A stretch of 64,000 nucleotides of DNA. Source: Branchiostoma floridae. Lineage: Eukaryota; Chordata; Leptocardii; Amphioxiformes; Branchiostomatidae. Under the pieces are notes generated by a model. The model ran no database searches and had not been told where the DNA came from. It saw nothing but the letters and a program-made list of their open reading frames with translations. This document shows, one piece after another, positions 1 to 64,000 of the stretch; positions within the stretch are counted from its first letter, which is position 1, and the number at the start of each line of letters is the position of its first letter. The position numbers were made by a program, and so were the translations under genes. The stretch spans positions 7,348,870 to 7,412,869 of the forward strand of contig NC_049991.1 in assembly GCF_000003815.2 (NCBI RefSeq). Direction: 5' to 3'.

Positions 1-99
1 TGCTTTAGCCTATTTCTAACGAAAATAACAACATTCAATTTTGATATAAGGCTTACTTTCGGTTACTCCTTAGGTTAAAAATTAGTCTTAACCCCAGGG

Positions 100-188
100 C
101 CTGTAAAATGCACCTAACATCACAATCGAATTTAAGAGTTGATCTGGAACTCTTAAATCCGATTGTGATGTTAGGTACATTTTACAGG
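100..188. repeat. Near-perfect 41-bp inverted repeat (hairpin)
   Basis: Arms 100-140 and 148-188 are reverse complements at about 39 of 41 positions, with a 7-base loop (gatctgg). The arms begin and end with CCTGTAAAATG / CATTTTACAGG-type ends. It resembles a very short palindromic MITE or a transcribed hairpin. No clear target-site duplication was found. Confidence 0.85.
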
Positions 189-189
189 G

Positions 190-375
190 GTCAAAACCAA
201 ACCCACATCACTTCTCTCTTACATCTAAAGCTGTCTGCCAATATAGACCACAGCATGTCCACAGCCAAAGGTACAAAAATAGAAAGTCCTGTGCAGTATC
301 AAGGTCGGCCACCATGAGGACTAAACGTAAACCTGACCGTCGGTCAGCAACACTTACCAAATATCATTGCAATCG
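190..375. repeat. Dispersed repeat, related copy at about 50600-50800
   Basis: The stretch shares blocks such as GATACAAAAATAGAA/GGTACAAAAATAGAA, GCAGTA(C/T)CAAGGTC and CCAAATATCAT(T/C)G with 50600-50800, in the same order. This indicates one interspersed repeat family. No coding potential is visible. A short (CA)n-like tract follows at about 398-421. Confidence 0.5.
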
Positions 376-586
376 CTTGAAATGTGGACTCTGGAGCACG
401 CACACACACGCACACGCACATACCGCTATTTTCAAGGAGGTGATGAGCTTTTCCAGTTTATACAGAGAGGCTAGAATGTAAGAATGATGATGGTCTGACG
501 AACATAGTGTTTGCTCCTTATTTATCTGTTTTGAAACAGAGCATTGAGTAACTTTTTATTCCAAATTTTGTATGTGTTGCATTCAG

Positions 587-3500
587 CTATGGTGTGCTGC
601 TGTGGGAGATTGCAACAAGAAGGAGGCCATATGACGAATGTAAAACATCGGAGTAACTTTATCATTTGACAATTTCTTGCCATTTTGCTTTCCAAGTAGA
701 ATTTACCAGCGAACTGAATATTTGTAGTACGACGTTTAAAACAGTTGGTTCACGGTTTAACTTCCAACTATCGTTACAAATGAAGCTATGGCATCTTGAT
801 AACAATTAAATGGCATACTTTAACTTTATTTCCATTGCAGACACAACGCATCTCCCGTTTGCTGTTTGGGCCACTGAGAAGAAGGGACTGCGCCCTGACA
901 TGACGATGGTCCCAGTAGATCTACCGTACGTGGGCAACGTCAGCCATTTGATGCAAAAATGTTGGAGCCAAAATCCAGAAGACAGGCCTTCATTCGATGG
1001 TGAGAAGGTTGCGTTATCATTATTTTATATCAATACAATCGATCTGCTATAAATATCTACTGATGCAAATCAATTTCGCCTGAATAATAGAGCATCCCAC
1101 ATATGAAGTAATTTAGCAGCTTCAATCTTTAAGTCTCCATCTATAGTTTCGTCAATGGAAGATTTTGAAAAGGAATATATTTCATTTGCAAAGGAAATGC
1201 GGGCATGATCAGGTGAAAACACACAAATCTTTCCCAAACAAATCCTTGTCAATCTTTATCATCATTTTCTACTAAAAATGTGCGTAGACGAAGTAACTTA
1301 CCTTTTCTCGCCATTAATTGCCAGAGTGCGAAGAACAACTACGCGATGTGAACAGCAAATCCAGCAAAGAGGACATTCTCGACGCCATTACCTACGTAAA
1401 GATGCATACGACGACTACCAAAGGTACAAATGAAAGCAACCCTCAAATCTTTGTCTCTGGTGAACGCATGCAAGTATGAAATTCGTCGCATATCTTGAAC
1501 TTATTCTTCAGTACTGGAACGAACAGTAAACTATAGTCAAATGGTTGAATATAGCAAACACAGATTACTGTCATAATTCATAAGTAACAATAATATATAC
1601 GTGATATTGACGAAGTTAGTTATCAAATTAGTTATCAAATTTCTTGCAGCAAAAGGCGCCGGCAGCACGTTCGAAGGAAGTGAGGAATTCCCGTCGCCGA
1701 CTTCTATGCCTACCGCTTTCAAAGCTCCACAGGCTCGAAGTGGTAAGTGCCCCCAACACCATAACCATCTTTCAGTTTTATATAATAAACATGCAGAGTA
1801 ACACTCGGCCACACAATTAATTTTATGAATGACATATTTTAGGGACCGCAAGTCTGAAACCGGAGTGGAGCCAGTTACGTTTCACATCGTGGACTTCTTT
1901 CGATTTTATTACAGTTTCATGTACAAAATCATCGTCGCATTTCATAATTCATAGTGCGTGTAGTTTGCGAAGCTCCTGTAAGTTGAGAAGTTTGGCTTTC
2001 TCAGTGGGGTTCTGAGCTAAATAAACTTTGTGAAAAAGATACAAAAGGCTGCAATCAATACAGGTGTTATCCTTAGTTTGAGGCTCCCGAATAGTAAATA
2101 GACCTATAGATATGATAAACTTGTAGTTTTGGCCTTACATTTTGATGATTAATACCCAGGAGGTCTTGTTAATATTTGCTGTATATGTAGTTGATGATGC
2201 AGGTTATGAAAAAAGCCTGTTGATGAAATGACGTGTAGATATTTCCTGGTTGAGAATAATACGATGTAATCTGTTGTGACCCAAAATTGTTTTTCAATTC
2301 AGAACCCCTTTTGACAGCTGAGGCGTCATATGCATTTGATGCCTACATTTGCTACTGCACAGAGGACAGAGATTTTGTAATGCAAATGGAGGAAAAGCTG
2401 GAGAACCCACCGTTTGGCACTGGTAAAAAAGGCCTCAGGCTGTGGTACGCTGAACGAGACGCTCTACCGGCCATGCCAATCTACGACACCGTACGAGAAG
2501 GCATTGCGAGGTAAGTTGTCTTTCACAATCCACTACCTCTCCTCGTATCTGAACTGTAATTCAGGTATAACACAGAGGCAACTTTCAAATTACAAATGTC
2601 CAACCAAACCTTTAAAATAGTATAAATAAAATATTTAATTCACCATGAAGTCCTGTGAATTTAGAAAAGGAGTCAAATGTACATGTTACATATGTCCTTT
2701 GATATACATTTGGTTAAAGTGCGGAATAAAATGTAACGTTATCTTCATAACGTGTTGTTAATGAACGCATTTCATTCTTTGAGTAAGAGGTAGACTTGTC
2801 CTTGATCATCTGACTAATGCATATGCTAACTTTACCAACTTCAATGGTTTACTGCCTGCCAACGCGAGTCCTCATCCACTGTTACATCAAGAGAATATGT
2901 CTTTCATCCGAACATCAATCAGAACGAATACATGCACTATTGAGGCTAGGGGTCACCCTGTCAAAGGGAGTCTATCAGGAGTGAAAAAACATGCCCTACA
3001 TTCACTATGATCAGAACTATTTAGTAATCAGGTTCTTGATTTGTTGATGGATGTGGCGTGGATGCTTTTATAATTTGTTTTCACTTTCATGACAGATCCA
3101 GGCACGTGGTCCTTGTGCTCACACCAGAGGCCCTGATAAGTCGGAAGTGTACGTTTGAAATGGAATATGCTGCAACTTTACCCCCAGGTATGCTACATGT
3201 ACCCTTGTACATATGAAACTAATAAATGTATAGATTTAGTATTATCAAAAACAACACTTCTTAGATAAAAAATTTAAATTGATATATGTGCCTGGGTGCT
3301 AATATAATGGCATTCAGCATTTTGGGATAGTTACATTCGTGTGGATAGTTAAGCACTTGTGACATGTTTTTGTGTGGATGATATTCAGTACCAGGGACAG
3401 GTACGTATGTGGATGGCTTTCAACACTAAAAAAATTGTCATCACTAAGAAAATGTTTGCCTACTGTTTGTGGATGGTGTTCAGCACTAAGGACAGACATG

Positions 3501-3871
3501 TTCGTGTGTGAATGGTGTACAGCACCAGGGACATATCTGTTTTATTTGTACGAATGGTGTACAGGCAATGTGTTTTGCATAATCAATTTTTTCAAAGAGA
3601 TTTTGATAGCATGTTTTACATGTAATGCACTAGTGTCTTAGTGTCTACACCTTCTTTGTGGTCCACATGCTTTTCTACCCAGATTCTGAACATGCTTTCT
3701 ATCATCTCCATTTCAGAAGCAAGACGGCAGAAAGTGATAACAGTTATGTACAAGCCAACGGACCTTCCCTCATGGTTGAAGTCCATGACCATCCTCGACT
3801 ATGCCAAAGAGGAGAGAGTCAGGAAAGATTGGTTCTGGGTTAAACTAGCAAAAGCCATCTCCAACCAGTAG
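587..3871 (+). CDS. Protein kinase-TIR domain fusion (3' part; 5' end outside window)
   Basis: Seven exons: 587-639, 841-999, 1325-1423, 1650-1742, 2303-2510, 3096-3187, 3717-3871 (stop TAG). Phases join throughout. The first two exons encode the end of a kinase domain: YGVLLWEIATRRRPYDE (subdomains IX-X), then HLMQKCWSQNPEDRPSF, where the CW...RP signature of subdomain XI is typical of TKL/tyrosine-like kinases. A Ser/Thr/Gly-rich linker of about 65 residues follows (exons 3-4). The last three exons form a complete TIR domain: box 1 YAFDAYICY, a box 2-like ERDALPAMP, KCTFEMEYA, and box 3 near DWFWVKLA just before the stop. TIR domains mediate homotypic adaptor interactions or cleave NAD+; the kinase would signal through phosphorylation. 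A role in innate immune signalling is inferred. The ATP-binding and catalytic loops lie outside the window, so kinase activity cannot be judged. Confidence 0.85.
3335..3570. repeat. Degenerate minisatellite in the last TIR-gene intron
   Basis: Five or so imperfect units of about 40-60 bp share the core TGTGTGGATGGTGTTCAGCA followed by CCAGGGACA-like sequence. It lies wholly in the intron between the last two exons of the kinase-TIR gene. The open frames through it are by-products of the repetition. Confidence 0.6.
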
Positions 3872-4890
3872 ACAAACATTCCATCTGGTTTAAACATTAA
3901 TGTACCACTAGTGTGCTCACAGTTGACTATTCTTAAATCATTTGAAGGGTGCCTTGATTTTTGTACAAGTATATACATGTGTCACACTCACTCTCTCCGG
4001 TTTAGTGTCTGTTGTTCCCCGTCTTACAAGGGTTGTGAGTTGCAGGATGTATATATGAAGACAATCCAAAACCTGTTCCTAACCTCTAATTCATCAGCAA
4101 CATGATGGTTCATGTATGTGACACAAACGAAAGGTATATAGATTAGCCTACTCCACAAAATATGAAACAGAAAACCGATGTTGATAATTGTTTCCTTCAT
4201 ATTGTATGTTTAACATCAGCAGATGGAGCATTACACTTTTTGGTTTGAACAAATACAATGTATGTCATGCCTTAACATGTCGCTATGGTTTAAAGTATAT
4301 GACATTCATTCAGAATGTTCATCTAATACATGTATATAGTGTGATGTTCTAAGGTCTTCCATCTGGCCGTATTGCTGTGCACAGAACTGCCAGTTGTGAT
4401 CCTGATCTGAGTCAGTCTGTAGACTTTAAGATCTTAAAAAAGAACTTTTTAACTTCAATGTACATGTATGTCACTTTGAATGGACTGGAAAATGAAACTC
4501 AGTAGTCATACAAATGTAACTCCGAGACCAAACTGACAAATTCTTTCATCTTAATTGTGATGTCCTTCACAAGAGACTGTGATCCTTACCATAGCATGGA
4601 ATTGGAAATTCTGTCAAATTGGCAATCCTATCCAACATACATGTACACTGTATATATATCATTGTTCACTTTACTATAATGGTGTAAAGCTTCAGAATCT
4701 GTTAAAGAATCAGGTAACTCAATCAACAAAGCACAAAACCTTAAACTTAACAAAATCTGTGATGTGTCCATCAATTAAAAATAAAATGTGTCAATGTATA
4801 TTGTTTGACAATACAGTATATTGTTTTAATCAGAGAACATATAATGTGAGTACTCATTTTTATCTTTCAGCATCTTCATAATCGAGTACA
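3872..4890. other. 3' region between convergent kinase-TIR and UTP6 genes
   Basis: About 1 kb of AT-rich sequence between the stop codons of two convergent genes. It probably holds the 3' UTR of the kinase-TIR gene. I see no additional gene, and no single AATAAA stands out as that gene's polyadenylation signal. Confidence 0.5.
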
Positions 4891-4896
4891 TTTATT
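4891..4896 (-). promoter_or_regulatory. Polyadenylation signal AATAAA for UTP6
   Basis: TTTATT on the plus strand reads AATAAA on the minus strand, about 26 bases past the UTP6 stop codon. It is the nearest canonical signal, which would imply a very short 3' UTR. Confidence 0.5.
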
Positions 4897-4921
4897 TTTT
4901 CCTATGTCATTTTTTGTTTCC

Positions 4922-7900
4922 CTATTTTTCTAAGTGTCCAGTTTGCACCAGTGCATATCTACTAACAAAGTACTGGTTGTGTTCCCCGCTGAGTGATTTG
5001 ACAGCTCTCCAGTACAGCTGGCCTGCGTTCTCAGGTCTCCCATCAGGGTGGGTCCTCTCCAGCTGGATCAGGTCCAGCCACAGGTCTGAAATTCAATTAG
5101 AAAGATTCAAAACTACCATTAGGGCATATTATCACCTGCAGTGGATGGATGAACTGCTAGGTGGTGCTATTATGCAGTTACCAGTGAATAAAGAAGGCCC
5201 TCTGCTGCAGATTGTCTACCAAGAGCAAAACTGCTTATAGACAAGTACACAGTCAAAGCTTACCAGGCTCAGCCTCCCCATACTCCCTCAGTGCATCCTC
5301 ATAACAGTTCCTGATCAGTTTCATCTTTGGCTTCAGCTGGAAAGAAGAACAGAAGAAAATTAATGCTTTTTGCTTTCTACATGGACCAAACGTTTTGACT
5401 TTAAACAAAACATTTTACACCCACATTTCTTGAAACAATATTGATATTCATGTATATTCTCAAAGCTGTTCTAAAAGTTGCACAATTATGTTACCTTCAC
5501 AGAAGGGAACATGTCTGTTTTTGCTTTGTTTCTTCTTCTTTTCCGTGCAAATAACGACCTGGACCAGATGGCTGTCACCATGGTAACCGGTAAAGTAGCA
5601 GGCACCACGTGGTGTTCGGTTACATAATGTAGCAAATGTCAGATCTAGAGGGGCTCGGGTCACTACATTTAGAAATGTGTTCAAATAAGAATGAACAAAA
5701 CAGTTGCCAGTGTTAGACTACAACATGTAAAGGTAACATTCTGTATTTGCTTGCAAATATTACCTTTCTAGTTGTAGATTAACTTTTCATGAATGCATTT
5801 AGCTATTCACGATAAACCAGTAAATAAGCAGTGGTTTACAAGTCACTGTCACACATTCAGGACCTTTCCACAACTGTGCACACGACAACTCCCCAACCAA
5901 GGTTGGCACTGGGTTGGGAGTAGTTCTGACTCCTCCGATTGCAGAAGCAGAACATGACTTTGATTTGTCGAAAGTTAGCTGGTGCAGATGACTTTTAAAC
6001 ACTAATAGGCAACCTCACTGACCAACTACAGATGGCCTTGTTCACAATACTCTCAACTATGGCCTGGAGAAGGTTTGCTGAAAGTCAGCAGGCTGACATT
6101 GGCATCAGCCATACTCTTACCTGCCCACTTTCCAACTCAATGTACTTCCTGAAGACTGGAAGGGGTACAAACTTGGTCTCTCTCAGCCTGTTGAATACAC
6201 AATACATTAAATTTTACACACAAAAAAGACAAATCAACTTTGCTGTAAAACACACTTCTCACTAGCTGTATGTTTACAGTTCCTAAATGTAGAAATTAAA
6301 AAGGTTTCTTTGGAAAAATATCTATACCTGTCCTAAACTAAAACTCATAGTTTACAGTCAAGCAAGATGAGAAAAAGTATGTTTGGATTACATTGCATTA
6401 TATAGTGCCTATTACTCAAAACTAGTTACTATTACTGAAAATCATTCATGACATTTCCTAAACAGTTATCTGTTGTAGAACAAACAACAAGGAGTAACTA
6501 AATCTTAATATGAAACTGATATGATAGTAGGCAGAGAGTTTTCAATTGAGCTGGAAACAGTAACAAACCATTTGTTTGTTTGTTTGTTTTATTACGATCT
6601 CCATTAGTGTACACTATCATGACACTAATCTTCCTGGAGTCATACATAAATAATAAGAATAAATGAAATACATGAAATGAAAAACAACTTAACATACCAT
6701 TTGTACACAGCCCTTGTCTTCTTGATGCCCCCACTGACCACAGCCCACTGGACGTACCACTCTTGTATGGGGGTGGACCACTTCTTCACACTCAGGATGG
6801 CTTTCTATGGTGCAATAAATAAATAAACATTACAATATGCATCAACATTTCTCTATAGTTAAGGCATGTAAAAATCCCCTGAGTGAACATTTCCATTAAT
6901 TTGTAAAGACATTTTCTTAACCAGATGAAATCATCAATGAGGGAAAAACAAAAAGGACTGTGATTTGCAATATAATGTCGGAATTTCAATTAAAGAACTT
7001 TTGCAGCTGTTTTTTCATTGTAAAAAAGTTTCTTATGATTATGATTGATTAAGAGAGTCATGTCCCATGCCCCCTATTTTCCCAGAACTATCGTAGAGTG
7101 GAATTTGTTACCACCAAGCACAGTAGGGGCATCTTCTCTGGATAGCTTTAAAGAACGCTTGCAGATAGATGTGCAAAAGTTAGGTGCGACGGGTTGTTCG
7201 CGTGCCTGCTAAACTGGTGTGTTACGCCGAAGGGCGGTTATACTGACTATTTAGATACAGATACAAAATCCATCCATGCAACCAGCACGCCCGGATGAAT
7301 GATGAATGATTACCTGAAACAGCTCCTCTGCATGTTCCTCCCTGTTACTGATGGCCCACTCTATCCTGAACGTCCAGAGGGGAAGGGAGTCCTGCAAAAG
7401 AAAAGGTGGTACAGCAGCTGCTAAGAAAATGTTCAAACAAATATAAGATCTTCAATTAGTTAATAAAAACATCTTAGTCATTAGTATATAAATGGGCTTG
7501 TACATGTAATAGTAATATGCTATAGGCAGCACTTTTCAGTGAAAAGTACAATAGAACTGAAACATCATCACCATGCCCAAGACAAAATATACAAAATAAT
7601 GCACAGTAACAAGGACATACATGAACACCAAGGGGCCTAAAATTAACCCGCCAAAAATCATTACAATCCACCCAGAGGTTCTAAAGTAATATGCTGACCA
7701 CAAATATCCTGAAACACAAACATGCACACAGATGCACCATACACAAAACGTCCATTTTTCATGGGTAATGAACTTCAGGGTATGATTATAATATTTTCTA
7801 AAAGTTTAAACGATTCCTTTAAAAGATGTGAAGACCTTGTTACAGACTTTCCTAAGAATTAGCAGACCAAAGAAAAAATTAAAACATTTAGTTAACTCCT

Positions 7901-10900
7901 GGTAGAGCCATATAGCCTCTTTGGTCATACTTCTGTCTAAGTGACTCACCTTGTTCTTGACCTTGGCAATGGCCTTCTGGAACACAGGGTTGATCTGGTT
8001 GGCCCCTCCGGCTGCCAGCAGCTTGAGTCTCTGTACCCACAGGTCTGGGGACAGGGGATACTTGTCTGTAGCTGAGGACGACACCTCTGTAGCTTCTTCT
8101 AACTTTCCTAACTGTTCCAGTAGATCAACCTGGATATGAAAGGAAACAGTTGACATGATTGACACATATCAATCAATGAGGACTGGGTAAACTTGTCTGT
8201 ACATGAGGCAAACACTTCTGTTGCCTCTTCTAACTTTCCTAAGTTTGGATCGGAGCTGGCCCTAGGAGAGACCCTGATCGCAATTTGTACTAGTAGAATC
8301 GCCGATTCTCCTAGGAGATATCCCGATCGGAGTTGGCCCTAGGATTCTACTGGATCGTGATCTCTACCGTGACATATACATCCAATCTATGACAATTTCT
8401 AACAATGCCATTTCTGTTTTAACCAGTTGAAGTTCAAGACAAAATGTTTTAGAACCAAACTGTACTGGAAAAAAAGCTTATAGGGAATAAGATCTACAAA
8501 CCTTTTGAATCTGACATTGAATGTATCCAAGAAGCATATGGCCTCTTTCGGTCAATATTGATCATGGTAAAATCCAAGAAGTACAGTCACACTTACCCAT
8601 GAACCATACATTTCTTCAGAAACTTTGTCCTCTTCTTGTGCAGATGATAAGATGTTCAGCAGTCTGCTGGACACCTACGGGGAAACAAACAAAAATATTG
8701 TAAAAATAAAAAAACTTAATATGCTATTTTTTATAAACAAAGTACACTTGTACGTGTATATCTGGATAGAGTGTTATTTTCCAAAGGAGAAGAAAACAAT
8801 AGAATGTGTATGTGAATCTATTCTTAGACTACTAGATCTAGAAATTAACACAATGCTCTGACTACAACTTCACAATGTAAATGAATATTTGTCAATGTAT
8901 GCACCCTAAAAACTGTACCAACCTGGTCCATGAATGACTCTGAAGCTGTTTCTTGTAATTTCTCCATCAGGAAGTCACAGTACAGAGACCACATCTTCAC
9001 TGCAAGATTAGAAAAAAAGGAACATTGAATTTCATACAAATGCCAAAAGCATACGGTCAAACAACAGATGCCGTTGTTTAATGCGTAACTTTGCCAAATA
9101 TTCTCAAATATTTTTCTAAAACACAGTTAATATGCTATTATAGCAAATTAAACTTATAACTATAGATGATGTATAACTATAATAAAAATGCATCAGTCAT
9201 AGTTAATCTAGTACATGACTGGCATCATAAATTACCTGTGTTGACTTTTTCTACAGCTCTGTCATACACCTGAGAGGCCTTGTCAATCAGGTTCAGTACA
9301 GCAAGCTCTGGAAAAGAAATAACAAATGATACAATCAAATATAAGACCTCTATTCTCTTTTGACACAAAATGGGACAGTACGGTATCTGTGTAATAGAAC
9401 TAAATGATAAAGTCAAACCTGTACTACTAGTGACCACTTTTCGGTAGTTCCTTATATAACTTTTCCTATGGAACACAAAATTAAGTATCCTTTTTAACAG
9501 TGTCCACCTGTCCACATAATACAGACTATTGGCCTGGGTGGTCTTTTTTGGCAGTTTTGACTGCCTGCTAGAATTCTAGTTCAAACCAAACACTCTAGTT
9601 CAAACCATTCTACTTCTAGTTCAGAGCCAACAAATCAAATATGTTTGGCGTTACCAATTAATAAACAAATCTTTGTGGCCGTTGTGTCTAAAAGTACACA
9701 GCAATACATTTAAAAGTAAATTTTGTCCACATACCAACTGAGCAATGCAGAAAAATATCTCACCATGGTTTAGTCCCCTTTTCTGTGCCTCCTCAATGGC
9801 AGTGTCTTCACCCTGCATCTCTCTCTGAGCTAGAGCACTCCACGTCAACTCATGGTCCGCAAACCTGTCCTGTAAACTGTCACAACAACAGGAGTCAACA
9901 ACAACAAATAAACAGGCAGAGATAACTTAATCTTTGCACTGAGGTCTTACTGTAGCATTAATATGAAAAGAGTCTTTAAAATCTTTGTTTTGATAAATTT
10001 CTTAAAAAGTGATATCAAAAGTAATATGAAGGCAGCTCGTTCCTTACTCATTGTAGATGAGATCTTGGTGGTCCTTGGTGAAGTCAAACTTCTGACACAC
10101 AGGAATGAAGGACAAGAGGAATTCTATGTCATCTGAAAAACATTGAGTAAAAAAAGATTATACAACACTGGTTAACAGCATTGCATTTGTGAGTGTGATT
10201 AAACATTTGCACACCTATTGGTTTTTAATCAAAAACTCAAACACAAAATCTTGAAGTAGTAATAACAAGATAAAAGAACACCTCCTGGCATCTCTTGAAG
10301 GAACTGCATTTTACTAGCGTATAGTGATGCATGTACGTAATGTACAGTGCATTAAATGTAATAGTTGATACAAACTGACTTCTTTGGATGTGTGTCAAGC
10401 TTTACACATAAATATGATGATTTCTAAAATCATATATCTAGCAATTGTGGCTGTTCTTGACATCAACGTAAGCACATTGATGTCAAGACAAACTGCACCT
10501 CATGGTGTACTAATGTGTCAAATAAATCTAATTATAAACCTGTTATAGCTTCAGTTGCTTTCTTGTAGACTATAGTGGCAGCCTTCCCTTGGAACAAAGC
10601 ATCTGGGATATCTTCTGAGCCCTGAAAACAAAATAAATATAAACGTTTAACTTAATAGTATAAAATCAAAGCAATGCTTAAAAAAAGTAAAATGAATATC
10701 TCATCACAGCTGACATTTTGTGTAACCTTGAATAAAGAATAACTTTATAAATATCTTTATAATGTGGTAGTGGTACTGTAATAAATCTATTTTCAGAGTG
10801 ACACATTCCTCCCTCCCCCTAAAAAAAATCTTCCCAACCCCTCTTAGGGATTAAGTACTCAAAAGGTACATAATATAAATTATATAAAACATAATTAACA

Positions 10901-13900
10901 AACCTCAGGCCTGGAGAATTCATTGCTGATGATGTTCCATCTGATTCTGACCTGTAACATCAAAGTTAAAGAAAATATAATTTCGTAGATACAGATATGA
11001 TATACATGTTTATATAGATGTACTACACACCCATTTGATCATGGGTTGATTAAGTATTTTTCTAATTCTTGTTACATTTGAACAAAATATACCACAAGCT
11101 TGTGAATCGTTTAACTGTACATACAACATTCTGTACTCTTTACATATTACAAAAAGTATAGAGCTACAGAGTATATTAATTTTCTTAATTTGAAGACTAG
11201 ATTCTGAGCTTACCTTTTCTGTGTTAAGCAGTTCCATTCGGAAATACTGAAGGAAAGAAAAAGAAATTGTGTTATCATTTTTAAAATGATTGTCAACCCT
11301 TACCCTAGATCAAGTTTCTGTAACATTTGCGTACTGATGAATAGCAACATTCAGTTCATACAGAGATGAGTCACAGTAGGCAAAAAGTAAAAGTTTTGTT
11401 CTATACTGTTGTCATGTACCTACTCGTACTAGAAAATCATTAATTCTATCCAAATAGACTTATGAAGATGTGCATGGTGTTTTCACTAATCTCACATTCA
11501 ACATAAACAAACAATACACTGTACAATCAAACCTTAGACATGACTAACCTCCAGCCAGAGCTGTTTAGACTCGGGGTGTGTACGGAGTGCCCTCTGTAGC
11601 AGACTGCGAGCGTTGTCAGCTGACTGGTTCTCTTCTAGTTCCCACTTAGCTGCCATGATCCACAGGCCTGACACATGGAAACATGTTGTTTAGTTGTTTT
11701 ATTTTGTTCCTTTCAATTTGCTTGTTTGTGTATCTTACATTGACCTTGCTATGAACAAGTTCAGCCCAAAACAAATACTATATGATTCTCTCACTTTAGG
11801 TAATACTTTTGCAACTGAAGTTGAACATATTAAATCATTGACTCTTATAGTATACACACAATGTGATTGGCTAACTAGGGTATCAACTATCAACTTTTGG
11901 AAATGACTGTATCAGCCGATCAGATTTTATCATGATTTCAAAATGATTAGGTTAGTTGTATCAGCCAATCAAGTATTCTGTTTGTAGACTTGATCATCAA
12001 CCCAACGGAAAATGATTGACACCTGACCTGGTTTGTTGGTGTGCATGGACAGCAGACTGGCAAACATCTTGGACAGCTGGATACGTTTATTCTGAGCAAC
12101 AAAGACAAAAAACAGCATATTTTCCATCAAAATAATCACTGTGTCAAAACTATACACATAAGACATGTAAGACTGAATTATTTCATGGTTGACTTATCTG
12201 TGGACAAATCAAATGATGTATTGAAGAGAAACAAATGGCAATTAAAAAAAAAGTCAAACTTACCCATTTCTTGCAGAACTCGATATGTGACATCCACATC
12301 TTCAAATCTTCCTAAAAAAAGGATAAAACACACAAATTGGTGCTTAATTAAGACCAAAACAAGTACACCAACAGTACAAATAAGAATAGAAATTAGAATG
12401 ACAAAAAAGCACACAAAAAACATAAGTAAGTAGATGACTTACTGGCCACTTCCTGATAGCTCTCTGAAATACAAAATGTGGAAGTTAGTAAAAGAATAAG
12501 TCATGGTTAACATTACAAAAATTAGGTTGGCATCCATTCGTCTTGTAAGACAATGGTAGGCAGACAGCTATTTGCTGTCTGCCTGGCCTGCACGTGACTT
12601 TTTAAGGTGAAGGAGGGTTGTGCACTTCCTTCTCCACCCTCTCATCTACTGGTGCACTAAGTCTCACAGGGACAGAATTGCATGCCACTTGCAAGACTGC
12701 CCCAGCAGACGCAGGTTTGTTGTCAGGTAAAAGCTTACTAAATGTACAAGTCATGTAGTCTAACAGCCTTTGAAGCCATAGACACAAGCGGTCGTCATCT
12801 ACTGTGTTTAGGGCAGGGTATAGAAGGAAGAGCCCACTTCTATTTCAAGCGTCTTTTACCTCCCCAAACGAAGTCAGGTACTCATTTATACACCTGGATT
12901 TGAGTGAGGGAGTCACAATTATATAAGTGCAATTCCCAAAAACAACACATCTAACAAGGTATCAAATTTATGGCCTTTTGATCCTGTATCTTCTATTGTT
13001 CACATTGATGATGATGGAGTGACTAATGGCTGTGCAATAATTTTAGCAAGCAACAATAAAATCAAGCTGAACTCACCTTGAATAGATAATGGATCCTTCC
13101 AACAATGGCATATTCTATCTCTTCCTTCTTGAAGAAATAGCCCAGGTTCTGAAAAAGTGTAAGATAGATTTGATACAAGAAAAACCTTGTGAAGTGTATA
13201 ACTAAAGGCACTTGCATCTATCTATTGAACAAGTTTTAATAGATGATAAGTTTCTCAAAAAAACATTTACTTTGGTCACACTGACTTACAGTCATATGCA
13301 TATATCATTTCACCATTTACATCAGAGCCGACCAACCTTCCCTCAAACGAGACGGGCGCTGATAGTGATACCGACTGCCAAGCACCTTTCACCCTTTGCT
13401 AACATCACACTTCCGGTCTGGATGTGCGACTTAGGCTTTGGGTCATTTCAACTTGATAAGGATCAGAGAACTGATCGAAAGCTTGTTGGTAAGTGCTTTA
13501 TTTCATTTGTGTACAGATATACTAGTATTAGTAGTAAGGTTTCAAAACTGTAACGCATTGTTCTTACCTCTCGTCTATGGTGTATAAGCGACAGTGTGTT
13601 GATCTCGTACTGGATGTATCGGAGAAAGTCTTCCTTCTTCTTGGTCCTGCGCACCAGTCTGTACTCATGGTCTGTTCTCTTCTTGATGATGGCTCTGTGT
13701 TGGTGGAGTTCATAATGAGAAAAAATCATTAGTAGTGCTTGCCATCAATCAAATACAATAATTATAAATCCCAAAATCTATGTTCACTTGTGGTAATCAC
13801 AGTGATATACATAATATCATGCAGTATTGTATATAATATTCACTTTCATCTTTGAAGTTTATCCTTTCAATCTAGTCGATGATAATTTTCCCTATCACGT

Positions 13901-14299
13901 CTTTTCAACACCTACATGTTAATGTAACTCTTGCACATCTGTCGATGTGTGTGTCTGTCTGTCTGTCTCTGTGTGAATGTGTCTATTAAAGAGGCTAAGA
14001 CTCACAAACAATTCTGTTATCATTTTCTCAACTCCATATCAAAATGAGCATCTTCTACTTGTTGAAGAAATCTTGCTGATCAAATGGTAAATTAATGGAA
14101 ACACTGTATAGGAACCTAAGTTACACTAAACAAACCACCGCCCCCCTCCCCATCCCCATCCCCATCCCAACCATACAAACATATGCAACCCTAAAATTTC
14201 AACCTACTTAATTTCGTGCTTGTCGAAGACGCCGACCCGTTCTAACTGCTCCAGCTCGGGGAGCATCTTCTCGATGTTCTGCTGAACAAACTCCGCCAT
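4922..14299 (-). CDS. UTP6: UTP6 small-subunit processome component (U3 snoRNA-associated protein 6)
   Basis: Complete gene of 21 coding exons and 599 aa; human UTP6 is about 597. Exons 5'->3': 14299-14208, 13694-13568, 13148-13077, 12463-12443, 12311-12264, 12091-12028, 11667-11549, 11246-11214, 10951-10904, 10621-10540, 10132-10048, 9876-9764, 9307-9236, 8999-8923, 8674-8597, 8129-7950, 7391-7314, 6804-6698, 6187-6121, 5336-5264, 5085-4922. All phases join. The start MAEFVQQNIEKMLPELEQLE, the motif EFCKKW, the motif NKPGLWIMAAKWELEE and the C-terminus TGHLEK match the family. UTP6 is built of half-a-TPR (HAT) repeats and acts in the nucleolar U3 snoRNP complex that processes pre-18S rRNA. 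Exon 4 is only 21 nt. Introns hold a LINE fragment (7075-7263) and a duplicated exon fragment (8192-8242). The start lies 543 bp from the repeat array that separates it from divergent DNAAF5. Confidence 0.95.
7075..7263 (+). mobile_element. 3'-terminal fragment of a CR1/L2-like non-LTR retrotransposon
   Basis: Plus-strand frame 7075-7212 reads YFPRTIVEWNLLPPS... SLDSFKERL and ends at TAA (7210). This FFPRTI-x-x-WN-x-LP pattern is the usual C-terminus of CR1/L2-type ORF2 proteins. The stop is followed by about 50 bp of 3' tail ending in a GATACAGATACA-like short repeat. It is 5'-truncated, as LINE copies usually are, and lies antisense in a UTP6 intron. The subfamily is not determined. Confidence 0.75.
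8192..8242 (-). pseudogene. Partial duplicate of UTP6 exon 16
   Basis: The 51 bp match 8061-8111 inside exon 16 at roughly 80-85% identity, in the same orientation, 131 bp away and on the transcript-upstream side. The copy has no splice sites of its own. Confidence 0.75.
8245..8362. repeat. Compound direct and inverted repeat in a UTP6 intron
   Basis: GATCGGAG(C/T)TGGCCCTAGGA occurs twice in direct orientation about 76 bp apart. Between the copies are inverted pieces (CTCCTAGGAG palindrome; AGTAGAATC with GATTCTACT). It looks like a small palindromic element; the family is unknown. Confidence 0.55.
12443..12463 (-). other. UTP6: 21-nt microexon of UTP6
   Basis: It is flanked by CAG acceptor and GTAAGT donor on the minus strand and encodes RAIRKWP. 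It joins in phase to the next exon (EDLKMWMSHIEFCKKW). Without it, the conserved block linking the N-terminal helices to the first HAT repeat would be broken. Confidence 0.85.
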
Positions 14300-14841
14300 C
14301 CTAACACTTCTCAACCGGCGACGTTACGGCAAAAACTAGGTAGAAGTTTTCTGACAAAATATCACTCTCCAAAATGCACGTGTGTGTGTCTGCCCAAGTG
14401 ACCTGACCCAGGGTCATATAACACTCTCGTTCCCAAGACTAACCGATAAATTTTAAAGAAAATAATTTCAAGATATGTTCTTAAAGTCACAAGTTTCTTA
14501 ATAAAGTCTTAACAATATGCATAAAATATTTCTTATATTTGATATTGAAATGATGTCGATTTTTGACTCTAGAGTTATCCTGGACACGAGAGTAGAAATT
14601 TCTGGATACGGGAGCGTGTAAGTTTCCTTTTTATGCAAATAAGAAAAAATATATGCAAGTCACTAAATCTCTAAATCTCTAAATCTCTCTTCGTCCTTCA
14701 ACTTTATCATCCTACTTTGCTATTTCCACTTTTCCACTTTTTTCTTTACTCTCTAATATTGCTTCAGGTGAGAAAATATGTCGTGATCTCTATAGACTTT
14801 ACCTAATTTGCATAAATCGGAAACTTATAATGTCTCGTTGC
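14300..14841. promoter_or_regulatory. UTP6 5' flank / remaining half of the UTP6-DNAAF5 intergenic promoter
   Basis: This 542-bp stretch upstream of the UTP6 start leads to the repeat array. It contains a short CTCTAAAT tandem run (about 14663-14690) and no gene. UTP6 and DNAAF5 are head-to-head, so before the array arrived the two starts would have been only about 0.6 kb apart. A shared bidirectional promoter is inferred; no core motif was recognised. Confidence 0.4.
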
Positions 14842-14846
14842 TTCAA

Positions 14847-15322
14847 GGTAGCAGAACACAGTATTAGTGGGCGAACCCCGGGGTGTATGACGCGGGTACA
14901 TAAAATAGTACGGATAAACTTGTTGAAGGAGAGGTAAAAAGCCTTATTTGAGGGGCAGCCAGATATAACCTGTGCTACGTGGTCACGGAAGGTGTCGACT
15001 CTGAGACTGCATGGTTTGGATTGTGCCAGTTTTCTATTTTGTGTATAAATGCGCTCCATTACGCAACTGCCTTTCTAGCGTGAGCCGGCTGCAGTTCTGT
15101 GACCTCCGCAGAGGGGCATTTCAAAGAGGGCGTGAGAAGACGATACGCCGACAGTATTTTTTTGTTTTTTAATATATTGTGGCTTGTACCTTCAACTCAA
15201 ACATATCCGATTTTGGTATTCCAAAAGTGCACCCTACTATATTTTTCATTGCGTCGAAGCTAGTCACCTTGAGGCCCTTAACTATAGAAATCCCCATAGG
15301 CCGAAAACTGTGTTCTGCTACC
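14847..15322. mobile_element. 476-bp TIR element, copy 1
   Basis: The 16-bp perfect terminal inverted repeat GGTAGCAGAACACAGT is flanked by TTCAA at 14842-14846 and 15323-15327. It encodes no transposase, so it looks like a non-autonomous DNA transposon. A 5-bp TTCAA target duplication fits no superfamily I can name with confidence. Confidence 0.8.
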
Positions 15323-15444
15323 TTCAACCGCAACGGGTATTGGCCAAAAACTGACAAAAGCGTTATATTTGGGCAAAGTTGCTTGGTATGTCAGGTCCTG
15401 GCGTAGACTCCCTTGAAATAAGCCTGTTTGTTCTACCGTCAGAC

Positions 15445-15466
15445 GGCCGTTGCCATGGCAACGGCC
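15445..15466. promoter_or_regulatory. Perfect palindromic X-box (RFX site), spacer 1
   Basis: The core GTTGCCATGGCAAC (15449-15462) fits the RFX consensus GTNRCC-N(0-3)-RGYAAC on both halves. It is extended to a 22-bp perfect palindrome by flanking GGCC. Confidence 0.75.
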
Positions 15467-15846
15467 ACTTTGGGCCTTTCCCTATGCTTAACTATGGGAC
15501 TTAGTGTGAAAGCGCCTTTGGCCCGAAACCCGCACCCCCCCCCCTTTTCTGCGGCAACTAACCTTGAATCTAACCCTAAATCACTCCTAACGTAACAACA
15601 GACACAGATTGTCTCCGTTTTAATGAAAAGAGCAGCCAGAATAGTGAATTTGATCAGATAATGAGACCACTAAATGGCCCGTTCTATAAGCCCTGTACGG
15701 GGCCTACCTAGTGGCAGGTGCCAAAGTATAAAGTTGCCGAAATCTCAGCAACCGCTTGAAAGTGGGGAAAGTTAATTGGCAGAAGTTTACATCTTTACTA
15801 GTTTTGTTGTCTGAACGAAAAAAAATCCAAGGTCAAGTTCGTTCAA

Positions 15847-16322
15847 GGTAGCAGAACACAGTATTAGTGGGCGAACCCCGGGGTGTATGACGCGGGTACA
15901 TAAAATAGTACGGATAAACTTGTTGAAGGAGAGGTAAAAAGCCTTATTTGAGGGGCAGCCAGATATAACCTGTGCTACGTGGTCACGGAAGGTGTCGACT
16001 CTGAGACTGCATGGTTTGGATTGTGCCAGTTTTCTATTTTGTGTATAAATGCGCTCCATTACGCAACTGCCTTTCTAGCGTGAGCCGGCTGCAGTTCTGT
16101 GACCTCCGCAGAGGGGCATTTCAAAGAGGGCGTGAGAAGACGATACGCCGACAGTATTTTTTTGTTTTTTAATATATTGTGGCTTGTACCTTCAACTCAA
16201 ACATATCCGATTTTGGTATTCCAAAAGTGCACCCTACTATATTTTTCATTGCGTCGAAGCTAGTCACCTTGAGGCCCTTAACTATAGAAATCCCCATAGG
16301 CCGAAAACTGTGTTCTGCTACC
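15847..16322. mobile_element. 476-bp TIR element, copy 2
   Basis: Same length and termini as copy 1, flanked by TTCAA on both sides. Both flanks are spacer rather than the outer genomic sequence. Confidence 0.8.
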
Positions 16323-16444
16323 TTCAACCGCAACGGGTATTGGCCAAAAACTGACAAAAGCGTTATATTTGGGCAAAGTTGCTTGGTATGTCAGGTCCTG
16401 GCGTAGACTCCCTTGAAATAAGCCTGTTTGTTCTACCGTCAGAC

Positions 16445-16466
16445 GGCCGTTGCCATGGCAACGGCC
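16445..16466. promoter_or_regulatory. Perfect palindromic X-box (RFX site), spacer 2
   Basis: Identical 22-bp palindrome around GTTGCCATGGCAAC in the second spacer. Confidence 0.75.
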
Positions 16467-16851
16467 ACTTTGGGCCTTTCCCTATGCTTAACTATGGGAC
16501 TTAGTGTGAAAGCGCCTTTGGCCCGAAACCCGCACCCCCCCCCCCCCCCTTTTCTGCGGCAACTAACCTTGAATCTAACCCTAAATCACTCCTAACGTAA
16601 CAACAGACACAGATTGTCTCCGTTTTAATGAAAAGAGCAGCCAGAATAGTGAATTTGATCAGATAATGAGACCACTAAATGGCCCGTTCTATAAGCCCTG
16701 TACGGGGCCTACCTAGTGGCAGGTGCCAAAGTATAAAGTTGCCGAAATCTCAGCAACCGCTTGAAAGTGGGGAAAGTTAATTGGCAGAAGTTTACATCTT
16801 TACTAGTTTTGTTGTCTGAACGAAAAAAAATCCAAGGTCAAGTTCGTTCAA

Positions 16852-17327
16852 GGTAGCAGAACACAGTATTAGTGGGCGAACCCCGGGGTGTATGACGCGG
16901 GTACATAAAATAGTACGGATAAACTTGTTGAAGGAGAGGTAAAAAGCCTTATTTGAGGGGCAGCCAGATATAACCTGTGCTACGTGGTCACGGAAGGTGT
17001 CGACTCTGAGACTGCATGGTTTGGATTGTGCCAGTTTTCTATTTTGTGTATAAATGCGCTCCATTACGCAACTGCCTTTCTAGCGTGAGCCGGCTGCAGT
17101 TCTGTGACCTCCGCAGAGGGGCATTTCAAAGAGGGCGTGAGAAGACGATACGCCGACAGTATTTTTTTGTTTTTTAATATATTGTGGCTTGTACCTTCAA
17201 CTCAAACATATCCGATTTTGGTATTCCAAAAGTGCACCCTACTATATTTTTCATTGCGTCGAAGCTAGTCACCTTGAGGCCCTTAACTATAGAAATCCCC
17301 ATAGGCCGAAAACTGTGTTCTGCTACC
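16852..17327. mobile_element. 476-bp TIR element, copy 3
   Basis: Same length and termini as copy 1, flanked by TTCAA, with spacer on both sides. Confidence 0.8.
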
Positions 17328-17449
17328 TTCAACCGCAACGGGTATTGGCCAAAAACTGACAAAAGCGTTATATTTGGGCAAAGTTGCTTGGTATGTCAGG
17401 TCCTGGCGTAGACTCCCTTGAAATAAGCCTGTTTGTTCTACCGTCAGAC

Positions 17450-17471
17450 GGCCGTTGCCATGGCAACGGCC
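17450..17471. promoter_or_regulatory. Perfect palindromic X-box (RFX site), spacer 3
   Basis: Identical 22-bp palindrome in the third spacer. It is the closest to DNAAF5, about 0.9 kb upstream of its ATG. Confidence 0.75.
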
Positions 17472-17852
17472 ACTTTGGGCCTTTCCCTATGCTTAACTAT
17501 GGGACTTAGTGTGAAAGCGCCTTTGGCCCGAAACCCGCACCCCCCCCCCCTTTTCTGCGGCAACTAACCTTGAATCTAACCCTAAATCACTCCTAACGTA
17601 ACAACAGACACAGATTGTCTCCGTTTTAATGAAAAGAGCAGCCAGAATAGTGAATTTGATCAGATAATGAGACCACTAAATGGCCCGTTCTATAAGCCCT
17701 GTACGGGGCCTACCTAGTGGCAGGTGCCAAAGTATAAAGTTGCCGAAATCTCAGCAACCGCTTGAAAGTGGGGAAAGTTAATTGGCAGAAGTTTACATCT
17801 TTACTAGTTTTGTTGTCTGAACGAAAAAAAATCCAAGGTCAAGTTCGTTCAA

Positions 17853-18328
17853 GGTAGCAGAACACAGTATTAGTGGGCGAACCCCGGGGTGTATGACGCG
17901 GGTACATAAAATAGTACGGATAAACTTGTTGAAGGAGAGGTAAAAAGCCTTATTTGAGGGGCAGCCAGATATAACCTGTGCTACGTGGTCACGGAAGGTG
18001 TCGACTCTGAGACTGCATGGTTTGGATTGTGCCAGTTTTCTATTTTGTGTATAAATGCGCTCCATTACGCAACTGCCTTTCTAGCGTGAGCCGGCTGCAG
18101 TTCTGTGACCTCCGCAGAGGGGCATTTCAAAGAGGGCGTGAGAAGACGATACGCCGACAGTATTTTTTTGTTTTTTAATATATTGTGGCTTGTACCTTCA
18201 ACTCAAACATATCCGATTTTGGTATTCCAAAAGTGCACCCTACTATATTTTTCATTGCGTCGAAGCTAGTCACCTTGAGGCCCTTAACTATAGAAATCCC
18301 CATAGGCCGAAAACTGTGTTCTGCTACC
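17853..18328. mobile_element. 476-bp TIR element, copy 4, adjoining the DNAAF5 start
   Basis: Same termini; the right TTCAA (18329-18333) adjoins unique sequence leading to the DNAAF5 ATG at 18364. A TATAAAT motif at 18050-18056 inside this copy is a candidate core promoter for DNAAF5. That use is inference. Confidence 0.8.
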
Positions 18329-18363
18329 TTCAAAGCCCAAAGCGAGGCGTCGCTACCAACAAG

Positions 18364-19443
18364 ATGGCGTACGAAGAGACGATTCAAACGAGTGCCGTCC
18401 AGAATCTTGGCCTTCAGCGCCACATCAACTGTCTTACCGACGACAACCGCACCACCAGGCGGAGGGCGCTGGACTCCCTTCGTAAGGAAACCGTCGACAA
18501 GAAGCTAGAGCCCACGGTGTTGCAAGGAGTCTTCGTCGAAATCTTGAAACCGGTATGTCTAGTGTTGCCCCCCTCCCCACCTGTTTGTAAATTTCAAATT
18601 TCCCGTCGACTGTGAATGGACTTTATTCATTCGTACATCACATTTAGCTGTTTCTAACGTGACCAAACGTATATGATAATTTCATAAATGTATCATCATC
18701 GTAGACTTACTTTTTTCAGTTACCAGGGTATAAACAAAGACAGTTACTCACTGCCATCAACTTGGTTTTACGAGGAGGTTGTGGGGCCCTATAATTAAGT
18801 ATAACCTCCTTGCCTTGGTATGATATGTGTAATGTAATTTTCAAAACTGGGCCAGGGCCTCCTTTCGGAGTTGTGCGCCCTCGGCATTAGACACATTAGA
18901 CGCGATTAGAACAATAAACACCAGTGCTCGCATATGGTCCTAGTTGGGGGCAGAATTGGGGCAGAATTGCTATCTCCGATTGCTCTGTTGGTACTTATGA
19001 CAGGCAGCAACAAATTTATTGTTGTTGTTGTTGTCTCTCTAACCGCTTCAGATTCGTCAGTATCTGGTCACATGTGCTTTGAATTTAAAATATCTCTTAA
19101 CATGTTTACCTTCAGGTTCTAAAGAGCTTCTCAGACCCAGTTGAGAAATGTCGAGAACTGGCCATACAGCTGGTAGACAGTTTCCTGTCCAGTGTCCCTG
19201 ACCCCCCGGAAACTCTCCCCTACGTCTTCCCCACCCTGGTGCAGCGTCTCGGACAGAAGGACATCACTGAACCGTCTGAGGAACTACGACTCATGCTCGT
19301 GGAGACTTTGACGCGTATCGTCGACCTCTCGGGGCAGGAGCTCGCGGTCTACCTCGACGACATTGTGAAGATCTTACAGCGTACGATCGTGGACCCGTTC
19401 CCGGACGTGAAGAAGGAGAGCTGTCGGTGCGCAGGAAAGGTGG

Positions 19444-19475
<32 letters not shown>

Positions 19476-22400
19476 CTCTATCCGCTTGGTTCGTCAGATG
19501 ATGGTCACATGTACTCAGTCTGTCATTTTCTCTCTCTGTGCTCTATCGCAAGTGTTCAACTCTTGATTCTTTATTCCAATTGATCGGCAGTCAGCACACA
19601 ATAGGCGGTTCATCTTCTGCACTTCTCTACAGTCATACATGTACATTCTTCTGCAGTCTCTTCACAAGCCATGTGTGTGATCATTTTTCACATGTGTGTT
19701 ATCATGTTCATGATAGTCATTTAAAACGTTTTGTCCCCATGATATAGTCACTCATCGCTTTTTGCAGTCTCGCCACTCCTTCTATGCTTATTTCTTCCTT
19801 TGTCCCTGCATATAAAAGTCCAGACCTCTTGTTCTCATTATAAGCTGGCCTTCATCTCTTATGCAAAGGTACGTTTCTCTTTCTAACTCCTCTCTCTCCT
19901 CTTCAAGGTGGCGATGAAGATTCCGCAGCACTTCCACATGCAGTCGGAGTCGCTGGTAAAACCACTGCTCGTCACCATCTCCCACCAGCACTCTAAAGTC
20001 AGGGTCGCTGCTATAAAGGCCATCCACACTTGTATACAGGTATGGGGGAAAATTGGGTATGAAGATCTTTAGTGCCATTTCAATTTTGAATCTTGTAATT
20101 GCTAGCTACAGGACAGGCTAATACTAGTATGTATTATGAATAAATTGAGGCCTGTAAAATTTTGCTCCACTACTGCCGATATGCCAGCCTAGTGACTTGC
20201 ATGCTGTATTGTTAGTCAGTGCAGGTTGGAACTCTTAATAAATGGTATATCTGCATAACTGTAGGATTATTTTTGTGTGGCTACTCAAAGTTTCAAACAA
20301 AGTGACCAAGGCTTGCTTTTGAATTCTAAAGAAATTTGTTCTTAGCCATTCTTAAAACCGTCACTACTATAACAAATTAAACTTTAAACTTCAAGAAATG
20401 TTAATACCATTTCCAAATCATATCCAGGTGCTTGAGAAACTGGTTTCTGCTATTGATGCTGTTTAAGTAAAATTCTAGAGTGTAAACAATAATAGAAAAA
20501 GTAGAAGTTACCCACATTATGTTACTTGACACACTGTTTTTGTTTACAGTGTGGAAACAACAAGAATGTTGATGACGTGGTGTCCCACCTGGCACAGCGG
20601 CTGTTTGACGACTCAGCGAGCGTGCGGATAGCAGTTACGGAGCTGTCCGGTGGTTGGCTGTTGGACCTTCCTGACAGATACTCCTTCCACCACAAACTCA
20701 TTCCACTCTTACTCTCATCTGTTAGTGGTAAGTACAAACAACTTTGTACAATGTCAACACAGTAGCTTGTGTGTTGTCTAGTGGTTAATGACATTCATTG
20801 CCTTTGGAGTATTTGGAGTTTAAACAAATTGCAAGAGTCTTTCATATGTCTTTTGCATGTTACTGGAAAGGGTCACAATCCTTAGCATTAAGCCATGGGC
20901 CACAGTTCATTGTACTTGTTGAAAAGAGCTAGGGAGATTTTCTCCAAACCTGTAGAATCGTACAGTAGGTACTGTACATTACATCTACCTTCTCTGTCAG
21001 TGTCACAACCAGTTGAAGATCAGCTCAACTGTTCGTTGAGTTTCTTGACCTTAACCGGATCAAGATAGCATTCTCTTGATTTCACTTAGGCTTAGCACAT
21101 CATTAAACCATTTGGTCACTATTAGTAAATAGTATTATCAGTGCTATTTACTAGTACCCCTATATTATGTCTATACATTATGTCTATAGTTACCCCTATA
21201 TTATGTGTATAGCACTGATGTATTATTTCCTCTACTAGTGACTGCCAGTGCCAATATTAACAATCAAAAGGGGGCCTAAATTTTCTTTGCTTAGTACCAT
21301 ATACTAGTTCATAAATTTCCCATGCTTTTATTTTCTATCTAGTCCTAAAATTTTTTGTTTTCTCCATTTATTCACTCACTCATTCATTTATTCCTTCCCT
21401 CCCTGTACAGATGATGTCCCAGAGATTGCGGACCGTGCCATGCAGCTGTGGAGGGAGGTGGGGAATAAGTACCAACAGGAGAATGAAGATGAACTCAAGG
21501 ACAAGATAGACTTCACCTACTCTAAAGTAGCACACTTTCCTGAAGGGGGTGAGTTACTGAGCATTACTTGACAATTTACAGATTCCTGTGTGCCTTGGAA
21601 GAAGGCTTTTAGAAAAAATACCATGTAAGGTATGCCCTTAAATTTCTCTTTTTACAAAGGTTGTTTGATCTATCTTGATCATAACTTTGAAAACCTGAAA
21701 AGTCATCAGATAAAAATTTGTGCAAACACTGCTGTATAGCACCAGTACAGTAACTGTAACATGTAATCTTATGTTCAAATTTTTGCAATTGTGCAACTGT
21801 TGCCGACATTATGACACAAAATCACTTCACCGCGAATATTCCTTTTCATTATATATCTATTGATACATGCAGATACAGTAACTTTGCTTCAATTACAAAA
21901 TTAAAACACCATGAAAACCCTGTTTCCTCTTGTATTGTAAAATTAGGTGGTATCTGTGTAAGAATTCGGTCAAATCTTGGTGTGCAGGTTTTGTTGAATC
22001 ACACTTACAACATGCCCTTTACAAGCAATATGCAATGCGACATAGAAACAATAATCTGAATATGGATGCCTTAAACATCCTATTTTCATACTGTATTGAT
22101 TGTTTGTTTGTTGTTTAGAAGAGAGACCAAACCTGGGCTGCAGAACTCTGATCTTCCGTAACCTGTGCTTATATTACTGATGCACTGTTTTGTTTGTTTG
22201 TTTGTTTGTTGTTCAGAAGAGAGACCAAACCTGGGCTGCAGAACCCTGATCTTCCGTGAACTGTCTAAGATCCTGCCCGCATGTCTCCGTGAGCTGGGAG
22301 ACTGGGTGGTGAACACCAGGGTCAAGGCTGCCTCTCTCCTGTACACACTCCTGCTCAACTCTGAGGACTACACCACCATGCACATGGAGCCTCTACTGGC

Positions 22401-25400
22401 AGGGCTGTACAGGGCTTGTGCTGACGAGGAAAAACTAGTCAGAAATAAGGTAATTTTGATTTTGTAACTGTATAATATAGCAACATATTTGCAGTAAGAT
22501 GAAGTTTGATACCTCCTAAGTTTGTAGCCCAATGTGTGATCTATTTTCTTGCCTGGACAAAGTAAGATGATCCAGTTTAATTTGAAAGATTTAAGGAAAA
22601 AAGAAGCCAGACTATGGTACATTTTTGTAACTTATGCACAATAAGCTGAAGTTTGTTGCCTTATAATGCCTCTTGTTTTTCTCTTGACTGGACTTACTTC
22701 TTGGCCCTATATTTATGGGTATGAGTTGCCATTCACCAATCAGATTTCAGTACAAGTATTTTGTGTATTTTTTTCGTATCCACTGGAACTACAGTAATTT
22801 TGCATAATGGGTGTGAGCTGTAGTTTGTCAATGAGATTTCAGCATTATGCACCAATAGACCAATCAGCTGCAAATGATCTGTGAGCTGTTAGTCACCAAT
22901 CAGCTGACAGCATTTTGATAACTTTAATTAAGTTAGATGTAATCCACCAATCAGAGGTCGGCATACTGCATCTGAACTGTAACTGACCAACCAGGACATA
23001 GCTTTTTGTAATTGAGTTACCAAACATTCTCTCTTATTAGGTTATCAAGTCAGCAGAACTGGTGGGCTGTTTTGTGGAACCAGAGATCTACTGTCAGCTG
23101 ATTCTCCCTGCGCTGGAGAGACAACCGGGAGCGAACATCCTGATGGTACTGGCAGCGATCATCAGGGGCTGTCGTCAGGAGCACATCAGAACACATCTCC
23201 GGTCTATCTGTGATACTCTGGCACTACCTGATGTCTGCAGGGCAGAGGAGGTCAGTAGTCCCTTTTTTTTCTAGAATCAGGTTGGCTAGAAAGGTATCGA
23301 AATTATACCTCATGGGTTATGCCGTATCTACATGAACCAATTGGTTGTGCAATATTTCAATATATTTTACGCCACACCAGTTCCCCAAATTCTACCTCAT
23401 CGGTTCAACCTTGTTTAGAAAGCACCATGTGCAGTATCCATGTGAATCACTAGGTGGTGCAATACCAAGATATTGTATGCTACAAGAGTGTCCAAAATGC
23501 TCATCAATATTGTTTAACTTTTGAACTAACTTAAAGTTATATAGAGATATAGCAAGGCTCTTTTGAATTGGTCATTTAAATGTGACATTGTTGAAGTTGC
23601 TAAAAAAAATTCTACCAATACCTTTTTGATAAATAGCATGTACTTCTTGACATTTTGAGTTAACACCATTCTTTCCACAGCCCCATTTAAGCTGCTGTCC
23701 TGTTTACAAGCAATCCAGGCTGGCTGTCAGCAAGGGACAGAAATGCATAGTCTGCATGCCACTGTTTACTGCTGGACAGCACAATAGGTATACTAAAAGT
23801 TATCAACTAGGAACCATCCTTGTTTCCACAGCCCCAGTACCAGCACCAGCTGCTGTCCTGTGTACAGGCTATCCTGACTGTCAGTCAGCAGGAGACAGCA
23901 CCGTACAGCCTGCAGCTGTTCACTGTGCTGGTCAGCACCATGGCTCTCTGTAGGGACAGTGGAGTAGTCATGGAACAGGTAATTCCAGAATTTTCCTGTG
24001 ACACGATATCAACCAACACCTTACTTGAGTTTAAAACTAATTGCAGTTTTGGAAAAGAATGCTCATGAGATTTTAAAGTTTTGATTTGAAACAGTTCCCA
24101 TCGGTGCACCCTCTTGAAAGAAAATTGGAAATGAAAATGATCCTTTTTCTGTGAGGTTTCAGATTTATTCCAGAGGACCGTTGTTGCACTTTGGATAAAG
24201 AATGAAAGGGGGCACTTTTGATACATCACCATACAGCATGTTAAGAAAGTACTCAATTCACCATATTTCTCCTGTAAAGAGGTCTCCACAAAATCCACAA
24301 ACATAAAACTACCGCAAATATTTGAAGATAAACAGATACTGTATTTCCTTGTTCCTTTTTTCATATTACAGTAAATAAATGTTGATCTTATATCTCAACT
24401 GCCAAAAATTATCTATCATAAGACTTATTCAAATGTTTCCTCCCATAGGCTCAAAGCACCCTGCAGCAGCTGGCAGATGTCCAGGCACTGTCAGGTGTGC
24501 AGCAGCTGTACACCAGTCACATGCAGCAGGTGCTTCAGGTGCTGGAACCCTCCCACTCACACTGGACCACCCTGTCTCCAGAACGAGTCATCTTTGACAC
24601 TCTCTTATTACAAGCAGGTTAGTGATAATGTGTTTCTCTCTAAATATGTGTTTTGCATTGCTAACATTATTAAAATCTTAATGTACTTTAAACCTACACT
24701 ATTAGATAACCAAATATGATAGACTACCCTAGACTTTTAGACCCAAATTCTACCACATGAGCCACACATTCTTTACTAGACTTTTTAACATTTCAAACTA
24801 TTGATTTTGAACTAAACGTGCATGAAGAAGTGAAAAATAAATGTATTACAAAGACAAAAACTTTCTTCTACTGTTGCTGTTAGTGCTAAAATATGGGTCT
24901 GATACATATCCGGAGTAGATTGTCATCTTTATTTGCCATTTCAAATGTGGTAAAGATGGATTCAAAAGCTAAGAAAATAGATGGATATCTTCTTACTCAA
25001 ATCCTTTGTATACAGAGAACTAGCCATTATAACAAAGAGTGATTGTATTCTAAATTGTTTATATTTTTATTTTGTTTTCTTGTGTTTATAGGTCCAGTTG
25101 TAGGAGACCTTCTACCCCAGATAATCCCCATCATGGAGACTAATGTACATCCAGACAAGGACCATGAGCTACGTCTCAAGTTCTTCACTCTGTTGTCTAA
25201 ACTACTCATCAATGCAGGTAATGGTATGAAATTATTTGAAGTATCTTAAAATTTTGTTATTAAAAAATTTAATGAGACTGAGAAACAAAGAAGTGTTCAA
25301 TTTGAGAGACAGTTTTTAAGATTCAGCTCAGATGGAAGGATGATGAAATTATTGTCCGTCCCATTATGTGAATTTTTTGTCCTAGATGAAGGAACAGGTC

Positions 25401-28400
25401 CTGGAGATAGCTCTTGTTTCAAGGTATTCCTTTTGGAATGACACTGTCAGCCTGAAATTGTACTATTCTTAGCAGGATGAAAAGCATCTTGAAATACTCA
25501 ATCTGTCTTATAGTTTTACAAAAAGATACCTTTTAGGTCCAACTGTTTGACTTCACAATGTAACAAAGGCTGTTTCTAATTCTGTTTATAGGCATTTACC
25601 CAAAACAATAAATAGTGTTAGATTCAATATGATGAATTATTATGATTTGACATGAGTTGCTGTATCCTTGATAGTTGGTGGAAGTAAAATATTTGGAGCA
25701 TTGTTTTGAGCATGTGTCCATATTGTTTTCCAGAGAACACAGTAAATGCATCAGGAAAGTTCGGAGAGTTTGCGCTGGGCGTGGTAGAGCATATGATCCT
25801 GGTGAACTGTGTGTGGCAGGCGGGGAGGACAGCTGGAGCCATCCGTACCATCGCTGTGTCCAGTCTGTGGGCACTGCTCAAGAGTGGGCTACTGTCTGTA
25901 CAGCAGGTACTGTAAATTCTCTTATTTTTGTGTAGACATAATTTGCGGTAGAAGGGATAGGAGGTCTTTGTATAGTTTAAAGTTTGTTATTGAAACTATT
26001 CTGTAGTCTAGGAGTAATTTGCAATGCAGAATGCAGGAAAGGTCAAATTTAAGATATCAAACTTGAACATTTAACTTGAAATTCCTTCTCATGTCTTTCA
26101 GTGTATAGGGCAGTGTCAATGTGCATTTCTTTTCTATAGCTATTTTGCCACACAGTTGTAAATTAAAGCTGCGTGACTGGTATAACTAGGGGCTAATCCA
26201 TTAAGTATTGTACTCTTCAATCCCTGTACTGAGTTCTAAGCAAGAAAGCAGTTTTAATCATTTTTAGAATAGACCCTATTCCAGTTACAGCAGCCATTTT
26301 GATTTTCAGGGGTCATCCAGGGTCATTGCACCACAATGAGGCCGCCGGATTAAAAGCATGTATTGTAGTGTATTTAAGTCTTGGTGGGGCCACTGTACCA
26401 ATCCCTGACCTCCCAAATACGAACTAGATACTCTGCCCAAAATGTAAAATACTTTGTACTAATATTGTTTACCTGGTAAATTTCATTTATCTCTTGTTTT
26501 AAAGGCGAACACAATCATGGATGACATGCTGACCCAGCTGGTGTCCCTGCTTGACGATGACGTACAGTCAACACGACTCATCACCTGCCGCGTGCTCAAC
26601 CACCTCCTCAACCTCTGCGGGACGACCTTCGACCCCGACCGCCTCAACAAGGTGTATCCGGAGCTCCTCAAGCGATTGGACGACAACAGCGACGAGATTC
26701 GCGTGGCGGTGGCGAAGACTTTCTCCACGTTTTTCGCCTGCATCGGTGATGACTACGATAGGACGTTGTATAAGGCACATCTAGAGTTCATGTTCAAGGG
26801 GCTTCTGGTTCATCTGGACGATACAGATGAAAGAATACAGGACAACATGTTAGGTAAGCTACTGTACAAATTGTCTAACGGTAGTGACTGGGGACTGAGG
26901 GATTTATGGTAACCAAGTAAAATCACCGTGTTTCCCAAAAATTGTGTTTCCCAAAATAAAATGCAAATATGCTACATCATCATTCTTTATACCAATCCTA
27001 GTGCCAGACTATTCTGTAAGGGAAGTGTTTGATGGACTAAACAGATGAATACCAGCGTAATGATATTAAAACAGATAGAAATAGATATATGGATTTTTTG
27101 TGATAAATACATTTCACGCTGGTCCGTTGCTAGGCTATTCTTCTCGTTGCTATGCTAATAGGCCACACCCACAGGCGGGTCTGAAGTGCCGCACGGCATA
27201 TATACAGAAAGCAGCAGAAGTATTTCCCAAGATTACGATCGACTAGTTTATGATATAAATTAACAAAAGTATATACATGATACATGAAAATGTCAGCCTT
27301 GAAACGACGTAAAACTTTTAAAATGTCAGTGTAATACAGTGCTCAAATCCCCGCTTTTACGGGACGTGGCAAAAGTCACTTTCGGTCGCTTAACTCTGAA
27401 CCCCACCGACTTTTTTTTCTCATTTACGTTGGAATCAAGCATTTATACCCTTATCTAAGCTCAAACTTTCTAAAATCAATTTCTACTGTGTAGTTTCTTA
27501 TGTCTGATACATTTAAAATCCTGTTCATATTTACCGATATTTTTTTCTCCCATAATTCCTGAACGCACCGATAGAAAAACAAATACGAAAACCAAGATGG
27601 CGGGCGGCTTTTCCTCTTTCAAATGGAGTAGTTTTTGTTTCATTTTATCGGTAGGATCGGAAGATATCGGCCAAAATATGAAATGTGCACTTTATTCAGT
27701 GTTTCCACGCTGAAAAAGAGATGTTTTGAAGCTATAATGAGGCGGTGTTGGCATAGATGACAGAGCCTTATTAGCGCCCCTTTGTCTTCGCGGGCACTTT
27801 CATGCAAATCATCTCTTTGTGCCTGTGCTGGGAGCAGGGTTTTCAACTGTAAATCAAAGTCTCTGAAATCGTTTGGTGTGTGTATTCAGTATTTTTGCCC
27901 TGTAAGTTGCAAGCAAGGAGTTTTGGTCAAATCTGCTTGTTTTAAGCTAGTTTTGGACGAACCACTTTTTTTTTCACTATCGTTCCGTAATTTGATTTGA
28001 TTGTGTATTAAACGCAACTATATTCTGGGCATCGGTTACATGAATCAGACTTAAGTTTTCATCCTCCTAAGTTGTGTGTGTTTTGTGTATGCTTGTGTAT
28101 TTTTCCTTCTTTATTCTGTTTTTGGGTCGAGTTTTCGTGACCGCTTGGGAAATCAAACATGGCGCCCGCCGGTTCATCTCAGGTCAATGGGATAGTCTAC
28201 TGTATTGCGGTGGGAAATGTTGCGTGCGGTTTCGGATTGTTTTCTTTATTAAACTAAACAGAACGTTAGTTAATTCATTTCAGGACTTTTTTTTTCAAAA
28301 TGACCAGAACACATTTCAAAGAATATGTGACTCAATTAGATAATTGGTCTCAAAATAAATGGTGCCTGTGTTTTTTTAATGTACAACTCACCCATGCTGC

Positions 28401-29435
28401 CACAAATCGATGTTACCCAAGCGGGATGATTGTAGTCAAGAACTGACGGCGTCGGTAATTCGTAACAATTTACAAAGCACCTTTTTGAAAAGGCCTAAAA
28501 TGCCAGTTCAGGATTACAAATAAACTTTAAGGTTGGTCTACAACCTGGGCAATGATTGGAGAGAAAAACATACAAACTGGGACTGGCCATGGACTGTCTT
28601 AATAAATGGTGTCTTCTGTTTGAGCACAGTGGCGCTCAGTGCAACCAAAACGTTCCATCTGTTGCGCTATCTTGTTCTATTTTATCGGAAGGAACTTTCA
28701 AACCGTATCCTGTCAATAATTTGTCGCTGAAAAGTGGCTTGGTAAAGCTGTTTATATTACAAATACGTTCAGTTTGGAATATTTTACTACTACTAGCGCC
28801 ATGTTGAATCTTTTGCCGTCGAAACCCAGCACTAGTAAATCGTCCAACTTCACCAGCGGCGAGCTGACTGATATATATATATTTTTTTGATGATGGAATA
28901 TCTTTGGGTATTTTGACCATAAGATGGACAAAACTATACTGAAAATCCTGTTGGTTTTGAGTCAGGCAACGAATTGGTATTGTTAAAACGTGCTAATGTA
29001 ATAACAATTGAAACCAGCGGCAGGTAACGCATATGAATAGCGACGTTGACACAGGGGAGATATCGTAACATAAACATTACTACGGCCCGCCTTTTAAATT
29101 TTCAACCAATCACGGACAGTTTCCAATGGAGACAACAGTGATTGACACCTAATTAACATCAATATTCATGTCCCACAAGTGGGGATTTTTCATGCCCTTT
29201 TGGACCATCGTGTTTTGTATTTTTGAGAATTTGACATGTACGTAATACTATCAGACTGTTTTAAACCATTATCTACTATGCCCCTCTAGGTGTACTGAAA
29301 CAGGCAGCAACAGTACATCCCTCCCTCATGCAACAAGAGATCACAGCAGTCAAACATAAACACAGGACACCCAAGTACTGTGATGAGCTACTGCAGCACA
29401 TACAGGCACTGCCCAGTGATACCCAAGACAGCTAA
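18364..29435 (+). CDS. DNAAF5: DNAAF5 / HEATR2, dynein axonemal assembly factor 5
   Basis: Complete gene of 13 coding exons and 837 aa; human is about 855. Exons: 18364-18552, 19116-19439, 19908-20039, 20550-20727, 21411-21548, 22217-22449, 23041-23250, 23832-23978, 24449-24617, 25092-25217, 25734-25906, 26505-26853, 29290-29435. All phases join. The protein is an all-helical HEAT-repeat solenoid: [20 protein letters not shown] at the N-terminus, [18 protein letters not shown] and [15 protein letters not shown] near the end, and [17 protein letters not shown] at the C-terminus. It acts in the cytoplasm in preassembly of axonemal dynein arms, so it is needed for motile cilia. MMS19, another HEAT protein, was considered and fits less well. 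Introns before exons 6 and 8 hold decayed copies of those exons. The exon 2 donor (AAG|GTGGTG) is weak and touches a (GTT)n run. The 5' UTR or promoter must use the adjoining repeat array or an unseen upstream exon. Confidence 0.9.
19015..19080. repeat. (GTT)n-headed repeat in DNAAF5 intron 1
   Basis: A (GTT)n run is followed by CTCTCTAACCGCTTCAGATTC and a GGTCACATGT block. The same arrangement recurs at 19441-19515 in intron 2, so two copies of one repeat flank exon 2. Confidence 0.6.
19441..19515. repeat. (GTT)n-headed repeat in DNAAF5 intron 2, touching the exon 2 donor
   Basis: About nine GTT units begin right at the splice donor, followed by TTTCTCTATCCGCTTGG and GGTCACATGT. It is related to the copy in intron 1. 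Confidence 0.6.
22101..22165 (+). pseudogene. Duplicate of the DNAAF5 exon 6 acceptor and first ~47 bp
   Basis: It matches 22199-22263 at about 61 of 65 positions, offset 98 bp upstream. It includes the TG-rich tract, a TAG acceptor and exon bases through ATCTTCCGT. Reading on in the DNAAF5 frame reaches TGA within about 20 codons, so inclusion would truncate the protein. Confidence 0.85.
22730..23000. repeat. Degenerate repeat with CACCAATCAG cores in DNAAF5 intron 6
   Basis: Several units with the pattern GTGAGCTGTnAGT...CACCAATCAG(A/C)T(T/G) recur about every 50-90 bp. The cores resemble CCAAT boxes, but the location deep in an intron makes promoter function doubtful. Confidence 0.45.
23671..23788 (+). 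pseudogene. Decayed duplicate of DNAAF5 exon 8 with its acceptor
   Basis: It starts with TTTCCACAGCCCCA and GCTGCTGTCCTGT as in the true exon (23832-23978). It then follows that exon to ...CTGTTTACTGCTGGACAGCAC with many substitutions and small gaps, about 150 bp upstream. A GT follows the copy (AGGTATACT), but the coding frame is not kept. Confidence 0.8.
26854..29289 (+). other. DNAAF5 intron 12, 2.4 kb
   Basis: Longest intron of the gene; others are mostly 0.3-0.6 kb. The stretch 27100-29200 differs in texture from the flanks and may be an insertion, but I found neither terminal repeats nor coding similarity. Short (TA)n and poly-T runs occur near 28875-28890. Confidence 0.4.
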
Positions 29436-29507
29436 GTTTCAGAAAACACCTGCAGCAGGCACTAAATTTGTTACAGTTAAACCACCTAATTTACAAGTAG
29501 CCCTTTC

Positions 29508-29513
29508 AATAAA
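29508..29513 (+). promoter_or_regulatory. Polyadenylation signal AATAAA for DNAAF5
   Basis: Canonical hexamer (TTCAATAAAGTC) 73 bases past the stop codon. Confidence 0.65.
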
Positions 29514-29519
29514 GTCGAA

Positions 29520-30264
29520 CATGCACTAATCCAACGTCCTTGATTGAACTATGCACATTATGTTATGTCCTGGTTTAATGAAGAACTATACACAAAAAAT
29601 GCACAACACCTGTTTGCCTTAAAGACCTTTAGAATCTTCAAATTTGTATATAGCATTAAGTTTGGAAGTAGTGTTATTCAGGAGGTTAAAAAACGTTTGC
29701 AACCTCCTTGGTATTATACACATATTCTTTTATGTAAGAGATATTCACAAAAATACAATATACAATATTCAATTACAATATTGAAGCCATATGGAGAACT
29801 GAATCGCTTTGTTGTTAACTTCTTACTTTTGTACTTTGAGGCAGAGTTGTTGAAATAAGACTATTTTTTGTATTATGTAGTTAATTAACAGGTGATAATG
29901 TTGATGTTGTCCAAACTTTTACCTTTTTGTTTCAAATAAATCTATTGATGAATAAAATTGCTTGTACAACCATGTTTCCACTATAGGGCATATTACTCTT
30001 TCACATCAATGACTTGCTTCATGCAAATGCATATTGCAATGTTCTTTGCCTCTCTTTTTGAAGAGCATAGTAGATAACTCTTGTCTATATGTAAGTTTTC
30101 TCTCCATCTAGATAGTAATTTCAATAACAAAGTTAATTTAGTTGCAAAGAAACATTAAACCTATATGAAGATGATTCTAGATCATTTACATAGTATTACC
30201 ATATTGTTGTCTATTGAAACAGAGACAATCAAGAATCAACCACNGACTATGTTTTTGCAAGTTC
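29520..30264. other. Intergenic, AT-rich
   Basis: I see no gene, strong repeat or RNA structure. The open frame at 29544-29858 lacks family resemblance and splice support. One ambiguous base lies at 30244. Confidence 0.4.
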
Positions 30265-30270
30265 TTTATT
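30265..30270 (-). promoter_or_regulatory. Polyadenylation signal AATAAA, C4-like gene A
   Basis: TTTATT on the plus strand, about 110 bases past the stop of the minus-strand gene. Confidence 0.5.
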
Positions 30271-30379
30271 ATTTTGTATGCCTTCTTCATTTGAACAAAC
30301 AAGCGTCAAGCCTGCGAATATCAATAGGCTTGGTTTATGACTTCAACAGCATACATGTATACTTGGCTGATATGTCCCA

Positions 30380-32681
30380 CTAGGACGTACAAACAGCGCA
30401 CGTCAGTTCGTCTCCGCTCACGTACGGTGCACAAGGTATGCTTCCGCCGTTCACGCATCTAACTTCTACGGGATAGAGCATAGCGGCCGTCCCTTGATCG
30501 TAGCTGGTCCAGAAAACGTAGTCGGCATTCTCGTCCATGCAGATGAACCGGGTGCGTTTCTGTCCGTATTGGCTCGTCATCATGTAGCCAGTGTACTCGA
30601 TGTTCCATCCCGAGGGGCACACGTTGCGGGCGGGTACGGTGTAGGTGGTGCTACGTGACGGGACCCTACAGACAGTGCAGGGCGGATCGTGCTTGTAGAG
30701 CTGGTTGTATGGTTCGAAGTCGTTGGTGTAGTACTGACTCCCGTAGAGTAGGCCACGGGTGGACTGTGAACCCGTTGCAGGTGTGTCGTAGGTTGGTTGG
30801 TAGGGCATGCAGAGGTAGTTAGCACCGCCCCCACTGTGAGCGTAGTGTGATCCACCAATGACCCCTGAGATAAAAATAAAGGAAATGAAAATAACTTTTA
30901 AGTTAAAGAATCTCTCGGTGGACTGTAAAGGTATGTAAATTTTAGTATGTGGGTAGGTATTGCTACTATTGGAAATACTAAAATGATCAGGGTCGCCCCC
31001 GGAGGCTGTTCGTTGTATTGCAGCAGAACTTTTCTATTTGCTGTCCTGGACATGCTGTGGTCTTGATATTCTGTAGCAGATACATGTAGCTTTTGATGTA
31101 AGGCGATACCACTTCAAGGTTTGTTCCCCCTAGCAGCTTGTTCTGTAGCTGCAGGGACATTTTTGTCATTTCAAGAAGGATAACTAAACAAAGCTGAATT
31201 GCAAGTCACACCTGGATGGACGCAACTCTTTTCTACACATGTTCTTTCACGTGCTCTCCTCCAACAGGGGACCTTCATTTAAAGTCCTGTCCGAGGGGGA
31301 CGCCCTTAACTGAAGCTAAGAACTACTCTTTTTTTTCTCTGAGTGAAGTGGAGTAAATTTATGCCTTTCGAAACACAATATCGGATACGAATTGCCGTAG
31401 CAGTATTAGATTATAATGTTAGACAGATCGTGCAACTTAATTGTCAAGCCGCGCGTACCTTCATAGACCAGTTCTGCATGTTGAGGGCACGTTTTCCGTC
31501 CCCATCTCACGTAGGTCACCGAAGCAGCTTGGTGGACGGAATTTGAACGCAACTGACGCTTCTCGATGTCATCATCGACGTCTGTTTGAAAGATTCAGAA
31601 TAATAAGGTTAAGGTTCTTTGTTTCTGTCAAAGATGCTATGACATTACTGTCGTACGTACACAGATATTATTACTATGGATGGCATTAACAATGATACCG
31701 CAATCGTACTGTAATGTTCAGAGAAACAAAGTAAATTACAGTGTGTTATCATTGTGATCGAGCAATATGTACAAAGAAACGATGGACTCAAGTTGAGCAA
31801 CCTAAGCGTAGAAGAGCTAATACAAAGTAATAAAATATTTGAAGTAGAACCGATACAAAGTTGAGAGCAAACGTCCAGATTACCACTAAAGGACAATAGG
31901 GACACAAAATAAGTAAAAACCTTTTATGAGTAATTTACATCATTTCATCGTTGACACAGACAGAAGACAGCCAAGCGTCATTCAAAATTGAAATTTGTTT
32001 ATCATTGTCAGATTAAAGGTATTTTGCCTAACAGTGTGTCCGATAACTTTAGTGCTTGAGATATTATTTTCGAACCAACAGATATCCTATCACTTGCAAC
32101 AAACTCCAATACCTATATCTACAATGCGCTCATTTTCGCCGTTGTCCATCGTACTGGCTACATCTTTGACTTCAACTGAGTCCATTTCCATGCTTTTCCG
32201 AATCGACGCTGCTTCATTCTGCAAGTAGAAAATGTTTCCACGGTTTGTAGGCCTAGTTCATAACACGTCATTGAAATACATTATGTACGAGGAGCGATGA
32301 CATTTTAAAACTCACAAACCCGCTCATGTATTCTTTAATTGTTGTCGCCAATTCCCTATTCGTGCTCCCGTAGTTGGGACAGTATAATCGAAAAATACAA
32401 TTGATGTAGTCTGGTTCAAAATTTTATTTCGATATCTTAAAACATGGTAGTTAAAACATAATCATAACATATACAGAAAGATTGTCATTGATAAATAGAA
32501 CGAATGATCAAGTGAACTAATTGTTCACAACACTGAGCACCTTCATAGCGGCCAACCGTCTTGTGACATCTTCGACTTTTTCCAGCAGGGCATTGACGAG
32601 ATGTAAATCAGTCTCCTGGCATCTGCATGTGACGAAAGTCATCAGCAATACCAAAACGCATGCTAGCAAGAACCTAGCCAT
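30380..32681 (-). CDS. Secreted short-chain collagen C4-like protein A
   Basis: Four exons 5'->3': 32681-32541, 32218-32113, 31581-31459, 30864-30380 (stop TAG); 284 aa. The signal peptide starts MARFLLACVLVLLM. A hydrophilic helical segment follows (exons 1-2), then VTYVRWGRKTCP, then the main domain in the last exon: GGGANYLCMP, PPCTVCRVP, NVCPSGW, EYTGYMM, and a C-terminal block with GGSIPC...LTCAVC. This cysteine-rich domain is found alone, or after Gly-X-Y repeats, in proteins of aquatic invertebrates that databases often name short-chain collagen C4-like; no collagen triplets are present here. The function is unknown; an extracellular matrix or recognition role is inferred. The exon 1 donor (AAG|GTGCTC) is weak. 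The ATG at 32681 is chosen over an in-frame one at 32714 because it gives a cleaner signal peptide. Confidence 0.8.
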
Positions 32682-33749
32682 TCTGCTATAGCCTTGTATT
32701 ATGAACTTGTTCAATTTTCTCTAATAAAGTTTAGGTTGGGAACTGTACCTGTACCAGTAGACAGCTCTTTTCACCAGTATTGACTTACTATATCAATAAA
32801 ATTACGCACATGGCAGAGGAAATATTTGAGCTGTCATAAGGTTATCAATGGCCATATCCGGAAGGTGCCGCCGCTGGTAAATTTACAATCAAGTTGGTCA
32901 GGAAACGATAAAGTTGTTTGTCACTCCACCTGGAGTTCTCTCACAGGTTTCGTCTAAAGTTTATCCAAAGATAATATACTGGTCTTCTGTATTAACTAGA
33001 TATTTGAATGAAGTTTAAAGAAGGTCTATTTCAGTCAAAAGATGCAGTTGATTATATATATATATGAGTTTGCTAACTACCATCCACTGACAAAATGTTA
33101 CATATAATGTGATGATATGTTTTGTGTAATCTTGACCCCACCAGTCTTGCAGGCATTGATGTGTATCGGACTCTTAATTTGTCGCATTACTAGGTCTCTA
33201 GTTTATCTCATAGTCAATATGTGCATACCGGAAGGCATTTATATGTACATATCGTAAAATCATACAATGTCTTTGCTGGAGAGTATCACCGACGATATTG
33301 ACTTATGAATGAACTGTTATAATAAAATGCATTATTTGTAAGATGTATATATTCTCACAAACAACATATCGCAACAGGCATTTGCATGAAAAACGAAGCT
33401 AAGAGATTTTGGATGGCACAATAATAATATTCACTGCATCCATACGTAAAGCTGCTCCAATTGGCGAATTTCACACCAATTTAGATTGCTTGTGATAGGG
33501 TTGTTGGATTATCCAATCTGCGAATCGCGCGCATAATATCACGGCCACAAACCACTAGAAAAGGGCAGCATTCAGATAACAGCGCGTCACCAGCAAAACA
33601 AGAGGCAATATAGTACGTAAAAACTACCACCGGAGGTTGCCGTGACGCCTAGGTAAACATGCGCATTGTAAACAACTCAAACCTCTGGAGTCTAGTTACA
33701 TTTTGAAGGTTACGCAGTTGCGTACGCGACCAAAGTCTTTTGTTACAAG
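32682..33749. promoter_or_regulatory. Divergent intergenic region between C4-like genes A and B
   Basis: About 1.07 kb separate the two start codons, so the genes share a head-to-head upstream region. A (TA)n run lies at about 33055-33064. No specific promoter element could be assigned. Confidence 0.35.
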
Positions 33750-35985
33750 ATGTGGCTACTAGTATTCGCTGGATTTCTTTGGGTTGCTGGAGTCAACTGT
33801 ACCGCAACAGACAAAATCACACAACACATTCTGTCTGATGTTGTTGCTCTAGCATCGGAGTTAGAAGAACTGAAGGTGAGAAATACTACTATATATTATT
33901 TAGATAATAATACTGTTTGGTCAAGTTGGAAAACTTGAAAGACGTAGTTGGGGCGCACTCAAGTTGACAAACATATTACCACCACCACCCTTCATAAGTA
34001 CAAAAGACATAAACGTTAGCAAGATTATAAGCTGGAATACAAAATTGTAACGAAATATGATGACCATACTTGTTCCAAGGACGATATGCTTCGTAGACTG
34101 CATTCTTTTCTACTGTTCCATAAACACTGAATGTGAACTTAGACTTGGACTAATATATTTTGTATTTGAACTTGAATTTAATGAAATAAACTTTCCATGC
34201 AGTATTTCTGTGTAGTCCTGTAGACATATCGGTCAGAGAAGTCCAGCCTGTTCCGCTGTTTTGTCTCAGCAGTGAGTCTTTATGACCACACTGTATGTAG
34301 AGTATTTTTCAATGTTGCTATTGGAGAACAGACAGAGAGAGATAACATTTTTTCTTACCAATTTTTTTCTTTATCTATAGCAAGATGTGGCCTGGCTGAG
34401 AACGATGAGACACATTGAAGAGGAAAACGGTGGGTCCTCGTAATTTTTTTTACCTTCTTTTAGACAGCCGTTTCCCGACATTTGCTGCTACTTGCCGGTC
34501 ATGTTGAAAAAAAGTATTTCGTTTTATTAGGGCGAAGCGGTAGGCAATTGTCACCGAGAGTCAACAACACCGGACCCGTCTATACGACATACAACATCTG
34601 GGGAAGGAGACACTGCCCTACGTCTTCCGAGGAGATATACAGCGGTGAGATTAAACATGAGATTATAATTAGTTCATTAATGTTCACAAAAACACACATG
34701 CAGAAGCTCTTGAGCAGTAGAATCTGCTATATGTAGACAGGTGGTCACTATATACACAGGATTCTAAATTAGTGGCGGACTAGGGTCATGTAGTATAGCG
34801 AGAACAATATACTATTCTCCTAGCATTTTAACTTTGATATAAACGGGCGTTGTTGGTGCTCACGTCTGAGATAAAGGAAGCTAGACCTTCATTCAAAGCT
34901 TTACAAAATTTGCTATGACTTGCAATCTAACATGCACCTAATTCTTAGTTTTTTTTACTACCGTATGAAAATATGGACGACTCATAGATACATTGAAGGG
35001 CATCCAGTGCATAAAATCGAAATCAAACACTTCATTCATGTTATCATATCAAGTAACGTCTTCATTCAATAAAGCCTTCAAATCCAACTAGTTTGCATTC
35101 CTACATTTCCCAAAAGCTCAATTGCTGATAGGAGAATTTGGGCCAATTGTAACTTTGAGCAAAGAGGTTGCAGTTCCTTAGCAGTAACTCTAACATTAGC
35201 CGCTTGATAACACTTTGAATACGGTACGTTGATGAAATAAAATGTACGCGAAACAAATGAAACAGTATTGTGTTATGATGATAATACTGACTATATGTGT
35301 CTACATTTTAATTCAAAGTGTTCGAATATTTTTTTATATCGCAACTGCATATCAATGGTTGTAACCCTATGTAACAAACCTACCATTTGCAAGCTTCATG
35401 GTGACATATTCAAGTTTTTACCGAACAACACATAATATGTGTCTCAGTAGTAACTGCTGAAAAAGTAAACACAATGATATTGTTTATGTAGGAGTTGCAG
35501 GAGGCGAATACTACTCCCATACCGGAGGAGCCTCCGATTTCCAGTGCTTGCCAATGGACCCTATCTACGCACGGACAGCACCCAATGAGCAGAGCACCAG
35601 GGGACTGATGTACCCGGTACAGTACATGGGGAGCTGGCCTAACAACGCCGCCTACACCGCTTCTGTCAATCACGACGTTCCCTGCGCTGTGTGCCGGGCT
35701 CGCCGCTCAACCCACATCACTGTACCAGCCCGTAACGTCTGTCCTAGCGGGTGGACGCTAGAGTACAAAGGTTTCCTTTTGGCAGCGTATCAACACAGTT
35801 CGAGTTACGATCGTTCACAGTATATCTGTGTTGACGAGCTATTTGAGACAGTTCCTTCGACAGGATCCAGTGTATATGCAGCCCAGCTTTTCCCTGCAGA
35901 GGGCAAATGCACCTCAGGCGGCGGGCTGCCATGTTCACCTTACATTGAGGGGTATGAGCTTACCTGTGCCGTCTGTAGCATCTAG
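33750..35985 (+). CDS. Secreted short-chain collagen C4-like protein B
   Basis: Four exons: 33750-33875, 34381-34429, 34531-34644, 35492-35985; 260 aa. The signal peptide is MWLLVFAGFLWVAG... It is followed by a heptad-like helix (SDVVALASELEELKQDV) that could trimerise. Exon 3 carries TTYNIWGRRHCP. Exon 4 carries the C4-like domain: GGASDFQCLP, VPCAVCRAR, NVCPSGW, LEYKGFLL, YICVDE, GGGLPC and ELTCAVCSI. Exon number and phases (0,1,1) equal those of genes A, C and D, so the four arose by duplication. It is transcribed away from A and towards C. Confidence 0.85.
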
Positions 35986-36017
35986 GTATTTCTCTAAGTC
36001 ACACCGTGGCGGGGATC

Positions 36018-36023
36018 AATAAA
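36018..36023 (+). promoter_or_regulatory. Polyadenylation signal AATAAA, C4-like gene B
   Basis: Canonical hexamer 32 bases past the stop codon. Confidence 0.65.
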
Positions 36024-36297
36024 GATACAAGCACGACTGTACCCCTCAAACTTGTGTCTATCTCTTCAATGTGTAACTGTCTATTTAGCGAAAGCACACA
36101 TTCACAAAGGTTCATACGCTTCCACAAAAATGTACTCTCCAAGCAGAGGTTGTTTGGGGAGAATTGTGACATTCTTATCATATGCCGCCTGAAGCGTGGG
36201 AAAACGCGTTATGCAATGAGAAGGTCACAGCTTCCCCATCAACGTCTGTTTAATTTAAAGAGAGCAAAAATAAATGTTCCAAAATATGACTTGAAAT

Positions 36298-36444
36298 GCC
36301 CTAAATCAAAATGAAGGGCCGACTAGTAAATAAGTAAGCAATACCTTTTTAGGACATGCACAAAAATGTGCATGCCCTAAATCAAAATGAAGGGTCGACT
36401 AGTAAATAAGTAAGCAATACCTTTTTAGGACATGCACAAAAATG
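36298..36444. repeat. 76-bp tandem duplication
   Basis: Two nearly identical copies (36298-36373 and 36374-36444) begin GCCCTAAATCAAAATGAAGG. The unit ends in a small ACATGCAC...GTGCATG hairpin at the junction. Confidence 0.9.
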
Positions 36445-36683
36445 TTTTTCTTGACTTTAACTGTTTTGCCTCAGTTTCTTATTCTATATTATTGAATCAT
36501 CCTTGATATCATTAGGAAACTCAACATCTCTCTAATTATGTATTAAGCGTAAAAGACACAGATTTGGTTCGTGACAGAGAGGTATAGTAAAAAGCATCGC
36601 GCTGTTTTAGTTACGTTTACATGTCCTAGACAGGGAAAAAGAAATACCAAATGATAAGACATCACTGGTTTGGTCAACATCCT

Positions 36684-36689
36684 TTTATT
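36684..36689 (-). promoter_or_regulatory. Polyadenylation signal AATAAA, C4-like gene C
   Basis: TTTATT on the plus strand, 37 bases past the stop of gene C. Confidence 0.6.
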
Positions 36690-36726
36690 CTTCTTGCCAC
36701 TTTTCAATTGATACCTCCGACGACAT

Positions 36727-38302
36727 TTATATTGAACAAACAGAGCACGTTAGCTCATTCCCTTCGACATACGGGCCACAAGGAATACCACCCCCGTTGG
36801 TACATCGTCCTTCGACGGGGTATAGGAGGGCTCCATTTTGGTCGGGACTTGTTCCAGGTACGAACTCGGCGTCCTTTTTGACACAGATGAATTCATTTCT
36901 GGCCTGGTTGCTGTAGGCTGCAGACATGAGGTACCCGACGTACTCCGTTGTCCAACCGGTAGGACAGGACTCCTTCGCCGGCAGCATCATGCTGGTGCCC
37001 CGCGGGATGAGACAGACTGCGCACGGTGGATCTTGTTGGTTAAGAGACGATAATGGAGGGAAGTCGCTGGTCTCGTATTCCGCGCCGTAAAGATACGCCC
37101 GGTCAGACTGTGAGCTGGGTTGTGCGTCCTGGTAGATAGGCGTCATGGGCATGCACCAGAGATTAGTGCCGCTACCGTAATAGCTGTAATAAGCGCCACC
37201 GACAACGCCTGTAAACAATTGTAAACAATTGACCTTTGACGTCAGATTGTCGATTAGTGGATAGAGAAAAGCGTGAACGGGTTCGATTTATTCGTTTTGC
37301 CCAGTCACACTTTCACAAAATATCTTGTAGACTTATTCCCCTCTCTTGGACTTTTTGAATACATTTCTTCACTGTTCTTGTTTTCATGAATATAAATAAA
37401 CAATTTAGATAAGTTGTTTTGTTGAAAAGTACCTAAGACATGTTTCTGAGACAAAAGATCATAACCTTTCTTTCCCGTCTTCAATTTTTAAGTACCAAGC
37501 GGTAATTCATAATGGCATTTTAGGTAAGCGACATGAAGAATTACTATATAGGCTTCATAATGAATCAGTAAAGACAATGTCGTTGTATTACCGTCATAGA
37601 CGAGGGAACCATCTCCAGGGCATGACTTGCTTCCCCAGTGAACATAGGTGGTGACGACTCCACCGGAAGACGCAAGTACGGCATTCCTCTTCCTCATCTG
37701 TCGAGCATCTTTAAAAACCAACAAAAATCGATTATTATTACCAAGTACATAAATACAATGATCTTATTTGTAACTTTAGGCTAGTACATGTATGCACATG
37801 TATGTTACCTAATAACATAACGCAGAAAATTGACAGACAAAGAACTGTATGAACTTGATATTGTTATAATTTGAATGATGTCAAAAGGGTTTGCACCTTC
37901 GTCTTCTTGAATGTCGCCAGTTTGCAGCTTCTTTAACTCCATCTAAGGAAATGACAAATTTGATACTATTTTAGACTTTATTTTCCCTCGTAAGCCGCTA
38001 ATAATCTACAGTAACATTCTCCATACGTAGTTGTCACGGATGACAAGCGATAGCATAATAAAAGATAGAACCTGGCCCCTAACTTAAGTTCTCCATGACC
38101 AGAAAAGAATAGAAAGTTAAAAACATTGCACGAGATGCCTTACCTCTGTTTTCTCCACTTCGTCCACCAGTTGGTTGGTATAGGAGACTAGATCCGCCAG
38201 GTTCATGTGACTGACCACAGGAGATATATCAAGTTCTCCAGAATGTGCACATGATGATGTCACTGCGATACAGAAGACCAGAAGAAATACCCGAAACGGC
38301 AT
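36727..38302 (-). CDS. Secreted short-chain collagen C4-like protein C
   Basis: Four exons 5'->3': 38302-38144, 37942-37897, 37708-37592, 37208-36727 (stop TAA); 267 aa. The signal peptide begins MPFRVFLLVFCIAV. A helical, Leu/Val-spaced segment (SYTNQLVDEVEKTEMELKKL) could form a coiled coil. Then come TTYVHWGSKSCP and the domain with LWCMP, PPCAVCLIP, ESCPTGW, EYVGYLM, FICV, NGGGIPCGPY and ELTCSVC. The single change of WGR to WGS sets it apart from B and D. It converges with B and diverges from D, with 379 bp between the C and D start codons. Confidence 0.85.
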
Positions 38303-38681
38303 CTTTCTTTCTAGTATACTACAAGACTCACGATTATTCCAAGATGTTTAGCATGAGGGACATGGAAGTGGGACGCCGCAAGACTTAGATAAGTCTTTTT
38401 GCGCAGGTTCGAACAATGTGTCAACACTGTGAGCGTATTGACCATTGAAGTGTTTCCATTGCAAGCCAACGGAAACTTCTTATCTACCTGGCACCCGATG
38501 GGAAGTCCACAGACGCTTTGTACAAACAGCGTACACACTCAATCCATATAGACTGTATAACTTGATATATACATATATTATTAACTAGATAAGCGTCCAG
38601 CAGGTGTTGGTGCCTAAGCAAAAACAAAGAATTTCACATTTCTTGCAGTTCTTGTTAGTTTCAAGAGGAAAAGAATTCAGT

Positions 38682-40448
38682 ATGACTGTCAAGCGGTCAC
38701 TAATAGCAATCTTTGTTGTTACGTTTTCTTTTGTCGGGGCGACATTTGAAGAGGAGGCTGACAACCTTCCACCAGACCTGCCGACGGTACGTAAAATTTC
38801 AACAAATATGTATCTTTGAATAATTCCAAATTGCCCGTTCTACCTGTCCATAGTTGATGGTGACGATGTTAACCAGACATACAGTGTATGAGGACAAAAC
38901 TACAAAACAGGGTGGACTTACAGCTTGCTTGCTTTTTCTAGGAACCTGAATGGCACGACGTAATTCCACTCGGTCAAGATGTCGAAGATCCTGCTTGGCA
39001 GAGTGACCAAGGTACTAAACAGTCTGTAAAATCTATTTTTAATAGAACGTAACGTACATAATGGCAAATTTCAACGTATTTCGGCGTTACTCTTATTCAT
39101 TAAGCCCCTTCTGGCACCGCGCTCTCACTGCGACCTAAAACGGATGTATGTAATCTTCGATTTCATACTGGGTATATCATTAAAAAAAGCAAAAATGTGA
39201 CTGAAAAGACATTCAACGATTGATCGATTCGTCGATTGATCTGTCAAATATTAGGTCGTAGAGAGAACGCGACGACAGCGTAAAGGAGGATAATAATTAT
39301 AATGATAGTCATTTGTATTTTTTCGTCAGTGTCCATCGAATCAGTTTGCCTTGAAACTCGTTAAGATATAATATTGACCCTTCAACATTGCTGAGATATT
39401 ACTTACGTCTATTATCCTCTAAGCGTCAGTTGTTTTGCACTATAACAGACATATTGCCCGGCAGAGAGCGCGTAGTTCGACAGCATTCAGGCACGGTATC
39501 TACCACCTACACCCGGTGGGGGCGGAAGGTCTGTCCAAACGGAGCAGAGCTGGTATATGATGGTAAGTATACTATAATAATGAAAAAGGATGCCTACGTG
39601 CCATACTATAATATGGATAGATAGATAGACATACATATACATATACAAGACACAATGTTTCCTACAGCTACAAGATATTGTCACTTAATTAAAGGCTTTT
39701 CAATACCAGTACGGAAGACCAATTACTTTCATACACACCAGCCCTAAAGTTTACATCATCTAGTTCACAGTTGGCGATATAGTCTTGTGCAGAGTCTTGT
39801 GCAGCGTTGGTTGCGCAAGACCGCAACGGAGGTTAGCTAATTAATACGCATGCGCTTTATTCTCCATCTTTACTGGAAATAACGAAATATCGCATTGTCG
39901 TAGTTATTTGAATGTCTGATTCCAAATGATGTCATGTAGGCGTGATGGCTGGGTCAGGGCACACGAAGAGCGGCGGTGGAGCAGACTACCTCTGTCTTCC
40001 CATCGTCCCACAGTACGGCAGCACAGTCGCAGGATCTCAAAGCAACAGAGACCACCTGTACGGGGTAGAGTATGAGACAAGCGACTTCGACCCCGCCTTC
40101 CGTGACGTAAATCAGCACGATGCCCCCTGTGCCGTGTGTAGGGTAGTCAACAGGGGGTCTAGCCTTATGATCCCAGGGTGGAATAGCTGTCCCCCCGGGT
40201 GGGTAAGGGAATATTCTGGGTATCTAATGTCTGCCCAGTTATACACACATACCTATTCCTCCAGCAGTCATCACCGTACCCAGCACATATGTGTAGACGA
40301 GCAGCCAGAAACAGTGTACTGGACTAGTAGTAGCCAGGACGGTGCACTGCTCTACTTTGTAGAAGCACGGTGTACCGCCGGCGGAGGAATCCCATGCGGC
40401 CCGTACGAAGACGGCAATGAGCTGACATGTGCGGTCTGTACAGTCTAA
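38682..40448 (+). CDS. Secreted short-chain collagen C4-like protein D
   Basis: Four exons: 38682-38786, 38942-39011, 39449-39562, 39940-40448; 265 aa. The ATG at 38682 gives the signal peptide MTVKRSLIAIFVVTF; an in-frame ATG further upstream (38604) would bury it. The acidic linker (EEEADN, QDVEDPAWQ) lacks the heptads of B and C. Exon 3 carries TTYTRWGRKVCP. Exon 4 carries GGGADYLCLP, APCAVCRV, NSCPPGW, EYSGYLM, HICVDE, GGGIPCGPY and ELTCAVC. Phases match the other family members. Confidence 0.85.
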
Positions 40449-40451
40449 CAC

Positions 40452-40457
40452 AATAAA
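40452..40457 (+). promoter_or_regulatory. Polyadenylation signal AATAAA, C4-like gene D
   Basis: Canonical hexamer directly after the stop codon (TAACACAATAAAAG), which implies an unusually short 3' UTR unless a later site is used. Confidence 0.5.
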
Positions 40458-40596
40458 AGTCAATGATTCCGATGGTTTCAACAAGGAAATCTTGTCGACT
40501 CTTCGTTTGACTCGTGTCTTTATCACTGTCCTTTGGCACAATGCTTTATTCAAATATACAATGTACAGTTTGTATCTCTGACGGTTTTTCTAAATC

Positions 40597-40846
40597 NNNN
40601 NNNNNNNNNNNNNNNNNNNNNNNNNNNNNNNNNNNNNNNNNNNNNNNNNNNNNNNNNNNNNNNNNNNNNNNNNNNNNNNNNNNNNNNNNNNNNNNNNNNN
40701 NNNNNNNNNNNNNNNNNNNNNNNNNNNNNNNNNNNNNNNNNNNNNNNNNNNNNNNNNNNNNNNNNNNNNNNNNNNNNNNNNNNNNNNNNNNNNNNNNNNN
40801 NNNNNNNNNNNNNNNNNNNNNNNNNNNNNNNNNNNNNNNNNNNNNN
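40597..40846. other. Assembly gap (run of N)
   Basis: Exactly 250 unknown bases. A round number suggests an estimated gap, so distance and content here are unreliable. It falls between C4-like gene D and the orphan exons. Confidence 1.
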
Positions 40847-41257
40847 TTCAAAAAAATGCAGCATTTGGTGTATGTGCTGTGCCCATATCAAAAGTTACCA
40901 TTAAAAAGTTGTCGAAATTCCTGAATTCTGCCCAAAACCGTATCAATAAGAGTTGTAGAGCAAACTATTGTTACATATTATCCATATATCAAGTAGTTAG
41001 AATTTATCAAGTTAACACTATTGCTAATGTGGTGATCCTCATAAGTTAAAATCTATTCCATTTAACCTATCCAATGTAATCGCCCGAGAGCTGTTTTAAA
41101 ACAAGATCCAACTATATATGTTTGTCATTACTTTGTGGTCCGTGAAAGGCGGTAAAAGTGGTTTGTGAGAAGTCATGATAATCCACTGATTTTGCTACGA
41201 GATGTTTACATTGCCGACTTACGATGCAAAGGCAGCGTAGCCAGCCTTGATGGCCTG

Positions 41258-41337
41258 GTGTTGACATGGCGTATCTACTGCCGCTGTAAAAGTAAATTGG
41301 ATTTACCTTAGCGGCAGTAGATACGCAAAGTCAACAC
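41258..41337. repeat. Inverted repeat (hairpin)
   Basis: Arms 41258-41285 and 41310-41337 share GTGTTGAC...GCGTATCTACTGCCGCT in inverted orientation at about 25 of 28 bases, with an AT-rich loop. It is probably a MITE remnant. No target duplication was recognised. Confidence 0.8.
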
Positions 41338-41849
41338 TTTCAGACACCATAGGTCAAGTCGGCACCACAGTATGTCCCAGTATCTTTAATTAAACAAACA
41401 TTGGGTACATTCTTTGATACCATCGAGGAGAACATGTGCAAAGACTGGTCCCATTTTCCCACAGATTACGCCATTGTTTCGACCTGTTAAAGTCACTGTG
41501 TATAGTACTATAATACTCAATTAGCACGTTGCAACGATTTGGATTGTAACCAATCTGTCTTATACGACGAAGACCTAGAAAAGAAAACTCTTAATAAAAT
41601 CACATTAGTTACACATTTAGCCAGTATGCACAACTGACGTTTTGTTCAACCTTGTTACATTAAATGCCTTTAAAATTGAAATGTTTGACAAAGTGTCGTC
41701 ATACCTGTTACGTGTGTATAGCTTATAACATTATAAAGACCTTACAGAACAGCATGCGCAGAAGCCACCATCTGAAAGGTGTCGTTTTTTGCATGTCGGA
41801 CGTCATCAACATGAATGAATGTATGGCGTATAAGTTGTGAGAAAAAACG

Positions 41850-42987
41850 ATGATGATTTGGGTGATGCTATTCTTTTTCGCAGCAGTGGGCGCTGTTGAA
41901 GGACATCTTGGCAAGGTAGCATGTCGTTCCTAACATTTCAAGCGGTCTTCGGCAAAAAATACAGGTGTAAAGACAATTTGCTAAATGGACTGGAATACCG
42001 CCGGACACCATTTCACTGGACGATACTATAGTATCTGGCTATGTATGCAGAAGAGGAAAGAAAGTACAGTATTGTTCAGTTACGTTTCGCATTTTAAGCT
42101 AAACTGGCGAAACAAAGCTAGGAGATTGAAGTTGTTATGATTGTGGCATTATCTTGTCAATGATGCGTCCGCGTCTCCATTTTATTTATGATTACAGCAA
42201 TTGCCGGTCTTTCACCTACATCCTCCAGATCTTGGCGAAATGACAAAAAGCAATCAGCAAAAAAACGGTATGTATTCCAGTCTGTTTATCCGTCTAATCA
42301 ATTTATCTTGAACCTAATTGAATTTGCTACCATGTTGTAGTGGTAGTGCATTGTACCTTGTCTTCTTTACAACTGACAAGAATTCGTTCCTAACTATATG
42401 AGCGAAGCGGCACTTTCATTTCGTAGTTACCTGGTACTTTCATGGCAAATAATATCATGTATGATTTATAAGATTTACTACATTTGCGATTGATATTAGA
42501 AAGACTGTTTACGCCGCCGCTTTTAGGCAACATTTTCGATGAATTTTGTATTGAATTCCATTTTATTCGGTTTACACAAAGGACATGTTACTGTCACTGC
42601 AGTATTCCGGAAAGGAAATTACGTACTTATCCCTACATTGTCATATGACTGTACACATTGACCAGTGTGCATGAGTGATGTCCGGTTCTCTAGCGATATA
42701 TGGCAGAAAAACACCCAGCTCACCACAGCCACTTTTATAGCGTGTTAGCTCAAACCTTCTAATTCGAATAAGCGTTCAAATCAAATAAGGCACAGTTCTG
42801 CTGGATACCATAAGACAGCAACATGTAAAAAGTCTTAAGTGCATTTTTGTGAATTGGTTTTTTTAATGATCCCACACAGGTCCTCTAGATCACGGTGACA
42901 TCAACAAGACGCATTTCCATCCACCAGAATTCTTCATCGAATGGAGGAAGCAAATCTGTCCCTTGGAAGGCGAGCCTACTTTCAGAG
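41850..42987 (+). CDS. Orphan 5' exons of a C4-like gene (E), no C-terminal exon found
   Basis: Three exons fit: 41850-41915 (signal peptide MMIWVMLFFFAAVG...), 42198-42267 and 42880-42987, with phases 0 and 1, ending in phase 1. The third encodes FFIEWRKQICPLEGEPTFRG, which aligns with the WGRK-x-CP...E-x-x-Y-x-G exon 3 of genes A-D. No exon with the YLC(M/L)P...CAVC domain follows within the next 6 kb. Either the gene has lost its last exon, or these exons splice in phase to the HYR/sushi exons starting at 49374. All splice sites are canonical, so it does not look long dead. Confidence 0.55.
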
Positions 42988-43837
42988 GTAAGCTATTTTT
43001 CTGGGTCTATTAAGCAATTAAATGCAGAACACGAGGTTTGACATCCGAAAATTCTGCTGCAGTATGCATTGAAAGACACGAGGTCGCCCTTTATCGAACC
43101 TGACCTTTGTTTTCCCGACCCACCGGTACCCTTACCAACCTACCAAAGATCATGAGCATCTATCAATAGCTGCAAGAGTATATGAATTGGCTTGTGCATA
43201 TACAGACACATATACACACACAGATTCTAAGCGGTGTTTATGCCCCAACAGCTTATTCAATATTCCGTTGGATGTATTAAGGCTATTCTTTTTTGTTTCT
43301 TATAATCTGTCAAAATTGTTTGTGGAAATCAGTTCAGGCATAACTATCACATCTACGAGAAATCCCGACTTGAAAATCACTACAATTTCACATCTTAATA
43401 TTAGACAATGTCAAGGTCATTAACTGAAACTAGCATCAGATGTTTATGACCCAATCGATGTCATTTCAGCCTTATCTAGAAAAGTACATAGTTACGTATA
43501 CAAACAGCAAAGAATCAACAACAAGAAAAATATCTCATCTCGCAAATCAATGACATGTTTATGCAACTTGTTAATGGGGGTCACGAAGGTAACTTCAAGT
43601 ATTATATTGATTCTTTACACATTATCATATCATTTGATCTGAAAACGTTTGTGGCTATGGAAACTGTGGGAGGAATGACATGTTCAAATTTGCTTTTAGA
43701 TTTGGTTAAAGTTGCTTTGCAAAGTCCACGGCCTTTGTTTTGGAGACTTGGTTTTTCAGGACAATTTGCGTCTGCACCAGGAGGCAGAACAGTTTTATTT
43801 TCCTGTGGTTTCCCATATATTGTGATATGCTTCAGTC
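42988..43837. other. Non-coding stretch between orphan exons and the candidate HYR/sushi first exon
   Basis: I see no gene. A TA-rich ACACATATACACACACA tract lies at about 43205-43222. Confidence 0.4.
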
Positions 43838-43901
43838 ATGAGGGTGTTTTTCATCTTGGGAGTAGTTGCCGTCATATCATGCGTTTTTCTCAACCAAACA
43901 G
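43838..43901 (+). CDS. Candidate first (signal-peptide) exon of the HYR/sushi gene
   Basis: It encodes MRVFFILGVVAVISCVFLNQ followed by T and a split Gly codon, a good signal peptide, with a consensus donor (CAG|GTACGT). It ends in phase 1, matching the phase-1 start of the exon at 49374. The alternative first exons are those at 41850-42987. The overlapping 183-codon frame (43555-44106) is in another frame and has no family resemblance. Confidence 0.55.
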
Positions 43902-45794
43902 GTACGTGGCCGGGGATAGAGTTCATACACGTGCCTTGTTGTCAAGTTTTATATGCCATGTTGAAGCATATATGTTTCTACGATTACTGGTCAGATATCG
44001 TTTGGTTGTTCCCACAAGAGAGTCAAAGTTGCAACCTTGTAATTCTAAAGAGTTGATGCTTGCAATTGCTAGAGTGACGCTTGTTACCCTGCCTAGAGAA
44101 AATTGATTGCCATGAGAAATTCCCGAATGCTGATGTGTCATGAAAAGAAAAAATGCAAGATAATTGTGAAACCAAATTGAAATTTGTACAATGTGAAATG
44201 AGTATTCTTCCGGTACAACAAGCAAAATCACAAACATTGTATTCTATTCACATGCTGAGATTAGGGCCTTAGAACTGCGAAAACCAGGCAGAGGCCGGAA
44301 GATGGGGGTGGGCCAAATCGGCTAAAACTGTGTATGTGTGGTAGGTATGTGGAACTACAACAGCCAGTAAGTTAAAATCCTCCAGCTATTTTTCGTTATG
44401 GTGTTCTGGGACCCCCCTCAGAGACCCTCTAAAATCCAACAATTTATGGCTGAAAATTACTGAAGTTCTTCTGCTGTGTAGATGGATATCCTCATAAATC
44501 TGATAAAGGTACGAACATAAGTTTTGCATTTCCATGTAGTATGAGTTATAAAGTTTTACAGACCAGCAGAATTTTTATCACTGTAAATTTTAGTCATTTT
44601 TAAGGCCCATTAATCTATTACCTGGCGGATGGTTTTACTGTTGCTGGAGAGTACTTAGGTAGAGCGCCCGTGTTATTTTTCCGACTACTACTATATCTGC
44701 GCGATTCAACCTCTGCTTGGTGAGAGAGGAAAATCTACTTATTCAACAAGATTGGCAATAAAAAACATTATTGCAATGGCGACGATTGTCTTTTACGGGA
44801 GGCAAACATAAGACAAACAAAACCTGAAAAATAATTGAATGGATGTTCCTGATAATGAATTCTTCTTTTCCCTGTCAACAAGATACTCCTGTCATGCAAG
44901 TATTTTCCCTGTGGGTTCCGAGACAACATCTAGCTTGTCTTGGTAATTAAAAAGGGGTATGAAGGATATAGAGCAGTCTATATACAAGTACAAACTTGAT
45001 GTAGTTATGACCCCTTCCTAAAAATAAGCACATTAAATGTTATAATTGTGAAGGTAAGCATCTAAAACATTGTAACAGCCACACACTGTTTTAGAAAACA
45101 GGTACACATAAGGCATTCTCTGAGGATTGTAACCACAGAGATAGCAATCTTCTTTGGTTACAAACCGTCAGCTTGTCTGGACTATCTAGCTCTTGAGTGA
45201 TGTCTACCTCTTTCTCTTGTTACCAACTTTCTGCAGTGGTCTTTCTGTAATGTGACTGCCCCTCCTTTTTTGACTGGTACAACACTGTGTTTGTCTTTCT
45301 GAGTAAGAAGAAAATGTGTGTTTTTCTATACAACGCAAGGAAATGTGATGAATTGTGCTAATTACTACATATATACAACTTATCAAGTGCTCCATCTGAA
45401 CACCTGTGGCTGACTGTCCATTATCTACATGTAGGACAAATGCCTGGGGGAGCTTGCATGACCCAAATTCCTGCCATTAGAATTCCTCCGGACTAACTTT
45501 TCACATTGCAAACATGCCTGTGGACTGACTTTCCTGTGGAAAAATGCCTGTGCAATTCCTAGAATTTTTGCAGACTGAACACATTAATATACCATTTGGC
45601 TTGCCCCTGAGGCGTCGCCAAAAACAATCGTCATCTAATTCGGCCATACATAACGCGAGGCGTGAGAGGGGGGGTCTTTATGGGGATTTTTCGGGTTTGG
45701 GGCTACAGTAAATCCGGTGATTACATTACTATATGGGATTAGTCATGGCAAATGCTTGTGTATTTGTTTGCAACCCATGCATAGCTGTAAAAAA

Positions 45795-45885
45795 TATCAT
45801 GATTGATTGGCAATATCAATTTGGGCTTCATATGGGCTTTAAGGGATACTATAATAGAATATCCTGATTTCACACTCTTTTTATT
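45795..45885. repeat. Left copy of a second inverted repeat pair
   Basis: GATTGATTGGCAATAT, TTGGGCTTCATATGG and GGGATACTATAA recur inverted at 47258-47375. Confidence 0.65.
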
Positions 45886-46196
45886 GTTACATTCTAACTG
45901 GATTTAATCGGTACCTTCCTAAATAACTTCGTACATACCAACAATGTCGAGCACAACGAGAAAGCTCTACATGGGGGTTACCAGGACCCCACAAATGTGA
46001 TACCATTTGATAGAAAGGGCACATGGGTGCAGATATAATTCATAAATATTGAAAATCATACAAGACCACAACAAAGGTCAAGATTAACGCTTTTGGGATG
46101 GATACGTGTACATAGTACTTTTTAAAAATCAATTACGGTATATAGTATAGGTACTGCTATAGACAAACAGCATTATATCAATGGTTTGTTGTTTTG

Positions 46197-46264
46197 TTTG
46201 GAGACTACTTCGAACTGGGCACCTACACAAACCCCTACCCTGCAAGGGACTACTCTAGAAACAT
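46197..46264 (+). pseudogene. Stray copy of part of an HYR exon (51174-51241)
   Basis: 68 bp match the HYR1 exon of the downstream gene at 65 of 68 positions. The copy stays open and reads FGDYFELGTYTNPYPARDYS. It has no splice signals of its own and stops exactly where the right arm of the inverted-repeat element begins. Confidence 0.9.
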
Positions 46265-47257
46265 ACCTACCACACATACAAATTTTTAGCCGATTTGGCC
46301 CACCCCCATCTTCCGGCCTCTGGCTGGTTTTCTCATGCAGTGACTCTTGTAAAGATCTTAAGGCGGTTTAACGGGTATACAAAAGAAAGAAGCATTTAGA
46401 TGACCGTAGTTCTAAGGCCCTAATCTCAGCATGTGAATAGAATACAGTGTTTGTGATTTCGCTTATGGTACCGGAAGAATACTCATTACACATTGTACAA
46501 GGCCATTATTGATTTCGTAACTGATGCGAGTATGCGAATAAAGATAGCCGACAAAAGTCGCCTTCAATATGAGTATGATATACCAAACAACAGATTCGTG
46601 ATTTTCGTTCTTTCACACCTTTTCTCTTGAACTTGGAATTTACGTACACATTTAAATGTGCCGATGGTTTGCAATCTACGGCATATATTTTGCTCATTTT
46701 GTAGCTGTTTTGTATGACTTAAAGTATGGCTTCAATTTGAAAGTTACAAGCTAAAAACTAAGTCTATGACAAATCCTTTACATAGAACTTCATAAGAATG
46801 AATTATACGATCTGCAAAATACCAACACACAAGCCATTAGCTGTTGAAACGTATTATTATAGAAAGGACAAGTTCACTTATGTTGAAGTGATGATACAAT
46901 AAAGCACTATCTAATGAAACCTTTAGCTGTAATTGCTAACAGATTCTGGTCCAACCAAAACTATATTGCGCATCTTGCAATTGCTGAATTGGGTACAAAA
47001 ACTCTTTTTTTACATTTCTGGTAAAAATTACGCACCAAAACTCTGTAAAAAAATCAATTGCACATGTCCATATGCCTAGAATAGTCTCCAATGTCTGCAT
47101 GAAAGGAAGTGTCGTGGAGCCTACAATGGGCAGATGAAAATGGCCTGATACACGTTTTTGGCTCAAGGCTCAAGCTCAAGGCCTTTGGCTATTGCCAGTT
47201 CACTAAAGTTTACATCTTACATCGGTTTAATAACATTGGAAAGCAACAGTAGAAATG

Positions 47258-47375
47258 TGTGAAATCAGCATAATTCTTTTTATAGTATCCCTAGTTATCC
47301 ATATGGAGCCCAAATAAATATTGCCAATCAATCCAAATATTTTACCATCATAAGATTTTAGAGGGTCTTTGCTTA
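47258..47375. repeat. Right copy of a second inverted repeat pair
   Basis: Inverted counterpart of 45795-45885. It also contains AGATTTTAGAGGGTCT, the inverse of AGACCCTCTAAAATC at about 44422. Confidence 0.6.
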
Positions 47376-47436
47376 CTGCTCAGTTGAAGATCTGCTCAGT
47401 CGCAGATAGGTTTTATTCCAACGCTTGTACGTCTAT

Positions 47437-47894
47437 TAGGGCTGGGTACCGGTACATTGTACCGGTAAAAAAACATTTTCTTCTTATTGGACCGGTCCGG
47501 AAAAACCGGACCTGAAAAAATAAGGTGGACCGGATGTTGGACCTATTAGAAAATGTACAGATTACTTGATCAGGCATTTACACGTTTTGACGCTTACCGA
47601 TCGAAGAAAACAACAAGAACGAAGTAGAGTAAAGTTTAGAGTCATTTCTGATCTATACAAGGTTTACAATCAACCGTAGCTTAGGTAGTTAGCCTTGTAG
47701 GATTTCAAAACACCAGTGTGAGTCGAATACTCCACCAAACAGATTTATATGTAGTGAAATGGACCATTGTCGTGAGCACAAGTCTTCACATACTGAATCA
47801 GGTCCAGGTTTAGGTCCGGACCTGGACCTCGACCTGATCTTCTGGACCTGAACCGTACCTGGACGTGAATTTTCTGTACCGGTACCCACACCTT
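47437..47894. mobile_element. hAT-type MITE, 458 bp, with 8-bp target-site duplication
   Basis: Ends TAGGGCTGGGTACCGGTACA and, inverted, AAGGTGTGGGTACCGGTACA align without gaps over 20 bp. The 8-bp direct repeat ACGTCTAT flanks it at 47429-47436 and 47895-47902. An 8-bp duplication and TAGGG-type termini are characteristic of hAT elements. There is no transposase. A further hAT-like end (TTAGGGGTGGTTACCGGTACA) sits just outside at 47926-47946. Confidence 0.85.
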
Positions 47895-47974
47895 ACGTCT
47901 ATATTTTACCAAAACATAGACGTTAGGGGTGGTTACCGGTACAGAAGATAAGATATAGGATAACATCACTTATG

Positions 47975-48560
47975 ATTTCTCCTTTACTCTGCCTGCGTGT
48001 CCAGTAAACCTTAGTCTTCTTTCCCGTATGATAGGAGATACCTTTGGTTAATCTAAACACATTAGATGGTAGAGATGTTAAGAGCAACACGTAGCATCTT
48101 TTTGTGTAGCTGCCATCAAGGTTTTCTCAAATCGTTTTGTCCGTGTCCATATGTTGCTTCCGTATAGCAAGACATAGATGTTGTTGCTGTAAGTCAAGCT
48201 TGATTTTTTTTTTGGCAGATTTGATTTCCAAAGTGGAGAGAGCTTGTTAATGATTACCTACCCTATACAAATGCGTTTTCTGTTGGAATGCTATAGGCCA
48301 GAAGTTTCTGAATTATTTTGATTGGATTGAAAGAATCAAAGGCTGTTGAAAAGTCGACAAATAGAAATGTTGCCTTCAGGCTTTTCGTGGATTATAAGTT
48401 GGTTTTAACGGAAGCAATATTTGGATCTTCTGTAATTCGAAGGATCTTTACCATGCCTAACGTTTTTCCTGAAGCCACTTGTTGTCATATTTCGCCAGGT
48501 TTCTGCCAGTAGCACAAGAGGAATATTTACCTTTCAAATCCAGACAGAAATTATGACCTT
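47975..48560 (-). mobile_element. Decayed LINE with reverse-transcriptase remnants
   Basis: On the minus strand, around 48370, one frame reads ATFLFVDFSTAFDSFN, which is reverse-transcriptase motif A. Further along, SVLLYGSNIWTRTKRFEKTL and, near 48010, IRERRLRFTGHAGR are the usual C-terminal blocks of such ORF2 proteins. Frames are broken and the middle is deleted, so it is a fossil. Confidence 0.75.
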
Positions 48561-49373
48561 TGTTGAACTTAGGGGTGTGTCAAGGTGTTGATGGCAGGAT
48601 GTTAAGAGGTCAGTGGTGTTTTGGTTTGAGCAGCTGATAGTGGGAGACTTTGCCGGTGTCGAAGCTGGGCTTCTTCCACAAATGGTAACTAGACATGTTT
48701 AGCATTTTAGTGGGAATGAACTATTTGGAGACTAAATTGAAATACTGGTTAGTGAGTTTTGAAACCTTTCTTTATGTTTGTTGTTGAACAGGAATCCAGT
48801 GCAGTCTTATCTATTTATAACTCTCCCTCCTCCTGAGAAATTTCTCAACTTTAAGTCGTAAACGATTTAGATGCATAGCATTGTACACTTTGAGCGCGGC
48901 GATGGAGCTACTTTCTTAGCAACCCTTAGTCCACATTTCAATTGGCCTCTTCTGATGTTTCAATGATGCATTGTTTAATTGAATGCTTGTTATGCAAATC
49001 AGGGCTTAATCTGCATAATTGATGAAGACAGTTTCTAAATCCACTGCATTTCATAATAGGATACTCAAACATACGATATATGTATCTGAAAAAGAGAGAA
49101 ATTAGCCTTAACGAGTAGTATATGTCCGATTGGCAAAAAAGTCCCGGAATTCTACAGCAATTCGTCCTTGCGTGCCCATTTGCATCATCTCTTTGGGACA
49201 GAATACCTCGGGAAGGGGTTAAAGGTTCTTCATAATTTTTTATATGTAGATAACTTGAGAGATGTTAAGTAGATTAACGAAGTCAAGACATAGTCGTATA
49301 TACAAGGGCCTAAATTTGCTACTTACTAGTGAATCGTATCAATCAATTCCTAGATTTTATGTCACGTTTTCAG
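48561..49373. other. Non-coding remainder of HYR/sushi intron 1
   Basis: No gene seen. It may hold the 5' part of the LINE fossil; no motif supports this beyond 48560. Confidence 0.35.
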
Positions 49374-52300
49374 GCGCCTGGCGTCGAAGACGACGAAGAC
49401 GGTATTACGTGTACCCGGTCGTGCAACCGGCTGTGGTACAGATCGTGACACCGACACCGACACGAGGTAAGAGCACTCTTGTTTTCAATTTATTCAAAGA
49501 AATAACAGAAACTACAGACTCATCAGTATCATCCCTTGCAATTGTTGATCAGTGTTGTGGCCATTCATACTGTCATCCTTAGTACCTATTAGATATTTGA
49601 CCAGTGGAATACCACCTGAGGAATGACCATCTAATTGTAAAGAAGACAAAGTTAGCCATCCAATATTGCAGTATAATGTTATTCTTAGCTGAATTTGTTG
49701 TGTAGTTGTCCGCAGCGATGGACCCTGCATACCGATAGTTCTAATCGTGAATGATATTGTAGATGCTCGACACGTACGTCTGCGTATCACATATGAGCCA
49801 GCACACACCATGGCGCAATAGTAAGTGAGTCGGATCTGCATAACTTGCGTGGTCGCGGCTTTTCTCAAATTCGGAGCCTCCTAGTCTCAATGAAAGTGCA
49901 AATGGGAAATTAATATCTGAACAAGATCTGAACCACTGAACTCTCTTGGTCTGTTATTATAGATGCCTCCCCGCCGGCTATCACGGGCTGCCCTAACGTG
50001 ATTCAGCGTACCCTGTATCCAGGCCAGACCAGGGTGTACATTGGATGGCAACTTGACATACACGACAGTAGAAATGGAAATGTTGGGTGAGTAACTAACA
50101 AAAAGCATTCCATTGAAATGCGGTGTTGATTGTGTGCAAACATGACAAGAGTTCAAAGACCTCATATGTCCATAAAATGATATGATATGATAATGTAAAT
50201 GACTTTCACATTTACATGATCAATGCTTGGTTATGTACACCTTTAAATAATCTACACCGGTAACAATATTGATTGTCCTATCATTTAACATTTGGAAGAA
50301 TTATCGCGCTTTTACATGAATTATGCAAATTAGGTACGTATCTACTTAATTGGTATCTGTTAATGCTTCACATGCCAGAAAATGCATTTGGGTCCTATAA
50401 TGGAAAAGACTGCAAATATTGATTTCCCCATTAAATACGCAAATTAAGTCACAGTTTGCATAATTTTCACTTTACGATGTACATCTCTGTCTAAGCTACC
50501 TACCTACCAAATATCATCTAAAATTTTTGATTTTGACCAAAACGCCCCTGCGCTGCAGTTCCACAACGACCAAGTATGCAAACATACACCACGCATTCCT
50601 TACGTCACAAGCTATTTGCCACCAGAAAATCAAGACCATAGCACATCCAGGTCAAAAGATACAAAAATAGAATTTCTGTTGCAGTACCAAGGTCACGTAC
50701 CAGGGGGACCCAAAATTGACATTGACCTTCGTCTTCTCAACACCTACCTACATACCAAATATCATCGTAATCCATCCATCCATTCAAGGGGACAAAAAGC
50801 TTACACCAGTGTGAAAGTTTATCTTAGATGTTAAATTTGATTATGACAAAAATAAAATTGTTCGCTACACGTTAAAAATGAGCGAGGGCCGATAACAAAC
50901 TTCGAGCAACCTTTAACATATTCCTGATGTCACTCGTTCATAAACTCGTGCGTGCAATGATAATTGGGTTAATAAGCAGCCAAAGGGGACTGACCGATTC
51001 AGTCTAAAATTCTGATGATTTCACCGGAAGTAGAAACTACTTTTGCTTGCTCTTATTATATTCATTAAAGGCTTATCTAGCTATTTTCTCACAAATTGTG
51101 TGCTTTAACAACATACAGACTACACAATCCGGTGGGCCTTCAGCCTTACCGCTCAGACGGACGGGTCTTCTACTTTGGAGACTACTTCGAACTGGGCACA
51201 TACACAAACTCCTACCCTGCAAGGGACTACTCTGGAAACATTGCCACCTGCACTGTTACAGTACATGTAAAAGGTGGGGAAACACGCAGCTTTACAACAT
51301 TACTAAGTAATCTCTGCTAACGCCACAGCAAGCAAATCTTATGAATGCCACCTTCAGGGCTTCTGATTTCATTAATGAAATCCTCTGCAGACTCCAAATC
51401 TAATGCGAAATGGTGGAAATACAACGCGGGTAAACAACAAGACTGCCATGAATTTTGTGACAAGAATTGAATCGACACAACATGGTATCACAGCCAACAA
51501 GTCTTTCATTTCTGTATTCCAAAGGTACTTAAAGTGACACTAGACTAGTATCACCTACCAAGTTGACAACTATAGTCATAGCTTCCACATAGGTGTCACT
51601 TTTACTATCGAATTAGTCTCTACATGTTTCTCACTAGTGTTACTTCTACAAGTACAGTCAAGATTACCACATAGCATATTTTCACACTTTGGTACTTTCT
51701 CGTTATGTTGATCATGTCCAGAGGGGGATCAATTCTTCGTTTGTTTCCAAGTGGGTGAGAATTAATGAGCAAGCTGATGCCATCCATAACATTTATTTGC
51801 TGTGGCCTAATGCTTGAAAACAAATACCTTGCAGCAACATTTTGTCCATCCCTGCCACAACCAACGGACGGCTACGTCACGTGTAGCCAGGGAGAGGCAG
51901 AGGGATCGGTATGCCGGTACAGCTGTCAGACGGGCTTCGCAAGAACATCTGGCACCGAAGTACGGGCCTGCATCAACGGGTACTGGACCGGATCTCAAGT
52001 CGTGTGTTCCAGTAGGTGCATTTGCTTGAGCCCTATAAACGGCTTTATATGCAGCATGCAACTATTTTAAGAAAACCAGTCGCCTTTTTAAGGACTTAAA
52101 GCTCCTTTGACACATTTGACTAGCTTCGACAGTATATGTTCTTGATCACGAAAAGATAGCCAGAAGCGTATTTTTTCCGACATTTGACTGGGCTCAAGGA
52201 CCTCGGCCAATCTCTAAAAATCGCACGATCATTGAGAGAACGCCGTTCGACTCGTCGGTTGAAAGATTTTGCTGCTATGTGACTCTTACATGTATAGGGC

Positions 52301-53532
52301 AGTAGAAAAAAAAACATATCATTACGTACGTTTAGAACAACTATCTCATACAAGACGGCATTGTGGTATAGTTATTGTTGTTATCGAACACAATTATAGC
52401 CTATTTTCCAAATCTTTGACATCTTTCTGCAAATCAACTAATCCAAGTTTTTTTAAGTGGACATTTGTGGGAAATTATTTCTTTGTGTTGATTTGCATTC
52501 CCTGAGTATTGACCTAGACGGTCTTTTTTGTAACTTAAGTTCAGGACTGTGGCATACCACCGGCTGCCCCACCTAACAGCAGAATGGCCTGCACACGTAG
52601 CACTTACTACGGTAGCATCTGTACGTACGAGTGCGAGGATGGGTATTTCCCGGCAAATAACAGCACGTACATCCCATCGGTTCAGAGGTCATGTCTTGCC
52701 TCACGCGTATGGACCAACACTACTGATACTGAGTTCTCCTGTGTAGGTAAGTAGACATTTCTTTCCATCACATCTTATCATATAATCAAGTAGCCTAATG
52801 GCATGTGCATTGACCAATGAGAAGACTTCACTGTGCCATAACTACCGATCATTACTACGTATACTCTACATGAATCCAACTTACACATAAAAGTGTACCA
52901 GACGTGGTCCTTTTACATTGACCTATCAATTGACAGATGTTTCAAGTTGTGTAGCATAAAAGTTTTGCGTATGTCACACAGGACATGCCTTGGCTCTTGT
53001 GTCGTTTTATGTTTGCTTATATAGCTATGTGATAATAACTTCGCCCACCCGGTGGTTTATGTGACGGTTATAGAAACCGACCATGGTTTCATTTACGGAT
53101 CGTATACAACTAACCGATTAACCAAATATTGACCTAGTATCAATAACCCAATATCAACTAGTCATCATTAACCCAACATTAACCAATTGGGGAATGTAAG
53201 ATGCAGCACCCCTTTGTTCATCGTAGTTTTGAAAAGGTTTTGTATGTATAATTCTTAACCATCTTCTCTTTCTTTCAAAGATGTGGAAGCACCTACCTTT
53301 CCCAACTGCCCCTCCCCGATTTCTGCCCAAGCGGAAAAGGGAACCGTTTCGGCCTTTGTGTCCTGGGCTGCACCAGGAGCTGAAGACAACTCGGGTGAAG
53401 ACGTCCACGTTTCACAGACTGTGGGTCAACCTCCAGGGTCACGATTTGAGGAGGGTTTTCACACCATAGTTTACACAGCGACGGATTCAGTCATGAACTC
53501 CGCAAACTGTTCATTTACAGTCACCGTAACAA
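49374..53532 (+). other. HYR/sushi gene, block 1: Arg-rich exon, HYR1, sushi 1-2, HYR2
   Basis: Exons: 49374-49466 (AW then seven Arg, YYVYP, and a Val/Thr/Pro-rich stretch); 49963-50086 and 51119-51273 (HYR1, split inside the domain in phase 2); 51835-52011 (sushi 1, FCPSLPQPTDGYVTC...); 52540-52746 (sushi 2, DCGIPPAAPPNSRMAC...); 53281-53532 (HYR2, APTFPNCPSPISA... IVYTATDSVMNSANCSF). Confidence 0.85.
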
Positions 53533-56500
53533 GTAAGTAGTTTCCTTACATGTACCGCGTAATGCTTCAGTAACAATTAGTAAGGGGCCCGGCAGGGTAG
53601 TATATACGGGCTAATTCTTTGCTCTTTCGGGCCGGGCGTTACCCCTACGTAGCCGGCCCCGCGGAACACCCTGCAGCTACCGCTTTATTTTGTGGCACGA
53701 CCGGGCCCCAGGTTGATTTTAACCTTAGGCCTGCTAACAGTTAGATGCCGAACGCTAATCGTGAGAACATCTGGAGGTAACCCTGCAGTATACGGCAATC
53801 CAATGGGATACATTTTTGGCTTCCGGGCCCGGCCGGGGCTACATCCCCTACCGATACAGGCAACGTGTGCTAATGTTATTGTAGCATAACTGTACTCAGT
53901 TTAATGTTGTGGACTTGCTTTTAGAATTTTACATTCGTTGGCAAAACACAATTTGCCCCCATTATAAATAACACGCAATGTATGTTCAGACCCTTGTTAG
54001 TTACATAATATGATTGGGCACTTTCACTTCTTAACATTTTAGTCACTGTTGTTAAATTCATGAACTGAATTGAAGGTATCCCATTCTGTTCATGAACTTA
54101 AGGTATCTTCCGAATATATAAGTGAATCTTCATTTGTATGGTAGCAATGTCGTTACCTAGTACCTTGCAGTGGACGGCAAGATCAGTGAGAAGTTTTCTA
54201 CATGTACTTAATAATACGTCTGGGTATAATGCGCCATAATGATATGGTAGCGTCATGAACTGTAGTGTTATTTAATGGACGTTTAAAACTAAGACATGAC
54301 AAGATACACGTTTATCATTTACCAGCTCCGAAGTGCTCCCGATTGCAAACTCTTCAGTATGCAAGCATCCTTTGTGACAACCAATACAACTATGGTTCTA
54401 CGTGCACCTACACCTGTGATGAGGGATACTTCCTCAACGGAGATCCGACCACAACATGTGAGCTAGACCTGAGTACAGATGCCACTTACTGGACCCATTC
54501 TGCAAGCCAACACAACTGCCAGCGTAAGTTGGTATCAAACGTCATTTACAATAGAAAGCTTGACAGAGAAAATGTGCAATTTGGTACTCCATCCTCTATT
54601 TTTCATATCATGCAGCTTTGGAGAGGAATATATACATGTATTATCTTATCATCACCATCGTCGCCCACTCCCTTAAGCTAAGAGCACAACCCGCCGTACG
54701 TACAATTTGTCCGTACGTTTTTTGGGAGGCCACCTCTGCCACGTATGTCTGTAAACTTTCAGGCTGTACAGGGCAAGCGCGTCGCCCGTACTGGCACGTA
54801 CGGGGGGCGAATCCGCAGTTTTGGCAAAGTTCTACGGCGTGTCTGCGTGCTCCAAACTCCATCGGATTGCCTACGAGTTCGTACGTAGGCGGTACTTACC
54901 ACTTACGGATCCCAAAAGATTGCCTACGTTTCGACACGTAGACAGCACGTATTTGCACGTACGGTCGGATGTGCCCTTAGCTTTACACTGGGTTCTACAA
55001 CATTACATTGAATCCGTATCTCTCTATATATACAGATAGGAGTCAAACCTGTGTATATTCTTTACGTTGCAGCTGTTCAGTGTCCACAACTTCCGTCCAT
55101 ACAAAACGGTGGATGGTTGGTCAACACAACGTGCAGCAATACCTTCGGCAGCTACTGCTACTTCCAATGTGATCCTGGCTATAAGCTACAGGGTGATAGC
55201 ACCGTCTCCTGCAAGGCGTCCACTCCTGGCCAGAGCACGGGAGTCTGGGATGGCAACATCCCCACTTGCATCGGTACGTTAAAATTGACTCAAAGATAAA
55301 ACTTGATTCCCTGGGCAATTTCAATGCAAGGGGAATATTGTATAGTATTATACTGTTGCAAGTTCCTTGAGGGTAGAAGAAAATGATGCATTTTTGCTTC
55401 TTTTGCATCCTCACATTTCATGCAAACACCCATGAAAACTGTTGGGGGGGGGGGGGCAATATCATTGATAAATTATGCTTTATTTTTATATGACTTTTAT
55501 TCGGTAAGGATATCGCGGGCAATCAAACACAACTGTATGTCGTCCTTACTGCAGAAGCTTTAAGGCAATAAACACATAATCGTATCTCATAATACTGTAA
55601 ATGCATTTAAGTTCGCGGGGATTTAATTTCGCGGTAGCGAGAAAAAGGACTTTTCGCGGTGAATTTAAGTTCGCGGTAACGCCATAGACTGCAGTCTAAC
55701 ACCATGATAGAAAAATGGTCGCGGTGGTTTCAATTTCGCGGTGAAGTGGTCACCACGAAAACCGTGAATATCAATGCACCGCGAACATTTCTGCATTTAC
55801 AGTATGCCATATCTCTCAACATGAGATTAGTGAAAGACATGTTTGTTCCTTTCCACACAGAGTCGACTTGTTCGCCGCTTGGACCCATCGCAAATGGGAG
55901 AATAGTCTTTGATCAAGACTGTCCTTTCGGTAACGTCTTTTCTGCTGGAAGTGTCTGTGGTGTCTCCTGTAGTCCTGGTCATGTTCTGATCGGCTCAAGT
56001 TTCCTGACGTGTCTCTTGGACGGAACTTGGAATGCCAGTCTTCCATCTTGTGAAGGTATGTGTTCTTTCTTGAGGAACTCTCACTTGCTTGCTCTATTGA
56101 AAACCCTTTCTTATAAGCTAGCTAGGATTTTCAATAATTGCACAGTAATATTGTATGCAGTATAACAGTTTTGATAATTGCACAGTTAATACATGCATCG
56201 ACAACTCTTGACTTATCCCAAATACATCATGACATTCAGTGAGGTTCTCCAAGACTTTTAATGAATGTAATTCTTTTTATATCCAAAGTTATTACCTGCG
56301 ATAGTGCTGGCCTACCTACACCGACCAATGGCTATAAACTGGGCTGTTCTAATAGTGAGGAACCCCATGGTACTACTTGCATCCTCGGATGTAACACTGG
56401 CTACGAGCCTGCCATCCCAGTACAACGGACGTGCATAGCAGATGGTAATGGCGTGGGACAGTGGTCGAATGGGACCATCAATTGCAAAGGTATGAAATTA

Positions 56501-59500
56501 TACAGTCAAATACCACTCACACTTATTCAAAACATGTTATTTAGGAGTTGCATCTACATGCATGTCACTCAAATATAGCTACACTTCCCATTGTTTCATC
56601 CCTCTCAGAGTTCTAAAAACTGTCACACTTTCTGCCTTGTCCTGTGCTGCTATCTCTCTCAACACCCCTCCATAGTGCATGCGCTATTGGTTTATGTAAT
56701 TAGAGTCCATCAGCAGACGTCGTTTTAATCTCTGAGGATATTGAACTTCTCTATTGGTCGTCTAGTATGCATGTGTGCTACCATGTGTTAGTCTATACAT
56801 GCTAAATTAATACCAAACGTTATGAAATCCATACTGATTTGATGATGTCAAAGATACAATGGGGTCCATGCGAAAAACTGCTTTTATGTTCATACCACTG
56901 GTAAACATAACTAAAGATACTAACATGAAGTGTGTTTGTTTCCATTGACTCTGTCTCTTTTCTGGAACAATGACGGAACCGAAAGTCTTAAATGATCAGT
57001 TTGAAAGTCATACAATGTATCAAACTGTTTATATTTGTTGTTCTTAATATCTAGAGATCAAGTGTAGGCACCTTCCCAAGCCAAACAATGGAAACATCAC
57101 AGCCTGCTATCATGACGGCGTCAGGACTGAACCAGAGCAGAGTCAGAGTGTCGGAGCAGTGTGCAGTACCATGTGCAACGAGGGATACACGGCTGCGGGA
57201 TCGGCAGAGAGAACATGTCTACCCGGGGGAGGATGGAATGGCACGGAGCTGCGTTGTCGGGGTAAGGCATGAAGTGAAACACGTAGTATCCAACTAGAAT
57301 TATACACACCTACACAATCTATAAATGTATACCACTGTATCAATTGTGCTAGCTTCGACGTCCATCCTAGTATGTAAGGAATAAACCAAATACCTCACAC
57401 CTTCCTGCAACCATGTCCATTTCACTCATTACATACTCTACTTCGGGTTCCTGAATCAACAGCAACATTACTTTTCTACATGCTTGTGGGACAAATTTAA
57501 ACCCGGGCCAAAGTGTTTCCTCAGCTAATCTGCAAGATTCTACTATAAACTTATTGAAGCTCCGTCTACCATCAATATCATAGGTACACTAATCATGAAA
57601 CTAATTTATGCTACACATTGCCACTGTTTAGACTTAGCGCCACCAGTGTTGCAGTGCCCAGATGAGATCATACTGGTCGCTAACGAAGGTCAGGACACAG
57701 CTACGGTGGACTGGCATTGGGAACCAGTTCTGGTGAGTCATGGTACCTACTACATAATCAACAACATACGAGCGTAATTGTCGCTCTGGTTCTTTTTTTT
57801 TGTCCCTAGCTACAGCTTTGTACCTTTTGCGTTACAGAATCGTAAATTTGTAACACAATATCAAATTTGATATGTGGCACCACTTAGCGGAAATAATGGA
57901 GAAACTCGTATAGGGGAAAATAGTATAGACCCAACTGCGCATTCAAAAATAAGACTAAGACATTATACTCCCTCTTCGCCGATAGCTGTTGCCGTGCTTT
58001 CTCTTGCTGCGGTCGCTCCGACCGACGCATAACGGATTGTTAGGAAAGAAACTAAACCTTTTTACGCGTTGACGTGTATGTTTTGTTGTCTTTTCAATCA
58101 CGCTTTTACATTTTGTATAGTATGAAATTAAAGGTTACGCACATCCTTTTAGGTCTGACTGAGAGCGCAGTGCTGTTGCCGTCTATCTCACAATACTGAT
58201 TAATATGCCCATTTCGTCTCATCAATTCTAGGCAAATGATGCCGGAAAAGACATAGTTTCTGCTTTGTCTGGATCAACAACCAGAGAAACCGAATTACCC
58301 GAAGGACGACATTTTTTCACGTACGAGGCAACCGACGCAGCTGGCAACAGAGCGTCCTGCACTATGGCAATTGACGTCAGAGGTGAGACATTAATTTCAA
58401 TTTTGCTGATGTCTAAATTGAAAAAGCCTCATTGCACCCCAAGGGAAACAGCCTTGTCAATTTGGGCCAATCTTACAGACTCTGCGTAGGCTACGCACTG
58501 AAACAGTATTGTAGTGGAGTAATGGTTATTATGACACACAACAGTATATACTATTGAGGCATTCCCGTAGTGAAGGAACACTCGCGTACCTGCCTAAGTG
58601 TCTAATCCTTTAAATCTTCTTCTTGTCGTTTTTCATGTTGCAAGGTCCCTGGCTCTAGTTTCTTATGATGCCACCTTTCGTTTGTGATATCGAAGGGCAA
58701 CAAATTTCTGCATAAAACAATACGATTACATTTTGCTATAATTTGCTGCATAATAATATTCAATTTGGTATTTCTCAAACATCAAAAAGAAACACATAAC
58801 ACGGAACAATATATAATGTTGAGTATTTCTTTGACATGCCATGCATCTTTTCAGTGATTCGGTGTCCAGGATTGCCGTCAGTCGTCAACGGTGTCACCAC
58901 GCTTGTGGCAGGAAAAGGAACGTGTTCTGGAGGTTCCGTACGGGGCAGTCAGTGTGAGGTGACGTGTGATGCAGGCTACAGCATGGCTGATGGGTCTACG
59001 GTAACGACTAGGACGTGCCATAGAACTGGAAATGACACCTTACAGGCCAGTTGGACAGGCCCTGTACCCGTCTGCACAGGTATGAGCATCAGTGAAAGCT
59101 TTATGTACTACCGGTGAACACCTATATTGTTATTGAGAACGTTCTAGGTCGGGAGGTTATTTGTGTTTTCAAGGAGTTGATGAAAGCTCATTTATGCTTT
59201 CTATTGGAGTCGGCATCTCCGTGGTACTGAAACGCCATCTAGTAATCCATGGTAGTAAAGCAGCATTTGATACCAGAAAGTGTCAAAATCCCAAGATGGC
59301 GACGCCCGTCGATTCGGTCCAGTTAGATTTTGCTATCATCAAACTTCTGTTTGGACATGATCTTTGTATATTATGTATATAGGCGACTCTAGCAACTTGC
59401 TGCTTTCTATCCACAGGCGTAACATGCCCTCTACCAACTCTCGTCAACGGTTTTGTCTTTGGCTGTAATCCCCCGGAAGCTATCTATGGTGCCAGTTGTG

Positions 59501-62500
59501 AGTTCCATTGCAACCGGGGTTACAAGGGACCGGCAAACGAGACAGCTGTCACCAGAACGTGTAGAGGAAACGGAACTTTTACTGGAGAGCCACTTCTGTG
59601 TCATCGTAAGTATCATGGAGAACACCATTCAAAATACATTACAAGATCTAGACGTATTACCAGACAGCTTTATTCACCCTTCACCATTTAGACTAGATAA
59701 ATATCATATATATATATCACCTTTTTCAACAGCAATCAAGTGCTCCGGTCTTCCCACTGTGGAAAATGGCATGGTCATCCCAGCGACATGTTTGTCTCCT
59801 TCTGTATCAAACGGGGAGATCTGTATTTTCAACTGTGACCCAGGGTACTCCATAATGGGGCCCTTCAGCAAGCAATGCCTTACCGATGGCAGGTGGAGCG
59901 ATACCAGGAAAACATCGTGCAAAGGTGAGTAGCAAAGAAACGCGCACACAGTCAACATACGAGTTGTATCTTTGATGTAAACTTTGAAACCCCTGTCACT
60001 GCTAGCTAACCGTGGCCTTCTGGCCTTTTCATAACGATTTTTGGTTCGTAGCTTGTCGTGAGCAAGGTCATCTTTGCTTGGGTTTGGTTGACGAGGTTTC
60101 CTTCAAGATCAAGTCCTTAAAACCCATCTTCTCCAGTCGACTATTCAAACTCGGGAAAGTTAGTTTTTTCTTATAATTAGATGCGATCAAAGTAACGAGC
60201 AGGAGCTCGAATAGGCTGGCTTGTAGGCTGCTCCCAGCCCAGCACTAAACTTTGTTGGGGAATGGTCGGGAAATAAGTCGTGGAAAGGTCGTGAACGCAC
60301 GACAGGGGCTTCGGTAAATGCACCATTAGTTGAGCCATGTTGCATGCAGGTCACTTGGCCTTTTAGGAAGGGAAATCGTTATTTCTCTAAAACTGTACGA
60401 ACTCTTTTAGGGATAATAAATTGTTATTCAATTGCTCTCTCAACAGATCATGAGCCACCTAGATTCACCGGCCAATGCCCAACCTACGTTAACGCCATCG
60501 GAGACGCAGGAAAGACATCTGCCACCGTTCTATTCACTGAACCAGCAGCAACTGACAACTCCAACTACGTCAATGTATCCAGGTACGAGTGAAGATTTCT
60601 ATGCATAACGTTATATTTCGATTATATATATATATTTCTTTCCAAATGTGTAACATGTTCATGTTTCATGTTAACTTGTGTTATATGCGTTTGATGTGCT
60701 TGCAGGGCAGCGAATCAAAGGGGACCGGGTGACGATTTTCCAGAAGGAACGACTGTAGTCACCTATGTTGCTAAGGACGCTGCGAATAATAGAGCTCAAT
60801 GTGACGTTTTTGTGGTCGTGAGAGGTAAAACACAAAATCTTCATCAGTTTCCATACGTTATCCAGTAACTTATGATAATGGCTTCCTGTGTGAAAGCTCC
60901 TTAATATTGCCTAATATTGATAAATAAATTCAATATCAAAGATGTTAGTTTATGACATGTTTGACTTCAGGGGGATTTGGAAAGACTGGTTTGTCAAGTT
61001 CATTTGCTGTTTTCCCATTTGTTATTTCTTAATTTGTTTATTTCAGTGCACAGATGCCCGATGGTACAAGCGCCTGCAAGTGGTGCAGTAAACTGCTCTG
61101 GAGACTTTTACGGAAGCAAGTGCCAATACAGGTATTTATCTTGGTGTTGTCATATATGCAAGAAGAACATACAAGTGTCCTCATCAACGTCTTTGCCGCT
61201 TTGCATTGCTGGCACATACAAGTGTTTGTGACTATAGTTCTGCATATCCGCGGTGCAAGTTAACAGTGACTCTGCCATACGCCGGTGAATTGGATTATGT
61301 CAGCATTAAATATCATTTATATGAGTTTGACAAAACATTAACAGATACTTTACTAAAAGGACGTTGTGTATCTAATAGCTTTTGGTCTCATGCGCATTTT
61401 TAGGTGCAACGAGGGGTACATGCTGGATGGCTCGCCTTTCCGCCATTGTGTACTGTCCGCTGACGGTTCCAGCTCATATTGGAACGGCTCACAACCGGTA
61501 TGCAGAGGTAAGTACGTGCAAAAACTGATTGTTGCTCTGTGACCGGAGCGTAACCTCCGGCGACATTGTTTTATTTTTGTAAAGAAAAATGTAACGCGCG
61601 TTCGCATCCGTATCTGTATGTTCCCGTTGTCGCATTCATATGTAGTTTGGCAGGTCGGACGATGATGCACTTTTTTTATAATCAATGAAATGAATTCAGA
61701 AATCACCCCTACAAAATGTATGTGTATTCCGGAATGTACTAGTACATATACAAGGACATCATTGGCACCGTTTTCTAATTACCGTTATAAATTTCGCTGG
61801 TAGTACATTTGAAACTGTACTGGCCATTGCCAGTCACTCTTTGGTCGTCCTTTATATAATTTTCTACTGACAGAAGCTCTGAGAATAATGTCTATATTGT
61901 CCACCTGCTCAAACAGATCCCTGGGTGGTCTTCTTCAACAGTCTAAGTTTGACTGTACTTGAAATACAGATTAAGTCGTGATGTATTATGTTGTACCATT
62001 ACTTCACAGCTGTTGAGTGCCCAGCGTTAGTAACACCAGCGAATGCTGTTAAGTCTGGCTGTTTTAACGAACCACCCACAACAGAGAGATTCGGAACTGT
62101 CTGTTCTTTCTATTGTAACTATGGTTACAGTGGATCGGGGGTCAACAGCGCTAGATGTCTCTCGGATGGGACATGGACCTCCTTCAACTTTGTTTGTGAA
62201 AGTAAGAATATAACAAGCTGTACGACATATTGACATATAGTCCCTGCATGATAGCGAAGGCCTGACTTAAAAAGCTTGCTGCTGGAATGCCAAATGTCAT
62301 GTCCGTAATCCTTATCGGCTATGTGACAGTCTCACAGAAATTCTAATGATTGGACGTCAATAGTGAAAATAAAGTTCTATGCACATTGTAGAGTTTTAGA
62401 CAGTTACAATTGAGAATCTCTACAAGGCTATGGCTGCTATTGTGTCTGGATGGACTAGATACTAAAAGTGGGGTGAGCCCTGCTTTAGCCAAACACGGCT

Positions 62501-63947
62501 AACTTCTTCTAGTATTTACTTTATAGGTATTAACATCTGCATATTCGAAGCATCTCCGCTAACATCATTCTCAACATAAATTAGGAGCTTCCTGTAGTCC
62601 GTTGGCGCTGCCTGGAGATGTTTCTGCAACACCGTCCTCCTGCCAAGTGTCTCCCGACGTAGGAGACACTTGCATCCTCTCCTGCAGCAGAACTGGTTAT
62701 AGACTTACGCCTCAGTCCGGTCAGTTCGTCATCTGTCTCGGAGACGGGCAGTGGTCGTCCAACGTTTCATCGTTAGTTTGCTCAGGTATGTTGACTAACT
62801 AGCTTTAAGTTGACACAATGCAATGAAAGAAGACCTAATAGCTGAATGTCTCCTATCATATTCTTAATGTACCTTTACCTTAGTACTAGTCTTTTTTACA
62901 GCCACCTGAAGGCCTGTATGATATCTTCTTATCTAATATAGTATGAAGACGGCAAATGAGCCAAGTGGAGAGCCGCGAATACACTCAGTGAAAGAGACAG
63001 AGAGACAGTGGTAAGGGGTGTAATGTAGTCAAACGTATCATTACCAATTCATTTAATCCACAATTTCTCCTTTATTCCAGACATAGAGAAACCTCGCTTT
63101 TCACAGTGTCCGCAAGACCAAATGTTCTACGCCGACCGAGGCTCTCAGTCCACCTTCGTCAATTGGACTGTATCGGCCATTGATAACTCAGGAGAAATTC
63201 CAACCGTCACCTGCAGTCAATCACCGGCAGTACTTCCAGCTGGAGATTACCAGGTCTCGTGTACTGCTACCGACGCTACAGGGAACACAGAAACCTGCCT
63301 GTTTGACGTCAGAGTCAAAGGTATGTGTGAGTCTGTGCAAGAGAGTACTGGTATAGTAAGCTAACTGATGCGATACGCCTTGAAACATTTAAAAATATGT
63401 TTTTGCAGTAGAACCGTCTAATTGCCTAGTAGGTATGCTAGCTGACACAAGATCGAAAGGCTCCATTCCAGGCGTTCTTTGCTAGACGCTGTGTCCAAGT
63501 AAATAAAACTTAACACGAGTTTTCTCACTCAATTCAGGTGTACAAATGGGTACGACAAAGGTGGTGGAAGGAGAGGGTTGGGATCTGCCTTCCGATACTG
63601 TGTGTGTCACATTTGATAACACACATGTCATATATAACTACCCACTGCCAATGCAGCACCAAAAAGGCTATGCCTATGGGACAACGTATACCTTTACCTT
63701 TACTTTTTTAACAATAAAATTGACATTTTATTATCAATACATTTATTTCCTTCCCCAGTAAGACGATGTCAGCAGCTGCTTCCCCCTCTGTACGGATCGT
63801 TTGTCGGCACGTGCGACACCGCCTACGGCAGTACCTGCCAGGTGACCTGCACGGCTGGCTACCAACTTGAAGGGTCAGATACCGCAACATGTGAGATGCA
63901 GGGAAACAACGCCGTTTGGGACAGGGCTACTAATCCTGTTTGCCAAG
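49374..63947 (+). CDS. Large secreted HYR/sushi (CCP) mosaic protein, 3' end outside window
   Basis: Twenty-four exons, or 25 with the candidate first exon at 43838, give about 1,400 residues before the window ends. Domain order: Arg-rich segment, HYR, 2 sushi, HYR, 5 sushi, HYR, 3 sushi, HYR, 3 sushi, HYR, sushi. Most domains are single exons in phase 1-1, the class that shuffles freely; HYR1, HYR3, HYR4 and sushi 11 are split. Each sushi domain has four cysteines and a late Trp in most (W..G..P.C). HYR domains carry the closing pattern G...YTATD...N...C.F.V.V. The protein has no EGF or VWA domain in view; SVEP1 and similar proteins share parts of this layout. Adhesion, matrix or complement-like recognition is inferred. 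The exon 6 acceptor is taken as TTAAG|TTCAG because only it keeps the phase. Confidence 0.85.
50330..50850. repeat. Dispersed repeat in the HYR1 intron
   Basis: It contains CTACCTACCAAATATCATC-type blocks twice and shares 50600-50800 with 190-375 of the window. Non-coding. Confidence 0.5.
53583..53850. repeat. GC-rich insert with GGGCCCGGC ends
   Basis: An abrupt GC-rich patch in an AT-rich intron. GGGCCCGGCAGGGTAG near the left and GGGCCCGGCCGGGGCTAC near the right recur in the same orientation; CGGGCCGGGC and CCGGGCCCC pieces lie between. It is probably a mobile element of unknown class. Confidence 0.5.
54690..54985. repeat. Tandem/palindromic CGTACG-rich patch
   Basis: CGTACG, CACGTA and TACGTAGG words occur at least ten times in about 300 bp, in an intron where CpG is otherwise sparse. 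The words are self-complementary. It is probably an element or satellite remnant. Confidence 0.5.
55595..55802. mobile_element. 208-bp MITE with TA target duplication (Tc1/mariner-like)
   Basis: Termini CTGTAAATGCA and, inverted, TGCATTTACAG are flanked by TA on both sides (55593-55594, 55803-55804). The inner ends are rich in TTCGCGG words. It lies 58 bp before the sushi 5 exon, so it overlaps the likely branch-point region. TA duplication suggests Tc1/mariner mobilisation. Confidence 0.85.
58855..63947 (+). other. HYR/sushi gene, block 3: sushi 8-10, HYR4, sushi 11-13, HYR5, sushi 14
   Basis: Exons: 58855-59079 (sushi 8), 59417-59605 (sushi 9), 59733-59924 (sushi 10), 60447-60582 with 60706-60824 (HYR4, split in phase 2), 61047-61131 with 61404-61507 (sushi 11, split in phase 2), 62010-62201 (sushi 12), 62585-62785 (sushi 13), 63081-63320 (HYR5), 63759-63947 (sushi 14). 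The last exon ends in phase 1 at a GT donor, so more exons follow outside the window. Confidence 0.85.
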
Positions 63948-64000
63948 GTTAGTTCCTTGTCTATCATAAAGTGCAAGAATTTGGTATCTGGACTACCTTG

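Follow-up and report, generated by a model that had tools for sequence, protein, structure and literature searches.

The three palindromic RFX-type sites ahead of DNAAF5 in amphioxus lie within an array that is very probably a transposed mobile composite, the sites being a family trait of one of its two component repeats. The window analysed (64,000 nucleotides, contig C13:7348870-7412869) contains this array between the head-to-head genes UTP6 (left, minus strand) and DNAAF5 (right, plus strand). Its layout is E-S-E-S-E-S-E, with four copies of a 476-bp element with inverted ends (E) alternating with three copies of a spacer (S, 514-519 bp; Table 1). The four E copies are identical to one another, and so are the three S copies except for a poly-C run with 10, 15 and 11 residues, respectively; such identity marks recent spread or homogenisation. 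TTCAA is present at both outer ends of the array and also at the inner E-S joints. Elsewhere within the window, E and S gave only short chance-level matches. A second array with E and S was found about 20 kb to the left of the window array, beside assembly gaps (L055, C13:7341717-7343840).

Table 1. Positions of the array components, the palindromes and the adjoining gene ends in the window
Feature	Position	Strand	Basis
UTP6 5' end, head to head with DNAAF5; start codon at 14299	13466..14299	-	start codon judged by eye
Left target-site duplication TTCAA	14842..14846	+	sequence
E copy 1, 476 bp, inverted ends GGTAGCAG...CTGCTACC; without X-box or RFX half-site	14847..15322	+	
S spacer 1, 514 bp; with six RFX half-sites, the palindrome accounting for two	15328..15841	+	
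22-bp palindrome with perfect two-sided RFX-type site, copy 1	15445..15466		sequence match
E copy 2, identical	15847..16322	+	
S spacer 2, differing by poly-C length alone	16328..16846	+	
22-bp palindrome with RFX-type site, copy 2	16445..16466		sequence match
E copy 3, identical	16852..17327	+	
S spacer 3, differing by poly-C length alone	17333..17847	+	
22-bp palindrome with RFX-type site, copy 3	17450..17471		sequence match
E copy 4, identical; ends 35 bp ahead of the DNAAF5 ATG	17853..18328	+	
Right target-site duplication TTCAA	18329..18333	+	sequence
DNAAF5 exon 1, coding part	18364..18552	+	Pfam

Each S carries one perfect 22-bp palindrome (GGCCGTTGCCATGGCAACGGCC) that encloses the exact 14-mer GTTGCCATGGCAAC (at 15449, 16449 and 17454). 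The palindromes match the two-sided RFX X-box consensus RYYNYYN(1-3)RRNRAC, and the 14-mer is the exact palindromic consensus printed for Drosophila targets (PMC3414849, PMC4168999); as RFX-binding sites they are candidates. A preliminary description of this stretch had reported three perfect RFX-type palindromes, possibly multiplied by a tandem repeat, at 0.9-2.9 kb from the start codon of the next gene, DNAAF5, and all of this was confirmed, the distances to the ATG at 18364 being 893-2919 bp. Outside N runs, these three are the only perfect palindromes of at least 20 bp in the window. Two further ones of 16-18 bp occur at 51365 and 57858, and the 18-bp palindrome at 51365-51382 (GATTTCATTAATGAAATC) is unrelated to the RFX-type palindrome. 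The exact 14-mer was found at the three S places only; when up to three mismatches were allowed, seven matches were obtained in the window, a number equalled by 3 of 100 shuffles. Because the array units are copies, the three palindromes count as one motif and one event: they are real, but not independent.

The gene assignments rest on domain matches. DNAAF5 was identified by Pfam TPR_DNAAF5 on four exons (best E-value 3.3e-45) and HEAT_DAAF5 on a fifth (7.6e-34), exon 1 by itself scoring under the curated Pfam cut-off, and UTP6 by a PDB UTP6 homolog (E-value 7.5e-11) and Pfam U3_assoc_6 (1e-15). The right-hand TTCAA ends 30 bp ahead of the DNAAF5 ATG, and 547 and 35 bp of native flank remain between the two start codons; the array is thus a 3.5-kb insert within an interval that would otherwise measure about 580 bp. 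A search for a second haplotype with the DNAAF5 side of the locus returned one match only. Structured RNA was considered as a further component of the array and rejected: across the window, a single Rfam match reaches the gathering score, and it lies outside the array, and the three weak matches obtained for 14800-16400 under permissive settings all stay below that score. The former match (3461-3546, plus strand) is a mir-2060 precursor, which we take to be an amphioxus microRNA. No tRNA-like sequence was detected in the window by ARAGORN.

S is also rich in RFX half-sites. It contains six perfect half-sites in 514 bp, against at most four in any stretch of this length elsewhere in the window. 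Apart from the palindrome, S has four further perfect half-sites, a number reached by simulated sequences with the same dinucleotide steps at a frequency of 0.0046 (0.041 for a looser half-site); this excess was spotted post hoc, and 8 of 2,048 comparable patterns likewise reach four in S without the palindrome. When S was compared with its relative on contig C1 (71% identity by BLAST), the longest common runs were 24, 17, 17 and 17 bp. The palindrome plus GCC makes up one of the 17-bp runs, and another is ATCTCAGCAACCGCTTG, which includes an RFX half-site. One of the three C1 copies of the relative reads GTTACCATGGCAAC, and three of the five RFX-type sites of S (the palindrome counted as one) are lost in the C1 relative. 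In the comparison with the C8 relative (82%), the palindrome block is the fifth longest common run, with its first base changed. From these ranks, the palindrome is well kept between S subfamilies without being the best-kept block.

In the 513-Mb assembly, S gave at least 60 matches at about 24 loci, with 71-100% identity (40 of 244 first-look candidates were scored), and E adjoins S at all of the 21 loci read. The layouts at these loci include E-S-E, E-S-S-E and longer mixtures, as well as some S copies with a single E. The 22-mer palindrome occurs 52 times in the genome, and all 50 occurrences listed fall at S loci, in line with the caveat of the preliminary description that the sites may merely have been carried by the repeat. 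Two outer E ends, read as GGTAGCAG...CTGCTACC, were found at 11 of 16 loci examined, and eight of these 11 arrays are flanked by a direct duplication whose length varies between 4 and 5 bp (TTCAA in the window, and TTGT, TTGA, ATAAA, TCAA, TTAA, TCAA and TTCAA elsewhere); the divergent or gapped arrays L037, L053, L055, L067, L068 and L069 were left out of this count. Five of the eight are minimal E-S-E arrays of 1475-1479 bp. An exact duplication is absent at the other three two-ended arrays (L052, L054 and L058, the last of which runs on into a piece of S). Since TTCAA also occurs at the inner E-S joints, the window duplication is weak evidence when taken alone. It is the occurrence of S at about 24 loci, the constant adjacency of E and the duplications at eight of 11 arrays that identify a transposed composite element. 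The arrays are short and retain element ends, unlike satellites, which form long head-to-tail arrays without such ends.

These data also bear on whether S could be the native DNAAF5 promoter, complete with an ancestral X-box, that two E insertions enclosed and unequal crossing over multiplied. With E removed, 416 bp would separate the palindrome centre from the ATG, a usual X-box distance, and TTCAA stands on either side of S; the clustering of half-sites is likewise favourable. This origin is nevertheless extremely improbable, being ruled out by the genomic copies of S, which in places adjoin each other as S-S with no E between.

Several loci illustrate the behaviour of the element. At L066 (C11:21200500-21206000), the S copy starts where a TIR match breaks off, and the exon that codes for the TIR domain in an LRR-TIR (Toll-like) receptor gene therefore contains an S-E element. 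L070 (C12:15183500-15188500) contains E plus a truncated S without the palindrome, among histone genes. L060 and L061 are S-E copies without a left E, and at L061 TTAA flanks both the S start and the E end, which suggests that the start of S is able to act as an end of the element.

E has the features of a miniature inverted-repeat transposable element (MITE). Its terminal inverted repeats have 24-nt arms with 92% complementarity, its arrays are usually bordered by the short target-site duplications described above, and it is dispersed in many copies, with at least 41 matches as a lower bound (40 of 987 first-look candidates were scored), eight of those listed being without an S match. No coding capacity is apparent: the longest listed open reading frame (ORF) in E or S is about 90 aa, and a Pfam scan of four ORFs of E and S found no family. 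Judged by these sequence features, E is a short, many-copy, non-autonomous transposon, whose targets appear AT-rich and often TTAA-like.

The window array is thus very likely to stem from a single insertion, by a non-autonomous mobile composite, E-(S)n-E. In such a composite, two E copies flanking S would have their outer ends used, and the whole would move as a unit; n would change when E or S copies recombine unequally. Layouts with different n, E-S-S-E forms and target duplications were observed, the transposase and the recombination being presumed. The E-S-E-S-E-S-E form would have landed in the short upstream region common to UTP6 and DNAAF5, leaving 30 bp to the DNAAF5 ATG, at an empty site that would have read CTCGTTGC-TTCAA-AGCCC. 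S perhaps keeps the RFX palindrome for RFX-dependent transcription or germline access. Any effect on DNAAF5 would be a side effect of the landing, comprising three added RFX sites and a 3.5-kb shift of the former upstream region.

In mouse and fly, DNAAF5/HEATR2 is reported to be a direct target of RFX, with promoter-proximal sites; in vertebrates a palindromic X-box lies close to the start, within about 500 bp upstream, with an RFX3 ChIP peak, and Heatr2/DNAAF5 expression is down by about 55% in Rfx3-/- cells (PMC4168999). An RFX input to DNAAF5 from the three S sites is therefore possible, and the inserted X-boxes could have been co-opted as RFX-dependent DNAAF5 enhancers and kept for that function. 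The putative sites in the window differ from the usual X-box in lying inside a mobile repeat in three identical copies and, measured from the ATG, beyond the promoter-proximal range of vertebrate HEATR2. Between the two start codons only the S palindromes match the RYYNYYN(1-3)RRNRAC consensus, which is absent from E and the native flanks; this absence says little, because the rest of the window has about 1.6 matches per 1086 bp. The insertion, moreover, displaces the upstream region besides adding sites, and the window copies, being identical, are too young to show selection. Together with the lack of a recognised ciliary domain beside other S loci (see below), these points make co-option unlikely, and adjacency to a cilium gene does not in itself point to a cilium switch, because the palindromes came inside a widespread mobile repeat.

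The surroundings of 16 other S loci were surveyed with a Pfam scan of 50 ORFs, comprising all 48 of at least 110 aa in the flanks and two L066 ORFs that run into S; four of 20 loci had no ORF of this length, and genes with short exons would escape the scan. Some family was recognised at nine of the 16 loci, namely an ANF receptor (below the cut-off), a TRADD-like protein, a reverse transcriptase, C2H2 zinc fingers (two loci), a 7TM receptor, a UDP-glucuronosyltransferase, core histones with a retroelement endonuclease, and an LRR-TIR receptor. None of the 50 ORFs had a recognisable ciliary domain. The interpretation offered in the preliminary description is therefore partly supported. Its proposal of a cilium-specific arrangement finds no support, given the occurrence of S at about 24 loci, the lack of a ciliary domain nearby and the presence of the 14-mer in other repeat families, and the enrichment of spacer copies near ciliary genes that it envisaged came out negative in this small, exon-based test made without gene annotation.

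The 14-mer is abundant in the genome as a whole. The exact GTTGCCATGGCAAC occurs 2,478 times, compared with once for the reversed control and about one occurrence expected from base composition; with one mismatch allowed, the counts are 5,896 and 48, respectively. The reversed control contains CpG, which is under-represented in the window (observed/expected 0.44), and the excess is for this reason judged on the control and the base-composition estimate together. The 14-mer count is far from chance, and the motif is far from unique to the DNAAF5 locus. We sampled the first 42 sites on C1 (50 were listed; L031-L050 and L071-L090 are among those sampled), a non-random set, and compared their flanks with the motif masked. 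Thirty-three sites fell into four repeat families: 24 in family A, five in family C, two with S (at the same locus) and two in a fourth family. The remaining nine had no match to any other sampled site.

Family A, the main carrier in this sample, is an element of about 950 bp with the ends TTAACCCTAT...ATAGGGTTAA, i.e. TTAA followed by inverted ends that start with CCCT, and both ends were seen in four of eight aligned copies (L034, L036, L042 and L044). TTAA targets and CCCT-starting ends presumably mark piggyBac, and we take family A to be a piggyBac-like MITE. Each of its copies has one to seven CRE-like sites; GCCATCTTGG is present in seven of the eight, and CCAAT stands beside a CRE-like block in four, copies with these blocks being as far apart as 65-70% identity. 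The joining of CRE-like, YY1-like and RFX motifs in family A (L033, L034, L036, L040, L041, L042, L044 and L049) resembles a portable promoter. Palindrome retention among the sampled copies proves nothing, because the sample was picked by the motif. A search anchored in the flanks yielded 314 forward and 319 reverse matches (27 and 20 for the control), and the palindrome is exact in 57 of 100 listed copies, all with perfect anchors (counted by hand). Neutral decay at an assumed divergence of 3-6% would leave a fraction of 0.65-0.42 with the palindrome, and the genomic ratio of exact to one-mismatch sites would fit a divergence of about 9%; no clear extra conservation of individual family A palindromes was thus seen. 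As far as these sequences indicate, the family A copies that spread have had the motif, and individual copies are without a visible selective hold.

The palindrome might alternatively serve the element as a non-RFX signal, e.g. a binding or hairpin signal for transposition, since in S it is perfect over 22 bp and its 14-bp core is also present in other families. The largest of these families has TTAA ends. The palindrome is, however, internal in S and about 750 bp into family A, away from the ends, and at 22 C1 sites checked it extends over just 14-16 bp. The common feature is therefore the RFX consensus rather than longer arms, and a non-RFX role appears quite improbable. Our tentative alternative, which may well prove wrong, is that several unrelated non-coding transposon families carry a perfect RFX palindrome because RFX activates them in ciliated cells or in cells that form sperm; between them, these families would have scattered about 2,500 perfect and 3,400 one-mismatch sites, a mobile cilium/testis vocabulary open to genes like DNAAF5. 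The largest carrier family, A, adds CRE-like and YY1-like blocks to the palindrome. The germline part of this idea derives from the enrichment of CREB, RFX and JUN sites at the promoters of primate de novo genes, most of which are testis-expressed (PMC4697840).

The array resembles several known systems in part. In composite or macro-transposons, such as those of maize Ac/Ds, two element copies mobilise the DNA between them, and here two E copies likewise flank the mobilised DNA; the differences are that E and S show no coding domain and that multi-unit arrays and E-S-S-E forms occur. With MITE-derived arrays and satellites (Xstir, miDNA4 and double insertion, as described in PMC12628747), it shares a short inverted-end element, tandem units and dispersed short arrays, whereas here a second repeat of about 519 bp joins the element in each unit. 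From the kept element ends and the frequent target duplications, the array itself seems to move. Rodent SINE B2 elements spread CTCF sites. LTRs are reported at promoters of primate de novo genes (PMC4697840), and in both of these cases, as here, a binding motif is multiplied genome-wide by repeats; the motif in the present case differs in being a perfect RFX palindrome carried by at least four repeat families in one genome. A search of the literature on amphioxus transposons with transcription-factor sites found no mention of RFX.

A single locus with three X-boxes is thus explained by the landing of a transposon, and the question shifts to the palindromes across the genome. X-box scans for ciliary genes in the amphioxus genome will pick up many transposons. 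With 2,478 perfect palindromes, 33 of 42 sampled ones lying in repeats, the use of RFX by transposons for germline expression becomes testable, as does the possibility that ciliary genes have gained RFX sites from transposons.
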